A program made the position numbers and the translations under genes. 55,473 nucleotides of DNA, from NCBI RefSeq assembly GCF_016595415.1, contig NZ_JAENIO010000028.1, positions 1 through 55,473 of the forward strand, in the 5' to 3' direction. Below the pieces are notes generated by a model. That model made no database searches, had not been told where the DNA came from, and worked only from the letters and a program-made list of their open reading frames with translations. Positions 1-55,473 of the stretch are shown one piece after another (positions within the stretch are counted from its first letter, which is position 1; the number at the start of each line of letters is the position of its first letter). The stretch comes from Roseibacillus ishigakijimensis (GTDB taxonomy: Bacteria; Verrucomicrobiota; Verrucomicrobiia; Verrucomicrobiales; Akkermansiaceae).

Positions 1-132
1 CAAGCTCCTTTCTCGAGCCCCCAAGGGAGTCCCATTTGCCAGCCCGGGGTAACGCACTGGATCACCGTTTTTCGGGAGCGGTTGCGGTGAGAGGCCATCC
101 ATTGGTCCCGCGCGCGGAAACAGGCGAAACGC

Positions 133-184
133 GGAAGCCTCGGCGAGGCTTCCCTACCGGGGGGCTTCCCTACCGGGGGGCTTT
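133..184. repeat. Intergenic hairpin plus 16-bp tandem repeat
   Basis: GGAAGCCTCG (133-142) and CGAGGCTTCC (144-153) form a perfect 10-bp inverted repeat around one base. Its right arm runs into a 16-bp unit (GGCTTCCCTACCGGGG) present at 147-162 and 163-178, with a partial third copy from 179. It lies just past the stop of the minus-strand peptidase gene, so it may end that transcript, although no clear T-run follows. It could instead be a dispersed genomic repeat. The rest of 1-218 holds nothing I can identify. Confidence 0.6.
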
Positions 185-218
185 CGACCCGCGGCTAGGG
201 CGACCGGGGTTTGGGGAG

Positions 219-1295
219 TTACAGTTTCTGCGCGAAGTCGTCCTTGCTTTTCAAATCGAGGGCGAGGGCGGTGAGGAGGTCGATGGTTTGCTGGATGTCG
301 CGGCGATGGGCGGTCTCCACCACCGAGTGCATGCAGCGCAGGGGGAGGGAGACGAGGGCGGAGGAGACGCCGCTGTGGACATTGTAGATGGAATCGGTGT
401 CGGTGCCGGTGAAGCGGCCGGCGGCTTCGTGCTGCACGGGGACCTTGGCTTTGTCGGCTACTTGCAAGAGGCGCTCCACGAGCAGGGGGTGATTGGCTGC
501 GCCGTGGGTCACGGTGGGGCCGCCGCCGAGGGTCACTTCGCCGTGTTGGGTGTGGTCGATATTGGGGGTGTCGGTGGCGTGGGTGACATCGACGCAGATG
601 GCGGCGTCGGGCTGGAGGCGGTTGGTGGCCATGCGGGCTCCGTGGCCCCCGATTTCTTCTTGCACGGAGTTGAGGGCGACGATGGTCCAGGCGGGCTTTT
701 GGCCGGAGGCCTTGATGGCCTTGAGCACTTGGGCATGGATGTAGCCGCCGATGCGGTTGTCGATGGCGCGGGAGACGATGAGGTCTTTGCCGAGCTCCAT
801 GGGGCCATCCAGATAGACGGCGGGGTGGCCGACCCGTAGGCCCATTTGGGCCACTTCTTCCTTGCTGCTGGCGCCGACGTCGACCCAGAGCTGGTGGACC
901 TGGGGGGCTTTTTCATTGGCCAGGGAGTCGCGCCGCAGGTGGATGGCGGTGTTCCCGATGATGCCGTGGACCTCGTCCTTGTCGCCGAAGATGCGGATGC
1001 GGCGGCCGCGTGCGGTGGCGGCATCGGAGCCTCCCAGACGGTCGATGCGCAGGAAGCCTTCCTTGGTGACGTGCTTGACGATGTAGCCGATCTCGTCGGC
1101 GTGGGATTCGAGCATGAGGACTTTTTTGCTTTTGCCCTCAATGGTGGCCCAGGTGGAGCCGTAGGTGTCGCACTCCACGGCGTCGGCGTGGTCCTTGATG
1201 TAGTCGGCCCACACCCGCTGGCCGGGCATTTCCCAGCCGGTGGGGCTGGCGGTTTCGAGGAGTTTGAAGAGAAACTTTTGTTCGGTCTTGGTCAT
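219..1295 (-). CDS. M42 family metallopeptidase (aminopeptidase)
   Basis: A 358-residue cytoplasmic M42 aminopeptidase, expected to trim N-terminal residues from peptides with a two-metal centre. The family's metal and catalytic residues are all visible in order: His and Asp in MLESHADEIGY, Asp in DNRIGGY, the paired catalytic glutamates in EEIGGHGAR, Asp in CVDVTHATDT and the final His in RCMHSVVE. I chose the ATG at 1295 (MTKTEQKF) because the family starts here; the frame stays open upstream to 1412 but would run into the divergent permease gene. No signal peptide. The length is normal for the family. Substrate preference cannot be read from the sequence. Confidence 0.93.
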   Translation of the reverse strand: MTKTEQKFLFKLLETASPTGWEMPGQRVWADYIKDHADAVECDTYGSTWATIEGKSKKVLMLESHADEIGYIVKHVTKEGFLRIDRLGGSDAATARGRRIRIFGDKDEVHGIIGNTAIHLRRDSLANEKAPQVHQLWVDVGASSKEEVAQMGLRVGHPAVYLDGPMELGKDLIVSRAIDNRIGGYIHAQVLKAIKASGQKPAWTIVALNSVQEEIGGHGARMATNRLQPDAAICVDVTHATDTPNIDHTQHGEVTLGGGPTVTHGAANHPLLVERLLQVADKAKVPVQHEAAGRFTGTDTDSIYNVHSGVSSALVSLPLRCMHSVVETAHRRDIQQTIDLLTALALDLKSKDDFAQKL

Positions 1296-1380
1296 GGCAA
1301 AAGTCTTGACCCTGGGGGGCGCGAGGTCACGCCGAAAACTTTCGCTTGGCTCTTTGAGCGTCCTAGCGTCCCTTCGCGCG

Positions 1381-2094
1381 GTGCCTCTGCTTCTTGCTCT
1401 CTTTTTCCTCATCGCGCTGCTGTATTCCTCGGTCGGCTTTGGCGGAGGTTCCTCCTACACGGCGGTGCTGGCTTGGCAGGGGGAGAGTCCGGAGGTTATC
1501 CGGCTCGTTTCCCTGACCTGCAATCTGGTGGTGGTGCTCATCGGCGGGTGGGCCAGCCTCCGTGCCGGGCAAGTGCGGGCCCGCTTGCTGGGACCGCTCT
1601 TGGCGAGTTCCATCCCGGGGGTGTGGCTGGGGGCGCACTGGGAGATTTCCGAGCGGGCTTTTTTTCTGGTTCTGGGGCTGGCTCTGGCGGTGGCGGGGGG
1701 ATTGTTGTTGGGCCGCTTTGCGGAAAGAGAGGAAAAGGCGCGTTCGCCCTGGCTGCTGCTGCCTCTCGGTCTGGGGCTGGGCTTTTTGGCAGGACTCACG
1801 GGCATTGGCGGCGGGATTTACCTCGTGCCGGTGCTGCATCTGCTTGCCGTGGGACGGGCGCGGGAGGTGGCGGCGGTGGGGACCTGGTTCATTCTGGTCA
1901 ATTCCGCGGTCGGGCTCCTCGCCCTCGCTCCGGAGGCCGACTGGTCGCGCCCGGGGTGGTTTCCGCTCGTGGTCGCTGTGGGGGGACTCGTGGGCGCTCG
2001 CTTGTTGCAAGGGGTCTTCGCCCCTCATCTCATCCGCCGCTGGACGGGCTGTCTCATCCTGGTGGTGGCGGGAAGGTTGTTGTTTTTCCAATAA
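1381..2094 (+). CDS. TauE/SafE family (TSUP) membrane permease
   Basis: A short inner-membrane permease of the sulfite exporter TauE/SafE superfamily, 237 residues from the GTG at 1381. About eight hydrophobic segments are visible in two halves, each starting with the family's glycine-rich turn (SVGFGGGSS near residue 15, GLTGIGGGIY in the middle). Members move small organic or sulfur anions, but the substrate is not predictable here. The start is uncertain: the frame is open back to 1240, with an ATG at 1294, but those starts overlap the divergent peptidase gene. The GTG sits directly before the first membrane segment and leaves an 85-bp divergent promoter region. Confidence 0.85.
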   Translation: MPLLLALFFLIALLYSSVGFGGGSSYTAVLAWQGESPEVIRLVSLTCNLVVVLIGGWASLRAGQVRARLLGPLLASSIPGVWLGAHWEISERAFFLVLGLALAVAGGLLLGRFAEREEKARSPWLLLPLGLGLGFLAGLTGIGGGIYLVPVLHLLAVGRAREVAAVGTWFILVNSAVGLLALAPEADWSRPGWFPLVVAVGGLVGARLLQGVFAPHLIRRWTGCLILVVAGRLLFFQ

Positions 2095-2110
2095 TGTGAG
2101 ATCATTCGGA

Positions 2111-2204
2111 TTCAACCGCAGAGAAAGCAGAGGGGCCGCCGAGGGGAGATTTTCCCAAGAAAACTCACTGCCCTCTTTGCGGACCCCGCGTCTTGGCGGT
2201 TGAA
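2111..2204. repeat. Imperfect long inverted repeat between convergent genes
   Basis: TTCAACCGC (2111-2119) and GCGGTTGAA (2196-2204) are perfect 9-bp inverted ends of a roughly 94-bp element. The similarity continues imperfectly inward (AACCGCAGAGAAAGCAGAGG against the reverse complement of the right side). It fills most of the gap between the stops of the permease and queA. It may be a folded 3' RNA acting for both genes, or a small dispersed repeat. Confidence 0.5.
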
Positions 2205-2212
2205 AACCACTC

Positions 2213-3193
2213 TCATAGAATCAACATGCAATCGCCGTAGGAGAAGAAGCGGTAGCGCTCGGCGACGGCCTGGCGATAGGCCTCGAGGATGAGGTCGCGG
2301 CCGGCCATGGCGGAGACCAGCATGAGGAGGGTCGACTCCGGCAGGTGGAAATTGGTGAGGAGGGCGTCCACCGCTTTCAGCTGGCGGGGGGGATGGATGA
2401 AGATGTCGGTGGCTCCGCTGGCGGCGGCGGGGTAGTCGGCTTGCACCTCGGCGAGATGCTCCAGCACGCGGGTGACGGTGGTGCCGATGGCGATGGTGCG
2501 CCCGCTTTTTTCCCGGATGCGTCGGGCGGTGTCGGGCGAGAGGTGGTAGTTCTCGGAGTGCATGTGGTGCTCGCTGACGAGCTCGCTCTTGACCGGGCGG
2601 AAGGTGCCGATGCCGACGTGAAGGGTGAGGAAGGCGTGGGGGAGGCGGGCGAGGATCTCGGGGGTGAAGTGCAGCCCGGCGGTGGGGGCGGCGATGGCTC
2701 CTTCTTCCTTGGCAAAGGTCGTCTGGTAGCGGGTCTCGTCGAGCTTCTCAGGGTCGCGCTCCATGTAGTGGGGCAGGGCGAGGGCTCCGCGCTCCGGGTC
2801 GGGGGGGCGGTCCCAGGCGATGAGGCGATTGCCGTCGCCGTCGATCTCCTCCACCGTCCCGATGGCTGCGCCGACTTCCACCGTGCGACCGGGCTTCATT
2901 TTCTTGCCGGGGCGGACCAGGGAGCGCCAGCGCAGGGGGGAGAGTTCCTCCACGCGGAGGAGCTCGATTTTGCCATCATTGGAAAAGAAGCGGGCGGGCA
3001 CCACTTTGGTATCGTTGAGCACCAGCAGGTCCTCGGGGGTCACGTAGCTGACGAAGTCCGCGAACTGGCGGTGCTCGATGGTGCCCCGGGTGCGGTCGAC
3101 GACCATCATGCGCGAAGCGGTGCGATCTTCCAGGGGGTGGGAGGCGATGAGCTCCTCGGGCAAATCGTAGTGAAAGTCGGCGGTGCGCAGCAT
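2213..3193 (-). CDS. queA: S-adenosylmethionine:tRNA ribosyltransferase-isomerase QueA
   Basis: Transfers and isomerises the ribosyl group of S-adenosylmethionine onto preQ1 in the anticodon of certain tRNAs, making epoxyqueuosine, the penultimate step to queuosine. Family motifs are clear: the N-terminus RTADFHYDLPEELIA, then IAAPTAGLHFTPE, HVGIGTFRPV and TNFHLPESTLLMLVSA near the end. I chose the ATG at 3193 (MLRTADF), which fits the family; the frame is open to 3247 but that adds 18 unrelated residues. At 326 residues it is slightly shorter than the E. coli protein. It follows the AsmA-like gene by about 54 bp on the same strand and may share its transcript. No other queuosine gene is in the window. 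Confidence 0.96.
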   Translation of the reverse strand: MLRTADFHYDLPEELIASHPLEDRTASRMMVVDRTRGTIEHRQFADFVSYVTPEDLLVLNDTKVVPARFFSNDGKIELLRVEELSPLRWRSLVRPGKKMKPGRTVEVGAAIGTVEEIDGDGNRLIAWDRPPDPERGALALPHYMERDPEKLDETRYQTTFAKEEGAIAAPTAGLHFTPEILARLPHAFLTLHVGIGTFRPVKSELVSEHHMHSENYHLSPDTARRIREKSGRTIAIGTTVTRVLEHLAEVQADYPAAASGATDIFIHPPRQLKAVDALLTNFHLPESTLLMLVSAMAGRDLILEAYRQAVAERYRFFSYGDCMLIL

Positions 3194-3247
3194 GGCGGCA
3201 CTGGTAGAGTGATTTGCCGTCGGGGCCAAGCCGGAATGCGCGGCCAC

Positions 3248-5740
3248 CTACTCGGGGACCACGCGGACTCTGGGGGGCTCGGGAAAGAGGGATTCCTCGC
3301 GGCGGGGGGCGGGCCGGGTGAAGGGGGTGTTTTGCCAGGTGGGATCGGCAATCGGACCTGTGCCACGGAATTGCAAGAGGCCGTCGAAACCGCTCAGATT
3401 CAGGGGCAAGGTGACGAGTTTGAGCAGGCCTTCGGTGTCCGCTCGGGCGGTCATGTCGAGGGTTTGTCGGGCCAGGTCGATGGCCCCCTCAGCCCGCACG
3501 GTGAGGGAATCGGTGGTGGTGAGAAAGTCGTCGGTGTAGAGGATGCCATTGCGGATAAGGAAGTTGGCGGAGGCGTCGCGGGCGGTCTCGTGGGAGGCGC
3601 GATCATGACCCTGCACCCCGGCGATGAGGGGGGAGAGGGGGCCGAAGACGGGGGCTTTGAAGAGTTCGCCTTGCTCCAGAGCAATGAGGCCGCTGCCGTT
3701 GAGGGTCTCGATGCGGTCAGCGGTGCCGAAGAAGGCGAGTCGCCCGGTGAGGAGACCCTTCTCGATACTATCAAATCCGTAGGTGTCGCCGAGGTCGGAG
3801 AGGCGGAGGCGGGTCCACTTCAGCTCGCCCCGGAAGTCAGGTTTTCCCGACTCTTTTTCCGGCAGGAGAATGCTGACTTCGCCCTCGATGGGGCCGGAGA
3901 AGGCGTAGGAGGAGAGTTCGCGCAGGTCGACCTGCTGGTGGTGGGTGTGGACGAGGACTGAGGTCTCGCGGAGTTCCACCGCTTTGCCGAGGAAGTCGTA
4001 GTAGAGCGGGGCGGGGGCGGAGAGGCGGGTGAGAAAGGAGGTTCTCTCGCCAGGCTCCCGGTGGTCGATGACTCCGGTGGAGGAAAAGGCGGGCGGTTCG
4101 CTGGCCCGGTAGGTGCGCTCGATGAAGGCAGCGACTTCGGGCAGAAACATGGCCAGCACGGCCGAGGGCCAGCAGACGCCGTGGAGGTGCTCGATGCGGG
4201 TGACCCCCTCGGCGTGATCGTAGCGGATGGCGTCCGCGCGCACGACGGCGCTCTCCGGTCCTCCGAAGCGCTGGAAGGACTTGGTGCCGGTGAGGTCGAT
4301 CTCGACTTCCGGCTGGGAGTAAACGGCCTGCAGGGGAGTGAGATTGAAGGTGGCGGAGCCGTAGTTGAGAGGCGTGCCGTGGAAGCGGATATTCTCCACC
4401 ACGGCACGTCCGCTGGCCGACCAGTCGGTGAGGTCGGAGGGGCGGATGCTGCCGGAGAGTTCGATATTGAGGCGGCTCTCTGGCGTGAACTCGGTGTTTT
4501 CGATGGTGTTGCGAATGTCGCCTTCTTTCTCGATGAAAGGGTCGAAGACCTTCGGGGGCAGAGTGGTGGTGGCCCGGTAGCGCACCACCTCGTTTTGGAA
4601 AAGAACCTGCCCGGCGAGTTCGCCCTCCGGGTGGCGGACTTGGAGATCACGCAGATAGAGATTGTTCTTTTGCCAAGAGAAATCGGTCTCGAGGGAGGTC
4701 CAGGTGGTGGCCAAAAAGCCCACCTGGGCCACCGCGAGGTGCCCGGTCAGGCGCAGCTCGGGCGGGGAGTCGGCAGGGAGGAAGACTTCGCCCCTGGCGG
4801 TCACGGTGGGGGCTTCGCGAAAGGTGACGCTTTCCAGGAGATCGTAGCCCAGGCCCTCGGCCAGCAGACGATCGAGGCGGGCGGTGGATTGGCTAGCGAA
4901 GCTGAGCTGGTGGGCGCGGAGATCGTAGATGCCGCTCAGGGTGAAGGGGCCGGCCTCATCATGGAAGGTGAACTCCTCGAGGTGAAGGGAGGAGGAATTG
5001 ACCCGTCCGGAGAGGGCGAGGTCCTCCACGGTGTAGCGCAGCCGGGCCAGGCGGGGGGCGGAGAAATGAAAGCGGCCTTCCAGGGTGCCGGGGCGGGCGA
5101 GATTGCCGGAGATGCGCAGCTCGAGAGTGGGCAGGGCGTCCCCGGCCGGGGTCCAGTGGGCCACCTCGCGGTGAAGGGCGGCGACGAAATCTTCCAGGGG
5201 AACGTTTTTTTCGCCCTCGTCAGCTCCCTGCTTGGGGAGGGCGAAGTTTTGCAGGGAAAGGGACAACTGGAGATTGAGTTGGCCCAGCTGCCCGCTGGTG
5301 CTGGCAAAGGCCAAATCGCCAGTGGGAGAGAGGCGGGCGGTGCCGGTGAGTTGATCGAGGTGATGGGGTGCGCAGTGGTCGGGCAAGCGGATGAAGGCGT
5401 TCTCAAACTCTGCGGAGCGGATTTCCCACTGGCCGCGGAGAGCGAGACCCCGGTCGATATCCAGATTCATCCGCTCGGCGGAAGCGAGGAGGGTGGTGCG
5501 GTCGGCATCGCGGTAAATCTCCAGATCGTGGGCGATGAGCCCCTGGGTGAGGGAGAGATGCACTGAAGAGAACTCGGCATGGAGGCCGAATTCATCGAGT
5601 TGTTCCTGTAAGCGCTCGCCCCATTCGCCGGAGAAGCCGCCGCGATTGAGCTGCCAGAAGAGGATGGCACCCCCGAATAACGCCAGCAGCACAAGTCCGA
5701 CAAAGGCGGACTGGCAGTGACGAAACCAAGGGCAGCGCAT
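3248..5740 (-). CDS. AsmA-like large membrane-anchored protein
   Basis: An 830-residue protein with one N-terminal membrane anchor (about residues 12-30) followed by a long, beta-rich exported region. The pattern resembles the AsmA/YhdP/TamB group, which bridge the envelope and are linked to lipid transport to the outer membrane. Support comes from the repeated 'GxLxxxxG..DL..' strands and the ending, where SLTVRAEGAIDLARQTLDM and the following LSGFDGLLQFRGTGP look like an AsmA-type C-terminal region. The start is the ATG at 5740. It lies 45 bp downstream of the DUF1501 gene and upstream of queA on the same strand. The family assignment is by overall pattern, so the precise role is inferred. 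Confidence 0.75.
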   Translation of the reverse strand: MRCPWFRHCQSAFVGLVLLALFGGAILFWQLNRGGFSGEWGERLQEQLDEFGLHAEFSSVHLSLTQGLIAHDLEIYRDADRTTLLASAERMNLDIDRGLALRGQWEIRSAEFENAFIRLPDHCAPHHLDQLTGTARLSPTGDLAFASTSGQLGQLNLQLSLSLQNFALPKQGADEGEKNVPLEDFVAALHREVAHWTPAGDALPTLELRISGNLARPGTLEGRFHFSAPRLARLRYTVEDLALSGRVNSSSLHLEEFTFHDEAGPFTLSGIYDLRAHQLSFASQSTARLDRLLAEGLGYDLLESVTFREAPTVTARGEVFLPADSPPELRLTGHLAVAQVGFLATTWTSLETDFSWQKNNLYLRDLQVRHPEGELAGQVLFQNEVVRYRATTTLPPKVFDPFIEKEGDIRNTIENTEFTPESRLNIELSGSIRPSDLTDWSASGRAVVENIRFHGTPLNYGSATFNLTPLQAVYSQPEVEIDLTGTKSFQRFGGPESAVVRADAIRYDHAEGVTRIEHLHGVCWPSAVLAMFLPEVAAFIERTYRASEPPAFSSTGVIDHREPGERTSFLTRLSAPAPLYYDFLGKAVELRETSVLVHTHHQQVDLRELSSYAFSGPIEGEVSILLPEKESGKPDFRGELKWTRLRLSDLGDTYGFDSIEKGLLTGRLAFFGTADRIETLNGSGLIALEQGELFKAPVFGPLSPLIAGVQGHDRASHETARDASANFLIRNGILYTDDFLTTTDSLTVRAEGAIDLARQTLDMTARADTEGLLKLVTLPLNLSGFDGLLQFRGTGPIADPTWQNTPFTRPAPRREESLFPEPPRVRVVPE

Positions 5741-5785
5741 GATCTGGATGCTAGCACCGGATCAGGCTGTTGCAAAGGAGGGGAA

Positions 5786-7273
5786 TCAGGCCAGGAGGTC
5801 TTTGATGACGCGGGCCTTCTTCACCCCGGTCAATTTTTCCTCCAGGCCATTGGAATTAATGGAGAGTTTGTTGTGGTCGAAGCCCATCTGGTGGAGGAGG
5901 GTGGCGTGGAAGTCGCGCACGTGGACTTCTTGCCCGGGGAGGGGCTTGTAGCCGAATTGGTCGGTTTCGCCGTAGCTGAAGCCGGGTTTGACCCCGCCGC
6001 CAGCCATAAAGATGGTGGCCGAGTTCGGATTGTGGTCGCGGCCGATGAAGGCCATTTTGCCACCGCCCCGGTTCTCCTGCATGGGGGTGCGGCCGAATTC
6101 ACCCCCCCAGATAACGAGGGTCTCGTCCAAGAGGCCCCGTTGTTTGAGGTCGGTGAGGAGAGCGGAGATGGGTTGGTCGATGGAGCGGCATTTGTCCTGG
6201 AAGCCGTGGTTGAGGGCTTCGTTTTTGCCCGCGCCATGGGAGTCCCAGCCCCAATCGTAGAGTTGCACAAAGCGCACGCCGGATTCCGACAAGCGGCGGG
6301 CGAGGAGGCAGTTGTTGGCGAAGGATTCCTTCCCGGGGCGGGTGCCATACATTTCGTGAATGTGCTGGGGCTCGTCGGCGATATCCATCACGCCCGGCAC
6401 GGAGGTCTGCATGCGGAAGGCCATCTCGTATTGCGCGATGCGGGTGAGGGTTTCGGGATCGCCGATTTCGGCATGGGCCTTGCGGTTGAGGTCATTGATG
6501 GCCTCGATGCTCTGGCCGCGCAGCAAGTGGCTGACTCCACGGGGATTGGTGGTGTTCAGGACGGGTTCGCCCACCGAGCGGCACTGCACGCCTTGATAGA
6601 CGGACGGGAGGTGCCCGGCGGACCAGAGGGCGTTGCCGGCCCGGGGACGGCGGCCGCCGGAGAGGAGGACCATGAAGCCGGGCAGGTTTTCGTTTTCGGT
6701 GCCCAGTCCCCAGGTGACCCACGAACCGATGGAGCCATGGCCGAGGGCGGAATTGCCCGTTTGCATGACCAGTTGTGCGGGACCGTGGTTGAATTGGTCC
6801 GTCTTCAGAGTGTGCACGAAGCAGAGCTCGTCGACGTGCTTGGCGAGGTGGGGCAGCTGATCGGAGACATAGGCCCCGGATTGGCCATATTGCTGGAAGG
6901 AGAACTGGGGGCCGAGCATGCGGGGCACCCCTTGGATGAAAGCAAAGCGCTCGCCTTCGAGGAAGGAGGCGGGGCATTCCTGCCCGTTGTATTTGGCCAG
7001 CTCAGGCTTGTAGTTGAAGAGGTCCAGGGTGGAGGGGGCGCCGACCATGTGGAGGAAGATGACCCGCTTGGCCTTGGGGGCAAACTGCGCGGGCAAGGCG
7101 TCCAGGGGATTGGTGGCGCTGTGCTCAATGGAAAGGGCCCGGCCGAAGCCTTGCCCTTGCAGGGCCAACCAGAGGCCTCCCAAACCGGTCATGCCGTCGC
7201 GCAGGAAGTGCCGGCGGGTCTGATAGGTGAGTTGTTGGCGATGCTGTTCGCGCAAGAGGGTTTCGAGATTCAT
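5786..7273 (-). CDS. DUF1501 domain-containing exported protein
   Basis: A 495-residue protein of the DUF1501 family, distantly related to sulfatases and alkaline phosphatases and abundant in Planctomycetota and Verrucomicrobiota. It starts with a twin-arginine-like leader (TRRHFLRDG near residue 20), so export by Tat is likely. Family landmarks are HMVGAPSTLDLFNYKPEL, the 'WGGEFGRTPMQENR' block and an HDHN-like 'GRDHNPNSATIFMAGGGV' near the C-terminus. It begins 9 bp after the stop of the PSCyt/PSD1 gene, the usual two-gene arrangement. The pair is often found near sulfatases and sugar-degradation genes, but its biochemical role has not been settled as far as I know. Confidence 0.93.
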   Translation of the reverse strand: MNLETLLREQHRQQLTYQTRRHFLRDGMTGLGGLWLALQGQGFGRALSIEHSATNPLDALPAQFAPKAKRVIFLHMVGAPSTLDLFNYKPELAKYNGQECPASFLEGERFAFIQGVPRMLGPQFSFQQYGQSGAYVSDQLPHLAKHVDELCFVHTLKTDQFNHGPAQLVMQTGNSALGHGSIGSWVTWGLGTENENLPGFMVLLSGGRRPRAGNALWSAGHLPSVYQGVQCRSVGEPVLNTTNPRGVSHLLRGQSIEAINDLNRKAHAEIGDPETLTRIAQYEMAFRMQTSVPGVMDIADEPQHIHEMYGTRPGKESFANNCLLARRLSESGVRFVQLYDWGWDSHGAGKNEALNHGFQDKCRSIDQPISALLTDLKQRGLLDETLVIWGGEFGRTPMQENRGGGKMAFIGRDHNPNSATIFMAGGGVKPGFSYGETDQFGYKPLPGQEVHVRDFHATLLHQMGFDHNKLSINSNGLEEKLTGVKKARVIKDLLA

Positions 7274-7282
7274 GGCGGTATG

Positions 7283-10183
7283 TTAGCGGGTGAGGAATTC
7301 GTCGAGGTTCAGGATGACCGAGGCCAACATGGTGCGGGCTGCCTCCTCGGGCGTGGCCTGCACCTCTTGGGCGAGCTCGGGGTCTTCTTGATAAGTTTGT
7401 AGGAAATTGTCGTGCGCTTGGCGCAGCTTGCCGACCACTTCGTCATCGGCCTGCTCGGTAGTCGCCAAGTGGTAGGCGTCGCGGATTTGCTGGCCCAGAT
7501 CGCTTCCTTCCGTTTGCGGGAAAAAGCGGCGGGCGAAGTTCTGGGCCGCTTCGTAGAAGGCGGCATCGTTCATCGTCATCAGGGCCTGCAGGGGAGTGTT
7601 GCTCACCATGCGGCGTTGCTTGCAGAACTCGCGGGAAGGGGCATCGAAGGTGGCCATGCCGGGGAAGGGGATTTCCCGCTTGGCGTAGGTGTAGATCATG
7701 CGCCGGTAGCGCTCTTCGTCACCGGGCTTGGGCGTGTTCCACCTGTCGCCTCCTTGGAAGGGACGCCACACTCCTTCTGGGATGGGGGGGAAGGTGATGC
7801 TGCCAAAGCGCTTGTCACTGAGGAGGCCCGCCGCCTGCAAGGTGGCATCGCGCAGCATTTCCGCCGTCTGGCGTTGGCGAGGCCCGTAGGAGAGCCAGAT
7901 ATTGGTGGGGTCTGCCGAGCGGTGCTCGGGGCTCACTTGCGCCGTCTGGCGGTAGGTGGCCGAGAGCACGATTTCGCGGAGCACGGGCTTGCTGCGCCAG
8001 CCGTAGGTCTCCACGAACTGGGTGGCCAGGTAGTCGAGCAATTCGGGATGGCTGGGTTTCATCCCGACGGCACCAAAGTCTTCCAAAGTTTCCACCAGGC
8101 CCAGCCCGAAGAGCTGGTGCCAGAGACGGTTGACCCAGACCCGGGCGGTGAGGGGGTTCTCGCCTGAGACCAACCATTGGGCGAACTCCAGCCGGGTTGG
8201 CTCTTCGCTCGCAATGGGGGGCAGGCTGTCGGGGGTGCCGGGTGTGACGGCCTCTCCACGAGTCATCCAATTGCCGCGCACGAAAAGCCGGGTCTCGCGC
8301 TCCAGGCCGGGCTCGACGTCGTGCATGATGAGGGTGCGGGGGCCTTTCGCTCCATTGAGGGCCCCCTGATGATGCTGGATTTTTTTGGCCAAAGCGACCC
8401 GCTCGGGGCTCACCCCCTTCGTGATCCAGTCGGGATTATCGGTGAAGCTGAATTGGAAGCGGCGCACCACCATGGGCACGCTGCCCTCGTTGCCGAGGCG
8501 GCGGGTGTGGATGATTTCCAAGCGAAAGCGGTCGTCGGGCTGCACGCCGGTCAGGGGCTCCTTGAAGACGAGAGTCGCCCATTGCGGGTGAAAGAATTTG
8601 GTCATCACAGACCAGCCGTTGTCGCGGGAAGGATCCATGACCCCCCGAACGTAGCCCTGATTGTGGGCGACACTGGTGAAGACATCCTGAAAGGCAATGG
8701 CTTCGGTCTGCCCATCTGCCTGCACGCGATGCAGCTGGATGCTTTGGATGCCAAAGCCGGCTTCGCCCATGTGCCGGGCTTCAGCGAGGTCTTCCGGGAG
8801 GACGGTCACTCGCAGGGCGGTCAGAGCCTGGTCGGCATCGGTGGGGAGGGAAAAGTGGACCGTGTGTTTGGCGTCGCGACCGGGAGTGCCCACTGCCACG
8901 AAGTCGGGCTCACCCTGCTCAGTCTGGCGGGTTTCCCCCTTTAGCGAACTCCCGGTGGAGATAAACTCGGCATCCTGCGGTGCATACCAGCGGGAGTCCT
9001 CATTCAGGGCGAGATTGCTCTCCTGCAGCTCTTTCTCCACCTTTTGCAGGGCATTGAAGTGCTCCAAGACGCTTTGTCGTTCCTGCTCGCTGTCAGGCAC
9101 CCGCAGGTGGATGTCGTGGGCATTGCGATCGCCGTCCCGAGTGTTGTTGAAAAGGGCGAGGGTCTCGAAGTATTCCTCGTGTTTGATCGGGTCGTAGGGA
9201 TGGGAGTGGCATTGCACGCATTCCATGGTCAATCCCTGCCACACGTTGTAGGTGGTGGCCGCCCGATCCATGATGGCCGCGACCCGGAACTCTTCGTCGT
9301 CAGTGCCGCCCTCGCTATTCTGGGTGGTCAGGCGATTGAAGCCCGAGGCGATCAAGTCGTCCAAAGTCCGGTCGGGAAGCTGGTCCCCGGCCAGTTGTTT
9401 GATGGTGAATTCGTCGTAGGGGAGATCCTCCTCAAAGGCCTTGATGACCCAGTTGCGATAAGGGTAGACCTCGCGGCGATTGTCGATCCCCAGCCCCTCG
9501 GAGTCGGCGTAGCGTGCCAGGTCGAGCCAGACCGAGGCCCAGCGTTCGCCATAGGCCGGGCTCGCCAGGAGGCGGTCCACTACCTTGGCCTCGGCTTGTT
9601 CAGAGTCATCAGCCAAATAGGCCTCCAGTTCGTCGGCGGTGGGGAGCAGGCCAGTGAGGTCCAGCGTCACCCTGCGCAGCCATTCCCGGCGACTGGCCGG
9701 GGCGGCGGGGGAGAGGCCCTTTTCCTGCATGCGGGCCAGCACGTAGCGGTCGATATCGCCCCGGGCCCAATCGCCGCCCACCTCGGGAGCAGGATCAGCT
9801 TCCACGGCGGTGAAGGACCAATGGCCCGACCACTCCGCCCCTTCTGCAATCCACTGGCGAAAGAGGGCCACCTCGTGCTCCTCCAAGGGCGGTCCATGTT
9901 TGGCCTGGGGCATGATGTCGTCGTCCCCGGGGGGCAGGGTGATGCGGCGCATCAACTCCGATTCCTCGGGTTTGCCTGGCACGATGGCCATCTCACCCGA
10001 GTCCCCTTCTTTCAGCGCCCGCTCGCGGTAGATGAAGGAGAGTCCTCCGGCTTCTTTCACCCCCCCATGGCAGGCGGTGCAGTGTTTGACAAAGAGAGGA
10101 TTGATCTCTTCGGCAAAGTCGATCTTGGCCTGCACCAGGGGCGCAAGCAGGAGAGAAGCGAGAGCAAAGTGGGTCTGAGGCAT
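7283..10183 (-). CDS. PSCyt1/DUF1549/DUF1553 (PSD1) exported protein
   Basis: A 966-residue exported protein of the planctomycete-type cytochrome family. It has a signal peptide (residues 1-19), a PSCyt1 domain with a haem-binding motif CTACH near residue 36, then DUF1549 (about 140-350) that contains a second motif CVQCHSHPYDP. A middle region of beta-sandwich character follows, and then DUF1553 (about 665-940, with ARVWVNRLWHQLFG and QRQTAEMLRDA). A periplasmic electron-transfer or oxidoreductase role is inferred only from the haem motifs. No Shine-Dalgarno site precedes the ATG at 10183. It leads a run of closely spaced genes with the DUF1501 protein, the AsmA-like protein and queA. Confidence 0.93.
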   Translation of the reverse strand: MPQTHFALASLLLAPLVQAKIDFAEEINPLFVKHCTACHGGVKEAGGLSFIYRERALKEGDSGEMAIVPGKPEESELMRRITLPPGDDDIMPQAKHGPPLEEHEVALFRQWIAEGAEWSGHWSFTAVEADPAPEVGGDWARGDIDRYVLARMQEKGLSPAAPASRREWLRRVTLDLTGLLPTADELEAYLADDSEQAEAKVVDRLLASPAYGERWASVWLDLARYADSEGLGIDNRREVYPYRNWVIKAFEEDLPYDEFTIKQLAGDQLPDRTLDDLIASGFNRLTTQNSEGGTDDEEFRVAAIMDRAATTYNVWQGLTMECVQCHSHPYDPIKHEEYFETLALFNNTRDGDRNAHDIHLRVPDSEQERQSVLEHFNALQKVEKELQESNLALNEDSRWYAPQDAEFISTGSSLKGETRQTEQGEPDFVAVGTPGRDAKHTVHFSLPTDADQALTALRVTVLPEDLAEARHMGEAGFGIQSIQLHRVQADGQTEAIAFQDVFTSVAHNQGYVRGVMDPSRDNGWSVMTKFFHPQWATLVFKEPLTGVQPDDRFRLEIIHTRRLGNEGSVPMVVRRFQFSFTDNPDWITKGVSPERVALAKKIQHHQGALNGAKGPRTLIMHDVEPGLERETRLFVRGNWMTRGEAVTPGTPDSLPPIASEEPTRLEFAQWLVSGENPLTARVWVNRLWHQLFGLGLVETLEDFGAVGMKPSHPELLDYLATQFVETYGWRSKPVLREIVLSATYRQTAQVSPEHRSADPTNIWLSYGPRQRQTAEMLRDATLQAAGLLSDKRFGSITFPPIPEGVWRPFQGGDRWNTPKPGDEERYRRMIYTYAKREIPFPGMATFDAPSREFCKQRRMVSNTPLQALMTMNDAAFYEAAQNFARRFFPQTEGSDLGQQIRDAYHLATTEQADDEVVGKLRQAHDNFLQTYQEDPELAQEVQATPEEAARTMLASVILNLDEFLTR

Positions 10184-10216
10184 AAAACAAAGTGAACGTC
10201 AGAGGCGTGGTTTTTT

Positions 10217-10239
10217 CCCTGTCAAAAGAAATGACAGGG
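10217..10239. promoter_or_regulatory. Inverted repeat upstream of the PSCyt/PSD1 gene
   Basis: CCCTGTCA (10217-10224) and TGACAGGG (10232-10239) form a perfect 8-bp inverted repeat with a 7-base spacer, 34-56 bp upstream of the PSD1 start. The placement fits an operator or a leader hairpin. A T-run lies on the wrong side for a terminator on either strand. A second palindrome, TGCCACGTGGCA, lies at 10296-10307, nearer the end of moaE. Confidence 0.4.
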
Positions 10240-10388
10240 TGGCACCAAGATAAGCGGTTTTACGAGTTGAACAACGGATTCTTACAAGTTCCCGTTGCCA
10301 CGTGGCAGCTTTTTTCGCTTTCGAAGGAGAAAGTTGCCGACCTGCTTTGGAAGAGCGTTTGGGAGAACTCTTTTTCTGCGGTGGGCCT

Positions 10389-10799
10389 TCAGGTCCAGTC
10401 GCTGCTCTGGTCTTGGTAGTGCTCTTCTTTCCAGACCGGTAAGCGGTTTTTGAGCTGTTGGGCGAGGTAGTCGCAGGCAGCGAACGCTTCCGGCCGATGA
10501 GGGGAGGAGGCCGCGATAACTACGGCGATTTCGCCCACCGGGAGGCGCTCTCCAACGCGATGGGTCGCGGCCAAGCCCTCCACTTGAGGAAATTTTTCCC
10601 GCGTCTCCTGCACCAGTTTGGCTCCCTCCGCTTCGGCGAGGACGGGGTGGGCCGAATAGCTCAGAGCCTCCACCTCTTTCCCTAAATGATGATTCCGCAC
10701 GCGCCCTTCAAAGACCACCAAGGCTCCCGCTGAAGGACTCTCCACCAGTGCTATCACGCCATTCCGGTCGATCGGGGAAGAGGAAATTGTAAACATCAT
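10389..10799 (-). CDS. moaE: Molybdopterin synthase catalytic subunit MoaE
   Basis: The large subunit of molybdopterin synthase, 136 residues, which inserts two sulfurs from MoaD thiocarboxylate into precursor Z (cPMP). Visible family features are GALVVFEGRVRNHHLGKEV, the LSYSAHPVLAEAEG block, THRVGERLPVGEIAVVIAASSPHR and the active-site lysine region KNRLPVWKEEHY near the C-terminus. Two adjacent ATG codons can serve as the start; I used the outer one. It begins 35 bp after the stop of the MobA-MoaD fusion gene, so its MoaD partner is supplied by the neighbouring reading frame. No cPMP-forming genes (moaA, moaC) are in the window. Confidence 0.95.
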   Translation of the reverse strand: MMFTISSSPIDRNGVIALVESPSAGALVVFEGRVRNHHLGKEVEALSYSAHPVLAEAEGAKLVQETREKFPQVEGLAATHRVGERLPVGEIAVVIAASSPHRPEAFAACDYLAQQLKNRLPVWKEEHYQDQSSDWT

Positions 10800-10834
10800 T
10801 GTCGTCTTTTTACCTAAAAAATGTCGTCCCTTCC

Positions 10835-11668
10835 TTATCCTCCCGCAAAGGGGGGGAGAAAGGCGACTTGGGCACCCGGGGGGAGGGGAGTCGTCCAGTC
10901 CACAAATTCGTCGGCCAAGACCGGCTTGACGGTATCGAGGTCGAGGCTCAGCCGGTGTCGCAGGCGGACTTCTTCATAGAGCCCGGCACAGGTCGCGGCC
11001 TGCGTCTGCACAATTTCCTCGGCGGCGGGGGCTTCACTACTGAGTTTGCCGTAGTAGGTGATGGTGGCCTCCTTTCTGACGAGGCCTTCTCTGGCGAGCA
11101 AGGTCAGCTCGTGGAGATGCTCGGGCCGATTGGCGTTGTCCAGGGCCAGCGGGTTGGGAAGGGCGAGGCCTTGGGGCTTGAGGGATTCGAGAAACTTTCG
11201 GGCGCAGCGGCCTCCTTGAGCCAGATATTCTGTCAGTTTCACCCCTGCCTCCGGTTGATAGAGGGTGCACAGGGGCTCGGGGCGACCATCGAGGCGGCTG
11301 AGAAAGCAGCTCGCCATGGCGCTGGCATCTGCATGCGCCAGCAGGGCCGCGAGGGTGGGGTCGTCGAAGAGAGGGAGATCGCAGGCCAGGACCAGCCACG
11401 CGGATTTGGGATCGTGGGCAAAGGCCGCCTCCAGCCCACCCAGGGGGCCGGGATTGCTGGTGAGGTCGCGAATCACCGGCCGCTGGAAGGAGCGCTGTTC
11501 TTCCTGGGCCACCGAGAGAAAAATCTCCGGCACCCGGGGTGCAAGCACGGCAAGGAGTCTTTCCAGAAGGGTCTTTCCCTCGAACTCCAGCTGGGCTTTG
11601 TCCTGACCCATGCGGCGGGACTTTCCGCCCACGAGGACGAGCGCTTTGATTGGGAAGGCGAGAGACAT
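10835..11668 (-). CDS. MobA-MoaD fusion (molybdenum cofactor guanylyltransferase plus sulfur carrier)
   Basis: A 277-residue two-domain protein. Residues 1 to about 195 are a MobA-type nucleotidyltransferase with LVGGKSRRMGQDKA (GTP binding), NPGPLGGLEAAF and LACDLPLF. Residues from about 200 to the end have the ubiquitin-like MoaD fold pattern and finish with GAQVAFLPPFAGG, the diglycine that becomes the thiocarboxylate. MobA attaches GMP to molybdopterin; MoaD feeds sulfur to MoaE. The ATG at 11668 (MSLAFPIKAL) fits the MobA start; an ATG 21 codons upstream is also in frame. No separate moaD is seen nearby and moaE follows directly, which supports a working fusion. Because the carrier tail is the extreme C-terminus, adenylation by MoeB-type enzymes remains possible. 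Confidence 0.9.
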   Translation of the reverse strand: MSLAFPIKALVLVGGKSRRMGQDKAQLEFEGKTLLERLLAVLAPRVPEIFLSVAQEEQRSFQRPVIRDLTSNPGPLGGLEAAFAHDPKSAWLVLACDLPLFDDPTLAALLAHADASAMASCFLSRLDGRPEPLCTLYQPEAGVKLTEYLAQGGRCARKFLESLKPQGLALPNPLALDNANRPEHLHELTLLAREGLVRKEATITYYGKLSSEAPAAEEIVQTQAATCAGLYEEVRLRHRLSLDLDTVKPVLADEFVDWTTPLPPGAQVAFLPPFAGG

Positions 11669-11869
11669 TACGAAAAAGGAACGGGCCGCGAGGCTAGGAC
11701 CTTCCCCCGGCGAGTCCAGCTTTTCCTCCATCCCGCCCGCAGCGAGGGCTGTGGCGTGGAGGGTGAGCGTGCTTGCGCATCTTCCTCATGCCAGGTCAGA
11801 AGAAGAGGGCTTAGCCGAGAAGGACGGCTTCCTGAGGGCGTGGAGTGTGGCGGTGGGGGCAGCGTTGGT

Positions 11870-13045
11870 TTAGGCCCATTGGGGTGAGGGGGAGGGGCTG
11901 GCAGGGGGGCGTTTGGGGCTGGGGGTGAGGTGGCGGGTGACGAATTGTTCAGCCAATCCGAAGGAAAGGGTCATCCCGGTGCCGCCGAGGCCGGTGCGCA
12001 GATGGACGCCGGGGAGGGGAGAGGGGAGGTCGAGGATGGGTTGCCCGGGGATCTTGCCGTAGATGCCGTGCCAGCGGCGGGCGATTTGCCAACGGGGGAA
12101 CTCGAAGTGTCGGCGGAGCTCGGTGAGGATGAGGTCGTCGATTTCTTCCCGGTCGAAGGGGGTGATCTCGGTCCCGTATTCATGGGAGTCGCCAAGAACG
12201 AGGCCTCCGGTGGCATCTTGGGAGGCCATGACGTGGATGCCGTAGCGGTCGAGCAGGGGGGTCTCGTGGGCGACGCGGTCGATGAGAGCATGCTGGCTGG
12301 AGCAAATGCGAAAGTTCTCGTAATGGCGGAGGGTGAGGCCGGTGGCGGGCATGGGGCCGAGGTCGAAGGCGGGTCCCTGGGGCACGGTGCGCATCATTTG
12401 CAGCTTGGTGAGGCGGATGGAGCTGGTGGTGAGCAGGTCGGGAAAGAGGGCTTCCAGCTCTGCTCCGCTGCAGAGGAGGATTTGGTCATAGGGATGGTGG
12501 TGGCGGTCGGCGGTTTCTAGTGAGCCTTCGGCGATGCTGGTCACGCGGGTGTTCCAGCGGAAGCGCACGCCGAATTTGTCCTGCAGGTAGCGGGGCAGGA
12601 GTTGGGCTACTTGGCGGGGGTCGATGTTGACTTCGGTGGGGGAGTAGAGGCCGGCTTGGGTGATGCCCTTTTTGACCACCGGGGAGCGGGCTTCCACTTG
12701 GGAAGGGGAGAGGAATTGGACTTGGTAGCCGAGGGCGGGAGCGAGGTCGGCGAATTCGCGCAGCACGGTGGCTTCGTCTTCGCGGCTGGCGAGATGGAGG
12801 GAGCCGCAGAGGCGGTGGTAGGCTCCCATTTCGGCGAGGATCTCCAGCCAGATTTCGCGGGAGCGGAGGGCGAGGGGGTAGAGGTCTGCGGTTTGGCCGA
12901 TGGACCAGAGCATGCCAAAGTTGCGGATGCTGGCTCCTTGGGGGGAGGGAGAGCGTTCGAAGACGGTGACCTGGTGGCCTTGGCGGGCGGCGAGAAGAGC
13001 GTGGGAGAGGCCGGCGATGCCGGCTCCGATGATGGCAATGGTCAT
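11870..13045 (-). CDS. TIGR03364-type FAD-dependent oxidoreductase (DAO family)
   Basis: A 391-residue flavoprotein of the D-amino-acid-oxidase fold. The Rossmann motif IAIIGAGIAGLSHALLAA opens the protein, and the sequence ASIRNFGMLWSIGQ near residue 38 is characteristic of the TIGR03364 subfamily. TIGR03364 members occur beside phosphonate-degradation genes and are proposed to oxidise amino- or N-methyl-aminophosphonates. No signal peptide. It diverges from a XylR-type regulator 84 bp away, which may control it. A 201-bp gap (11669-11869) separates its stop from the MobA-MoaD start; I see nothing in it. The substrate is inferred from family context only. Confidence 0.87.
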   Translation of the reverse strand: MTIAIIGAGIAGLSHALLAARQGHQVTVFERSPSPQGASIRNFGMLWSIGQTADLYPLALRSREIWLEILAEMGAYHRLCGSLHLASREDEATVLREFADLAPALGYQVQFLSPSQVEARSPVVKKGITQAGLYSPTEVNIDPRQVAQLLPRYLQDKFGVRFRWNTRVTSIAEGSLETADRHHHPYDQILLCSGAELEALFPDLLTTSSIRLTKLQMMRTVPQGPAFDLGPMPATGLTLRHYENFRICSSQHALIDRVAHETPLLDRYGIHVMASQDATGGLVLGDSHEYGTEITPFDREEIDDLILTELRRHFEFPRWQIARRWHGIYGKIPGQPILDLPSPLPGVHLRTGLGGTGMTLSFGLAEQFVTRHLTPSPKRPPASPSPSPQWA

Positions 13046-13097
13046 GGTGGCTGAGGCGAGGTGTGGTAGCGGGAGGATACAATCTTCTTCTTGGATT

Positions 13098-13105
13098 TTT
13101 GCAAA
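13098..13105. promoter_or_regulatory. TTTGCAAA palindrome in a divergent promoter
   Basis: A perfect 8-bp palindrome TTTGCAAA inside an AT-rich stretch between the divergent oxidoreductase and regulator genes, 25-32 bp upstream of the regulator's ATG. The position suits an operator for autoregulation by the LacI/XylR-like protein. A single site is weak evidence. Confidence 0.35.
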
Positions 13106-13129
13106 TATATCTTACAAAAACGCAGGGAA

Positions 13130-14308
13130 ATGGCGTTGTTGGAAAAGAGATACAAGGTGGGGGTGCGGTTGATTGATTGGGCCCAGGGGTTCGGGAACCG
13201 AATCTTTGGGGGGATTTTGGATTTTTTGCGGGAGGGGCATGAGTTCGAGCTTGAGTTCGAGCAGCCGAGTGGGGGGGATTTGCCGAAGGTTAAGATTGAT
13301 GCCGATTGGGAGGGGGATGGGTTGTTGGTTTTTCGCTACACGGCGGCGGAAGCGCGGGCTTGGGCTGAGAAGGGCATCCAGGTGGTTAATCTGAGTGTGG
13401 AGCAGCCGACGGGGGGGCCGCATTTCCCGCGGGTGACCATGGATAATGTCTTCTGTGGTCGTCAGGCGGCCGAGCGCTTCAAGCGACTGGGGCTGCGCCA
13501 GTTCGTCTATTGGCATGATCCCAACCGGACGTATTCTGCCGAGCGTTTGCAGGGCTTTCGGGAGGCTTTGCGGGAGGATGGTTTTGATTGCGAGGTTCTT
13601 TCGGTGCCGGCTGCGACTTATCCGAAGCGGACGCGGGCCAGGCAGGTGGCGCAGGCGGGGTGGCGGCAGTTGGCCCCTCTGGAGCCCCCTTATGGGATTT
13701 TTGCCAAGGATGATATTGCGGCGGTGTGTGCGGTGCGGGTTTTGGCCCAATTGGGGGTCAAGGTTCCCGGTGATGCGGTGGTGCTGGGGGTGGCTGATGA
13801 TATCGTGTATTGTCATGCCACCAATCCGCCTTTGAGCAGTTTGCGCTTTCCGGGGAAAAAGATTGGTTATGAGGCGGCGAGTTTGTTGTATCGCCAGATG
13901 TCGGGCTATGGGGTGGCCAGTCATTCGCGGGTGTTGGTGCCTTCGCCCGGGGTGGTGGAGAGGGAGAGCACCGGGATGGTGACCCTTGCGGATGAGCTGG
14001 TGCGGCGGGCGGTGGAAATTATGCGCGAGGAGGTGGTGCAGGGGGGGCTGACGGCGGGCGAGCTGGCCCGTCGGCTGGGGGTGTCGCGGGAGCAGCTGCG
14101 TCTGCGTTTTCATGCGGTCTTCGGGCATGGGCCCAAGCAGGAAATGGATGCCATCCGGGCGGCTAGGATTCAGGATTACCTCATTGGCACGGGCTTGACT
14201 CTGCAGGCGATCGCCGAGCGCACGGGCTTCGGTGCTCAGGATGAGCTGTGCCGTTTTTTCAAGAGAGTGACGGGAGATCAGCCGGGAGTGCATCGCAAGA
14301 GTCGGTGA
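13130..14308 (+). CDS. XylR-type transcriptional regulator (LacI-like sensor, AraC HTH)
   Basis: A 392-residue regulator. The N-terminal two thirds resembles a periplasmic-binding/LacI sugar-sensing domain (VTMDNVFCGRQAAERFKRLG, then FAKDDIAAVCAVRVLAQLG and ISS-like PPLSSLRFPGKKIGYEAA). The last roughly 100 residues form an AraC-type DNA-binding domain with two helix-turn-helices (TAGELARRLGVSREQLRLRF and LTLQAIAERTGFGAQDEL). XylR-like proteins of this layout bind a sugar or small ligand and control divergent genes. The ATG at 13130 was preferred; a TTG at 13091 is in frame. It diverges from the FAD oxidoreductase gene, its most likely target. The ligand is unknown. Confidence 0.88.
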   Translation: MALLEKRYKVGVRLIDWAQGFGNRIFGGILDFLREGHEFELEFEQPSGGDLPKVKIDADWEGDGLLVFRYTAAEARAWAEKGIQVVNLSVEQPTGGPHFPRVTMDNVFCGRQAAERFKRLGLRQFVYWHDPNRTYSAERLQGFREALREDGFDCEVLSVPAATYPKRTRARQVAQAGWRQLAPLEPPYGIFAKDDIAAVCAVRVLAQLGVKVPGDAVVLGVADDIVYCHATNPPLSSLRFPGKKIGYEAASLLYRQMSGYGVASHSRVLVPSPGVVERESTGMVTLADELVRRAVEIMREEVVQGGLTAGELARRLGVSREQLRLRFHAVFGHGPKQEMDAIRAARIQDYLIGTGLTLQAIAERTGFGAQDELCRFFKRVTGDQPGVHRKSR

Positions 14309-14327
14309 AGGGCGGGGGGGACAAGGT

Positions 14328-15053
14328 CTACCGTTTTTCCCGGAGGAGATGGACCTTGATGGCCTGGCGTTGGTCGCTGCCATCGCAGCGGTAGCAGATG
14401 ATTTGTTGTCGGAAGGCGGGGAGAACGGGAATCTCGCTGCGAAAGGCGGTTTCTTGCTGCTTTCCCTCTCGGGAGGTGATTTCGAGGTGGGCGGTCGCTT
14501 TTTTTTCGGAAAAAGAGAGGAGGATGAACTTGCCGGGCGGGAGAGGATGGACGGTCTCTTGCCAGCGAAGGGTCAAGGTCCGGTGCGAGATGTTGATGAG
14601 GCGACAGGAGTTGGCGGGGATGGCGCCAGGGTGGTTGGGGAGGGGGAGGGTGCGCACTTCGTCCCAGAGGAGGCCGCCCCGCCAGAGGAGGGTGAGGGTG
14701 GCGGGACCAGCGAGATAGGGGACGCGGCACCAGGGGCTGCCGTCGGGATGCCTGAGGGTGAGGGTGCCATTGTCCGGGGCTGGGGGGAGCTCGATGGGCG
14801 GGCTGAGGCTGCGCAGCCGGAGGAGGAGACGATTCCCGGGGGCGTCGTCTGCGCCGGGGAGAAGGAGGGTGGGCGGGGGGATGGTGCCGGGAGCGGGAGC
14901 GACCTCGTAGCGGGCGTCTTCCCGGATTTCCTGCTCGAAGGGGGGATGAACGCCGAGGGGGAGGAGGCTGAGGGTGCGGGGTGGGCGAGCTTCGCCCTCC
15001 GGCTGCCCCAGCAGGGAGAGGGATGAGATGGCCAGAAGGAGAAGGGTTTTCAT
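14328..15053 (-). CDS. Small exported protein of the VccA-companion type
   Basis: A 241-residue protein with a signal peptide (MKTLLLLAISSLSLLG). I do not recognise a named family, but it clearly resembles the protein at 51001-51792: LSLLPLGVHPPFEQEIREDA against LRFLPVGDAPPFRQEIRNGV, followed in both by YEV/YEL and a proline-rich stretch. Later come CRLINISHRTLTLRW and an ending in VHLLREKR, also shared. The protein at 27589-28410 matches mainly in the C-terminal half. It is the last gene of a minus-strand exported cluster divergent from vccA copy 1. The ATG at 15053 was chosen over a TTG two codons upstream. Beta-rich, no membrane segment after the leader. Function unknown. Confidence 0.85.
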   Translation of the reverse strand: MKTLLLLAISSLSLLGQPEGEARPPRTLSLLPLGVHPPFEQEIREDARYEVAPAPGTIPPPTLLLPGADDAPGNRLLLRLRSLSPPIELPPAPDNGTLTLRHPDGSPWCRVPYLAGPATLTLLWRGGLLWDEVRTLPLPNHPGAIPANSCRLINISHRTLTLRWQETVHPLPPGKFILLSFSEKKATAHLEITSREGKQQETAFRSEIPVLPAFRQQIICYRCDGSDQRQAIKVHLLREKR

Positions 15054-15063
15054 GGACAAAGAA

Positions 15064-15091
15064 CCGCCCCGTCGGTGGGTGGACGGGGCGG
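15064..15091 (-). terminator. Probable intrinsic terminator after the metallophosphoesterase gene
   Basis: CCGCCCCGTC (15064-15073) pairs with GACGGGGCGG (15082-15091), a 10-bp GC-rich stem with an 8-base loop. On the minus strand it is followed by TTCTTTGT. It lies between the phosphoesterase stop (15108) and the next gene's start (15053). Confidence 0.65.
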
Positions 15092-15107
15092 TGGCAGGAG
15101 GTGGTCG

Positions 15108-16976
15108 TTAGTCTTTGCGTAGAGTGAAGTGGTCGAAGAGGCGACCCTCGAGGTCGTAGGCTTTGACATCGAGCTCGCCGCCGAAGCAGGTGACGTAGCT
15201 GAAGTGGTGGCCGGTTTTGATCTGCCGCTGGAAGGTGGGGCGGTAGGGGCCAAAGCGCTCGAGTCCGCCGCCCGCGCCACCCGTGATCAGATAGAGGGTG
15301 CCGTCTTTTTCCACCGGTTGTCCGGCTCGCAGGAGCCAGGTGCGTTCGTAGGAGTGGATGTGGCCATTCCAGACGATGTCGACTCCGTGTTTGTCGTAGA
15401 GGGTGATGAGCTGTTTGGCATTGCGGTCGCCATTGGTGGCCTCGGAGATGGGGCGCTTCCAGTCGTTGCCGTAGTCGTCATCCGAGGAGTGGGGGGGATG
15501 GTGATGAACGGCCATTTTCCACTTGGCTGTGGAGGCGGCGAGTTCTTTGTCTAGCCACTGGTATTGTTCGCTATCGGGGGCGAAAGATTTGTTGCTGTCG
15601 AGCATGAAGAACTGAACATCGCCCTGGGTGAAGGTATAGAAATACTCTGGCTCCGGCAGGTGCATGTAGTGGTAGTAGTGATCCGCGTTTTGCTCGTGGT
15701 TGCCCAGGACGGGGTAGAAGGGGACGCGGGAGATGAGGGGGTCCATATTGGCGAAAAAGTGGTCCACCCAGTGGCTTTTGTTGCGGCCGGTGGTGACGAG
15801 GTCTCCTCCCATGATGAGAAAGTTGGGGCGAAATTCCCAGGCGGCTTTGGCGAGCTGGTTGACGACTTGGGGATTGGCTTGAGCGTCGCAAAAGACGGTG
15901 AAGGCGATGGGAGAGCCGGGCTTGGTCGCAGTCTGGAAGGTAGAGACTTCGGTGATGTTTGCGGACTCTTCGTCGGGGGACTCGGTATGGTAGTAGTAGA
16001 GCATCTCCGCTTCGAGCCCGGTGAGGGTGATTTCGTGGAGAGTTGTTTCTTCCTCTTCTTCGAAGCGTTGGTCGCAATCGGAGCCCAAGCCCCAGTGGAG
16101 GATGCCTTTGCAAGGGTGGGCGGTCTCCCACATGATGGTGGCTTCGTTCTGGCGCACCCATTGCAGATAGGGCTTCACCACGATGCCGGGAGGAGCTGGC
16201 ACGGGAGCTTCCGCTTCTTGTTTGGCGAGCTCTTCGCCTTCGGCAAATTGTTTGGCGACCCAGGAGGGGTTGGCGCAGTAGTGGAAGAGCTTGCAGAGGC
16301 CGAGGCGGCCCTCGTGGGGGTAGTTTTCGTTGGAGTCGTGATAGCCGCCGATCCAGGCTTGCTGGAGGTTCTCGGGCCAGAGAATTTTGCCCGATTGGAC
16401 CTCACTTCGGGCCGCCTCGGTGCCATCGAAGTAGAGGGTCAGCTCGATGCCGTCATAGGTGGCGACGAGGTGATGCCACTTGCCGACGGTGTAGGGCGTT
16501 TTCCCTTGCAGATAGGTCATCTTGCCATCGCCATCGTCAGCGCCTTCAGTGGCCAGTCCGACGTAGGGGCGTTGGCGGTTGTAGCCGAGAACGAGGCCTT
16601 TTTCCCGGTCGCCATTGTCTTCCAGAGCGGAGAAGAGGGCACCCCAATCCTGGGGCTCATCGATGGTGAACCAAGCTGCCAGGGTGAACTCTCGGGTGGG
16701 CAGGAGAGAGGGGAGTTCTTCGCTCTTGGCGAGGAGGAGGTGGGGTTGCCGTCCTTTGTCAAAGCGGAGGCCAAGTTGACCGCTTTCGTTGGCGAGCGGT
16801 CTGGTGGCAAGTTGCAGGGGAGGTCCGAACTGGGGTTTCAGCACGGGGGGGGAATTTTCCTCGCTGCCGGCGACCAGCAGACGGGGGCTGAATTTGTAGA
16901 AGAGGGCGGGATCAGGAGTTTCCTCGTGGGCGTGCAAGGTCGTTGCCAGGCAGAGTAGGCGTAGGATGGTTTTCAT
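15108..16976 (-). CDS. Secreted LamG plus purple-acid-phosphatase-like metallophosphoesterase
   Basis: A 622-residue exported phosphoesterase. After a short signal peptide come a LamG/concanavalin-like domain (about 80-245, with FTLAAWFTIDEPQDWG and KWHHLVATYDG), a fibronectin-like N-domain of purple acid phosphatases (about 265-350, VKPYLQWVRQNEATIMWET), and a calcineurin-like catalytic domain (about 355-600). Metal ligands are visible in VFCDAQ, GGDLV, GNHEQ, HHPPHS and GHIHSYERT. Motif I reads D-A-Q rather than the usual D-x-G/H. It probably releases phosphate from organic esters outside the cytoplasm. A terminator separates it from the next gene. The Ig-domain gene lies upstream, also beyond a terminator, so it may have its own promoter. 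Confidence 0.9.
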   Translation of the reverse strand: MKTILRLLCLATTLHAHEETPDPALFYKFSPRLLVAGSEENSPPVLKPQFGPPLQLATRPLANESGQLGLRFDKGRQPHLLLAKSEELPSLLPTREFTLAAWFTIDEPQDWGALFSALEDNGDREKGLVLGYNRQRPYVGLATEGADDGDGKMTYLQGKTPYTVGKWHHLVATYDGIELTLYFDGTEAARSEVQSGKILWPENLQQAWIGGYHDSNENYPHEGRLGLCKLFHYCANPSWVAKQFAEGEELAKQEAEAPVPAPPGIVVKPYLQWVRQNEATIMWETAHPCKGILHWGLGSDCDQRFEEEEETTLHEITLTGLEAEMLYYYHTESPDEESANITEVSTFQTATKPGSPIAFTVFCDAQANPQVVNQLAKAAWEFRPNFLIMGGDLVTTGRNKSHWVDHFFANMDPLISRVPFYPVLGNHEQNADHYYHYMHLPEPEYFYTFTQGDVQFFMLDSNKSFAPDSEQYQWLDKELAASTAKWKMAVHHHPPHSSDDDYGNDWKRPISEATNGDRNAKQLITLYDKHGVDIVWNGHIHSYERTWLLRAGQPVEKDGTLYLITGGAGGGLERFGPYRPTFQRQIKTGHHFSYVTCFGGELDVKAYDLEGRLFDHFTLRKD

Positions 16977-17000
16977 AGTTGGTGTGTTGTTGGAAAGTTG

Positions 17001-17037
17001 GAAAAAGAAGGCCGCCGCACTGGGGCGCGGCGGCCTT
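17001..17037 (-). terminator. Intrinsic terminator after the Ig-domain gene
   Basis: AAGGCCGCCGC and GCGGCGGCCTT (17008-17018 and 17027-17037) form an 11-bp stem with an 8-base loop. On the minus strand the stem is followed by CTTTTTCC (17001-17007 region). It sits just downstream of the stop at 17058. Confidence 0.8.
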
Positions 17038-17057
17038 GTTGGATGGCCGGGAAAGGT

Positions 17058-20000
17058 TTAGCGGCGTTCGACGCGGATGAAAGCCTTGGGAGGGGCTTGG
17101 GTAAGGAGTTCCGTGAAGTTGACCGAGCGGGTGGTGCTGCCCTCTTCGCCGACGATATTTTCGTAGCCGGGAACATCCGTCCATTCCACGAGGTCGGGGG
17201 ACCAGGTGAGCTTGTAGGCGACGGTACTCGCCGAGGTCCAGGTGAGGGTGACAGCACCGGCACTGATGGTGTAGTCGGTGATGGCGAGAATGCCGCCGGG
17301 CACCTCGGCAGTTACGGCGATGTTGTCGAGGGCCCACCACCAGTTGTTGCCGGCGTCGACAAGGGAGAAGCGGACGAGCATCTCGGAGGCTCCGGAGGGG
17401 GCATTGACCGGGAGGCTGACGTGCTCGTTGGTGGCATGGTCCTTGTATTCCGGGTCGTTGGCGTCGGATTCAAAGATGAGGAAGGGCAGCCAAGTGGCCC
17501 CGCCATCGAAGGAGAGCTCGGTCTGGCCGCGCTGATTGACTTCCGGACGCCAGGAGGAGTCGAAGGAGAGCACCAGGGAGCCTTCTTCGGCCCCGGCCAA
17601 GGAGATGGCCGGGGTGGTGAGGTAGGTGTTGTAGCTGCCGGCCGCGTGTGCCGCGTCATCCCATTCATCCGGATCGGCGACCATGACGGTGCCGGAGGCA
17701 TTGGTGAAGTCGCTGCGCTGCTGATCGTCGACCGAGGCCCACCAGAGGCGGTCGGCGAAGGACCAGCCGGCCCACTCGGTGATGCCATCATTCTCGGTGC
17801 CAAAGCCGGGCACGCCCGAGTTGTCCGCCACCCAGCCGCTGGGGGGAGTCTGCGTCCAGACTCCACTGGCGGCGGGAGAATCGTCCACCGAATCTCCCAG
17901 GGGAAGGGACTCGAAGTCTTCGCTGAAGAGGACCACGGGAGAGTGGTCCACGTAGACGGTCACGAGCGCTTCCTCACTGAAGAGCACCCCGATGGAGCCC
18001 TGGCCATTGTCACTGCGGGCTTCCACCGAGTAAAAAGCGTTTTGCGAGGCTCCGCTCGCCGGGAAGCTCAATTGGGCTCCTGTTTCTCCTTCCAGCAACT
18101 CGCGGGTTGGGGAGCCCACCTCGCGGCGATACCATTGATAGGTCACGGGGAAGGCGCTGTCGGCTTGCGCTTGCAGGGTGACGGGCTCGCCGGCTTGCAC
18201 AAGGGTGGAGACCGGCTGCAGGGAGAAGACCATGGGAACCACCGAAAGGGTTGCGGTGCGGCTGCTCACGCTGCCATATTGGTTGGTCACTTCCAGGCAA
18301 TAGCGGCCCGTGACGGATTCGAGTTCGGCTTCGAAGTAGGCCAAAGTCATCTGAGTCTCGTATAGGCCGGTCTCGTTGTTGAGCTGCTGCAGGGTGAAGG
18401 CCCGGTCGGGATTGTTGCCCGCTCCATTGTTCGCTCCCGCGATGGCCTCTTTGATTTCCGGAGTGGCCGGGTTGTTGTCATGATCGACGAATTTATACCA
18501 TTGGTAGGACAGCTCTGGATCATAGCTGTGGACATTGACGTCCAGAAAGGCGTCGAGCCCTTCCACCACCGCATTATCACCCACTTTATCGGCAGGTTGT
18601 TGGGCAAAAAGAGCGGGGAGGATTTGGAGGCTGGCACAGAGCTCGATACCTCCCGCCGGGTTGCTGATGGTGACCGCGTAGTCTCCGACATCATCGGTGC
18701 CGGGCTCGGCGATGGTGAGGCGGTTGACCGGATCGTCGATGTTGTCCGAGCCCACCGGAGCTCCCCCGGGTCCCGTCCAGTCGTAGGTGAAGGTCCCGAT
18801 GCCGTCGGCCTGGGCCTCGAAGACCACCGCGCCACCGCCGGCCAGGACGGTGTGGCTCTGGGGGGCGACGAGGACATCGGCGGGCTCGCTGCCACTGAAG
18901 ACGAGCAGGTTGTCCACTGCCCACCACCAGTCGTTGTCGGCCTGGGGCATGTGGAAGGTCAGCTCCATGGAGCTGGCTCCCGCCGGGTTGGGAATGGCCA
19001 GGAGGACGCTTTCGTTTTCGGCATCGGGATGGAAGATGCCATCCCCCTCGTCCACGGTGTCTCCCGAAAAGGAGTTCCAGTGCAGGAGTCGTTCACGCTC
19101 GCCTCCATCGAAGGAAACCCAAATGATGGCCATTTGGGAGTCCTCGGGTCGCCAACTACTTGAGAAGCGCAACTGCAGGGTCCCGGCTGTCGCTCCCGAG
19201 ATATCGATGGGCGGGGAGGTCATCTCGCTATCATAATTGACGACGGTGGCAAAGAGGGGCGGGTTTTCAGGAAGCGAGGCCTTGGAGGCTTCTCCTTGGG
19301 AGGCTCCGCCGAGGTCGTCCCATTCATCGGGATCGACGATGGCCGCGACACAGGCCGAGCGGGTGAATTGGGCGCGATTCTGGTTGCCGGCGGTGCTGCT
19401 CCACCAGGCGGGGTCGGCGAAGTTCCAGCCCTCCCACTCCTCCACCCCAACCTCGGCATTGCCCACTCCATTCACCCCGCTGCGGTCGACGGTCCATCCG
19501 CTGGGAGCGGTGGCGGACCAGACCTTGTCCACGAAGGGCCCTGCCCCGGTGAGGGAGCCTTCTTGCACGGGAAATCCCAAGGCCACCGAGTCGAAGTTTT
19601 CCATAAAATAGACGGTGGTTGGCTCCACGGGGAGGATGTCGACCGCGACCGGAGAGCTGCTGGTGGTGGTGTCCCCGGAAGTGACCTCGACGGCATAGAG
19701 TCCGCTGTCCCCGGGTTGGCTATTGGAGAGCGCGAGTTCCTGCTGGGTCGCCCCGGCGATGATCGTTCGCTCTTCTCCTTCGATCCGATACCACTGGTAG
19801 CTGGCGACGCCGCCCTGGGTTTCCAGTCCGGCGAGGGTGATATTGGAGCCGGCATAGTAGGTTCCCCCGGCGGGTTGCTGGGTGATGACCACATCGGCAT
19901 TGAAGATTTCGACATTGTCGATGGCCCACCACCAGTTGTTGTTACCCTTGTGGTAGAATTCCACCGTTGCCGAGGTGGCCCCGGCAGGGTTGTTGAGGGC

Positions 20001-20582
20001 GAGGGTGAGGGCTTCGCTGAAGGCGGTGCTCTTGTTGTCTCCGTTCCAGTCGAGGACGGTGTAGGTCACCGGGAATTCTGCCCCTTCGCCCTGATAGGTC
20101 ACCTTCACCTGACCAATCTGGGGCTCGGCCTGCCAGCTGGAGTCAAAGGAAAGATAGAGAGATTGGGGGACGCTGACGGTCGCCAAATCGACGGGAGGGA
20201 GCTGCAGGGTGGACTCGAAGGCGGCACTGGCGAGGTCGTCATATTCGTCGCTATCGGCCACGAGGATCGCTCCTTCTCCGGCGGTGAAGTTCGCCCGGCC
20301 TTGGTCGCTGGCTGTGGCCACCCAGGAGGCCGGGTCCATTGCCCGCCAACCATCGAACTCGGTGGGGCCTCCTTCTTCATGTCCGGGGCCATAGGTCTGG
20401 CTCCAGCCATTCGGGAGCTGCTCGGTCCAGTCCGTGCCATCGCCATTCCCTTCTCCTGCGGAGACAAAAGGACCGAAGGCGGAGGTGAGGCTGTCGAAGT
20501 TCTCGCTGAGCAAGGTGGCAGCCTGCGCTGTGGGGAGGAGGGCTGTCGTCGTGACAAAGCCCAACATTTGATAAGTTTTCAT
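17058..20582 (-). CDS. Giant secreted protein with three EN(F)D-WWWA modules and Ig-like domains
   Basis: A 1174-residue exported protein with a signal peptide ending near TAQA (residue 21). Three copies of a roughly 210-residue module occur at about 25-230, 325-560 and 875-1085. Each starts with an ENFDS/EDFES strand, contains a 'W.GW.F/A..WW/W....DQ.R..FT' stretch and a D-x-DE(W/Y)DD block, and ends in NNWWWA(I/L)DN or NDWWWAVDN. Between them are about four Ig-like domains marked by YQWYR or YQWYK. The C-terminus (AYKLTWSPDLVEWTDVPGY) is a module common at the ends of verrucomicrobial secreted proteins. Likely an adhesin or a substrate-binding surface protein. No catalytic residues recognised. 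It diverges from vccA copy 1 across a 208-bp promoter region. Confidence 0.85.
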   Translation of the reverse strand: MKTYQMLGFVTTTALLPTAQAATLLSENFDSLTSAFGPFVSAGEGNGDGTDWTEQLPNGWSQTYGPGHEEGGPTEFDGWRAMDPASWVATASDQGRANFTAGEGAILVADSDEYDDLASAAFESTLQLPPVDLATVSVPQSLYLSFDSSWQAEPQIGQVKVTYQGEGAEFPVTYTVLDWNGDNKSTAFSEALTLALNNPAGATSATVEFYHKGNNNWWWAIDNVEIFNADVVITQQPAGGTYYAGSNITLAGLETQGGVASYQWYRIEGEERTIIAGATQQELALSNSQPGDSGLYAVEVTSGDTTTSSSPVAVDILPVEPTTVYFMENFDSVALGFPVQEGSLTGAGPFVDKVWSATAPSGWTVDRSGVNGVGNAEVGVEEWEGWNFADPAWWSSTAGNQNRAQFTRSACVAAIVDPDEWDDLGGASQGEASKASLPENPPLFATVVNYDSEMTSPPIDISGATAGTLQLRFSSSWRPEDSQMAIIWVSFDGGERERLLHWNSFSGDTVDEGDGIFHPDAENESVLLAIPNPAGASSMELTFHMPQADNDWWWAVDNLLVFSGSEPADVLVAPQSHTVLAGGGAVVFEAQADGIGTFTYDWTGPGGAPVGSDNIDDPVNRLTIAEPGTDDVGDYAVTISNPAGGIELCASLQILPALFAQQPADKVGDNAVVEGLDAFLDVNVHSYDPELSYQWYKFVDHDNNPATPEIKEAIAGANNGAGNNPDRAFTLQQLNNETGLYETQMTLAYFEAELESVTGRYCLEVTNQYGSVSSRTATLSVVPMVFSLQPVSTLVQAGEPVTLQAQADSAFPVTYQWYRREVGSPTRELLEGETGAQLSFPASGASQNAFYSVEARSDNGQGSIGVLFSEEALVTVYVDHSPVVLFSEDFESLPLGDSVDDSPAASGVWTQTPPSGWVADNSGVPGFGTENDGITEWAGWSFADRLWWASVDDQQRSDFTNASGTVMVADPDEWDDAAHAAGSYNTYLTTPAISLAGAEEGSLVLSFDSSWRPEVNQRGQTELSFDGGATWLPFLIFESDANDPEYKDHATNEHVSLPVNAPSGASEMLVRFSLVDAGNNWWWALDNIAVTAEVPGGILAITDYTISAGAVTLTWTSASTVAYKLTWSPDLVEWTDVPGYENIVGEEGSTTRSVNFTELLTQAPPKAFIRVERR

Positions 20583-20640
20583 GGTGAGTGTGAGAGTGCT
20601 TCGGGAAAGCAGAAGTTATCCTTTGCTTGCTGCAGCCCGC

Positions 20641-20703
20641 TTCGCAAAGGGGAGTTGAGTGACAAAAAAATCAGTGTCGGAAATGTCTATCTTCATTTGC
20701 GAA
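20641..20703. promoter_or_regulatory. Inverted TTCGCAAA / TTTGCGAA pair in a divergent promoter region
   Basis: TTCGCAAA (20641-20648) and its exact reverse complement TTTGCGAA (20696-20703) lie 47 bp apart in the AT-rich gap 20583-20790 between the Ig-domain gene and vccA copy 1. A further TTTGCA occurs near 20737. One copy faces each gene, as for a shared repressor or activator. No regulator can be assigned. Confidence 0.4.
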
Positions 20704-20790
20704 ATCGCCAATTAACTGTGCGTTTTCGCCACTGAATTTGCAGAGAAAAGTGGCTACTTTGGAGGAGTCTCACCAGTGGAAGGTCCCGCT

Positions 20791-23700
20791 ATGAAAACGA
20801 CGACGATTCGGAAGAAAGCAAGATGGCGCAGTGAAGGGCAGGGGTTCAGCCTGGTCCTCGTGGTCACCCTGATGATCCTACTTTCCCTGATTGCGATGGG
20901 GATTCTGGGGTTGGGTGCGAGTGTCCTGCGGGGTAGTGCCAGTGAGGCAGGGCGGCAATTGGCGCGGGCCAATGCCCGGCTGGCACTCCAGCTGGCGATT
21001 GCCCGTTTGCAGGAATCGCTGGGGCCGGACCAGAGAGTCTGTGCCCGGGCCGATTTGCTTCGTGAGCGGGCCGAGATGGAGGAACTCAATTGGGTCGGGG
21101 TGTGGCGAACAACCGACCAGGAGGGAGAGTCCTATTGGAAGCGGACCGTGCGGGATGGCGGACTGACGGATACCCGGTTTTTCAGCGGCAACAGCTGGAG
21201 CCCGGAGGACGAGGTGCTGGATTGGCTCGTCTCCGGTCCCCGTGGGGAAGGGTCGGCCCCTGATCCTCAGCGGGGGGTGCAAGGACAAGCCGTGGCCCTG
21301 GTGGCTGCGGGCAGCATTGGCGACGAAGCCGCCGCCGGGGTGAGCGCTCCACGGGTGCCGGTGCGCATGGGGGAGGGTGAGGACTTGTGGGAACGAGGGG
21401 GCTATGCCTGGTGGGTGGGCGACCAAGGAGCGAAGGCCAATGTGGGCAGCCCCGACCGGCTGGAGATGGCCGGGAAGACTTCTCTCACCCGTCACTATCA
21501 GCGCGCTGGAGCCCAGGATGTGGAGTTGTGGGGTGAGGATGTGGCACCGGAGCGGAAGGCCCGCTTGGTGGGAAGGACGGGCCTTTCTCTGGTGGGACTG
21601 GATCCGCAGGCGAGTTTCCACGATTTGACCACCGCGTCGGCGGGACTATTTGTCAATACCCGGGAGGGTGGGTTGCAACGGGACTTGACTTGGTATCTCC
21701 ATGGCAAGGGGCGGCGGGCGGAGGATTTGCGGGACGGCACGACGGTCGTTTCCGCAGGCATCGCGGACTCGGATCGGCTGGTGGGTCCGGCTAATAACGA
21801 GGAGGCCATGCGTGCGGGATTGCGCTTGTCCACGGTCAAATCCCACCTCATCGCTCCGACTTTCCGTTCGCTGCGCACATGGAGCGAACTGGCTCAGGAG
21901 GGGGGAACAACCCGCGACGCTCTCTTTTCGGCGGAGGAAGCGAGGCCTGGTGCGATGGCGGACGCCTACGATCACTCCAACCCCCGTCCGGTGGCATTGC
22001 AGGACCTCAGCCACCAGAGCCTTCGTCCGGTCCTGGTGGAGGGGTCCATCTACTACGGCTTGAGCTACTATGCGGACCCGAATCCTGCCCCGGCTGGGCG
22101 TGTTCCATCTTCCGGAGAGGAGTTTCCCGCCCGCAACTACCGCCTGCGCATCCATCTCTTTCCCCGCGTGGTGTTATGGAATCCCTATAACGTCTCCCTC
22201 CGCGTGCCGGAGACAGCCCTGGCTCTCCTCGTCAACGGGGCCAAGTGCATTGAGGCCACTTATCAGGATGGCTCGATGGAGCGGTTCAAGATGTATCTGG
22301 GGCGCACTCATGTTAATGAGCAAACGGGGGGCATGGGAGGTTCCGCCCAGCAGGGAACGCTTTACTTTCATTTGGCTTCTACCGTGATTCCTCCCGGGGA
22401 GAGTTTTCTCTTTTCTCCGCCTGACGGGCAGGAGTATTCCGAGCGGAAGGTGGGCCGCAACGTGCTCGTTCCGACCGCGCCCGATACCACGCGCAATTTC
22501 TATCTGTCGCTGCGCCCGGATGCCGACAACAGCACCCAGGTCTTCCGGCGGGTCACGCCTCCGGCCATTGGCCCCGATGGGGAAACCTTGCAGCACTTGA
22601 ATGGGTCTCTGCGCCTTCCGGTGTTGAGCTTTCGCGAGGTGGCCGATGGGGTGCAGGCCGATGACTATCGGATGCTGTGGAAGCATGGGGTGCGGGGCAA
22701 AGACTGGACGCCGGAGGATTTCGACACTTGGCCCATGGCCCAGTTTGTCTCCTGCGCGCTGCAATACGGCGACAACCGGGAGCTCCCGGTGGTCTGGGCC
22801 GAGCAGCTGGGGGTGCCGGTGGTGGCTACCCAGGCCCACAATCCGCTTTTCTCCCAAGTGCCCGATCGACGAACGCGCGATGGCTTCCGCATGCGGTGGT
22901 TTCGCGAGACGGTGAGCAATGAGCGGGGCTCGGGAATCCTGGCGGAGACTTCCCACTTCCAGGATGCGCAGATGGCCAATTGGAACATGCGGGGATCGTA
23001 TTCACTGCGGACGCCGTGGGAGAATGTGACAGACACGACCCCGGCCTTTTTCGGAAACTACACCCGCGACCTTTTTGATGAGGTGGTCAGCTACGACAGT
23101 CTTCGTCCCTTTGGAGTGAATGCTTTTCCTTTCGGCACACCGGGGGAAGGGCCGGAGCGGCTGATCCTCTTCGAGCTACCGGCGGCGGAGGCTGATATCC
23201 TGTCCTTGGGGGCCTTCCAGCATGCCAATCTTTCCGAGCTCATGTGGGCCCCCTCCTTTGTGGTGGGGAATTCCCTGGCCGACCCCCGCATCACTGACCC
23301 CCGGGGCACGGAGCTGGAGGCAAAGTCGGTGAATAATCGCCAGACCAATGGCTGGAACCGCTACACCATTGGCTGGGATGATAGCGGGGAGGGACGCTCG
23401 GACGACCCCGACAAATGGGCCTTCTACGCTCGTCACCTGATGCAAAACCTTCCCGAGAGCAAGCCCCGGGGAGAGGACGTCAATCTCCTCTACGATCTGA
23501 GCTACGAGGTGAACCATACGTTGTGGGATCGCTTTTTCCTCTCCACCGGGGGCGAGTGGGAAAAGAAGGATTTCGTGAAGAATCCGGCCAAGAGCCCTCT
23601 GCCCAACAGTCGGCTGCTTCTCTTGGGCGCAGGGAACGAGGACGACACCTTTGCGCGCCTCAACGACTGCCACTTTGCGGCGGGCTCCCTGATGTTGGAG

Positions 23701-24453
23701 GGAATGTTCAACGTCAATTCTACGAGTGTGGAGGCTTGGAAGGCGGTTCTTTCTTCCAATAAAGGAACGGATCAGCGGGCGGGCGAGGGGGTGCCCTTCG
23801 GGCGGCTGTTGCGCGCCCCGGCAGGTTCTCGTCAAGCGGGCGAGGCCGGGTCCGAAGATTCCTTTGCCGGGACCCGGGTGCTGGACGAGCAGGAGGTCAC
23901 CTCGTTGGCTGAGGCGATGGTGGAACAAGTGCGCGCGCGCGGCCCCTTCCTGAGTCTGAGCGACTTCGTCAATCGTCGGCTGGTCAATGCGGAGGAGGGC
24001 AAAAAGGGGGCTTTGCAAGCGGCCATCGATCAATCCGGGATCAATGGCTCCTTCGAAGGAACTTACGAATTGAACAATGAGGAGGAGCTTCCCGACTATC
24101 GCCACCCCGACAATATTTGGGATGCCACCCGTCTCAATCAGACTTTGAAGCCGGATACCGTGGCTTGGGGAGTGCCGGGATTTCTCACCCAGGCGGATGT
24201 GCTGCAGGTCATTGGGATGGGGCTCTCCGCCCGATCGGAGACTTTTCTGGTGCGGGCCTACGGCGATGCCAAAAACAAGGCTGGGCAGGTGATTGCCAAG
24301 GCCTGGTGTGAGGCCACCGTGCAGCGTTTCCCCGAGCCGGTGGAGCCGGATAGCCATGGTCTCAATCCTCTGGTCAAAGAGCGTGGTGAGATCGATTGGG
24401 GGCGTCGCTTCCGCCTCACCTCCTTCCGCTGGCTGCGCGAGGAGGAGGTGTGA
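20791..24453 (+). CDS. vccA: Verru_Chthon cassette protein A (copy 1)
   Basis: A 1220-residue giant pilin-like protein of the TIGR02600 family. A short basic leader precedes a type IV pilin-like segment (GFSLVLVVTLMILLSLIAMG), then ANARLALQLAIARLQ and GPDQRV. Family landmarks follow: YAWWVGDQGAKANVGS, a PRVVLWNPYNVSL block, an ANWNMRGSYSLRTPWEN block, DLSYEVNHTLWDRFFLSTGG, and MLEGMFNVNSTSVEAWKA. The C-terminal quarter (RGPFLSLSDFVNRRL, SARSETFLVRAYG, AKAWCEATVQR) resembles GspK minor pseudopilins; that is my inference. It ends FRWLREEEV. The ATG at 20791 has GGAAGG seven bases upstream; a GTG at 20776 with GGAGGAG upstream is an equally possible start. A PhnZ-like gene follows at 26 bp. Confidence 0.92.
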   Translation: MKTTTIRKKARWRSEGQGFSLVLVVTLMILLSLIAMGILGLGASVLRGSASEAGRQLARANARLALQLAIARLQESLGPDQRVCARADLLRERAEMEELNWVGVWRTTDQEGESYWKRTVRDGGLTDTRFFSGNSWSPEDEVLDWLVSGPRGEGSAPDPQRGVQGQAVALVAAGSIGDEAAAGVSAPRVPVRMGEGEDLWERGGYAWWVGDQGAKANVGSPDRLEMAGKTSLTRHYQRAGAQDVELWGEDVAPERKARLVGRTGLSLVGLDPQASFHDLTTASAGLFVNTREGGLQRDLTWYLHGKGRRAEDLRDGTTVVSAGIADSDRLVGPANNEEAMRAGLRLSTVKSHLIAPTFRSLRTWSELAQEGGTTRDALFSAEEARPGAMADAYDHSNPRPVALQDLSHQSLRPVLVEGSIYYGLSYYADPNPAPAGRVPSSGEEFPARNYRLRIHLFPRVVLWNPYNVSLRVPETALALLVNGAKCIEATYQDGSMERFKMYLGRTHVNEQTGGMGGSAQQGTLYFHLASTVIPPGESFLFSPPDGQEYSERKVGRNVLVPTAPDTTRNFYLSLRPDADNSTQVFRRVTPPAIGPDGETLQHLNGSLRLPVLSFREVADGVQADDYRMLWKHGVRGKDWTPEDFDTWPMAQFVSCALQYGDNRELPVVWAEQLGVPVVATQAHNPLFSQVPDRRTRDGFRMRWFRETVSNERGSGILAETSHFQDAQMANWNMRGSYSLRTPWENVTDTTPAFFGNYTRDLFDEVVSYDSLRPFGVNAFPFGTPGEGPERLILFELPAAEADILSLGAFQHANLSELMWAPSFVVGNSLADPRITDPRGTELEAKSVNNRQTNGWNRYTIGWDDSGEGRSDDPDKWAFYARHLMQNLPESKPRGEDVNLLYDLSYEVNHTLWDRFFLSTGGEWEKKDFVKNPAKSPLPNSRLLLLGAGNEDDTFARLNDCHFAAGSLMLEGMFNVNSTSVEAWKAVLSSNKGTDQRAGEGVPFGRLLRAPAGSRQAGEAGSEDSFAGTRVLDEQEVTSLAEAMVEQVRARGPFLSLSDFVNRRLVNAEEGKKGALQAAIDQSGINGSFEGTYELNNEEELPDYRHPDNIWDATRLNQTLKPDTVAWGVPGFLTQADVLQVIGMGLSARSETFLVRAYGDAKNKAGQVIAKAWCEATVQRFPEPVEPDSHGLNPLVKERGEIDWGRRFRLTSFRWLREEEV

Positions 24454-24479
24454 GAAAAAAATCCACTAGCAAAGAGCAG

Positions 24480-25034
24480 ATGAGAAAAGAAGAGGTTATT
24501 GCCGAGGTCTACGAATTGTTTCGCACCCGGGGAGGAGAGAGCTATGGCGAGGAGGTGACCCAGAGGCAACATGCGGTGCAGGTGGGTCTGCTTGCCATTG
24601 GCAACCACGAGTCTGCCGAGGGGGTGGCGGCGGCTTTCCTCCACGATATCGCGCATTTGTTGACCGAGCCGGGGAAGAGTGGCCCTTTTGGCTCTCCGAA
24701 TCACGATGCCCTCGGGGGACGCTGGGCCCGCGAGCGGGGATTTTCTGAAACGACGGCTTGTCTCATTGAGAACCACGTCGCGGCCAAGCGCTACCTCACC
24801 GCGCGGGAGGAGGGATACTTTGCCCGGCTCTCCTTCGCCAGTAGGAAGACGCTGGTGGAGCAGGGGGGGCCGATGAGCGAAGAAGAAGCCCGGGCTTTCG
24901 AAGAGGACCCGCTTTTTTCCCGCCACTTGCAATTGCGGCGCTGGGATGAGGCGGGCAAGGATGATTCCGCCGACCTTGAGGACGTGGAGCAGTTCCGACC
25001 CTATCTTGCGCGCGCTCTGGGGGCACGTGCTTAG
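24480..25034 (+). CDS. PhnZ-like HD-domain oxygenase (phosphonate-degradation type)
   Basis: A 184-residue cytoplasmic HD-domain protein close to PhnZ, the mixed-valent di-iron oxygenase that cleaves 2-amino-1-hydroxyethylphosphonate to glycine and phosphate. From memory of PhnZ, the key residues are all kept: Tyr and Glu in ESYGEEVTQRQHAVQ with its metal His, the HD pair in AAFLHDIAHLL, His in NHDALGGRWAR, ENHVAAKRYL with the substrate lysine, SRKTLVEQGGPM, and RRWDEAGK with the last aspartate. The ATG at 24480 was chosen; a GTG at 24450 overlapping the vccA stop is possible. It lies 26 bp after vccA on the same strand and overlaps the end of chrA by four bases. No phnY-like hydroxylase is nearby. 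Confidence 0.85.
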   Translation: MRKEEVIAEVYELFRTRGGESYGEEVTQRQHAVQVGLLAIGNHESAEGVAAAFLHDIAHLLTEPGKSGPFGSPNHDALGGRWARERGFSETTACLIENHVAAKRYLTAREEGYFARLSFASRKTLVEQGGPMSEEEARAFEEDPLFSRHLQLRRWDEAGKDDSADLEDVEQFRPYLARALGARA

Positions 25035-26356
25035 GAGAAGGCGTAGTGGAGCAGGCCTAGGGCACAACCGCTAAAGACGATCCAGAGGACGTCCACCTTC
25101 CACTTGATGAGGGCGAAAAGGGTCACCCCGAAAATGGTGAGCCCGAACCACTGCACCCCTTGCCCGGCAGGAAAGAGGACGTGGAGGCCGAACCAGAGGG
25201 CGAGATTGAGAATCACGCCCACCACGGCGGCGGTGATGGTGGAAAGAGCCCCCGTGATGCCGGCGTGCCCGTGGAGGCGCTCAATGAAGGGTGCCCCCAG
25301 AAAGATCCAGAGGAAGCAGGGGGCGAAGGTCACCCAGGTGGTGAGGGCTGCCCCGGCGGTGGCGGCGAGGAGAGGACTCAGCCCCTCGGGATTTTGCCAG
25401 CCGCCGACGAAGCCAACGAATTGCACCACCATGATGAGAGGACCGGGGGTGCTCTCCGCGAGGCCGAGTCCATCGAGCATTTGCTCCGGCTCTAACCAGC
25501 TTTTTTCCTCTACCGCTTCTTGCGCGACATAGGGAAGGACGGCGTAGGCTCCGCCAAAGGTCATCACTGCCGCTTTGCTGAAAAAGACTCCCTCCTCGGT
25601 CACCGAGTGGGTTTTTCCCAAATAGTGGCCGGCCAAGAACACCGGGGTGAGCCAGAGCGCCAGGCCAATGAGGATCACCCGCAGCGAACGGCCCCAGCTG
25701 GGCGGAGGGATCTCGCCAAGGTGGTCGGGCCCGGCGGTCATTCCCGCTTCCTCCTCTCGCCCGGCCAGGGTCACGAAGGTGTGCGGGCTGACTTTGCTTC
25801 CCAGCCAGCCGAGTGCCCCGGCACCGAAGACGATGGCAGGGAAGGGGACCTTGAGAAAAAAAATCGCCACGAAGGCTCCAGCGGCGATGAGCCACATGGT
25901 TTGGTTCTTCAGCGCTTTATGGCCGATGCGGAGCACGGCTGCGGCGACGACGGCGAGGACTGCGGGCTTGAGTCCGGTAAAGGCGGCCGCCACTCCCGCG
26001 ACCTCGCCATAAGCCATGTAAATGTAGCCCAGCAACCAGAGCACGACCACGCTGGGAAGGACGAAGAGAGTCCCCGCGATGAGGCCTCCCCAAGTCCGGT
26101 GCAGGAGCCAGCCCACATAGGTCGCCAATTGCTGGGCTTCCGGGCCCGGGAGCAACATGCAAAAATTCAGGGCGTGCAAAAAGCGGCGCTCGCTGAGCCA
26201 CTGGCGGCGCTCCACCAGTTCGGTGTGCATGATTGCGATTTGCCCTGCCGGGCCGCCGAAGCTGATGAAGCCGAGCTTGAGCCAGAAGCGAAAGGCTTCC
26301 TTGAGACTGGGGCGGGAGGGGGAATCCGGGGAGGAGGGCTGGGGCAACGCTTTCAT
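25031..26356 (-). CDS. chrA: Chromate transporter family protein (ChrA)
   Basis: A 441-residue inner-membrane protein of the CHR family, which exports chromate using the proton gradient in characterised members. Two homologous halves are visible: the first with RFWLKLGFISFGGPAGQIAIM and MLLPGPEAQQLATYVGWLL, the second with FFSKAAVMTFGGAYAVLPY and GLAESTPGPLIMVVQFVGF. Length and double-domain layout fit long-chain CHR proteins. Start is the ATG at 26356. It lies 134 bp downstream of the AIM24 gene on the same strand. Its stop overlaps the convergent PhnZ-like gene. Whether chromate is the real substrate here is not shown by the sequence. Confidence 0.92.
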   Translation of the reverse strand: MKALPQPSSPDSPSRPSLKEAFRFWLKLGFISFGGPAGQIAIMHTELVERRQWLSERRFLHALNFCMLLPGPEAQQLATYVGWLLHRTWGGLIAGTLFVLPSVVVLWLLGYIYMAYGEVAGVAAAFTGLKPAVLAVVAAAVLRIGHKALKNQTMWLIAAGAFVAIFFLKVPFPAIVFGAGALGWLGSKVSPHTFVTLAGREEEAGMTAGPDHLGEIPPPSWGRSLRVILIGLALWLTPVFLAGHYLGKTHSVTEEGVFFSKAAVMTFGGAYAVLPYVAQEAVEEKSWLEPEQMLDGLGLAESTPGPLIMVVQFVGFVGGWQNPEGLSPLLAATAGAALTTWVTFAPCFLWIFLGAPFIERLHGHAGITGALSTITAAVVGVILNLALWFGLHVLFPAGQGVQWFGLTIFGVTLFALIKWKVDVLWIVFSGCALGLLHYAFS

Positions 26357-26435
26357 GGCTACAGCGGATGGTGTCCTTCGCTAGCGAATCCGCTCCACCA
26401 CGGAAAGACCTTTTCGGTGACGAAAGGAGGCCCTC

Positions 26436-26461
26436 CGGCGGGGATCGGGATGACCCCGCCG
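26436..26461 (-). terminator. Possible terminator or hairpin after the AIM24 gene
   Basis: CGGCGGGG (26436-26443) and CCCCGCCG (26454-26461) form an 8-bp stem with a 10-base loop between the AIM24 stop and the chrA start. No good T-run follows on the minus strand. Confidence 0.4.
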
Positions 26462-26490
26462 AAGCGCTCCCAAGCCCTGGGGCGGAAGGC

Positions 26491-27516
26491 TCAGTTGTCG
26501 CCGTCCAGCAGGCCGCCCAGAGCGCCGAGCACGGAGCCTTCGCCCTGGCGGGAGCCTCCGGCAGAGGGAGCGCTCTTGATGATGCGATCGGCCATGCGGC
26601 TGAAGGGCAGGCTCTGCAGCCAGACCGTGCCGTGTCCGCGCAGGGTGGCGAGGAAAAGGCCTTCCCCGCCGAAGAACATGCTCTTCAGGTTGCCCGCGCG
26701 CTCGATGCCGTAGTCAATGCCCTCGCTGAGGGCCACGAGGCAGCCCGTGTCCACCCGCAGGGTTTCGCCCTTCAGCTCCTTCTTGATGACGGTGCCGCCC
26801 GCGTGCATGAAGGCCATGCCGTCGCCCTCGAGCTTTTGCATGATGAAGCCCTCTCCTCCGAAGAAGCCAGTGCCCAGCTTGCGATTGAAGGCGATGGAAA
26901 CCTTGGTGCCATAGGCTGCACAGAGGAAGGCGTCCTTCTGGCAAGTGATGGTGCCTCCGATCTCGCGCATGTCGAGAGGGATGATCTTTCCGGGATAGGG
27001 AGCGGCGAAGGAGACCCGGCGTTTGCCACTCCCCCCGGCGTGGGTGAAGTGGGTCATGAAGATGGATTCGCCAGTGAGGGCGCGTTTGCCCACTGCCAGG
27101 AGCTTGCCCATGATGCCTTCATTGGCTTCCGAGCCGTCGCCCATCTTGGCCTCGAAGGTGATATCTTGCTCCACATAGTTCATGGCCCCGGCTTCGGCGA
27201 TCACGGTTTCACCCGGGTCGAGCTCCACTTCCACGATTTGCATATCATCGCCAAAGAGCTCGTAATCGACCTCGTGGCATTTTTGGCCGGGGGCGGGGCC
27301 CACCACCACGTTGGCAGGGATGGGGGGAGGGGCAACTGCGCCCCGGTCGGCAAAGAGGCCGGGGAGGCTCTCGCCGGCGGGCACCCACTCCGGCAGACCT
27401 TCCCGCCAGGTGAGGCTTTTGGGAGAGATTTCGCCGGAGTTGGCCAGGGAGCCCAATTCGTCTTCACGGGCTTCCTTGCGCTGATTTTGTTTATCGAGGT
27501 AGAACCAAGTTTCCAT
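26491..27516 (-). CDS. AIM24 family protein with N-terminal GYF-like domain
   Basis: A 341-residue protein. Residues 1-50 form a GYF_2-like domain ([12 protein letters not shown] and [18 protein letters not shown]), a short peptide-binding module common in bacterial membrane proteins. From about residue 80 it matches the AIM24/TIGR00266 family: [20 protein letters not shown], repeated glycine-rich FFGGEGF and [14 protein letters not shown] strands, and a C-terminal tail. AIM24 proteins form a double beta-sandwich; the yeast relative supports mitochondrial respiration, but the bacterial role is unclear. No signal peptide or membrane segment. Start is the ATG at 27516; the 72 bp upstream separate it from the VccA companion gene. 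Confidence 0.9.
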
Positions 27517-27588
27517 AACGGAAGGGGAGATAGCAAATCCCCCGTCCGGGCGCGAGAGACATTGTCACCCGCAGGAACTTTCGTTTCT

Positions 27589-28410
27589 CTAACTGGCCTT
27601 GCGCCGAAGAGTCACCGTTTGCAAGAAGCGGCCCGTGCTGCCGTCGCTGGATTGGAAAAAGCTGTTGTTGCTCTTGAGGATGATAAATTGGGTTTGTTCG
27701 TCGGAGCGGAAGGGGATGAGGTTGTTGCCCTGGGTCTTCCATCCATCGGGGCCTTCGTAGGAGAGCTGATAAGCACAGCGCCCATTGACGGGATTGATGA
27801 TTTTCGACTTGCGGGGCAAGAGGGCTGCTTCCTGATTTCCATTGAAGCGCATCCCGACCCGGAAAGGGGAGAGATTCAACACGCGGACTTTTCCCACCGG
27901 GAGGCTTTCAGGATCATCCTTGATGACATAGGGCTGCAAGAGACCTCCAGCGGCGGGGGCGAGGAGCACTGTGGCCCGCGAGGTGTTTGCAGGCAGCTGC
28001 ACCAGAGCGACCAGAGTGGGTTCTTCCTCCCGGCGGACGAGGAGAGCTTTGACAAGCGGATCGTTACTCTCCGCCAGGGAACGCAGATTTTCCTCTGGAT
28101 TAGTAGAAGAGAGAGGAATGGTGGCGTGTCTGGCATCTTCTTCCGACATCTCGGGAGCCTCATCGGCTCCGGTATCGATCTGGTGAATTTCCAGCAGCTG
28201 ATTGCCGGTATAGCGGACGGGCTCGGAATACTGGAAGGGCTTGGCGGTATGCTTTTGCCCTTTCTCGGGACCACCGAGACTGAGGCCGCGCAGCTCGTTG
28301 CCCCAAGCGACGAGGTCGAGCTGCATACTGACTTGGGGCGCGTCTTGTGCGGAAGCGGTGGCGAAGAGCCCGGCGACGATGAGGAGGAAGGAAGTGAGTT
28401 TAGATTTCAT
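27589..28410 (-). CDS. Exported VccA companion protein (overlaps vccA copy 2)
   Basis: A 273-residue protein with a signal peptide (MKSKLTSFLLIVAGLFATASAQ). I do not recognise a named family. The C-terminal half shares a pattern with the proteins at 14328 and 51001: a VRVLNLSPFRVGMRF strand matching RLINISHRTLTLRW and RFINVAPAPLRIVI, then a short variable strand, a W residue, 'TQFIILKSN', and an ending in LQTVTLRRKAS matching LKLVTLRER. The ATG at 28410 lies inside the end of vccA copy 2 (11-base overlap), so translation of the two is probably coupled. No membrane segment after the leader. A role in VccA assembly or as a surface partner is inferred from the coupling alone. Confidence 0.82.
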   Translation of the reverse strand: MKSKLTSFLLIVAGLFATASAQDAPQVSMQLDLVAWGNELRGLSLGGPEKGQKHTAKPFQYSEPVRYTGNQLLEIHQIDTGADEAPEMSEEDARHATIPLSSTNPEENLRSLAESNDPLVKALLVRREEEPTLVALVQLPANTSRATVLLAPAAGGLLQPYVIKDDPESLPVGKVRVLNLSPFRVGMRFNGNQEAALLPRKSKIINPVNGRCAYQLSYEGPDGWKTQGNNLIPFRSDEQTQFIILKSNNSFFQSSDGSTGRFLQTVTLRRKAS

Positions 28411-31400
28411 TTTCGGAAAGCCAACGGAAGGCAATGACTTGGAAACGCCGTCCAAAACGTTCATTGACGGAGTTCAGTTCGTTATAGGGAGATTCCGGCT
28501 CGTTGGAAGGATCAAGATAATCAACTTGCCGTTGCACGATCGCTTCCGCGTAAGCGGTGGCGAGGATCTTGCCCGCAGCATCGTAGGAGCGGCCGCAGCT
28601 ACGGATGCGGAAGGTATCCGAGCGCACGGTGAGGGAAGGCTCGAGAACCTGCAGCATATCACCTTGCAACATCCAGCCGGGGATGCCGGTGGAGCGGTAG
28701 CCCTGCTCGGGGCGGAACTCGCGGTCGTAGAGCATGTCGCTGTCCGCGAGAATGCTGGCTACGGCACCGTAGTTGTTGTCGGCTGAGGTCACCGCCCAGT
28801 CAGGGTGGCGGCGATTGGCATTGGGCAGCTGGTTGCTGGTATCACCGCCATCGACATCGGCCCGGGGAGCGCGGTTTTTGTGGGCGAGGGTCACACGGTC
28901 CTTCGAGGCGGAGATGTCTTGGAAACCATTGCGGTCGCCATCGATGGAAATGTTGACGCCGCTCTCGTCGAGAGCGCATTGGAGCGCGCCACTGCGGGTC
29001 AATTCAGGCGCTTCTTCAAGAGGAGCCACCGCCCGGTTGACGAAGTGGGAGAGGGAGACAAAGGGGCCCCGTTTGCGCACTTGGCGGGTGATCTCGCGAG
29101 CCAAGGCATCCACTTCCTGCTCATCGAGCTCGCGGTAGCCAGCAAAGGAATCTTCACCACTGCCGGTGGGGGGAGTGATGGGTTGAGCAGTCTGTTCCAA
29201 GCTGCGGGGAAAGGCGGCATTGCCCGACTGCTGACCGGAGGTGGGATGCTGGCGGAAGCGGGTGGAGCCCAGCAGGGCCTTCCAGGCGTCGATGCTGGTG
29301 GAGTTGACGTTAAAGGCTCCCTCCACTTGCAGGGACTTGGCCACTTCCGAGGGCTCGCTGAAGTTGGCGGTTTCCGAACGCTCCGTGAGGACGTAGTTCG
29401 GGTTGCGCGGCTCCCTGCTCTGCAAATCCAGGGTGGAGAAGTAGTAACGGTCGTAGAGCGAGCTGTTCAGAATGTGGGAGATGTCGTAATACTCACGCGG
29501 CATCTGGGTGGCTCCGCTGTGATTATTGCTGCCCATGATTTCATAATCGACGCGGCGCTCATTAACCAGCTCGCGCTGCACGAAGGGGGTCGCATAGGAG
29601 TTCCCCAAGGCGTAGGCCGGCTGGTGTCCAATGGACAGGCGCTCGGCGTCATTGGTCAGGTCGGCGTGCTGGAATTGAGCCAGGGTTGAGAAGCGCTCGG
29701 GCACCGAATAGAGAATGGTGTTTCGGGGGCCTTCCACATTGGAGAATCCCCAAGGAATGGGATTGAAGGCCATATCCTGGGCAAAGGCATCTCCGGTGAA
29801 GCCTCCATCGAAGGCCAACCCCGCCCAACTGTCGACCATCTCCATGAAGAAGGGAGGTGGGTTGTAGCTGGCGATGGGTTTGCTGAAGTTGGTTCCATGG
29901 AGGTTGAAGTCCATGAAGGTGCGCAAAGTCGAGCCGCGCTGGCCCATCTCGTAGTCGCGGGGCATCCGGCCGGCCCGGAGATAATCGATGCCCGGTTGGC
30001 TGAGCTGGAGGGTATGGGAAACCAGCGGGACGGGACCGCCGCTGAATTGGCTGTAGTTACCAAATGTGAATTGGCGGGTTGTTGGCCAGTAATAGCCATT
30101 GTCCAGTTCGAGGCGCTCGACCCGGCGGAGGAACTCTCCGCGGCTGGAACCAGCGAGGCGCATTTCCAACATAACCAAAGTGGTTTGCCAAGATTCTCGG
30201 ACATCAAGTGACTTGGGTAGTTTGGTGCTCACGCCGCTCTCCAATTGCACGCTGTTATTGAAGTCGTTGATATTAGTCGCATCGATGGGCTTGAAGGGGA
30301 TAGTGACCTCGCGCGAGGCCGTGCGGATGGTGCGCACGAGAGGCTCGGCCTGGGTGTAGCCGCGTGCTTCGCCGGGCTCAAGGCGACCGGGCTCAATCGT
30401 GAAAACCGCTTGGTTGAAAACGGCTACTTCCCGTCCTGCCCGGCGAGGAGTCTCATCGGCAGGGAAATAGGCGCAGTTGTTGTTGTTGTATTGCCAAAGG
30501 CGCGCTGGTCTGTTTCCCAGCGGCGTCTGGTTGATGAGTTGGAGCTCCAGGCCGCTCTCCCAGACCAGAGGCACGGAATAAGGATTAGCGAGGGTGACGG
30601 CTAGTTTGCCGGCTGGAATCACCTGGAAGTCCGAATCTGCTGTCACGCGACGACCGTTTGTCTCCATCTTGACTCCCAAAACGAGGCGGATATCAATGAT
30701 AGCGGGAGAGATGCTTGCTTCGTCCACTTCACCCTTCCCGCGCACCTGAAGTCCGTTACTACCAAGGCTTCTGTGCCGTTCGGTGAACTCGAGGAGGTGG
30801 TCCCAAGTGAGATGCTCCAGCCGGGCGAGGGCTGAACTAGCGGTGCCGGGGATGACGCGGCCATCGCGAGTGGGGTAGTTGTCATAGGCTCCGGCGGGGG
30901 GGCCAGAGGAGAGACCTTGCGCGAAGGCTGTGGTCAAGTCGACCTTCAGTCCGCCCTCCAAGGGATTGGTCAGGAGGCCGCGGCTGACGGTGGTGGCGGA
31001 GTGGAAGAGAGAATTGGCCGAGCCAGAGGAGGTGCCACCCGAGGCACCGGGAATCAGTTTCGCCGTCGGGAGAGTGAGGATACGAGTCAAGTCGGTGTTA
31101 CTCCCGCCTCCCGGAGTGGGGTAGCCTTCCATGCCGGTGACTGTTTCCCAGCCCCGTCGTTGGGCGGTGAAGGTATCGTAGTCGATATCCAGTTCGTCTT
31201 CGTTCTGTAGGTTGAGGCGGGATTTGACCCCCTCATCGCCCACCCACCAGGCAAAGGCTCCCTGCGGATTGCCGGTCTCAGGATTGCGGATGGAAACCAA
31301 GGGAGCGGAGACGAGGGAGTCGTCGGAGCCGATTTCGTTGCCGGGGGTATTGTTGCCCACCAGAAGAACGGCCTGGGCGGAGGATTGATTGCCGCCCACT

Positions 31401-31915
31401 TGATAGGCGCTATTGCCTGGGTTGACGTCTCCGCTGCCCAATCCGTCGGCAGGTGAACTCACCAGCCAACGCAAGAGACTGGCGCTGGGGGTTTTTTCAT
31501 AAATTTCCGAGGGGTCGTCATTGTTGGTAAAGACGCCAGTCCAGTGGCGGGTGCCGGGCTGCACGGAGGTCAGGCCTTTTTGGGTGCCGTCGAGCGAGGT
31601 GTTGTTCTCCGGGCCGGAACCAGAGGGCAGGGCGTCACCTTCAGCGGTCCCCGCCATGTCGGCAGTGGCCGTGATGCGCTGGTCGGGTCCGGCATATTTT
31701 TGCAGATTACCAATGGCAATCTGAAGGGCAAGCCGGGCATTGGCCTGGGCTTCTTGGCGGGCTTGGGTGGCTTGCGAACTCCGCAACTGTGTGCTGGAGA
31801 GGGAAAGAAGTCCGACTGCGATGAGAGAAAGCAGAATCATCAAGGTTACGGTGACAACCAATGAGAATCCTGATTTCTTCGAAACGCTTTGCTGGGGTTG
31901 GCAGGGTGGTTTCAT
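28400..31915 (-). CDS. vccA: Verru_Chthon cassette protein A (copy 2)
   Basis: A 1171-residue TIGR02600-type giant pilin-like protein. The leader ends KKSGFSLVVTVTLMILLSLI, followed by QANARLALQIAIGNLQ and GPDQRI. Shared blocks include FAWWVGDEGVKSRLNL, LEGGLKVDLTTAF, a FSTLAQFQHADL block, AYALGNSYATPF, NVNSTSIDAWKALLGS, RGPFVSLSHFVNRAV, and VRSDTFRIRSCGRSYDAAG. It ends FRWLSENEI. The ATG at 31915 has no Shine-Dalgarno site; instead a 20-bp near-palindrome begins four bases upstream. Its stop overlaps the start of its small exported companion. This copy diverges from copies 1 and 3 more than they do from each other by eye. Function of the family is not established; location in the envelope is inferred from the leader. 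Confidence 0.92.
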   Translation of the reverse strand: MKPPCQPQQSVSKKSGFSLVVTVTLMILLSLIAVGLLSLSSTQLRSSQATQARQEAQANARLALQIAIGNLQKYAGPDQRITATADMAGTAEGDALPSGSGPENNTSLDGTQKGLTSVQPGTRHWTGVFTNNDDPSEIYEKTPSASLLRWLVSSPADGLGSGDVNPGNSAYQVGGNQSSAQAVLLVGNNTPGNEIGSDDSLVSAPLVSIRNPETGNPQGAFAWWVGDEGVKSRLNLQNEDELDIDYDTFTAQRRGWETVTGMEGYPTPGGGSNTDLTRILTLPTAKLIPGASGGTSSGSANSLFHSATTVSRGLLTNPLEGGLKVDLTTAFAQGLSSGPPAGAYDNYPTRDGRVIPGTASSALARLEHLTWDHLLEFTERHRSLGSNGLQVRGKGEVDEASISPAIIDIRLVLGVKMETNGRRVTADSDFQVIPAGKLAVTLANPYSVPLVWESGLELQLINQTPLGNRPARLWQYNNNNCAYFPADETPRRAGREVAVFNQAVFTIEPGRLEPGEARGYTQAEPLVRTIRTASREVTIPFKPIDATNINDFNNSVQLESGVSTKLPKSLDVRESWQTTLVMLEMRLAGSSRGEFLRRVERLELDNGYYWPTTRQFTFGNYSQFSGGPVPLVSHTLQLSQPGIDYLRAGRMPRDYEMGQRGSTLRTFMDFNLHGTNFSKPIASYNPPPFFMEMVDSWAGLAFDGGFTGDAFAQDMAFNPIPWGFSNVEGPRNTILYSVPERFSTLAQFQHADLTNDAERLSIGHQPAYALGNSYATPFVQRELVNERRVDYEIMGSNNHSGATQMPREYYDISHILNSSLYDRYYFSTLDLQSREPRNPNYVLTERSETANFSEPSEVAKSLQVEGAFNVNSTSIDAWKALLGSTRFRQHPTSGQQSGNAAFPRSLEQTAQPITPPTGSGEDSFAGYRELDEQEVDALAREITRQVRKRGPFVSLSHFVNRAVAPLEEAPELTRSGALQCALDESGVNISIDGDRNGFQDISASKDRVTLAHKNRAPRADVDGGDTSNQLPNANRRHPDWAVTSADNNYGAVASILADSDMLYDREFRPEQGYRSTGIPGWMLQGDMLQVLEPSLTVRSDTFRIRSCGRSYDAAGKILATAYAEAIVQRQVDYLDPSNEPESPYNELNSVNERFGRRFQVIAFRWLSENEI

Positions 31916-31918
31916 GGT

Positions 31919-31938
31919 ATTCTATTTGCAAATACAAT
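31919..31938. promoter_or_regulatory. 20-bp near-perfect palindrome in the vccA copy 2 leader
   Basis: ATTCTATTTGCAAATACAAT is symmetric in 18 of 20 positions, with a perfect 12-bp core TATTTGCAAATA (31923-31934). It begins four bases upstream of the vccA start and covers where a ribosome-binding site would be. Binding of a regulator here could block transcription or its early elongation. Confidence 0.55.
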
Positions 31939-32246
31939 GAATTTAATGAGGAGCTGCGTAAAGCGAAAAAGTTAAGAAATCGGCATTTTTTTCGTAAAAG
32001 GGTCAGACGATCAGGGAAGATAACGGAAAGAGTTGGGTTTGTCGATAAAGTATTTACTAGGCAAAGGTTTACAGTTTTACGTGTTCTGTGTGAGTTTGTT
32101 GCCTTGTTTTTCTGGCGGTTTTTTGAGCGAGTTGAGAGTGAAAAGGTAATTTTTTACTAGTTAATGCGCTAACTTGTGCAAGTTCCTGGCGGAAAAGCGT
32201 ATAGTTTTTATTGGGAAACCAAAATTCTTTGCCTTGGTGAGGGTGG

Positions 32247-32273
32247 GCGCAGGCAGTGTCTCTCTGCCTGTGC
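32247..32273 (+). promoter_or_regulatory. Hairpin in the DUF1080 gene leader
   Basis: GCGCAGGCAG (32247-32256) pairs with CTGCCTGTGC (32264-32273), 10 bp with one G-U pair and a 7-base loop, 34 bp upstream of the start. No T-run follows. Role unknown; it may stabilise the 5' end. Confidence 0.35.
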
Positions 32274-32307
32274 GGCGAAAGTGCTCTCCCGGCGAAAACA
32301 TGGAAAT

Positions 32308-32952
32308 ATGATGAAAGTGAAAAAGATAAGCGCCTCCTTGGGCGGTGGTTTGATGGCTCTGCTGCTCGGCGCGGCAGCGAGTGGACAAGAGCAGGAAGAG
32401 GGGTTCCTCTCTTTAATGGACGGACAAAGCTTCCATGGCTGGAAGAAGTCGACGGAAAATGAGGAGACTTGGCAAATCGAGGACGGGGCTTTTGTTGCGG
32501 CCGGGCCACGCAGTCACCTTTTCTATGAGGGTGATGGGGAGCCCTTTAAGGATTTCCACTTGAAGGTGGAGGTGATGACGGAGGAGAAAGCCAATGGTGG
32601 CATCTACTTCCACACCGAGTATCAGGCCGAGGGCTGGCCCCGGGTCGGGTTCGAGAACCAGGTCAACGTGAGCCATGGCGACTGGAAGAAGACGGGTAGT
32701 CTCTACGACGTCGTCAATGTGGGGCAGGTAACGGTGGAGGACGGGCAGTGGTGGCTGCAGGAAATCATCGTGCAAGGGCGCACCGTCACGATCAAAATCG
32801 ATGGCGAGGTGCTCTATCAATACACCGAGCCAGAAGGGGCGCAGGCCGGGGAATCCTTCACCCGGAAGCTTGCGGAGGGCACTTTCGCCTTGCAAGCGCA
32901 CGATCCGGGCAGTGTCATTCGCTACCGCAATATCCGCGTCAAGCGCCTCTGA
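32308..32952 (+). CDS. Exported DUF1080 (3-keto-disaccharide hydrolase-like) protein
   Basis: A 214-residue exported protein of the DUF1080 family, a concanavalin/LamG-like beta sandwich; some members act on 3-keto-glycosides. A signal peptide ends near ASGQ (residue 27). The family pattern is plain: FLSLMDGQSFHGWKKS, ETWQIEDGAFVA, FKDFHLKVEVMTEEKANGGIYF, GFENQVNVSHGD, and the ending SVIRYRNIRVKRL. It starts at the first of two adjacent ATG codons, with a GGAAA element close upstream of the second. A strong terminator follows its stop. Neighbours give no sugar-pathway context, so a carbohydrate substrate is inferred from the family only. Confidence 0.9.
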   Translation: MMKVKKISASLGGGLMALLLGAAASGQEQEEGFLSLMDGQSFHGWKKSTENEETWQIEDGAFVAAGPRSHLFYEGDGEPFKDFHLKVEVMTEEKANGGIYFHTEYQAEGWPRVGFENQVNVSHGDWKKTGSLYDVVNVGQVTVEDGQWWLQEIIVQGRTVTIKIDGEVLYQYTEPEGAQAGESFTRKLAEGTFALQAHDPGSVIRYRNIRVKRL

Positions 32953-32986
32953 GCGAGGGTCTTGATTGACTCGCTGGATGTTTTTT

Positions 32987-33020
32987 CAGGCGATTCTTCC
33001 TGTGAAGAATCGCCTGTTTT
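32987..33020 (+). terminator. Intrinsic terminator after the DUF1080 gene
   Basis: CAGGCGATTCTT (32987-32998) pairs perfectly with AAGAATCGCCTG (33005-33016), a 12-bp stem with a 6-base loop, followed by TTTT (33017-33020). It abuts the stop of the convergent peroxiredoxin gene. Confidence 0.85.
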
Positions 33021-33551
33021 CTATGGGTGCGATTGTCCGGCGCGGTGGCGGGCAACGGCTTGCAGAGCGTGCTCGATGTGTTTGGAAGGATTGACCTGGT
33101 GGTCGACCCAGATGAGCTTTTGATTATGGAAGAGGTAGCTGTAGCGGGCGGGGCGGTTGTTGGGATGGGGCACTTCGAAGGCATCGCACAGGGAGCCATC
33201 CACATCGCAGAGGAGGGGGAAGGTGAGGCCGTATTTCTTGGCAAAGGCCAATTGGGCCGGAATGGGATCCATGGACACTCCCAGAGCGCGCACGCGAGCG
33301 GCGGACAGTTTCTGCGCTGAAGACTCCAGCGCGTTACACTGCTTGATTCATCCCGGGGTGTCGGCTTCCGGGTAGAAAAAGACGAGAAGGTAATCCTCGG
33401 CCCCATAGCTGCGCAGCGAGACGAGGCGGTTGTATTGATCCCGCTCGTAGAGATCGGGTAAACGGCTCTGCTGGTCCCTAGGGACGAATTTGCCGGTATT
33501 CATGGCACAGGCGCTCAAAAAGAGTGCCAGCGCGAGAAGGAAAACTTTCAT
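33021..33551 (-). CDS. Candidate selenoprotein: lipoprotein peroxiredoxin (AhpC/TSA, BCP-like) with in-frame UGA
   Basis: Read as one gene, this is a 176-residue thioredoxin-fold peroxiredoxin. A lipoprotein leader (MKVFLLALALFLSAC) predicts membrane anchoring at Cys15. The catalytic motif reads FFYPEADTPG, then TGA (33348-33350, codon 68), then IKQCNALE. Peroxiredoxins have TPGC(T) here, so UGA sits exactly at the peroxidatic cysteine. The frame is continuous on both sides; downstream GVSMDPIPAQLAFAKKYGL and FPLLCDVDGSLCDAF are normal family blocks. A SECIS-like hairpin follows the UGA. A cysteine lies four residues after the UGA. GGGGAGG lies 22 bp before the ATG, with a small hairpin (33553-33570) between. 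Otherwise it is a peroxiredoxin pseudogene or a sequencing error. No sel genes are in the window. Confidence 0.8.
33306..33341 (-). promoter_or_regulatory. SECIS-like RNA hairpin downstream of the in-frame UGA
   Basis: On the mRNA, GCGCUG-GAGUCUU-CAGCGC (33332 down to 33314) is a perfect 6-bp stem with a 7-base loop, starting 15 bases after the UGA. The apical loop begins 21 bases after it. CAGU and ACUG outside form a lower stem across an internal loop. The loop contains GUCU, as in the E. coli fdhF element. Spacing fits bacterial SECIS elements recognised by SelB. Confidence 0.7.
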
Positions 33552-33649
33552 GTCCCGACTAGTAGCGGGATTCCTCCCCTTTGACAACTCGAAGTGCGGG
33601 GCTTTCCGCCGCAGGAGAATGCGCGGCAAGGGAGCGCTAAAAAATGTTG

Positions 33650-33666
33650 TTGCAAACGAGTCTCAA
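33650..33666. promoter_or_regulatory. Putative Fur-type iron box upstream of feoA
   Basis: TTGCAAACGAGTCTCAA resembles the Fur-box form TTGCAAATNATTCTCAA, 27-43 bp upstream of the feoA start. The position and the iron-uptake genes that follow make iron control plausible. It also lies upstream of the divergent peroxiredoxin gene. Not tested against a matrix. Confidence 0.45.
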
Positions 33667-33692
33667 TAAGGCCAAGCTGCTCCTCACATCCA

Positions 33693-33947
33693 ATGATGAA
33701 AGTTGCCTCCCCGCAGATTTGTGACACCTCGACTGTTTCGCTGAAGCAAGCGGCGGCGGGTTGTGATCTGCAAGTTGAACTGGTGGAGGGAGCGGACTGC
33801 AATCAGTTGAGGGACTTGGGATTTTGCGAACAGATGCGTTTGCGGAAGATCAGCAATGGACGCACTCTGGTGTGTTCGATTTGTGGCTCCCGGCTCGCTA
33901 TTTCCAGTCATCTCGCGGAACAAATTCAAGTGCGCCAACTTTCCTAA
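33693..33947 (+). CDS. feoA: FeoA family ferrous iron transport protein
   Basis: An 84-residue cytoplasmic SH3-like protein that partners FeoB in ferrous iron uptake. The family pattern is visible: TVSLKQAAAGCDLQVELVEG, then LRDLGFCEQMRLRKIS, and the end SRLAISSHLAEQIQVRQL. It is unusually rich in cysteine (CDTS, GCD, DCN, GFCEQ, VCSICG); VCSIC resembles a metal-binding pair. I used the ATG at 33693 of two adjacent starts; the open frame extends upstream but without family similarity. No Shine-Dalgarno site seen. The feoB start follows its stop by 12 bp, so they form an operon, probably iron-controlled by the upstream box. Confidence 0.9.
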   Translation: MMKVASPQICDTSTVSLKQAAAGCDLQVELVEGADCNQLRDLGFCEQMRLRKISNGRTLVCSICGSRLAISSHLAEQIQVRQLS

Positions 33948-33959
33948 CAGATTTTGTCA

Positions 33960-36017
33960 ATGGAAAGCGAACAGGTGCCAAAAGTTGTCTTGGTGGGTCA
34001 CCCCAATGTCGGTAAGTCCACTTTATTCAATGCTCTAACAGGCGGAAAAGCGAAGGTGGGAAATTACCCTGGAGTGACCGTTTCGCACAAATCCGGCCAC
34101 TTTCACACCCCCCATGGTCGCAAGGTGGAGCTGGTGGACTTGCCGGGCTGTCATTCCCTCATGGCCCGGGCGCAAGACGAGGAGGTCACTCGCGACGCTC
34201 TCTTGGGTTCCCTGCCGGGCGCGGGCGATATCGACTTGGCGGTGGTAGTAGTGGATGCTTCCGCGCTCGAGCGTCACTTGCCGCTGGCCCTGCAAGTGGT
34301 GGAGCTAGGATTGCCCGTTCTGGTGGTCTTGAATAAGATCGATGTGGCGAAACAAAATGGCACCCGGATCAATCGCCAGATTTTGGCTGAAGAGTTGGGA
34401 TTGCCGGTGGTCGCGCTGCAGGCTGACAACGGCGAAGGGATTCTCAATCTCAAGCAAGCGCTGCGTTTTCCCCTCCCTTTGCCTCCCCATCCGGCTTGGC
34501 AGGATTCGGCAACGCTGCAAAAGGCCAAAGCCTCTCTCGCCAAGAAATTGGGCGAGCTTTCGGTTCCCTACCCGGAGCGTCAGGCTTGGATGTTGTTGGC
34601 CGATCGCGATTACCGTCGCAATCCGGAAAGCCGGCTTTCAACTGAAGCCTTGAGCGAAGCCCAGGCGGTAGCCGACCAATTGGCCAGTGAGGGCGAGGCT
34701 CCTGAAGAGCAATTGGGTGCTTCCCGGCGTGAACGCGTGCGCGACTTGGCAGAACTCGTCATGACCAGCCAGCAAGGCGATGGGCCGGACGGGGCCACTT
34801 TCTCTGACAAGCTCGATAGTGAGCTGCTGCATCCAGTGCGGGGCTGGTTCTACTTCGCGGCTATCTTTTTCCTCATTTTTTGGACCCTTTTCACGTGGGC
34901 GGGGATCCCCATGGATTTGATTGAGGGGGCCTTCGAAGCGCTTGGGGGAGCGGTGGGGGGACTGTTGCCAGAGGGCCTTTTTTCCGACTTGATGGTCGAT
35001 GGGATCATTGCCGGGATCGGGGGCGTGGTGGTCTTTTTGCCCCAGATTCTCTTTCTTTTCTTCTTCCTTGGGATTCTCGAGTCTACGGGCTACATGGCAC
35101 GGGCTGCCTTTCTCATGGATGGGGTAATGAGCAAGGTGGGCTTGAGCGGTCGCAGCTTTCTTCCCCTTCTCAGCGGCTACGCTTGTGCCATCCCGGGGGT
35201 GATGGCCACCCGGTCGGTGCCGAGTGCCCGGGAGCGCCTGTTGACGATTTTGATTTTGCCTTGGATGTCTTGTAGTGCCCGCCTGCCGGTCTATCTCCTG
35301 CTCATTCCTCTCTTGGTCTCGGGGGCATTGGCTCAGGGATTGGTTCTCTTCGGGCTTTATTTTCTCGGCACGGGCACCGCTTTTCTTGCCGCCTTGCTGC
35401 TGCGCGGTCGGGTGGGCTTGGAGAAGGGGTATCAGCCCAGCTTTCTCATGGAAATGCCCCGGTATCGCGCACCCGATTGGAGCTTCATTTTCCGTCATCT
35501 CTTCGATCGAGCGGGAGCATTTTTGAAGAAGGCGGGAACGGTGATTCTCGCTCTATCCATCATCCTCTGGGCTTTGGCAACCTTTCCCAAGGCTCCTTCC
35601 GGAGAAGAGCAGGACCAGTTCAGCTACTCGGCGATGGGGCGTATTGGGCAAGCGATCGAGCCCGTGGTCGCCCCTTTGGGCTGGGATCACCGCCTGGGCA
35701 CCGCCATGCTTGCTTCCTTTGCGGCGCGGGAGGTGTTCAACTCCCAGGTGGCCATCTCCTACGCCATTGAAGAGGGGGACGATGAGGGGGAAACCCAAGG
35801 GGCCATTCGCGAGGAGTTCAGCAAGTCCTACGGGATGGCCACGGTGCTCTCTTTGTTGGTCTTCTATGTCTTCGCCCTGCAATGCCTGCCCACGACGGCG
35901 GTGGTCAGCCGAGAGGCCAATTCTTGGAAAGTGGCCGTCGGACAGCTCGCGGGTATGTCTCTCTTCGCCTATTTCGCGGCTCTGGTGACTTACCAGGCGC
36001 TCAATGCTTTCCTCTGA
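33960..36017 (+). CDS. feoB: Ferrous iron transporter FeoB
   Basis: A 685-residue inner-membrane Fe(II) transporter. The N-terminal GTPase domain shows GHPNVGKST (G1), DLPG (G3) and NKID (G4), followed by a helical spacer. From about residue 290 a polytopic region has the paired Gate domains, with ESTGYMARAAFLMDGVMSKVGLSG and SGYACAIPGVMATR, then SCSARLPVYLLLIPLL, and a FeoB C-terminal part. I chose the ATG at 33960 (MESEQVPK) over a TTG two codons upstream. It follows feoA by 12 bp and is followed at 22 bp by a small FeoB-associated protein gene. Complete, with no sign of damage. Confidence 0.97.
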   Translation: MESEQVPKVVLVGHPNVGKSTLFNALTGGKAKVGNYPGVTVSHKSGHFHTPHGRKVELVDLPGCHSLMARAQDEEVTRDALLGSLPGAGDIDLAVVVVDASALERHLPLALQVVELGLPVLVVLNKIDVAKQNGTRINRQILAEELGLPVVALQADNGEGILNLKQALRFPLPLPPHPAWQDSATLQKAKASLAKKLGELSVPYPERQAWMLLADRDYRRNPESRLSTEALSEAQAVADQLASEGEAPEEQLGASRRERVRDLAELVMTSQQGDGPDGATFSDKLDSELLHPVRGWFYFAAIFFLIFWTLFTWAGIPMDLIEGAFEALGGAVGGLLPEGLFSDLMVDGIIAGIGGVVVFLPQILFLFFFLGILESTGYMARAAFLMDGVMSKVGLSGRSFLPLLSGYACAIPGVMATRSVPSARERLLTILILPWMSCSARLPVYLLLIPLLVSGALAQGLVLFGLYFLGTGTAFLAALLLRGRVGLEKGYQPSFLMEMPRYRAPDWSFIFRHLFDRAGAFLKKAGTVILALSIILWALATFPKAPSGEEQDQFSYSAMGRIGQAIEPVVAPLGWDHRLGTAMLASFAAREVFNSQVAISYAIEEGDDEGETQGAIREEFSKSYGMATVLSLLVFYVFALQCLPTTAVVSREANSWKVAVGQLAGMSLFAYFAALVTYQALNAFL

Positions 36018-36039
36018 GTCCTTTCCTTCTTCTCTTGCC

Positions 36040-36174
36040 ATGCCCATTCAAGAACTCGTTGTTGGAATCATCGTCGGAATCGCCTTGGCCTATTTGGTGA
36101 AGCGTTGGCAGGCTGGCCGCAAGTCCTCCTCCTGCGACCGGGGAGGCTGTGGTTGCGGCAAGGGCCCCAAGTGA
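36040..36174 (+). CDS. FeoB-associated cysteine-rich membrane protein
   Basis: A 44-residue protein with one N-terminal membrane segment (ELVVGIIVGIALAYLVKRW) and a cysteine-rich tail ending SSSCDRGGCGCGKGPK. This is the layout of the FeoB-associated Cys-rich membrane protein family (also called FeoC-like or FeoB_associated). The three tail cysteines could bind iron or sense redox state. It starts at the ATG at 36040, 22 bp after feoB, and clearly belongs to the feo operon. Role inferred from family and position. Confidence 0.85.
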   Translation: MPIQELVVGIIVGIALAYLVKRWQAGRKSSSCDRGGCGCGKGPK

Positions 36175-36259
36175 AGCCGCCTGCGGTCCTTTTGCATGAG
36201 GACAATTTTCGGCGGGCGCGGTCTTGCCAAAAGCAGAAAGCACGCTTCATTGGACTTTC

Positions 36260-36730
36260 ATGCAGTATCTTTCGGAAGATTCGGCGATTCTCCTGCAATC
36301 TCTCCTCGCTCTCGTTTTGGGGGGCTTGATTGGTTGGGAGCGCGAGGCCTCCCAGAAGTGGGCGGGACTTCGCACCCACATGCTCGTTTGCCTGGCTTCG
36401 TTTCTTTTTGTGAAAATCGCCTACCTGATGGTGGAAATGATGTTGGCGCGCGAAGGGGTTCCCGCCGAGGTGGTGCAATCGGACCCAATCCGGATCATTG
36501 AGGCCGTGGTGACGGGGCTCGCCTTTCTCGGGGCGGGGACTATTTTTCGCGATCATTCCGAGAACCGGGCCCGTGGCCTGACGACCGCCGCTTCGCTATT
36601 GGCGGTCGCGCCCATTGGCATCGCGGTGGCTCTGGAGCGTTATGTGCTCGCCATCGGGGTCGCCCTTTTGGTGGTCTTCGTCCTCCGCACCCTCGGGGTG
36701 CTGGAGGCGAAAATCCTCAGCAAAAAATAA
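36260..36730 (+). CDS. MgtC/SapB family membrane protein
   Basis: A 156-residue inner-membrane protein of the MgtC/SapB family, with about four to five membrane segments. Typical blocks are LLALVLGGLIGWEREASQKWAG, LRTHMLVCLASFLF, PIRIIEAVVTGLAFLGAGTI, and ENRARGLTTAASLLAVAPIG. The ATG at 36260 fits the family start; the frame is open 12 codons further upstream. It lacks the extra C-terminal ACT-like domain of MgtC proper, so it is the short SapB-like form. It lies 85 bp after the FeoB-associated gene on the same strand. A link to magnesium or to iron is not shown. Confidence 0.92.
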   Translation: MQYLSEDSAILLQSLLALVLGGLIGWEREASQKWAGLRTHMLVCLASFLFVKIAYLMVEMMLAREGVPAEVVQSDPIRIIEAVVTGLAFLGAGTIFRDHSENRARGLTTAASLLAVAPIGIAVALERYVLAIGVALLVVFVLRTLGVLEAKILSKK

Positions 36731-36902
36731 GGGGAGAGGTCTTGCATCTCACGCGGCGGCCATGCGCTTTGCAAAGGTTGCCGGGCAGCGGCGCGGGAGG
36801 GAGGAGCTTGCAAGGGTTCTCTGCAAGCGATTTGAAGGCGGCAAACCAGTTGTGAGGGTTGGCCCGGATTCGGCGAGGGAAAGAGGAACTCAAACCTCGA
36901 AT

Positions 36903-37475
36903 ATGCCAAAAGAACTGACGACGACTCTTGAGGAACTCGATGACCAGAGCACGGGCGGCAAGGTGAAGTTGGGTGACCTGGTGGAGTCCTTCGAGCACCG
37001 GGGCTTTGGTCCGATTTTTCTCGTGCCTGCCCTGGTGGCCCTCGTGCCGCCTCTTTCGGGAATCCCGGGGGTGCCTGCCCTCTGCGGATTGGTCACGGTC
37101 ACGATTGCGGTCCAGATGATTCTTGGCCGCAGCTATCCGTGGCTGCCGGAGAGATTGCGCGCCCTCTCCGTTTCCCGCGAAAAAGTGGAAAAAATGCAGC
37201 AGAAGGGGCGGCCCTTTGCGGAGTGGATCGACTCCCTGTCCGCTCAGCGTCTGACTTGGTTGACCCATCCGGTCAGCGTGCGCTTACTTGCTTTCCTCAT
37301 CGCCTTTTTGGCCCTGAGCATGATTCCGCTTGAGCTGGTTCCCTTTGGAGCGGCCGCTCCGGCGGGGGCTATCGTGTTGCTCTCGCTGGGATTGATGGCT
37401 CGCGATGGCCTCATGATTCTCTGCGGATGGCTCATCTCCTTTCTGGTGGTGTGGCTGATTGCCAGCAATCTTTGA
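36903..37475 (+). CDS. ExoD family membrane protein
   Basis: A 190-residue inner-membrane protein of the ExoD family, named for exopolysaccharide effects in rhizobia. Family features: LGDLVESFEHRGFGPIFLVPALVALVPP near residue 22, GIPGVPALCGLVTVTIAVQMILGR, LPERL, and a C-terminal pair of membrane segments (LALSMIPLELVPFG and GAIVLLSLGLMARDGLMIL). Start is the ATG at 36903. 172 bp separate it from the MgtC stop; that gap holds CTTGCA...TGCAAG repeats but no gene I can support. It converges on the phosphatase gene with 22 bp between stops. Biochemical function of the family is not known to me. Confidence 0.88.
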   Translation: MPKELTTTLEELDDQSTGGKVKLGDLVESFEHRGFGPIFLVPALVALVPPLSGIPGVPALCGLVTVTIAVQMILGRSYPWLPERLRALSVSREKVEKMQQKGRPFAEWIDSLSAQRLTWLTHPVSVRLLAFLIAFLALSMIPLELVPFGAAAPAGAIVLLSLGLMARDGLMILCGWLISFLVVWLIASNL

Positions 37476-37497
37476 CGTCTGTGAAAGGGGGCCGCTG

Positions 37498-38169
37498 CTA
37501 GTCGGCTTTTTTAGGAAGGGGAAGATGTCCGCGGCGCAGTTCGCCCTCTTCATTGGCTTGTAGGAAGTCGCCGGTCTCCACCGTCAGTGCGGTGAGGTAG
37601 CCCCCGTGGCCGCTCCCGGTATCGAGGCAGAGGTGGCCGCGTTCCAGCTTGGGAAGGCGATCCTTTTGCGGGGTGTGCCCGCAGATGAGGAGCCGCCCGT
37701 CCTCGCGGGGTTGCAGATCTCGGAAGCGGAGCCAGAGTAGCTCTTCTTCGTCGCAATCGGCCGCCGCCTTGTCGGGAGGCGGAGTGGCGTGGCAGAAGAG
37801 GATGCTTTCGCTTTCGTGGTAGGGGGCCAGCTGGGCGAAGAAATCCCAATAGGACGGGGGGATGGCGGCCAGTGAGCGGGTGTAGAAAGAGTGCAGGGTC
37901 TCGATTCCTCCGTTGAGAAGCCAGAAGGAGGAGGCGGGGGGGCCGTTGCGTGCTTCCTGCATCATCATTTCGTGATTTCCCCGGAGGGTGATGACGGTCA
38001 GCTCCTGACGCAAGGCGATGAGTCGATCGATGACTCCCTTGGAGCAGGGGCCGCGGTCGATGTAGTCGCCGAGGGTCACGATGGTGTCTTCGGCACGGGG
38101 CGAGAGCTCCTTCAGCAAAAGGTTGAAGGAGTTCAGGCATCCGTGGATATCCCCGAAGACGTAGGTCAT
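37498..38169 (-). CDS. PrpE/ApaH-type metallophosphatase
   Basis: A 223-residue cytoplasmic serine/threonine-phosphatase-like metallophosphoesterase. The family signature is complete: FGDIHGC (motif I), GDYIDRGP (II), RGNHEMM (III), and later His in FCHATPP and GHTPQKDR, with DTGSGHGGYLTALTV near the end. Such enzymes dephosphorylate proteins or cleave dinucleoside polyphosphates. The ATG at 38169 was chosen because the fold begins just after it (MTYVFGDIHG); the frame is open 15 codons upstream. It follows the chloride channel gene by 90 bp on the same strand. Substrate not determinable. Confidence 0.92.
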   Translation of the reverse strand: MTYVFGDIHGCLNSFNLLLKELSPRAEDTIVTLGDYIDRGPCSKGVIDRLIALRQELTVITLRGNHEMMMQEARNGPPASSFWLLNGGIETLHSFYTRSLAAIPPSYWDFFAQLAPYHESESILFCHATPPPDKAAADCDEEELLWLRFRDLQPREDGRLLICGHTPQKDRLPKLERGHLCLDTGSGHGGYLTALTVETGDFLQANEEGELRRGHLPLPKKAD

Positions 38170-38259
38170 GCGCGGGGCGCACTGTGACAGAATCGCTTCG
38201 TTCGCAAAGTCCAATCCATGGGGAGGGCGCCTTTGCGGTGGGGGTGGCGGGCGTCCCCT

Positions 38260-40053
38260 TCAGCCCTCGATGGCGTTCTGTTGGCGGGCGATGTCGTTGG
38301 CGGTGAGCCAGCCGAGGAGCTTTTCCGGTTTGGCGGGGCTGACGACCGGCACTTGCTGGTAATCGTGCTCAATCATGCGGTGGGCGGCGTCCCGGATGGT
38401 GGTGGTGGTGGTCACGGAGAGAAGCTCTTGCTCGGCCACCAGATCGGCGAGCAGGGTCTCGGGTGGGTGGTCACGGAGCTCGTGGTGGGTCACGACCCCC
38501 AGGAGCTTCTTGTGTTCACCAACGACGGGGTAGCCATGGAAGCGTTTGTGCTTTTCGCGAATGCGGGCGAGAGCTTCACCAGCGGTGTGATGGCCTTTCA
38601 GCTGAAAGACATCGTGGGTCATGATCGCTTGCACGGGCAGCTCGCGGTAGTCGCGGGCGCCCCGGTAGGCGGGCAGGGAGCGCAGGGTGATGCCGTCTTG
38701 CAGGAGGAGGGAGTTGTAGATCTCGATGGGACGCAGTCGCTTGGAGATTTGCCAGGCAAGCATGTTGCCCGCCATGAGGGGGAGGATGAGGTCGTAGTTG
38801 CCGGTCATCTCGAAGATGATGATGAGGGAGGTGAAGCGGCAGCCGATGACGGAGGCAAACATGGCGCCCATGCCGAGGAGGACACAACCGCCGATGACCT
38901 TGTCGTCCGGGGGGAAGTGGGGCACCCAGTCGCCCAGATGGTGGAGATGGGTGAAGCCGATGCCGGCTAGGGCACCCAGCAAGCCTCCCAGGAAGAGGGT
39001 GGGGGAAAAGAGCCCGCCCGAGCCGCCGCTGGCGTAGTTGAGGACCACGGCGAGGAATTTGAAGAGGAGCAGGGTGGCGAGGACGGGCACGGTGAGCTCG
39101 TTCAGGAAAGCGGCTTCCAGGCTCTCGTAGCCAATGCTGAAAACGGAGTTCTGTGCGTTGCCAAAGTGCCCGGTTAAAAAATAGGCGCCCACCCCGAGAA
39201 GTCCGCAACTGAGTCCTCCACTGGCGGGCAAGAGCCAAGCTGGAAGGGCTTTTCTTTTTTTGAGAAAGCCCCGCAAGCTGAGCACCGAGGTGGTGAAGAG
39301 ATGCCCCAGGAGTCCGGCGGTGACCCCGAGAGGGAGGGCGATGAGCATCCAGGCCGAGGTCTCGTAGTCGCTGCGCAGGTGGGCGGTCAGGATGGGGTCT
39401 TCCCCCAGAATGCTGCGCGAGACGGCGGCGGCGGTGACCACCGCGATGACCATGCCCCCGAGGGCCTTCATGGAAAAATTGTCCAACAGCTCCTCGAAGA
39501 CGAAGGTCAGGGCCGAGAGGGGGGCATTGAAGGCCGCCGCGATGCCGGCTGCCATTCCCACCGGCAGCATGGACTGCACGCGGGTGGCGTCGCGGAATCC
39601 CCAGCGCCCGAGACGCGAGGCGATGGCGGCGCTGATGTGCACGGTGGGGCCTTCCCGGCCCAGGCTGTTGCCCAGACCGATGTAGAGGCTGCCGAGGATC
39701 AGGCGCGAGAGGCCCACGTAGCTGCGGATCTTTCCGCCCTTGTTGTAATAGGCGTATTTGGTCTGGGGGATGCCACTGCCGATGGTCTCCGGGATGAAGC
39801 GTTGCCCCACGAGGCCTACCAGAAGGCCTCCCAGCGTGGGGGCGGCAATCATAATGGCGATGAAGGCCCGGGGCTCCTGATGACTGGCGAAGTGCCAGAG
39901 ACTGTGGAAGAGGCCCTCGATGGCGAAATGGAAAAGCACCGCCGCGATGCCGCAGAGCAATCCCGCCACGATGCAGAGAATGAGAAAACGCTGGTTGACA
40001 CTCAGGCGCGCCCGCATCCAGTCGGGGACAGTCTTGCCGGTCGATTCAGCCAT
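38260..40053 (-). CDS. CLC-type chloride channel or antiporter with C-terminal CBS domains
   Basis: A 597-residue inner-membrane protein of the CLC family with a tandem CBS pair. Ion-pathway motifs are kept: ETIGSGIPQTKY, SLGREGPTVHI (with the gating glutamate), and GGSGGLFSPTLFLGG. About ten or more membrane segments run to residue 450. CBS domains (about 475-590) include a PVQAIMTHDVFQLKG start and end VSPAKPEKLLGWLTANDI; they may bind nucleotides to set activity. The ATG at 40053 lies 36 bp after pgsA, so the genes are probably co-transcribed. Channel or antiporter cannot be decided from the sequence. Confidence 0.94.
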   Translation of the reverse strand: MAESTGKTVPDWMRARLSVNQRFLILCIVAGLLCGIAAVLFHFAIEGLFHSLWHFASHQEPRAFIAIMIAAPTLGGLLVGLVGQRFIPETIGSGIPQTKYAYYNKGGKIRSYVGLSRLILGSLYIGLGNSLGREGPTVHISAAIASRLGRWGFRDATRVQSMLPVGMAAGIAAAFNAPLSALTFVFEELLDNFSMKALGGMVIAVVTAAAVSRSILGEDPILTAHLRSDYETSAWMLIALPLGVTAGLLGHLFTTSVLSLRGFLKKRKALPAWLLPASGGLSCGLLGVGAYFLTGHFGNAQNSVFSIGYESLEAAFLNELTVPVLATLLLFKFLAVVLNYASGGSGGLFSPTLFLGGLLGALAGIGFTHLHHLGDWVPHFPPDDKVIGGCVLLGMGAMFASVIGCRFTSLIIIFEMTGNYDLILPLMAGNMLAWQISKRLRPIEIYNSLLLQDGITLRSLPAYRGARDYRELPVQAIMTHDVFQLKGHHTAGEALARIREKHKRFHGYPVVGEHKKLLGVVTHHELRDHPPETLLADLVAEQELLSVTTTTTIRDAAHRMIEHDYQQVPVVSPAKPEKLLGWLTANDIARQQNAIEG

Positions 40054-40089
40054 GAGGGCGGCGGCTGTAGCACAGCGCCCCCGTTTTTT

Positions 40090-40677
40090 CTAGCGGGGAA
40101 CGGAATTTTTCTCCTGCAAAAGGGTGAGACCGAGGCGGAAATAGGCCACCCCGGACCAGAGGGTGAAGAGCGAGGCCAGCAGGGCGGGGTAAAGGGGGGA
40201 AAAGGGCACCCACTTCAGCATCACCCAGCCGAGAGCGAACATCTGGGTCACGGTGCAGACCTTGCCGGTCCAGTGGGGATGGATTTTGACCGCCGTCTTT
40301 TGTTGGTGCAGGATCCAGAGTCCCCCCACGATGACGATGTCGCGCGCGACCACCAGTATGATGAACCAAGGGGGGAGCTGCCAACCGGCCGGGCCCCAGG
40401 GAAAGACGGCCAGGGTGGTGAGGGCGAAGAGGAGGAGGCACTTGTCGGCGAGGGGGTCGAGGAAGGCTCCCAACTTGGAAAACTGATTGAGTTTGCGGGC
40501 GAGGAAGCCGTCGAGGGCATCGGAGAGCGAGGCCAGCACGAAGACTCCCACCGCCAGCCAGCGGAGATTCTCCTGGGGGGTTCCGCTGGTCACGCTCTGG
40601 CTGTAGAGAATCGCGGCCGTCACGAAGACGGGGATGAGCAGGAGGCGGAAGACAGTGATGTAAGTCGGGAGGGTCAC
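40090..40677 (-). CDS. pgsA: CDP-alcohol phosphatidyltransferase, PgsA-like
   Basis: A 195-residue inner-membrane enzyme, most likely making phosphatidylglycerol phosphate from CDP-diacylglycerol and glycerol 3-phosphate. The CDP-alcohol transferase motif is complete: SDALDGFLARKLNQFSKLGA followed by FLDPLADK. The N-terminus (LPTYITVFRLLLIPVF) is typical of PgsA. About six membrane segments are visible. The start is a GTG at 40677. It lies 15 bp downstream of the NADH dehydrogenase gene and 36 bp upstream of the CLC gene. Another CDP-alcohol substrate is possible, but the N-terminus favours PgsA. Confidence 0.92.
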   Translation of the reverse strand: MTLPTYITVFRLLLIPVFVTAAILYSQSVTSGTPQENLRWLAVGVFVLASLSDALDGFLARKLNQFSKLGAFLDPLADKCLLLFALTTLAVFPWGPAGWQLPPWFIILVVARDIVIVGGLWILHQQKTAVKIHPHWTGKVCTVTQMFALGWVMLKWVPFSPLYPALLASLFTLWSGVAYFRLGLTLLQEKNSVPR

Positions 40678-40692
40678 AGTGGGAGAGGGAGA

Positions 40693-42009
40693 TCAGTCAT
40701 GCCCAGGGCGGTTGACGAAGACGCGGGCCCCCGGTTTGTTGAAGAGGTAGGCGTAGGACCACTGCATCATCACGAAGAGCTTGGAGCGGAAGCCGACGAG
40801 GAAGGCCACGTGGATGAGGAGCCAGGAGATCCAGGCGAAGAAGCCTTTGCCGCGAAAGTTCTTGGTCTGCATCACGGCGGTGTTCTTCCCGATGATGGCC
40901 ATCTGGCCCTTGTCGCGGTAGGCGAAGCGTGGGCGCAGGGAGTGCTTGCGATCGGCGTGGCTGGTGGTTTCGAGGCGGGCTTCCTCTTTGAGCAGCTTGG
41001 CAATGTGCTTGCCCATCTGATTGGCGGCGGGGGCGAGGCCGGGCACCTTCACCCCATTGTGATCGGTGAGGTCGACGATGTCGCCAGCCGCGAAAAGGTC
41101 GGGATGGCCGGGGAGGGAGAGATCGGGATTGACCGCGATGCGCCCGGCCCGGTCGGTCTCCACCCCCACGTGGCGGGTGAGGTCGTGGGCCTGCACGCCG
41201 GCGGCCCAGATGATGGTCTCGGCCTCCACCCAGCCGTCGTCCGCGACGAGGGGCGAGGGGCAGGGCTGGTTGAGGTGGGCGCGGCCGGGCTCGATCTGGT
41301 CCACCCGGGGCCCGAGGATGACCTCCACCCCCAGGGCCTGCAGGCGCTGGCGGGCATACTCGGAGAGCTCGGGCTCGAAGGGTTTGAGCAGGCGGTCGCC
41401 CGATTGCACGAGGAGGATTTTGAGTTCGGCGGGGTTGATGTTGCGGAAATCGCTGTGCATGGCCCGGCGCACGAGGTCCGAGAAGGCACCCGCCAGTTCC
41501 ACTCCGGTGGGACCGCCCCCCACCAGCACAATGGTCATCAGGCGGCGGCGTTCGGCCTCGTCGGTGGTGATTTCGGCCCGCTCGAGGGCAGAGAGGGCCC
41601 GGGCCCGGATGCGGTGGGCGTCGCTGAGATTTTTCAGCCCGATGGTGCACTCCGCCCACTCGTCGCGACCGAAGTAGGAGGTGCGGGCCCCGCAGGCCAG
41701 CACGAGGTAGTCAAAGGGATAGTCCTGCCGCTCGGAGTAGGCGATTTTTTTCTCCCCGTCGACCCGCTCGATGTGGTCGAGGAGGACCTTCACATTGGCG
41801 GCCTTGGTCAGGATGCCCCGCAGCGAGCGGGCGATGTCGGGCGCGGCCAGCGAAGTGGTGGCCACCTGGTAGAGCAGGGGTTGGAAAAGGTGGTGATTCT
41901 CCCGGTCGATGAGGGTGACGTGGAAGCGGGGGTCGTCGGCAAGGGTGCGCGCGCAGGCCAGCCCGGCAAAGCCGCCGCCGATGATGAGCACTTTTCTGGG
42001 TTCGGGCAC
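40693..42009 (-). CDS. ndh: Type II NADH dehydrogenase (Ndh-like)
   Basis: A 438-residue membrane-associated flavoprotein that would pass electrons from NADH to quinone without pumping protons. Two dinucleotide folds are visible, VLIIGGGFAGLACARTLA (FAD) at the N-terminus and IVLVGGGPTGVELAGAFSDL (NADH) near residue 165, plus IIWAAGVQAH and AAGDIVDL. The C-terminus has amphipathic, aromatic segments (FFAWISWLLIHVAFLVGF) for membrane attachment. The start is best placed at the GTG at 42009, before the FAD fold; the longer frame would overlap the upstream gene. It sits 15 bp before pgsA and 65 bp after the lipoprotein gene. Confidence 0.92.
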   Translation of the reverse strand: MPEPRKVLIIGGGFAGLACARTLADDPRFHVTLIDRENHHLFQPLLYQVATTSLAAPDIARSLRGILTKAANVKVLLDHIERVDGEKKIAYSERQDYPFDYLVLACGARTSYFGRDEWAECTIGLKNLSDAHRIRARALSALERAEITTDEAERRRLMTIVLVGGGPTGVELAGAFSDLVRRAMHSDFRNINPAELKILLVQSGDRLLKPFEPELSEYARQRLQALGVEVILGPRVDQIEPGRAHLNQPCPSPLVADDGWVEAETIIWAAGVQAHDLTRHVGVETDRAGRIAVNPDLSLPGHPDLFAAGDIVDLTDHNGVKVPGLAPAANQMGKHIAKLLKEEARLETTSHADRKHSLRPRFAYRDKGQMAIIGKNTAVMQTKNFRGKGFFAWISWLLIHVAFLVGFRSKLFVMMQWSYAYLFNKPGARVFVNRPGHD

Positions 42010-42074
42010 GGCGGAACGATAGCGGAAAATGCGCTCGTGAAAAGCGGCGGCTCCGCTCTTTTCTCCGCTGACAA

Positions 42075-44339
42075 TCAGGAGGCGGAAAGGAGCTCGCCGG
42101 ATTCCTGCGGGGGATGGAGGAGGATGAGGCGCAAGATGGCCCGCAGGTTCCACTCTTGATTCACCAGCTCGCGGGCGAGGTGGTCGAGCAATTCCGCTCG
42201 GGCGGGGACCTGCCAGGGATCGGAGATGTCATCGCCGGGGAGGAGGGCAATGCCATGAATCATCTGGTAAAGTCGGCTGGCCAATACCCGGGGGGTGACG
42301 GGATTGCGTGGATCGACGAGCCAATCGGCCAGACCCAAGCGATTGGCCTCCGCAGTGACTGCCAGGCTGAGGAAGGGCAGGGGGGGACGCAGGGCCGGAG
42401 GGGGGGTGGCTTCCGCCACGGGGACGAGAAGAGCTTGCTCTTGCAACTGGGCAACTGCGCGCGAGGCGGCGACCGCCGCTTGTCGGGCTTGCCGACTGTC
42501 CGGGTCGATAGCCCGCTGGTAGTAGCGATAGAGGAGGTCCTCGCGGGGGTGTTCGGCGCGGATTTCCTGCCAAAGGGACTGGCCATCCCGCAGGTGAGCA
42601 ATCTCAATGGCGCTGAGCACTTCGCCGTAGATTTGCAATTCGTCGAAGAGGGTGGGCTCTTGCCCTTCTGGAGGCGCGGGATAGCGGAGTTTGACAATGT
42701 TTTCCGGTCCTCCGAGGACGCCGAAGAGGCGGTCTTCTTCCACCGTGAGTTCGATGGGGCGGGCGTCGATCCAGAGGCCCAGGCCCTCCGCCCGGCGGGA
42801 GCCATCGTAGGTCAAGGCCAAGTGATGCCAGTGAGCGGGCTGGGGAAGGACGGAGGCGCTGGCCGCGAGGGTGGCATCATTCTCTTCGCTCACAAAAGCC
42901 AGGCGCAGACTGTGCGGGGAGAGACTCAGCTGAAAGCCGTCGGGGCGGTGGGTGGGGCCCTGGAGCCAGAGCAGGTTCTCCTCTTTATCGGGGAGATGGG
43001 AGGCTTTGATGAAAAAGGAAAGAGTGAAGGCCCGGTCCGAGGTGAGGGGCAGGTGGCTGAATACCGCTGGTCCGACCATGGCCGTTCCCTGCACCCCACC
43101 AGCCAGGGCGGGAGTGAGCAAGAGGCGGGCTCCGCCAGTGGGGCTGTGGTCGCGGGGGGCGCTTTCATCGAAGGAAAAGGAGTGGAGCAGGTCGGGGATG
43201 GTGGCGGGGGCGTCCCCCAAGGCCAGCCAGCCGGGAAATCCTTCATCCACACTGGAGGGGACGATTTCGGCCTGTTCCCAGAGGTCGCGCTCCCGGGCGC
43301 TGGCTTGGCCCATTTGCTGGTGCCCGGCTGCGGTGTAGAGCGGTAGCAGTGGGCTTTGCAAAGGGCCTTCCTCCAAGGCGGTGGGAAAATCCGGCAAATA
43401 GGCACCCAAGACCAGGCCGGCATCGGCCCACAAGTCGCCGTCGCAGGGCTCTTCCCCGGGATTGAGGGCAAGGAAGCTCGTCGCCACTCTCTCGGCGAGA
43501 GTGGTCACTCCCGCGCGATGGGGCAGGCGGACCCAAGCGCTGGCTAGGGTTCCTTCCTCTCCTCCTTCGGCGAGCAAATCCCCCCCTAGCGCGCGGCGCA
43601 GAAAGTCGTCGAGGGCGAAATCGGGGCGAGCGAGGTCATTGTCCAGCCAGCGCAGGTAGGGGGCGAAGGGGCCTTTGCTGCTGACCGGGGCCGTGCCGGA
43701 GAGCAGGAGAAGGCGGGATTTGAAGAAGCGCGCAAAGGCTGGTTGCCGCATCATGGTCTCGATGAGCAGTCCTCGGGGGGGCTGGTTGCGGGCGAGGTAG
43801 CTCTCCTCCTCCGGGGTGGGCTCGCGACCGAAGAGGCTGCGGGTAAGAAAGGCCAGTTCCTCGCCATCCACCTCCTCGGTGGGAGGCAGGGAGGGCGGTA
43901 AAATGGCCCCGGTGGGTTCGCTCAGGGGCAGAGAGGCCCAATGGCTTTCGGTCTCCGCACCCTGCTTGATCCAGCGCCAGATGAGGGCCTGCTCCTGCTC
44001 GGGGAGCGGCCGGGGGTGTCCATCCGAGATTTTTTCCCAGAGAAGGGATTTGCGGGGACTGTTCTCCGTGGTCAGACCGGCCACATCCACGGCTCGGTCA
44101 AGGCTGAAGCCTCCCTGCGCGTCTTCTCCCCGGTGGCAGGAGAGGCATTCGCGGGTGAAGAGAGGCCGGAGGTGTTGATTGAAAGAGATTTTAACCGGAA
44201 CGGAGGGGTCACCCGCCCACGGATCTTTTTCCTGACAGGAGGAGAGAAGGAGGAGGAAGAGGAGAGGAAGCCAGCGCACGGGGAGAGCCAAGCAGGCCCG
44301 GTGCCGCTGGCAAAGTCCGCCCTGAGTCAGTGGGCTCAT
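42075..44339 (-). CDS. LamG-containing lipoprotein of the PSCyt/PSD1 type, divergent
   Basis: A 754-residue exported lipoprotein (leader ending LLFLLLLSSC). A single haem-binding motif CLSCH lies in a PSCyt1-like N-terminal domain (about 45-130). Then comes a weak DUF1549-like region (about 160-320), a LamG-type domain (about 390-560, TLSFFIKASHLP and HWHHLALTYDGS), and a short DUF1553-like tail (LADWLVDPRNPVTPRVLASRLYQMIHG and LRAILRLILLHPP). Compared with the protein at 7283, the middle DUFs are eroded and the second haem motif is absent. I used the ATG at 44339; a GTG at 44279 gives a shorter, ideal lipoprotein leader. It follows a terminator and leads the ndh-pgsA-clc run. Confidence 0.8.
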   Translation of the reverse strand: MSPLTQGGLCQRHRACLALPVRWLPLLFLLLLSSCQEKDPWAGDPSVPVKISFNQHLRPLFTRECLSCHRGEDAQGGFSLDRAVDVAGLTTENSPRKSLLWEKISDGHPRPLPEQEQALIWRWIKQGAETESHWASLPLSEPTGAILPPSLPPTEEVDGEELAFLTRSLFGREPTPEEESYLARNQPPRGLLIETMMRQPAFARFFKSRLLLLSGTAPVSSKGPFAPYLRWLDNDLARPDFALDDFLRRALGGDLLAEGGEEGTLASAWVRLPHRAGVTTLAERVATSFLALNPGEEPCDGDLWADAGLVLGAYLPDFPTALEEGPLQSPLLPLYTAAGHQQMGQASARERDLWEQAEIVPSSVDEGFPGWLALGDAPATIPDLLHSFSFDESAPRDHSPTGGARLLLTPALAGGVQGTAMVGPAVFSHLPLTSDRAFTLSFFIKASHLPDKEENLLWLQGPTHRPDGFQLSLSPHSLRLAFVSEENDATLAASASVLPQPAHWHHLALTYDGSRRAEGLGLWIDARPIELTVEEDRLFGVLGGPENIVKLRYPAPPEGQEPTLFDELQIYGEVLSAIEIAHLRDGQSLWQEIRAEHPREDLLYRYYQRAIDPDSRQARQAAVAASRAVAQLQEQALLVPVAEATPPPALRPPLPFLSLAVTAEANRLGLADWLVDPRNPVTPRVLASRLYQMIHGIALLPGDDISDPWQVPARAELLDHLARELVNQEWNLRAILRLILLHPPQESGELLSAS

Positions 44340-44349
44340 CGGGGGCACG

Positions 44350-44383
44350 AGAAAGCCCCGCTTGGCGAACCGAGGCGGGGCTT
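44350..44383 (-). terminator. Intrinsic terminator after the RRM protein gene
   Basis: AAGCCCCGC (44353-44361) pairs with GCGGGGCTT (44375-44383), a 9-bp stem; on the minus strand the stem runs out as CTTTCTC. It lies just past the stop at 44411 and just before the lipoprotein gene start. Confidence 0.65.
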
Positions 44384-44410
44384 GGGGCAAAATTCAGGGT
44401 GGGGACTGCT

Positions 44411-45145
44411 TCAGTCTTCTTTGGGAGCGAGGGAGTGGACCTCTTCCTCGGCGGGAATCTCCGCCGGGGAGGGGCTGGCTTCCTCCTTGCGGGGAGCCCG
44501 CTTGCGCTTGGGCTTGCCTTCACCGCCGTTGCTGGCCGGGCCTTTGGAGCGGGCCCCATTGACGATGAGCTTGCGGCCCATGTAGGGCTGGTCGTGGAGC
44601 ACTTCCACCGCGCGCTCGGCCTCTTCCACATTGGCCATCGTGATGAACCCGTAGCCCTTGGACTTGTGAGTGTGGCGGTTGTAGACAATCTCCACCTTGC
44701 GCACGGCACCGATGCCCTTGAAGAGCTCTTCGAGGTCATACTCGGTGGCATCGTAGGAGAGGTTGCCCACGTAGAGACGGGAACTCTTCACCTCGGTGGG
44801 AGGGGGCGTGCTTTTGCGCTCGCGGCGGGGTTTTCCTTTGCCTTCGCCTTGCTTGACGGGGCCACCGCCGGGCACCCGACCGCTCTTCTGGCCTTTCTTT
44901 TCTTGGCGGCCTTTTTCGTTGGGGTCTTCGAAAAGGCCGAAGAATTTGAGGATTTTTTGCCAGAAGGTCAGAGGTTCCGGCTTGCGGCGGCGGCTGCGGC
45001 GGGGCTGGAGCTCGTCACGCTTTTGGCTGGCTCCTCCCTTGTTGGCTCCCCCTCCTTGGCGATTGCGATTGAGGGGGCCACGGTTGCGATTCCGGTTGCC
45101 GCCTCCGCGGTTCCGGTTGTTACGGTTTTCGTTGTTTTCAGACAT
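44411..45145 (-). CDS. RNA-binding protein with one RRM domain and long basic arm
   Basis: A 244-residue protein. Residues about 120-200 are an RNA-recognition motif with RNP2 (LYVGNLSY) and RNP1 (KGYGFITM). Before it is a long, disordered, arginine- and asparagine-rich arm with repeated RN units (NRNNRNRGGGNRNRNRG), then FWQKILKFFGLF, a short hydrophobic helix. After it is a lysine/alanine/glutamate-rich tail. Bacterial RRM proteins bind mRNA and often respond to cold. The ATG at 45145 (MSENNEN) was chosen; 18 codons more are open upstream. A terminator follows. The 441-bp upstream gap could hold a long regulatory leader. Confidence 0.9.
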   Translation of the reverse strand: MSENNENRNNRNRGGGNRNRNRGPLNRNRQGGGANKGGASQKRDELQPRRSRRRKPEPLTFWQKILKFFGLFEDPNEKGRQEKKGQKSGRVPGGGPVKQGEGKGKPRRERKSTPPPTEVKSSRLYVGNLSYDATEYDLEELFKGIGAVRKVEIVYNRHTHKSKGYGFITMANVEEAERAVEVLHDQPYMGRKLIVNGARSKGPASNGGEGKPKRKRAPRKEEASPSPAEIPAEEEVHSLAPKED

Positions 45146-45586
45146 GGTCTTGTGTCGGTTCAAGCGTTCGAACCGGGAAGACCACCTCAGGATAAGCAAG
45201 GGAAGAATGACAGCAACGGTCTCGCACCGAATCCCTTGCCGTAAGAGGCGGAGAAGAGTGGGTGCGAAGAAGAGCGGAAATTATTCCGGAAAATTGGCGG
45301 CGATCCCGGCGAACGGTTCTCGGGTCGGCCTGGAGACCGCTCACGACGTCTTTGTGTTGTTCCGCAGAGAAACTCACCCGCTTGGGGGCGGCGGAGGGCA
45401 AAACAGAGAGGCACGCCTTCAGCGGAGCTAAAGTGCTGGATGGGTGGCGTGCGGGCGTCATTAAAAGTCTCGGGCTGGGGGGAAAGCTAGTTCATGCCAG
45501 TGGGAGCGGCAAGCGCGGATTTGCTTGTGAGGCTCTTCCGTGCGGTTCTGAAGAGAGCGCAAAGGGGGGCGGGCCGGGAAAGCTCA
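45146..45586. other. Gene-free region of about 440 bp
   Basis: Between the RRM protein start and the YdeI-like stop. Open frames here (such as 45138-45461 minus) lack recognisable protein features. Imperfect GGTTC...GAACC repeats lie about 10-30 bp upstream of the RRM start, but no tRNA fold is present. It is likely to be the promoter and leader of the RRM gene; no further signal was found. Confidence 0.5.
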
Positions 45587-46138
45587 CTATTCGGCCTCGG
45601 GAGCCCGAAAGGCTTTGCTGTAGAATCCCGAGGGGTCGAAGCAGCAGACCCGCTTTTTTCCTTTGGCCAGCATGTCCCGGGCATTTTCCAGCCGCTGGCA
45701 ACGGGTTTTGTGCTGCTTGGCGGAGGTGAGCCAGTGGATCCAGTCCAAGCGGGCCAGGGGGGTGGTGGCTTGCCAGGTGGCGCGGGCCTCTGGAGAGGCC
45801 GCCAGCATTTCCGCCCAATCTGCCGGGATGGCGGGCTCGGGCTCTTTCGCGACCGGGGCCAGGGTGATTTTGACTGCTCGGCCGACCTCCAGCCCGGCGG
45901 CCGCCCGGAGTTTATCCTCCACCCGCAGCCAGTGGCCCAGCTTGCCATCGGGTTCGAGGGTCGCTTGGAAGGGGTGCCCATTGAGGGTGCCGGCGACCGT
46001 GGTGCGCCCCCGTCGGGGCAGGAGGTCGCTCACCTCCTGGGGCAGAAGGAGAAATGTCCAGTCCTCCTCCGTCTGACTCTTGGCGGGGCGGAGCAAAGTT
46101 GCTTCAAAGGAAGAAGGAGGGAGTGGAGGCGAGCTCAT
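45587..46138 (-). CDS. YdeI/OmpD-associated family protein with DUF1905 domain
   Basis: A 183-residue cytoplasmic protein. The N-terminal part (about 8-95: [23 protein letters not shown], then [20 protein letters not shown]) matches the DUF1905 small beta-barrel. The C-terminal part (about 100-165: [22 protein letters not shown], then [27 protein letters not shown]) matches the YdeI/OmpD-associated domain. Proteins of this layout are widespread; their activity is not known to me. Start is the ATG at 46138. A 24-bp gap separates it from the RelE-like gene upstream, so the two may be co-transcribed. Confidence 0.87.
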
Positions 46139-46162
46139 TCTTCGCGGGGCGGGCTCTTGGCT

Positions 46163-46522
46163 CTATTGTGCTTTCGCATTGCGGCCTTCGTCGATGAGTT
46201 TCCAGAAATGCTTGGAGTCGGCAAGGGCATCGTCTTCGGAAGAAATCTTCGAGCGGTAGAGAAAATCAGAGAGGGTGCCCTTGTGCAGCACGCGATGGAC
46301 GATGACTTTGTCCTCGGCGACCTCGAAGTAGAAGCGCCAGTCGTCGGAGCGAAAGCGGTAGAGGGTCTTGCCATCGCGAGTGAGTTTGCCGAATTTTTCC
46401 CCATCGAGATGCTCCAAGTCGTCGTGGGTCACTTGGAACTCGTCAAAGATTTGGAGTTGGGCCAGGGTATCGAGCTGGGAAATCTCGGCGGCGGAAATTT
46501 CGTTGAAAACGATTTGGAGCAT
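46163..46522 (-). CDS. RelE-like protein
   Basis: A 119-residue cytoplasmic protein with RelE/ParE-fold features: [22 protein letters not shown] followed by [18 protein letters not shown]. That is the usual 'YR.R..D.R..' and 'V..V.HR' pattern, though the order and the long C-terminus ([20 protein letters not shown]) are not standard. I chose the ATG at 46522; the open frame extends far upstream into deoD antisense. No antitoxin gene is visible on either side, so it may be a domesticated or solitary member, not a toxin. A 60-bp gap separates it from divergent deoD. Confidence 0.65.
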
Positions 46523-46582
46523 GGCGCAGGGTGCCACGGGAAAGGGTTGGCGGTCAATCGCGGGAAATCGTATAAACGCGGT

Positions 46583-47290
46583 ATGGCGACTCCACATATC
46601 GAAGCGGCTGGTGATGCATTTGCCGAGACCGTGCTCCTTCCCGGCGATCCCCTGCGGGCAAAGTTCATTGCCGAGACCTTTCTCAGCGAGGTGACCCAAG
46701 TGAACGGGGTGCGTAACATGCTGGGCTTCACTGGGAGTTATCATGGTCGGCCGGTCTCGGTCATGGGCTCGGGAATGGGCATTCCATCCTTATCCATCTA
46801 TGCCAAAGAGCTGATCACCGAGTATGGGGTGCGCCAGCTCATCCGGGTGGGCAGCTGTGGGGCGGTGAGCCGGGAGGTGGCCGTGCGCGATATCTTGGTG
46901 GGCATGGGGGCCAGCACCGATAGCGGAGTCAACCGGGCTCGTTTCGGAGGCTACGATTTTTCGGCGGTGGCGGACTGGGGGCTCACCCGGGCGGCGGTGG
47001 AGTCGGCCGAGCGGCAGGGAATCGCGGTGAAGGTGGGGAGTTTGTTTTCCGCAGACCTCTTCTACACCCCCCAGCCGGAGATGTTTGACCGGATGGAGAA
47101 GCTCGGAATCCTCGGGGTGGAGATGGAAGCGGCGGGACTTTACGGAGTGTGTGCCGAGTTCGGGGCCCGGGGACTGGCGGTCTGCACGGTCAGCGACCAC
47201 ATCCGCACGGGGGAGAGCCTGCCGAGCAGTGAGCGCGAAAAGGGGTTCTCCGAGATGATGAAAGTGGTGCTGGGCTCTCTCGGTGAATGA
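46583..47290 (+). CDS. deoD: Purine-nucleoside phosphorylase DeoD
   Basis: A 235-residue cytoplasmic enzyme that cleaves purine nucleosides with phosphate to free base and ribose-1-phosphate. DeoD-type landmarks: [30 protein letters not shown]-like [21 protein letters not shown], the phosphate-binding [19 protein letters not shown], and CTVSDHI (catalytic Asp). Length fits E. coli DeoD. The ATG at 46583 starts the family sequence (MATPHI). A GC/AG-rich imperfect hairpin follows its stop. The next gene on the strand is vccA copy 3, 80 bp on, which looks unrelated. Confidence 0.96.
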
Positions 47291-47294
47291 GCGC

Positions 47295-47319
47295 GGAGGA
47301 GGAAGTTTTTTTCTCCTCC
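47295..47319 (+). terminator. Possible terminator after deoD
   Basis: GGAGGAGGAA and TTCTCCTCC pair with one bulged G around a GTTTTT loop, five bases after the deoD stop. The T-run is in the loop and not after the stem, so it is a weak intrinsic terminator. Confidence 0.4.
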
Positions 47320-47370
47320 CGGCTTCTCTGTATTGCATTCGTAAATTCATTGCCTAAAGTGCAGTGAGTT

Positions 47371-50300
47371 TTGGAAAACTGGTTCCAGCGTGGGCGGGGG
47401 AGGAAGAAGTCATCGACCCGACAGGGCTTTGCTCTGCTGGTCTCGGTGGTCATTTTGCTTTTTCTCTCCCTTCTCGCCACGGGGCTCCTCGCCCTTTCCT
47501 CACTGACTTTGCGGGGAGCGCACGCCGAGCAAGATCGCCAGCAGGCCCGGGCCAATGCCCGCTTGGCCCTGACGATGGCTCTGGGCCAACTGCAGGTCCA
47601 CCTCGGCCCCGACCAACGGGTCTGCGCGCCGAGTGAACTGTTCGCCGGGGCTCATGCTGTGTCCCAGCCCCATTGGGTGGGGGTCTGGAGCACCCGTCAG
47701 GGGAATGGCGCCTCCTTTTGGCAACGGGATGATCGCAATGGCGGATTGCGCGATTTGCGGGCGGAGCTGGACTGGGATGCGCGCGAGGAGGCGCTCAGCT
47801 ACCTCGTGAGTGGCAATGAGGGCTCGCGCCCGCTTTTCGAGCCCTTCGCTGCGGCTGGGTCCCCCTCGTCCTGGGTCCCGGTGGTGAGTCGGGGCACTCT
47901 GGGGGCCGGTCCACTGGCGCCAGGGGACGAGGTGGTGGTCCCCAAGGTTCCGGTCCGGTCGGCGTCGAGTCGGGCAGGAGCCTATGCCTATTGGGTGGGC
48001 GACCTCGGGGTGCGCGCTCCTGTGGCGGTGCCCAACCGCTGGCAGGGAGAGGAGAGTCTCTTTGATTCGTTACTGAGCCAGGAAGTCGATTCCTCGCTGA
48101 TGTCGGGAGGAGGGGAAGAGCCCCTGACCCTGCGGGAAAGGCAGCGGCTGGCGAGTGACGGACAGCTTTCCTTGTTGGGAAAATGGGGGGATTCCGCGTG
48201 GAACTGGTTCGACGCCACCACCTGGTCTCAGGGGGTCTTGGCCGATACCCGGGAGGGTGGGTTGCGCAAGAACCTGACGGCTTTTCTGCAGGATCCCCAT
48301 CCTGCCGCGTGGGGAAAGGATGGGGAAATCGGCCTCGATGACAATCTGGTGGGCCCTCGCAATGGCGAGCATGCGCAGGCCCTCGGCCAGCCGCTGGCCG
48401 AAGGCCGCCACGGGACCAGCGCTCCCACTTTTGGTCTCTTGCGCGATTGGGCCCGCCGCTCGCTCCCGCGGGATGGGGGCGAGGCCGAAGTTCGTAACGG
48501 AGAGACGGTTCTTTTGCCTAAAAGTGAACTCGGCATGCGATCGGCCTTTGCCAACGAGGAGGCCGTTATCTTGCGGAAACGCCAGCAGTCCGACCTCAAG
48601 CCCGTGGTGGTCGAGGCCTCCATGTATTCCACCTTTTCCTATCACCTCAATCCGCCCGGCTTCCGCAAAATCTATAACATCCGGTCCCATCAATGGCCCC
48701 GGGTGGTGCTCTGGAATCCCTACAGCGCGGCGCTCTCCGTGCCTCCTTCGGTGATGATGATGCAGCTGAACTCGCGCAACGACTTTCGCACCCTGGTCCG
48801 CACGGACAACTTTGTGGGGGATGTGCAGTGGATCAGCTGGGGTGGGGGGACCCGCACTCCTCCTCCCCAGGTGGGGGAAAGCATCCGGGAGAGCGCCAAC
48901 TACAATGATCCCTACACCGGGATGTATTACTTTTCGTTGCCGGCGGAAACGATAGGTGCGGGCGAGTGTCTCGTCTTTTCCCCCGCACAGGCCATGGAAT
49001 ATGAGGGGCACGACATTCTCGCCAATCGCCTCTCGGCGCGGGTGGCTCCCGATCCTTCACGCAATTTCTATGTCTCCTCTTCCGAGTTCGACGACGATGA
49101 TACCGGATCCGGCTTCAACTTCGAACTGCTCAACTACTTCTACCATCCCGCGAGTGGTCTCGATAACCAGGCTGACGATTCCCGCTTTTTGTGGAAAGAT
49201 GCCAGTGGTCACTCCTCCCTGAGTATCTTTGACTTCGACCGCCTTCCCCTGCTGGCTTCGGTCTCTTGTTCCCTGCAGTATGGGGCCGGGAAGGAGCCTC
49301 GTCTCGCCCTTAATGAGCGCCAGCGTATCGAGGTGGAATTCACGGATTTGCGCGATCCCGTCATCGCCAACAAGCCCGATGTGCGTAGCCGGGAAGGCTT
49401 CCGCCTCCGTTGGCTGGAGGAGCATCCCTCCAATGTTTTTGTGGGAAACAACCCTGCGGGGCCCGACGCCTTCGAGACCGCGCCCCTCGCCAATTGGAAC
49501 CTGCGGGCCAGCTATTCCCTCCGCAGTCCCTGGGAAAACCTGGCCGGGGATCAGGGTGACGGGCTCGCCAGTGGTCCCTGGTTCTTCGGTCTTTACACCC
49601 GCGACCTTTATGACCAATTGGTGGGCTGGGACGAGCAAATGCCCTTTTACGAAGAGGGATACTATCGGGGCAATCCCTTTGGCCTGCCGCAGGAAGGGCG
49701 CCTGCGCACGATTCTCTTCGAACTTCCCCGGGATGACCTCGGGGTGCTTTCCCTAGCGCAGTTTCAACATGCCAAGCTCAGCGAATTCGTCTGGCACCCG
49801 ACCTACGCGGTGGGGAATTCCCTGGTCGATCCCCGCCTGGGGCTGACCGGGATGAAGGGAACGGCCCCGGTGCTGGGCGAGGAGGGAGAGGGAGGTTGGA
49901 ACGCCCTCGCCATAGGGTGGTCCAGTGACGCCGAACGCTCTGAGGACCGCGACGAGTGGGCCCGCTTTGCCCGCTTTCTGGTGCAGGATTTGCCCGCTGA
50001 GGAAAACCTCGTCTACGACCTGAGCTACGAGGTCAACCACAGTCTTTTCGATGAGTTCTTTCTCGCCACCGGCAACGAACGCCAGCGCCGGGAGTTCCTC
50101 GCGGAAGGCCGCCCCCTGCCCAATGGTCGCCTGCGTTTGCGGCCCGGGGGCACGGCTGCGGAAGTGGGTAGCGTGACCCGCGCGGCCGGGGCTTTGATGC
50201 TGGAGGGAGCCTTCAATGTCAACTCCACCCGCCGGGAGGCGTGGAAGGCCCTCCTGGCCTCTCTGCGGCAAAGCGCGCTCTCCGCAGGCGAGGGCAGTCC

Positions 50301-50970
50301 CTTTCCCCGGCGGCTTCCCGGTGACAGCGGGGACTATCTGGCTGGAATCTCCCATCCGGAAAACGAGGAAGCGTGGTCTGGCCTTCGCACTTTGTCCGAC
50401 GGGGAAATCGAGGCTTTGGCGGACGCTCTCGTGGAGCAGGTCAAGCGCCGCGGGCCCTTCCTTTCTTTGGCCGACTTCGTCAATCGCCGTCTCGTCGGAC
50501 CGGAGGAGGGCGAGCTGGGCCTGATGGGGCCCTTGCAGGCCGCGATTGAGGAGGCCGGGCTCAACGAGGACTTTGTGGCCCGTTGGGAGTTGCGCAAAGA
50601 CGGTGAACTCCCCGATTACCTCCATCCCGACAATATCGCGGACAGCACGCGGCTGAGCCAGAGCTTGAAGCCCGACAGCAAGGCCTGGGGGGCCCCCGGC
50701 TATCTCACCCAGGCCGATCTCCTGCAAGTCATCGCTCCCACTCTCAGTGCTCGCTCGGACAGCTTCGTCGTCCGGGCCTACGGCGAGGCGCGCGATGGGG
50801 AGGGACGGGTGACCGCACAGGCCTGGTGCGAAGCCATTGTGCAACGCACTCCTGAGCCCCTGGCACCCGATTCCACGGGCCTCAATCCCGATCCCGGCCA
50901 CCCGGCGGGTCGGTTTGGCCGGGCCTTCGAGGTGCGCGCTTTCCGTTGGCTCTCTGCCGATGAGGTCTAG
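47371..50970 (+). CDS. vccA: Verru_Chthon cassette protein A (copy 3)
   Basis: A 1199-residue TIGR02600-type giant pilin-like protein. The basic leader runs into GFALLVSVVILLFLSLLATG, then RQQARANARLALTMALGQLQ and GPDQRV. Matching blocks: YAYWVGDLGVRAPVAV, REGGLRKNLTAFL, PRVVLWNPYSAALSV, an ANWNLRASYSLRSPWEN block, YAVGNSLVDPR, DLSYEVNHSLFDEFFLATG, MLEGAFNVNSTRREAWKALL, and a GspK-like end RGPFLSLADFVNRRL, SARSDSFVVRAYG, AQAWCEAIVQR. It ends FRWLSADEV. The only start before the membrane segment is a TTG at 47371, preceded by an in-frame stop. No clear ribosome-binding site. Two exported genes follow at 30 bp and 3 bp, probably as one operon. Confidence 0.92.
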   Translation: MENWFQRGRGRKKSSTRQGFALLVSVVILLFLSLLATGLLALSSLTLRGAHAEQDRQQARANARLALTMALGQLQVHLGPDQRVCAPSELFAGAHAVSQPHWVGVWSTRQGNGASFWQRDDRNGGLRDLRAELDWDAREEALSYLVSGNEGSRPLFEPFAAAGSPSSWVPVVSRGTLGAGPLAPGDEVVVPKVPVRSASSRAGAYAYWVGDLGVRAPVAVPNRWQGEESLFDSLLSQEVDSSLMSGGGEEPLTLRERQRLASDGQLSLLGKWGDSAWNWFDATTWSQGVLADTREGGLRKNLTAFLQDPHPAAWGKDGEIGLDDNLVGPRNGEHAQALGQPLAEGRHGTSAPTFGLLRDWARRSLPRDGGEAEVRNGETVLLPKSELGMRSAFANEEAVILRKRQQSDLKPVVVEASMYSTFSYHLNPPGFRKIYNIRSHQWPRVVLWNPYSAALSVPPSVMMMQLNSRNDFRTLVRTDNFVGDVQWISWGGGTRTPPPQVGESIRESANYNDPYTGMYYFSLPAETIGAGECLVFSPAQAMEYEGHDILANRLSARVAPDPSRNFYVSSSEFDDDDTGSGFNFELLNYFYHPASGLDNQADDSRFLWKDASGHSSLSIFDFDRLPLLASVSCSLQYGAGKEPRLALNERQRIEVEFTDLRDPVIANKPDVRSREGFRLRWLEEHPSNVFVGNNPAGPDAFETAPLANWNLRASYSLRSPWENLAGDQGDGLASGPWFFGLYTRDLYDQLVGWDEQMPFYEEGYYRGNPFGLPQEGRLRTILFELPRDDLGVLSLAQFQHAKLSEFVWHPTYAVGNSLVDPRLGLTGMKGTAPVLGEEGEGGWNALAIGWSSDAERSEDRDEWARFARFLVQDLPAEENLVYDLSYEVNHSLFDEFFLATGNERQRREFLAEGRPLPNGRLRLRPGGTAAEVGSVTRAAGALMLEGAFNVNSTRREAWKALLASLRQSALSAGEGSPFPRRLPGDSGDYLAGISHPENEEAWSGLRTLSDGEIEALADALVEQVKRRGPFLSLADFVNRRLVGPEEGELGLMGPLQAAIEEAGLNEDFVARWELRKDGELPDYLHPDNIADSTRLSQSLKPDSKAWGAPGYLTQADLLQVIAPTLSARSDSFVVRAYGEARDGEGRVTAQAWCEAIVQRTPEPLAPDSTGLNPDPGHPAGRFGRAFEVRAFRWLSADEV

Positions 50971-51000
50971 CGCGGGCCTCCCAACCGATTTTCCAAAACC

Positions 51001-51792
51001 ATGAAGTTTCTCCTGAGCCTCCTCCTTTTGCTGGTCAGCATCCCTCTCCTCCCCGCCCAAGAGGAGGAAGGGACCACCCGCCGCCTTCGCTTTTTGCCCG
51101 TGGGCGATGCCCCTCCCTTTCGGCAGGAAATTCGCAACGGGGTGCGCTACGAGCTTCCCCCGCCTGCGGGCAGCGTCCCCCCCGAGCGGGTCCAGCTGTC
51201 CTGGCAGGAAGAGGAGGGCCCCCGCCAGGAAATCCCCCTGCCGGAAAGCCAGTCCACCGGGCCGGGCTTGCCCCTGCGCTTGAACCACCTCTCCCCGTCG
51301 GTGGAGATCCCCGCCGCTGCGGGCCGCCTTCATCTGGAGGCCGGGGGGGATTGGCATCAGCTCGCCCTTCCTGCGGGAGACGACCTGCTCGTGGTCCTTT
51401 TCCGCGATCCGGAGGAAGGCACTTGGCGAAAGGCCCGCGCCGTGCGGGTGCCCGAGGCCCCCAACGCCTTCCGGGCCGGAGATTTGCGCTTCATCAACGT
51501 CGCCCCCGCGCCTCTTCGCATCGTCATCGGTGAACAAGAGCAATTCGAGCTGGCTGCGGGGCGCACGGAGGTCAAGTCCCTCGGCTACTCGCAGGGGACC
51601 CCCACCCGCGTGGGCTATCAGGATCCCCGCCGGGGTTGGCAGCGACTCTGGTCCAGTGCCCTGGTGCAGAACCAGGGCGAGCGCTCCACCATCGTGGTCT
51701 ACTTTGCCGATGGGGAACGACCCCGCAAGCCCCTCAAGCTGGTCACTCTCCGCGAACGGGCTCAGCCTCTGCCCCGCCAGCGGGGGGAGTAG
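51001..51792 (+). CDS. Exported VccA companion protein (after vccA copy 3)
   Basis: A 263-residue exported protein with a signal peptide (MKFLLSLLLLLVSIPLLPAQ). Not a family I can name. It resembles the protein at 14328 along most of its length (RLRFLPVGDAPPFRQEI against TLSLLPLGVHPPFEQEI; LRFINVAPAPLRIVIG against RLINISHRTLTLRW) and the protein at 27589 in the C-terminal half. The end, LKLVTLRERAQP, matches the LRR/LRE endings of both. No membrane segment follows the leader; the sequence looks beta-rich. It starts 30 bp after vccA copy 3 and the next gene starts 3 bp after its stop, so all three are probably translated from one message. Confidence 0.85.
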   Translation: MKFLLSLLLLLVSIPLLPAQEEEGTTRRLRFLPVGDAPPFRQEIRNGVRYELPPPAGSVPPERVQLSWQEEEGPRQEIPLPESQSTGPGLPLRLNHLSPSVEIPAAAGRLHLEAGGDWHQLALPAGDDLLVVLFRDPEEGTWRKARAVRVPEAPNAFRAGDLRFINVAPAPLRIVIGEQEQFELAAGRTEVKSLGYSQGTPTRVGYQDPRRGWQRLWSSALVQNQGERSTIVVYFADGERPRKPLKLVTLRERAQPLPRQRGE

Positions 51793-51795
51793 GGG

Positions 51796-52509
51796 GTGCG
51801 CTCTTTGCTGAAAAAATGCTCGCTCCGGGGATTGTCAAAGCGCTCGGAATGGGGCTTCACTGCAGGGGTGAAGCCTTTACTTTCCGTCCTGGCGCTTTCT
51901 GGGGGACTGCTTCTTCCCGCGACCGGCCACGTCGTCGAACAGCTCTATGCCGAGTGGCGGGCGGAAGGGGAGGAATGGCAGCTCGAGATCCAGTTCGATG
52001 CCGGGTATGCCGACCCCGAGACCCGCAACGAGCCCTTTGCCCCCGCTCCCCTGCGACGCTGGTTGCTGGCCCAGTCGGAAGAAACCTGGGCCCGGCAGCG
52101 GGAGGAGGCGGCCCGCTACTTGGCGGAAATGCTCATCGTCCGCTGCGATGAGCGGGAGCTTTCTCCCCAGCTGAGCTTTCCCGATTGGGAGACCCGGCCG
52201 CCGGACTTCCCGCAGCTCATCAATGGTGCGGCCTACTTCCGCGTCCTCTGGCAGAGCCGCGAGCCCGGCCGCCTGGAAGTCGGCGTGCGCGAGGGCGACT
52301 TTCCCAAACTCATCGTCGAACGCGGCAGCGAGTTCCTTCTCCTGGCACCCGGCGAGTCGACGGTGCTGCGCTCAGCTACCCCCCAAACGGAGGAGACCGG
52401 GAGCCGTCCCTCCCTTCTGCGCTGGCTTCCCGGGCTGGGAGGGGGCCTGCTTCTTTTGCTTCTTCTCTTTCGATTTTTCCCTTCCCCGAAGAATGAGATT
52501 GCTCGTTGA
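51796..52509 (+). CDS. Exported protein with C-terminal membrane anchor
   Basis: A 237-residue protein starting at a GTG three bases after the companion gene. A basic N-terminus and hydrophobic stretch (LLSVLALSGGLLLPATG) end in a likely signal-peptidase site near residue 44. The exported part (HVVEQLYAEWRAEGEEWQLEIQF) looks beta-rich with a central helical piece (SEETWARQREEAARYLAEML). A C-terminal segment (WLPGLGGGLLLLLLLFRFF) followed by a short basic tail anchors it in the inner membrane with the body outside. The family is not recognised. Its position after vccA and its companion suggests a membrane-anchored partner, an inference only. Confidence 0.8.
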   Translation: MRSLLKKCSLRGLSKRSEWGFTAGVKPLLSVLALSGGLLLPATGHVVEQLYAEWRAEGEEWQLEIQFDAGYADPETRNEPFAPAPLRRWLLAQSEETWARQREEAARYLAEMLIVRCDERELSPQLSFPDWETRPPDFPQLINGAAYFRVLWQSREPGRLEVGVREGDFPKLIVERGSEFLLLAPGESTVLRSATPQTEETGSRPSLLRWLPGLGGGLLLLLLLFRFFPSPKNEIAR

Positions 52510-52635
52510 CAGCATGTTAGCCGCCGTGGTCCGCAGGGTGGCAGGTGGGCTGACCGGAAAAGGTGAACAGGGTCGACGGAAAGCCTGCTCTTTCCTCTTG
52601 TGAGCAAGGAGGCGCTGTGATTGCTTTCTAGTCGA

Positions 52636-54183
52636 ATGAGAAAAAGTTTTGCCTTTTTTGCTGGAGTCCTCGCCTTGACCTCTTCCCTGCTGCAAGGAGC
52701 TGTCGAAGCCCCCAACATCGTCGTCATTCTCGCTGATGACATGGGGGTGGGGGATGTTTCCCACAATGGCGGCCTGGCACCCACTCCCCACCTCGATCGC
52801 CTGGCCGCGGAAGGAATGCGCTTCACCGATGCCCACACCTCCTCGGCGGTGTGCACCCCCACCCGTTACGCGCTCATGACCGGGCGATATAATTGGCGCT
52901 CCAGCCTCAAGAAAGGGGTCCTCTGGGGCACCTCGCAGCCTCTCATCGGACAAGAGACCATTCTGCCCCGCTTCCTCGGTGAGCAAGGCTATCACTCCTC
53001 GGTGGTCGGCAAGTGGCATCTGGGGCTGCAATGGCAAAAGCTTCCGCAAAAAGCGCAGGCTGCCGAAGGCGAGACCAAGGGCCTGGGCTGGGACATCGAC
53101 TATCGCAAAAAGGTGAAGGGTGGTCCCACCGAATTGGGCTTCGATGAGAATTTCCTCTTTCCAGCCTCTCTGGACATGCCCCCCTATGTCTATCTGCGCA
53201 ATGACCTCGCTACCGCTGTTCCCAGTGTTTCCCGGACCTTTTGGCAGAACCGTGTCGGGGCCGCGGTAAAGGGAATGGAGCCCGAACAATGCCTGGCGGA
53301 TTTTGCCCGTGAGTCGCGAAAGTATATCTCTTCCCGGGCGGAGAGCGGCAAACCTTTCTTTCTTTATCTGGCTCTCACTTCCCCCCACACCCCGATCGTG
53401 CCCTCGGAGAAATTCCGCGGAAAGTCCACCCTGGGGGTTTATGGGGACTTCCTGATGGAGACCGACTGGGTCGTCGGCGAGGTCCTCGCCGAACTCGATC
53501 AGCAGGGCCTTGCTGAGGACACCCTCGTTATCTTTACCACTGACAATGGTTGCTCGAACCAAGCCAAAATACCGGACCTGCAGAAGAAAGGGCATTCACC
53601 CAATGGCCCTTTGCGCGGGCACAAGGCAGATATCTACGAAGGGGGGCATCGCGTGCCCTTCCTTGTGCGCTGGCCTGGGGAAGTGAGCGCGGGTTCGGAG
53701 AGCGCCCGCACCATTTGCCAGACGGATATCTTTGCCACCTGCGCCGATATCTTGCAAAAAAAGGAGGCCCTGCAGGCGGAGAACGCACCCGATTCCTTCA
53801 GCTTCCTCCCCGCTCTCCGGTCTGAGAAGCAGCATCCTCGGCCCCAAATTGTCCATCATTCCATCAATGGCTCCTTCGCCATCCGCAAGGGCGATTGGAA
53901 GTTGTGCCTCTGCCCCGGATCGGGAGGCTGGTCCTCGCCTCGCCCCGAAAAAGCGTGGCCCAACAAAGAACTGCCCCGGGTCCAGCTTTACAATCTCGCC
54001 GAGGACTTGGCGGAGACCACCAACCTCCAGGAACAGCACCCCGAAAAGGTCGCCGAGCTGGTGGGCGAACTGGTCACCCTCATCGCCAATGGCCGCAGCA
54101 CGGAGGGGGACAAATTGAGCAACGATGGCGCCATTCCTTTTCATGACGACCTCCTCGCGCTCTTCCCGGAGTTGAAGAATTAG
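52636..54183 (+). CDS. Sulfatase (formylglycine-dependent arylsulfatase family)
   Basis: A 515-residue exported sulfatase. The signal peptide ends near GAVEA (residue 25). The N-terminal metal site reads PNIVVILADDMGVGD. The modification site is CTPTRYALMTGR, with the cysteine converted to formylglycine by a maturase. Further blocks are VVGKWHLG, FLYLALTSPHTP, and FTTDNGCSNQ, then RGHKADIYEGGHRVPFLVRWP. It releases sulfate from a sulfated carbohydrate or aryl ester; such enzymes are plentiful in marine Verrucomicrobiota, and the substrate is not readable. The ATG at 52636 was chosen over a TTG five codons upstream. It stands alone after a 126-bp gap with no maturase or glycosidase nearby. A GC-rich hairpin follows. 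Confidence 0.95.
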   Translation: MRKSFAFFAGVLALTSSLLQGAVEAPNIVVILADDMGVGDVSHNGGLAPTPHLDRLAAEGMRFTDAHTSSAVCTPTRYALMTGRYNWRSSLKKGVLWGTSQPLIGQETILPRFLGEQGYHSSVVGKWHLGLQWQKLPQKAQAAEGETKGLGWDIDYRKKVKGGPTELGFDENFLFPASLDMPPYVYLRNDLATAVPSVSRTFWQNRVGAAVKGMEPEQCLADFARESRKYISSRAESGKPFFLYLALTSPHTPIVPSEKFRGKSTLGVYGDFLMETDWVVGEVLAELDQQGLAEDTLVIFTTDNGCSNQAKIPDLQKKGHSPNGPLRGHKADIYEGGHRVPFLVRWPGEVSAGSESARTICQTDIFATCADILQKKEALQAENAPDSFSFLPALRSEKQHPRPQIVHHSINGSFAIRKGDWKLCLCPGSGGWSSPRPEKAWPNKELPRVQLYNLAEDLAETTNLQEQHPEKVAELVGELVTLIANGRSTEGDKLSNDGAIPFHDDLLALFPELKN

Positions 54184-54211
54184 TTATCTCTTTCGGCAGG
54201 AAAGGCAAATT

Positions 54212-54234
54212 CCTCGCTCTCCCCGGGAGCGAGG
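54212..54234 (+). terminator. Possible terminator after the sulfatase gene
   Basis: CCTCGCTC (54212-54219) pairs with GAGCGAGG (54227-54234), an 8-bp stem with a 7-base loop, 29 bp after the stop. No T-run follows, so the call is weak. Confidence 0.4.
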
Positions 54235-54329
54235 GAAAGAAAGCGGTGGGGTAATTTTCAAAAAATATTTGCAATGTTCGATGTTTTTTTCGTGACGCGT
54301 TTCTAAATCCTGCTTTAGGTGCGGTTGCG

Positions 54330-55124
54330 ATGAAATTACACCTCGTTCTTTTTAGCCTGCTTTTCATTGGGAAAGCGATTGAGGCTGAAGAAGCCGTGAT
54401 TGTCGGACCTTTGCAGGATGGATCTCTTCCTTTGCCAGCCCCAAAGCTCGATTTACCCCCTGTTGAAATCAAGGAGACAAAAACCCATCAATTACCTGAT
54501 CGGACGGTGACCATTCACCGAATTAAGGATCCAAGCCTTTTTCTTGAACCGGAGAAAAAGTTGGAAAATAGCGAACATTCAGAAGTAACGGCTGATGATT
54601 CTTTTCAATCGGCTGCGGTGCAAGAGCGGTTGGCTTCACAAAGCAAAACTTCCCATCTTTTTGTTTCCGCAACCGTAGTGGACGGGCATGCGACTTTTCT
54701 CCAATGGTGGCATGATGGAGAAGTTTACTCCGCTTGGTCACATGCCGACTGGATGGTTTTGACAAGTTTAACCGCTTTTAAGAAAGGGGATCAGCAGTTT
54801 TCTAGTCTTCTTATGGCTGGGGAAATGTCATCAGCTCATCTCGCTCAGGACTCGCCGCTTCGTATCCCGGCTAATCTTCCTACCGAGGTCGGCTCTTATC
54901 GAGTGGAGCAAGGTAACCTCGCTAACAAGGAAGCTTTCGTTGGGATTGAGGCCCTTCATGAAATTTATCGGAACGATTACGCAAGGCTCAAGGCGGCCTA
55001 TGACTTACGCGAGCAACGTCGACAGGCCCGTGAGGACGAACTCGCGGTTCGTCCTTCGAAACCAGAAAATATAACCCTTCATTATTGGAAGGTGCAGCCG
55101 AAGAAGAAGGGAGGGGGAAAATGA
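54330..55124 (+). CDS. Exported protein of unknown function
   Basis: A 264-residue protein with a signal peptide (MKLHLVLFSLLFIGKAIEAE). A proline-rich linker (SLPLPAPKLDLPPVEI) precedes a small globular region around TSHLFVSATVVDGHATFLQW and an aromatic stretch (WWHDGEVYSAWSHADWM). The C-terminal third is helical and charged (YARLKAAYDLREQRRQARED). No family recognised. The DNA is visibly richer in A and T than the flanking sulfatase, with different codon choice. A TATTTGCAATG element lies about 55 bp upstream. Its stop overlaps the ATG of the next gene (ATGA), so the two are coupled. Confidence 0.8.
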   Translation: MKLHLVLFSLLFIGKAIEAEEAVIVGPLQDGSLPLPAPKLDLPPVEIKETKTHQLPDRTVTIHRIKDPSLFLEPEKKLENSEHSEVTADDSFQSAAVQERLASQSKTSHLFVSATVVDGHATFLQWWHDGEVYSAWSHADWMVLTSLTAFKKGDQQFSSLLMAGEMSSAHLAQDSPLRIPANLPTEVGSYRVEQGNLANKEAFVGIEALHEIYRNDYARLKAAYDLREQRRQAREDELAVRPSKPENITLHYWKVQPKKKGGGK

Positions 55125-55423
55125 AGACCGCCCCTTTACTTGCGGTCTTGATCGCCTCAATGCAGCTTTCTCTGGGGCAGGAACCTTTCCAAGCGGAAAT
55201 GACGCCCGTTGAAGAGGGGGTTTTCTTAGAATGGCCCACGACGCTCAATAAAAACTATCAGGTTCTGATGAGCCCGGATTTACAGACTTTTCTTGATACT
55301 GGAATCGTCGAGCCAGGAACCGGATCCGAGATCAGTTATGGTTTTATGACGACCGACAATGCGAAGATGTTCTTCCGCGTTCACACTACACGACAAAAAT
55401 TGAGGGGTGAAAAGGCGATTTGA
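55121..55423 (+). CDS. Small exported protein with a verrucomicrobial 'SPDL' domain
   Basis: A 100-residue protein with a signal peptide (MKTAPLLAVLIASMQLSLGQ). The rest is a single short beta module: EGVFLEWPTTLNKNYQVLMSPDLQTF, then SYGFMTTDNAKMFFRVHTTRQ. It resembles the C-terminal module of the giant protein at 17058 (AYKLTWSPDLVEWTDV, ending in FIRVERR), here standing alone. Start is the ATG at 55121, with GGGAGGGG three bases upstream and a 4-base overlap with the preceding gene. Role unknown; likely to act with the preceding exported protein. Confidence 0.8.
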   Translation: MKTAPLLAVLIASMQLSLGQEPFQAEMTPVEEGVFLEWPTTLNKNYQVLMSPDLQTFLDTGIVEPGTGSEISYGFMTTDNAKMFFRVHTTRQKLRGEKAI

Positions 55424-55473
55424 GCCAAGCGAGAAACTCGTTGCGGTCCTTGGCCTTGAGGTGGGGATTGTTA
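55386..55473 (-). CDS. Possible C-terminal end of a gene running off the window
   Basis: On the minus strand the last 88 bases give an open frame that reads about NPHLKAKDRNEFLAWLKSPF and stops with TAG at 55386-55388. It overlaps the end of the convergent small exported gene by 38 bp. The residue mix looks protein-like, but no family can be named from 28 residues. Confidence 0.3.
   Translation of the reverse strand, partial: NNPHLKAKDRNEFLAWLKSPFHPSIFVV

Follow-up and report, generated by a model that had tools for sequence, protein, structure and literature searches.

Peroxiredoxins with selenocysteine (Sec) at the peroxidatic position are a known family of bacterial enzymes, and members with a TxxU motif, placed in COG1225 (Bcp), are listed in the available portions of PMC1794560, PMC1088965, PMC9312934 and PMC13188914. 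A Sec peroxiredoxin of Eubacterium acidaminophilum is cited in the reference lists of PMC13188914 and PMC9312934. In the main text of these four papers, the word "lipoprotein" is used nowhere, and "Verrucomicrobi" is absent from the main text of PMC1794560 and of the two reviews of prokaryotic selenoproteins (PMC9312934, PMC13188914), and also from PMC5029168. Among the titles listed by searches of the openly available literature, none dealt with a bacterial lipoprotein selenoperoxidase. Exported selenoproteins are known, such as the Tat-exported formate dehydrogenase and the periplasmic NiFeSe hydrogenase, and export after UGA decoding is therefore not new.

In this study, we have explored a gene of Roseibacillus ishigakijimensis that had been singled out, from its sequence alone, as a likely selenoprotein with UGA in place of the catalytic cysteine of a peroxiredoxin lipoprotein. 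It resembles the described bacterial Sec peroxiredoxins (Prx, TxxU), as far as the available portions of those listings describe them, in its AhpC/TSA domain and in the location of Sec at the peroxidatic TxxU position, which bears out the statement that Sec occurs at this same site in other peroxiredoxins. It differs from them in that the protein is, judging by its sequence, an exported lipoprotein that has no cysteine five residues after the Sec (+5), has an invariant one at +54 and belongs to a separate clade. The original prediction also regarded an exported lipoprotein form as unusual; this stands insofar as a clade of lipoprotein Sec peroxiredoxins with a rearranged second cysteine appears undescribed, and falls insofar as exported selenoproteins as such are familiar. 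We hold the selenoprotein reading with high confidence. For the whole explanation, in which UGA-68 would encode Sec and the product would be an exported, predicted lipidated peroxidase whose Sec is resolved by Cys122 or by an external thiol, we estimate a probability of about 95%.

A peroxiredoxin frame with a single TGA

The window, by which we mean the whole stretch of 55,473 nt that was analyzed (contig NZ_JAENIO010000028.1), carries on its minus strand a frame from 33551 to 33021 that is interrupted solely by a TGA at codon 68 (33350-33348). The frame reads MKVFLLALALFLSAC...FFYPEADTPG-U-IKQCNALE... and ends at TAG; the single TGA and the residues next to it are as had been described. The two segments originally proposed, 33551-33351 and 33347-33021, are indeed stop-free halves of one frame, but they are not ORFs once a start codon is required, in which case the ORFs listed are 33629-33348 (TTG) and 33293-33021 (GTG). 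The joined protein of 176 residues (33021..33551, minus strand) matches AhpC/TSA (Pfam PF00578, residues 30-145, E 3.3e-22, 79.2 bits with a cut-off of 26), and its homologues, tree and predicted fold place it as a PrxQ/BCP-type peroxiredoxin lipoprotein with predicted Sec at residue 68. The window has many frames that a TGA divides: 53 such junctions, this one included, have at least 66 open codons before the TGA and at least 100 after it; the signal for the gene is therefore in homology and comparison, not in the open frames.

A search of NCBIfam with the protein returned no model at its cut-off, the PrxQ/BCP models NF006960 (63.8 of 140 bits) and NF053650 (51.9 of 260) both falling short. 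PrxU (NF040737), which we take to be the E. acidaminophilum Sec peroxiredoxin, is absent from the NCBIfam matches of the R. ishigakijimensis protein, and the homologous row of G134 (L024) reaches 28.1 of the 270 bits of that model. Given this lack of a model at cut-off, genes of this kind may well be divided in two by routine annotation.

Read by eye, residues 1-14 (MKVFLLALALFLSA; 33510..33551, minus strand) form a signal peptide that leads into the lipobox LSAC, whose cysteine, residue 15 (33507..33509, minus strand), is the predicted lipidation site. A lipobox-like cysteine can be seen by eye in 24/24 rows of the clade described below, and 11 of the 23 rows checked match [LVI][ASTVI][GAS]C, which we take to be the strict lipobox motif. 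These features suggest that the product is exported and lipidated at Cys15, and its lipid probably anchors it to a membrane.

Conservation of the UGA codon

Homologues came from searches at the level of the order, the phylum and the family (189, 387 and 260 genomes), of which a subset of the matches was fetched. The codon at the peroxidatic position could be read in 155 fetched matches and is TGA in 61, TGC in 89 and TGT in 5. One set of 13 matches had a single inner TGA each; it sits at codon 68 in six of them (R. ishigakijimensis included), and the other seven have TGC at that codon, their inner TGA probably being the terminal stop. After removal of repeats, 56 Sec rows and 75 Cys rows were left, and these were divided into 24 lipoprotein Sec rows, 32 other Sec rows (L194 among them) and the 75 Cys rows.

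The lipoprotein rows, whose identity to the R. ishigakijimensis protein goes down to 35%, make up one clade (support 100/99) and come from 23 genomes, 22 of the R. ishigakijimensis family and one (G009) of another family, with two near-copy rows supplied by G682. All 24 have UGA at the peroxidatic position, which in R. ishigakijimensis is codon 68 (33348..33350, minus strand), in TPG-U, and the same column holds cysteine in 75/75 distinct Cys rows, so the TGA does occupy the place of the cysteine in the TPGC motif, as originally claimed. TGA is one base away from a cysteine codon and the assembly is a draft of 192 contigs, and one might think of a pseudogene or a sequencing error, in which a Cys codon became TGA or was misread as such. 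Yet the UGA recurs in every row of the clade, across 23 genomes, which makes a base-call error very unlikely; the part downstream of the UGA is under purifying selection, and the hairpin and its codon choice are conserved (see below). Taken with these observations, decay or error is hardly credible.

The selection estimates come from the closest pair, R. ishigakijimensis and G091. Before the UGA, dN is 0.117 and dS 1.13 (dN/dS about 0.10), and after it dN is 0.129 and dS 1.09 (dN/dS about 0.12), with synonymous sites near saturation. Purifying selection, as estimated from these two sequences, is similar in both halves. This also bears on the idea that termination is the normal event, with a 67-residue lipopeptide as the main product and read-through either minor or a form of selenium-dependent regulation. 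In the Sec systems that are known, release factor 2 competes for the UGA, which speaks for this idea; nevertheless, the downstream half is constrained like the upstream half in this pair, and the predicted fold covers both, so that we find it very improbable. Relatives with multiple disabling mutations, which the original prediction had named as evidence that would count against it, did not turn up, apart from a copy in G700 with a TAG upstream of the UGA. That genome is part of a sub-branch (G701, G711, G697 and G700; L159-L162) in which the UGA is kept and the TPG motif is lost, TFW standing ahead of the UGA in place of TPG and the G700 copy having TF followed by the TAG.

Selenocysteine machinery

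The genome of R. ishigakijimensis (4.14 Mb in 192 contigs, 95% complete) encodes a tRNA-Sec with anticodon TCA (66.4 bits, over the Rfam cut-off), together with SelB (328 bits), SelA (446 bits) and SelD (L018, 366 bits), all over their cut-offs. The original prediction had staked itself on this point beforehand, the absence of all sel genes being named as its refutation. The selA gene (G000:C150; L010, L017) adjoins a frame that resembles an elongation factor and to which the SelB model gives 183 bits, under the cut-off. SelD has itself one inner TGA, in CAGU-ASK, followed by a hairpin with a GGUCU loop, and is therefore a second likely selenoprotein of this genome; the available portion of PMC1794560 lists SelD among the selenoprotein families.

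A full-length enzyme needs some form of read-through, and this could in principle insert another amino acid, for example Trp, by way of a suppressor or an altered code. The full Sec machinery in the genome, the cysteine at the aligned position of 75/75 Cys rows and the G091 orthologue, which ends on UGA as its terminal stop, all argue against it, and we consider such decoding extremely unlikely.

The machinery also follows the gene across the family. Of the 22 family carriers of the lipoprotein UGA gene, SelA was identified in 21, versus 49 of the 238 remaining family genomes (Fisher p 1.5e-12, for genomes that are related and not independent). SelA was not found in a single family carrier, G720 (72% complete), where SelB and tRNA-Sec are nevertheless present, as they are in G009, the carrier from outside the family. 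G671, from the same genus as R. ishigakijimensis, has SelA and tRNA-Sec yet gives no match to the Sec peroxiredoxin at the cut-off.

A SECIS-like hairpin downstream of the UGA

Starting 15 bases past the UGA, and spanning bases 16-34 after it, is a hairpin with a perfect 6-bp stem (GCGCUG/CAGCGC) and the loop GAGUCUU (33314..33332, minus strand); with the lower stem, as folded from the single strand, it covers 33306..33341 (minus strand). This agrees with the earlier description of a perfect stem with GUCU in its loop, the lower stem being a feature of the predicted fold. That this element is a SECIS had been proposed from its layout, and here folding energy and comparison have to be separated. 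Energy alone is weak evidence: for R. ishigakijimensis, an equally good fold arises in 4.5% of 400 synonymous resamplings (p 0.045), and p values of 0.05 or below are reached in 2/24 lipoprotein rows, 0/32 other Sec rows and 5/75 Cys rows.

Comparison is more telling. Between R. ishigakijimensis and G091, one pair of the stem has changed on both sides, from C-G to U-A. Covariation was measured in a chosen set of 21 rows (9 of the 24 lipoprotein and 12 of the 32 other Sec rows), a choice that favours the structure; of the remaining lipoprotein rows, one near-copy was left out and 14 of a bulged type had their own test. In this set, 96% of the cells pair (72% when shuffled), two-sided changes occur in 31 cells (11.2 when shuffled) and covariation is 0.673 (0.242 when shuffled), each value being as high in 0/500 shuffles. 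The number of pairs with a two-sided change (5/6) is not unusual, since 68/500 shuffles attain it. Of the 13 distinct rows among the 14 of the bulged type, 8 have G-C at the outer pair 18-41 and 5 have A-U, and both sides differ at this pair between the close relatives G134 and G166. Covariation as high was again seen in 0/500 shuffles, and the count of pairs with a two-sided change was attained by 472/500. The outer stem of this type has two unpaired cells at pair 22-37, and with partners slid by +2 or +3 the covariation score is 0.128, compared with 0.147 unslid.

The Sec rows also differ from the Cys rows in what they can form and in how they spell it. The closing three pairs of the hairpin form in 21/24 lipoprotein and 31/32 other Sec rows versus 6/75 Cys rows, and the full stem of six in 4/24, 15/32 and 0/75, respectively. 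The loop has GGUCU, presumably the core of the loop in E. coli fdhF, in 15/24 lipoprotein rows. Where alanine occurs at the hairpin, its codon is GCA in 19/22 lipoprotein and 21/21 other Sec rows and in 0/33 Cys rows; where arginine occurs, CGG is used in 17/17, 29/30 and 16/68.

A covariance model trained without the rows of R. ishigakijimensis and G091 ranks the hairpin site first in the window, with an E of only 0.05 and a score to which the UGA and coding conservation add. The same model matched the site in 1 (L107) of 26 Sec-PrxQ loci of other phyla and did not find the element of SelD. Rfam, searched over 32900-33700, gave nothing above the gathering score and two chance-level matches only. 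By covariation and codon choice, the putative SECIS hairpin is conserved.

Fold, cysteines and a possible catalytic cycle

The AlphaFold model, built from the R. ishigakijimensis protein together with the 26 Sec-PrxQs from other phyla, has a mean pLDDT of 87.1, with low confidence for residues 1-30 and lower confidence at the C-terminal end. BCP and PrxQ proteins top both lists of the nearest solved structures; Xanthomonas campestris PrxQ (5iiz), Mycobacterium tuberculosis BcpB (5epf) and Sulfolobus Bcp1 (3drn) align with Z of 22.0-23.3 and rmsd of 1.5-1.9 over 143-145 residues, at 25-27% identity, and differ in that the R. ishigakijimensis protein is without the PrxQ resolving positions considered. 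In the model, residue 68 would lie in the first turn of a helix (66-77) and residue 122 in a short helix (120-124).

The usual resolving cysteine at +5 is present in 74/75 Cys rows and 31/32 other Sec rows, in contrast to 0/24 lipoprotein rows, and R. ishigakijimensis has Asn73 there. At the alternative resolving position, +36, a role that we take from the C48/C84 pair of PrxQ (named in the titles of 5io2 and 5iph), it has Ala104, and 2/24 rows of the clade have cysteine. The cysteines that do follow the Sec in R. ishigakijimensis are Cys72 (+4; 33336..33338, minus strand), found in only 2/24 rows of the clade, Cys115 (+47; 33207..33209, minus strand), found in 13/24, and Cys122 (+54; 33186..33188, minus strand). 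The last is invariant in the clade (24/24) and occurs in 0/32 other Sec rows and 0/75 Cys rows (0/107 together). We read the +54 cysteine as a candidate for a relocated resolving thiol.

Our proposal is that SelB and Sec-tRNA(UCA) would decode UGA-68 as selenocysteine with the hairpin as a guide, and that the signal peptide would export the product, predicted to be lipidated at Cys15, as a peroxidase of PrxQ fold facing the cell envelope. Sec68 would attack peroxide and become a selenenic acid, which may be resolved by the invariant Cys122, in place of the lost +5 cysteine, or by an external thiol of the periplasm that reacts with it directly. For this last step, the main rival of Cys122 is a one-Sec peroxidase in which Cys122 is structural and the external thiol reduces the selenenic acid. 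The vacancy of both +5 and +36 in R. ishigakijimensis is consistent with such a cycle, and the near folds include M. tuberculosis AhpE, whose entry is titled as a 1-Cys peroxiredoxin. Sec-PrxQs from other phyla point the same way, as 18 of the 26 have no +5 cysteine (8 have it) and 12 lack both it and the +54 cysteine; the latter is present in 7, of which 6 are among the 18. Against it is the distribution of Cys122, universal in the lipoprotein rows and absent from the 107 others. A one-Sec cycle is thus a real possibility, though with less than an even chance.

Relatives and origin of the lipoprotein clade

Most of the Cys relatives, too, look exported: in 65 of the 75 Cys rows (order and wider), a crude score marks a stretch at the N-terminus as strongly hydrophobic, from which we suppose that export probably came first. 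The same family has a second Sec clade, with UGA in 31/32 rows, mostly as TGG-U. By eye its members have a signal peptide, and their hairpin loop is in the same register as in the lipoprotein clade, from which they differ, again by eye, in having no lipobox. Within this second clade, L193 (from G705, which still has a lipoprotein UGA gene) is a Cys row and an apparent Sec-to-Cys reversion. The Sec-PrxQs of other phyla were recovered as 26 loci (within L074-L113) among 44 scan stretches, in Acidobacteriota, Myxococcota, Rokuibacteriota, Fidelibacterota and Gemmatimonadota; their number is a lower bound, as the scan pattern covered only some F-P codon choices, and among the 44 stretches named genomes are undersampled and no record has Verrucomicrobia in its title. 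These proteins share TPG-U and the PrxQ family with the lipoprotein clade, and differ in having no signal peptide by eye and in forming a clade of their own (100/100).

Two trees were compared. The smaller one used 12 of the 32 other Sec rows and 30 of the 75 Cys rows, drawn at random, left out L162 and contained no Cys rows related to the 26 cytosolic Sec-PrxQs. It groups 23/23 of the lipoprotein rows used (100/99) and joins them to the second Sec clade at 91/88, below the starred support level; the joined clades sit inside the Cys PrxQs of the phylum, apart from the cytosolic Sec-PrxQs. The larger tree (24 lipoprotein, 32 other Sec and 75 Cys rows) did not recover the union of the two Sec clades as resolved; in it, the Sec row L181 sits among the Cys rows at the end of a long branch, and at least three Sec/Cys changes are forced. 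The trees suggest one change from Cys to Sec in this group and one change back, independent of other phyla. In a fuller account, a PrxQ family that was already exported would have exchanged Cys for Sec, independently of the cytosolic Sec-PrxQs of other phyla, and given rise to a lineage of exported selenoperoxidases with a lipid anchor; the resolving thiol would then have moved from +5 to +54, and a Sec68-Cys122 selenylsulfide would turn over in the envelope. We advance this account tentatively, as something slightly less than an even bet.

Genomic neighbourhood

Upstream of the gene, and divergent from it, are feoA and feoB for ferrous iron uptake (33594-36014, plus strand), and downstream is a convergent gene for a 3-keto-disaccharide hydrolase. 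A link between the feo genes and the Sec peroxiredoxin through Fenton chemistry is tempting, but none of the 16 other loci that were examined has a counterpart of feoB. The convergent genes are separated by a terminator-like hairpin of 13 pairs (32987-33016) that has a T run after it on the plus strand alone; with 2 sites of this sort found and 1.3 expected, their number is close to chance. When up to 6 kb on each side was compared between the window and the 16 loci, no neighbour proved common to every genus. In seven loci of genus g8 (L212-L216, L218 and L225), the lipoprotein gene is accompanied by the same two genes, one of which is also next to it in G091 (L210). Further along the window, an ORF of 1171 residues (28400-31915, minus strand) has a pilin-like N-terminus by eye and no Pfam match; it has a counterpart beside the G091 orthologue.

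Conclusion

Our results support the likely selenoprotein through the Sec machinery, the UGA in 24/24 rows, the hairpin and dN/dS. They also go beyond what was first proposed, as sequence comparison adds Cys relatives that mostly look exported, the loss of the +5 cysteine, the invariance of that at +54 and a second Sec clade of exported appearance. If the reading is true, a conserved Sec peroxidase of the envelope would mean that selenium is put to use on the side of the cell that faces oxidants. With a Sec clade that keeps +5 beside it, the lipoprotein clade, which has lost the +5 cysteine and fixed the one at +54, represents a natural experiment on how PrxQ enzymes recycle their selenenic acid.
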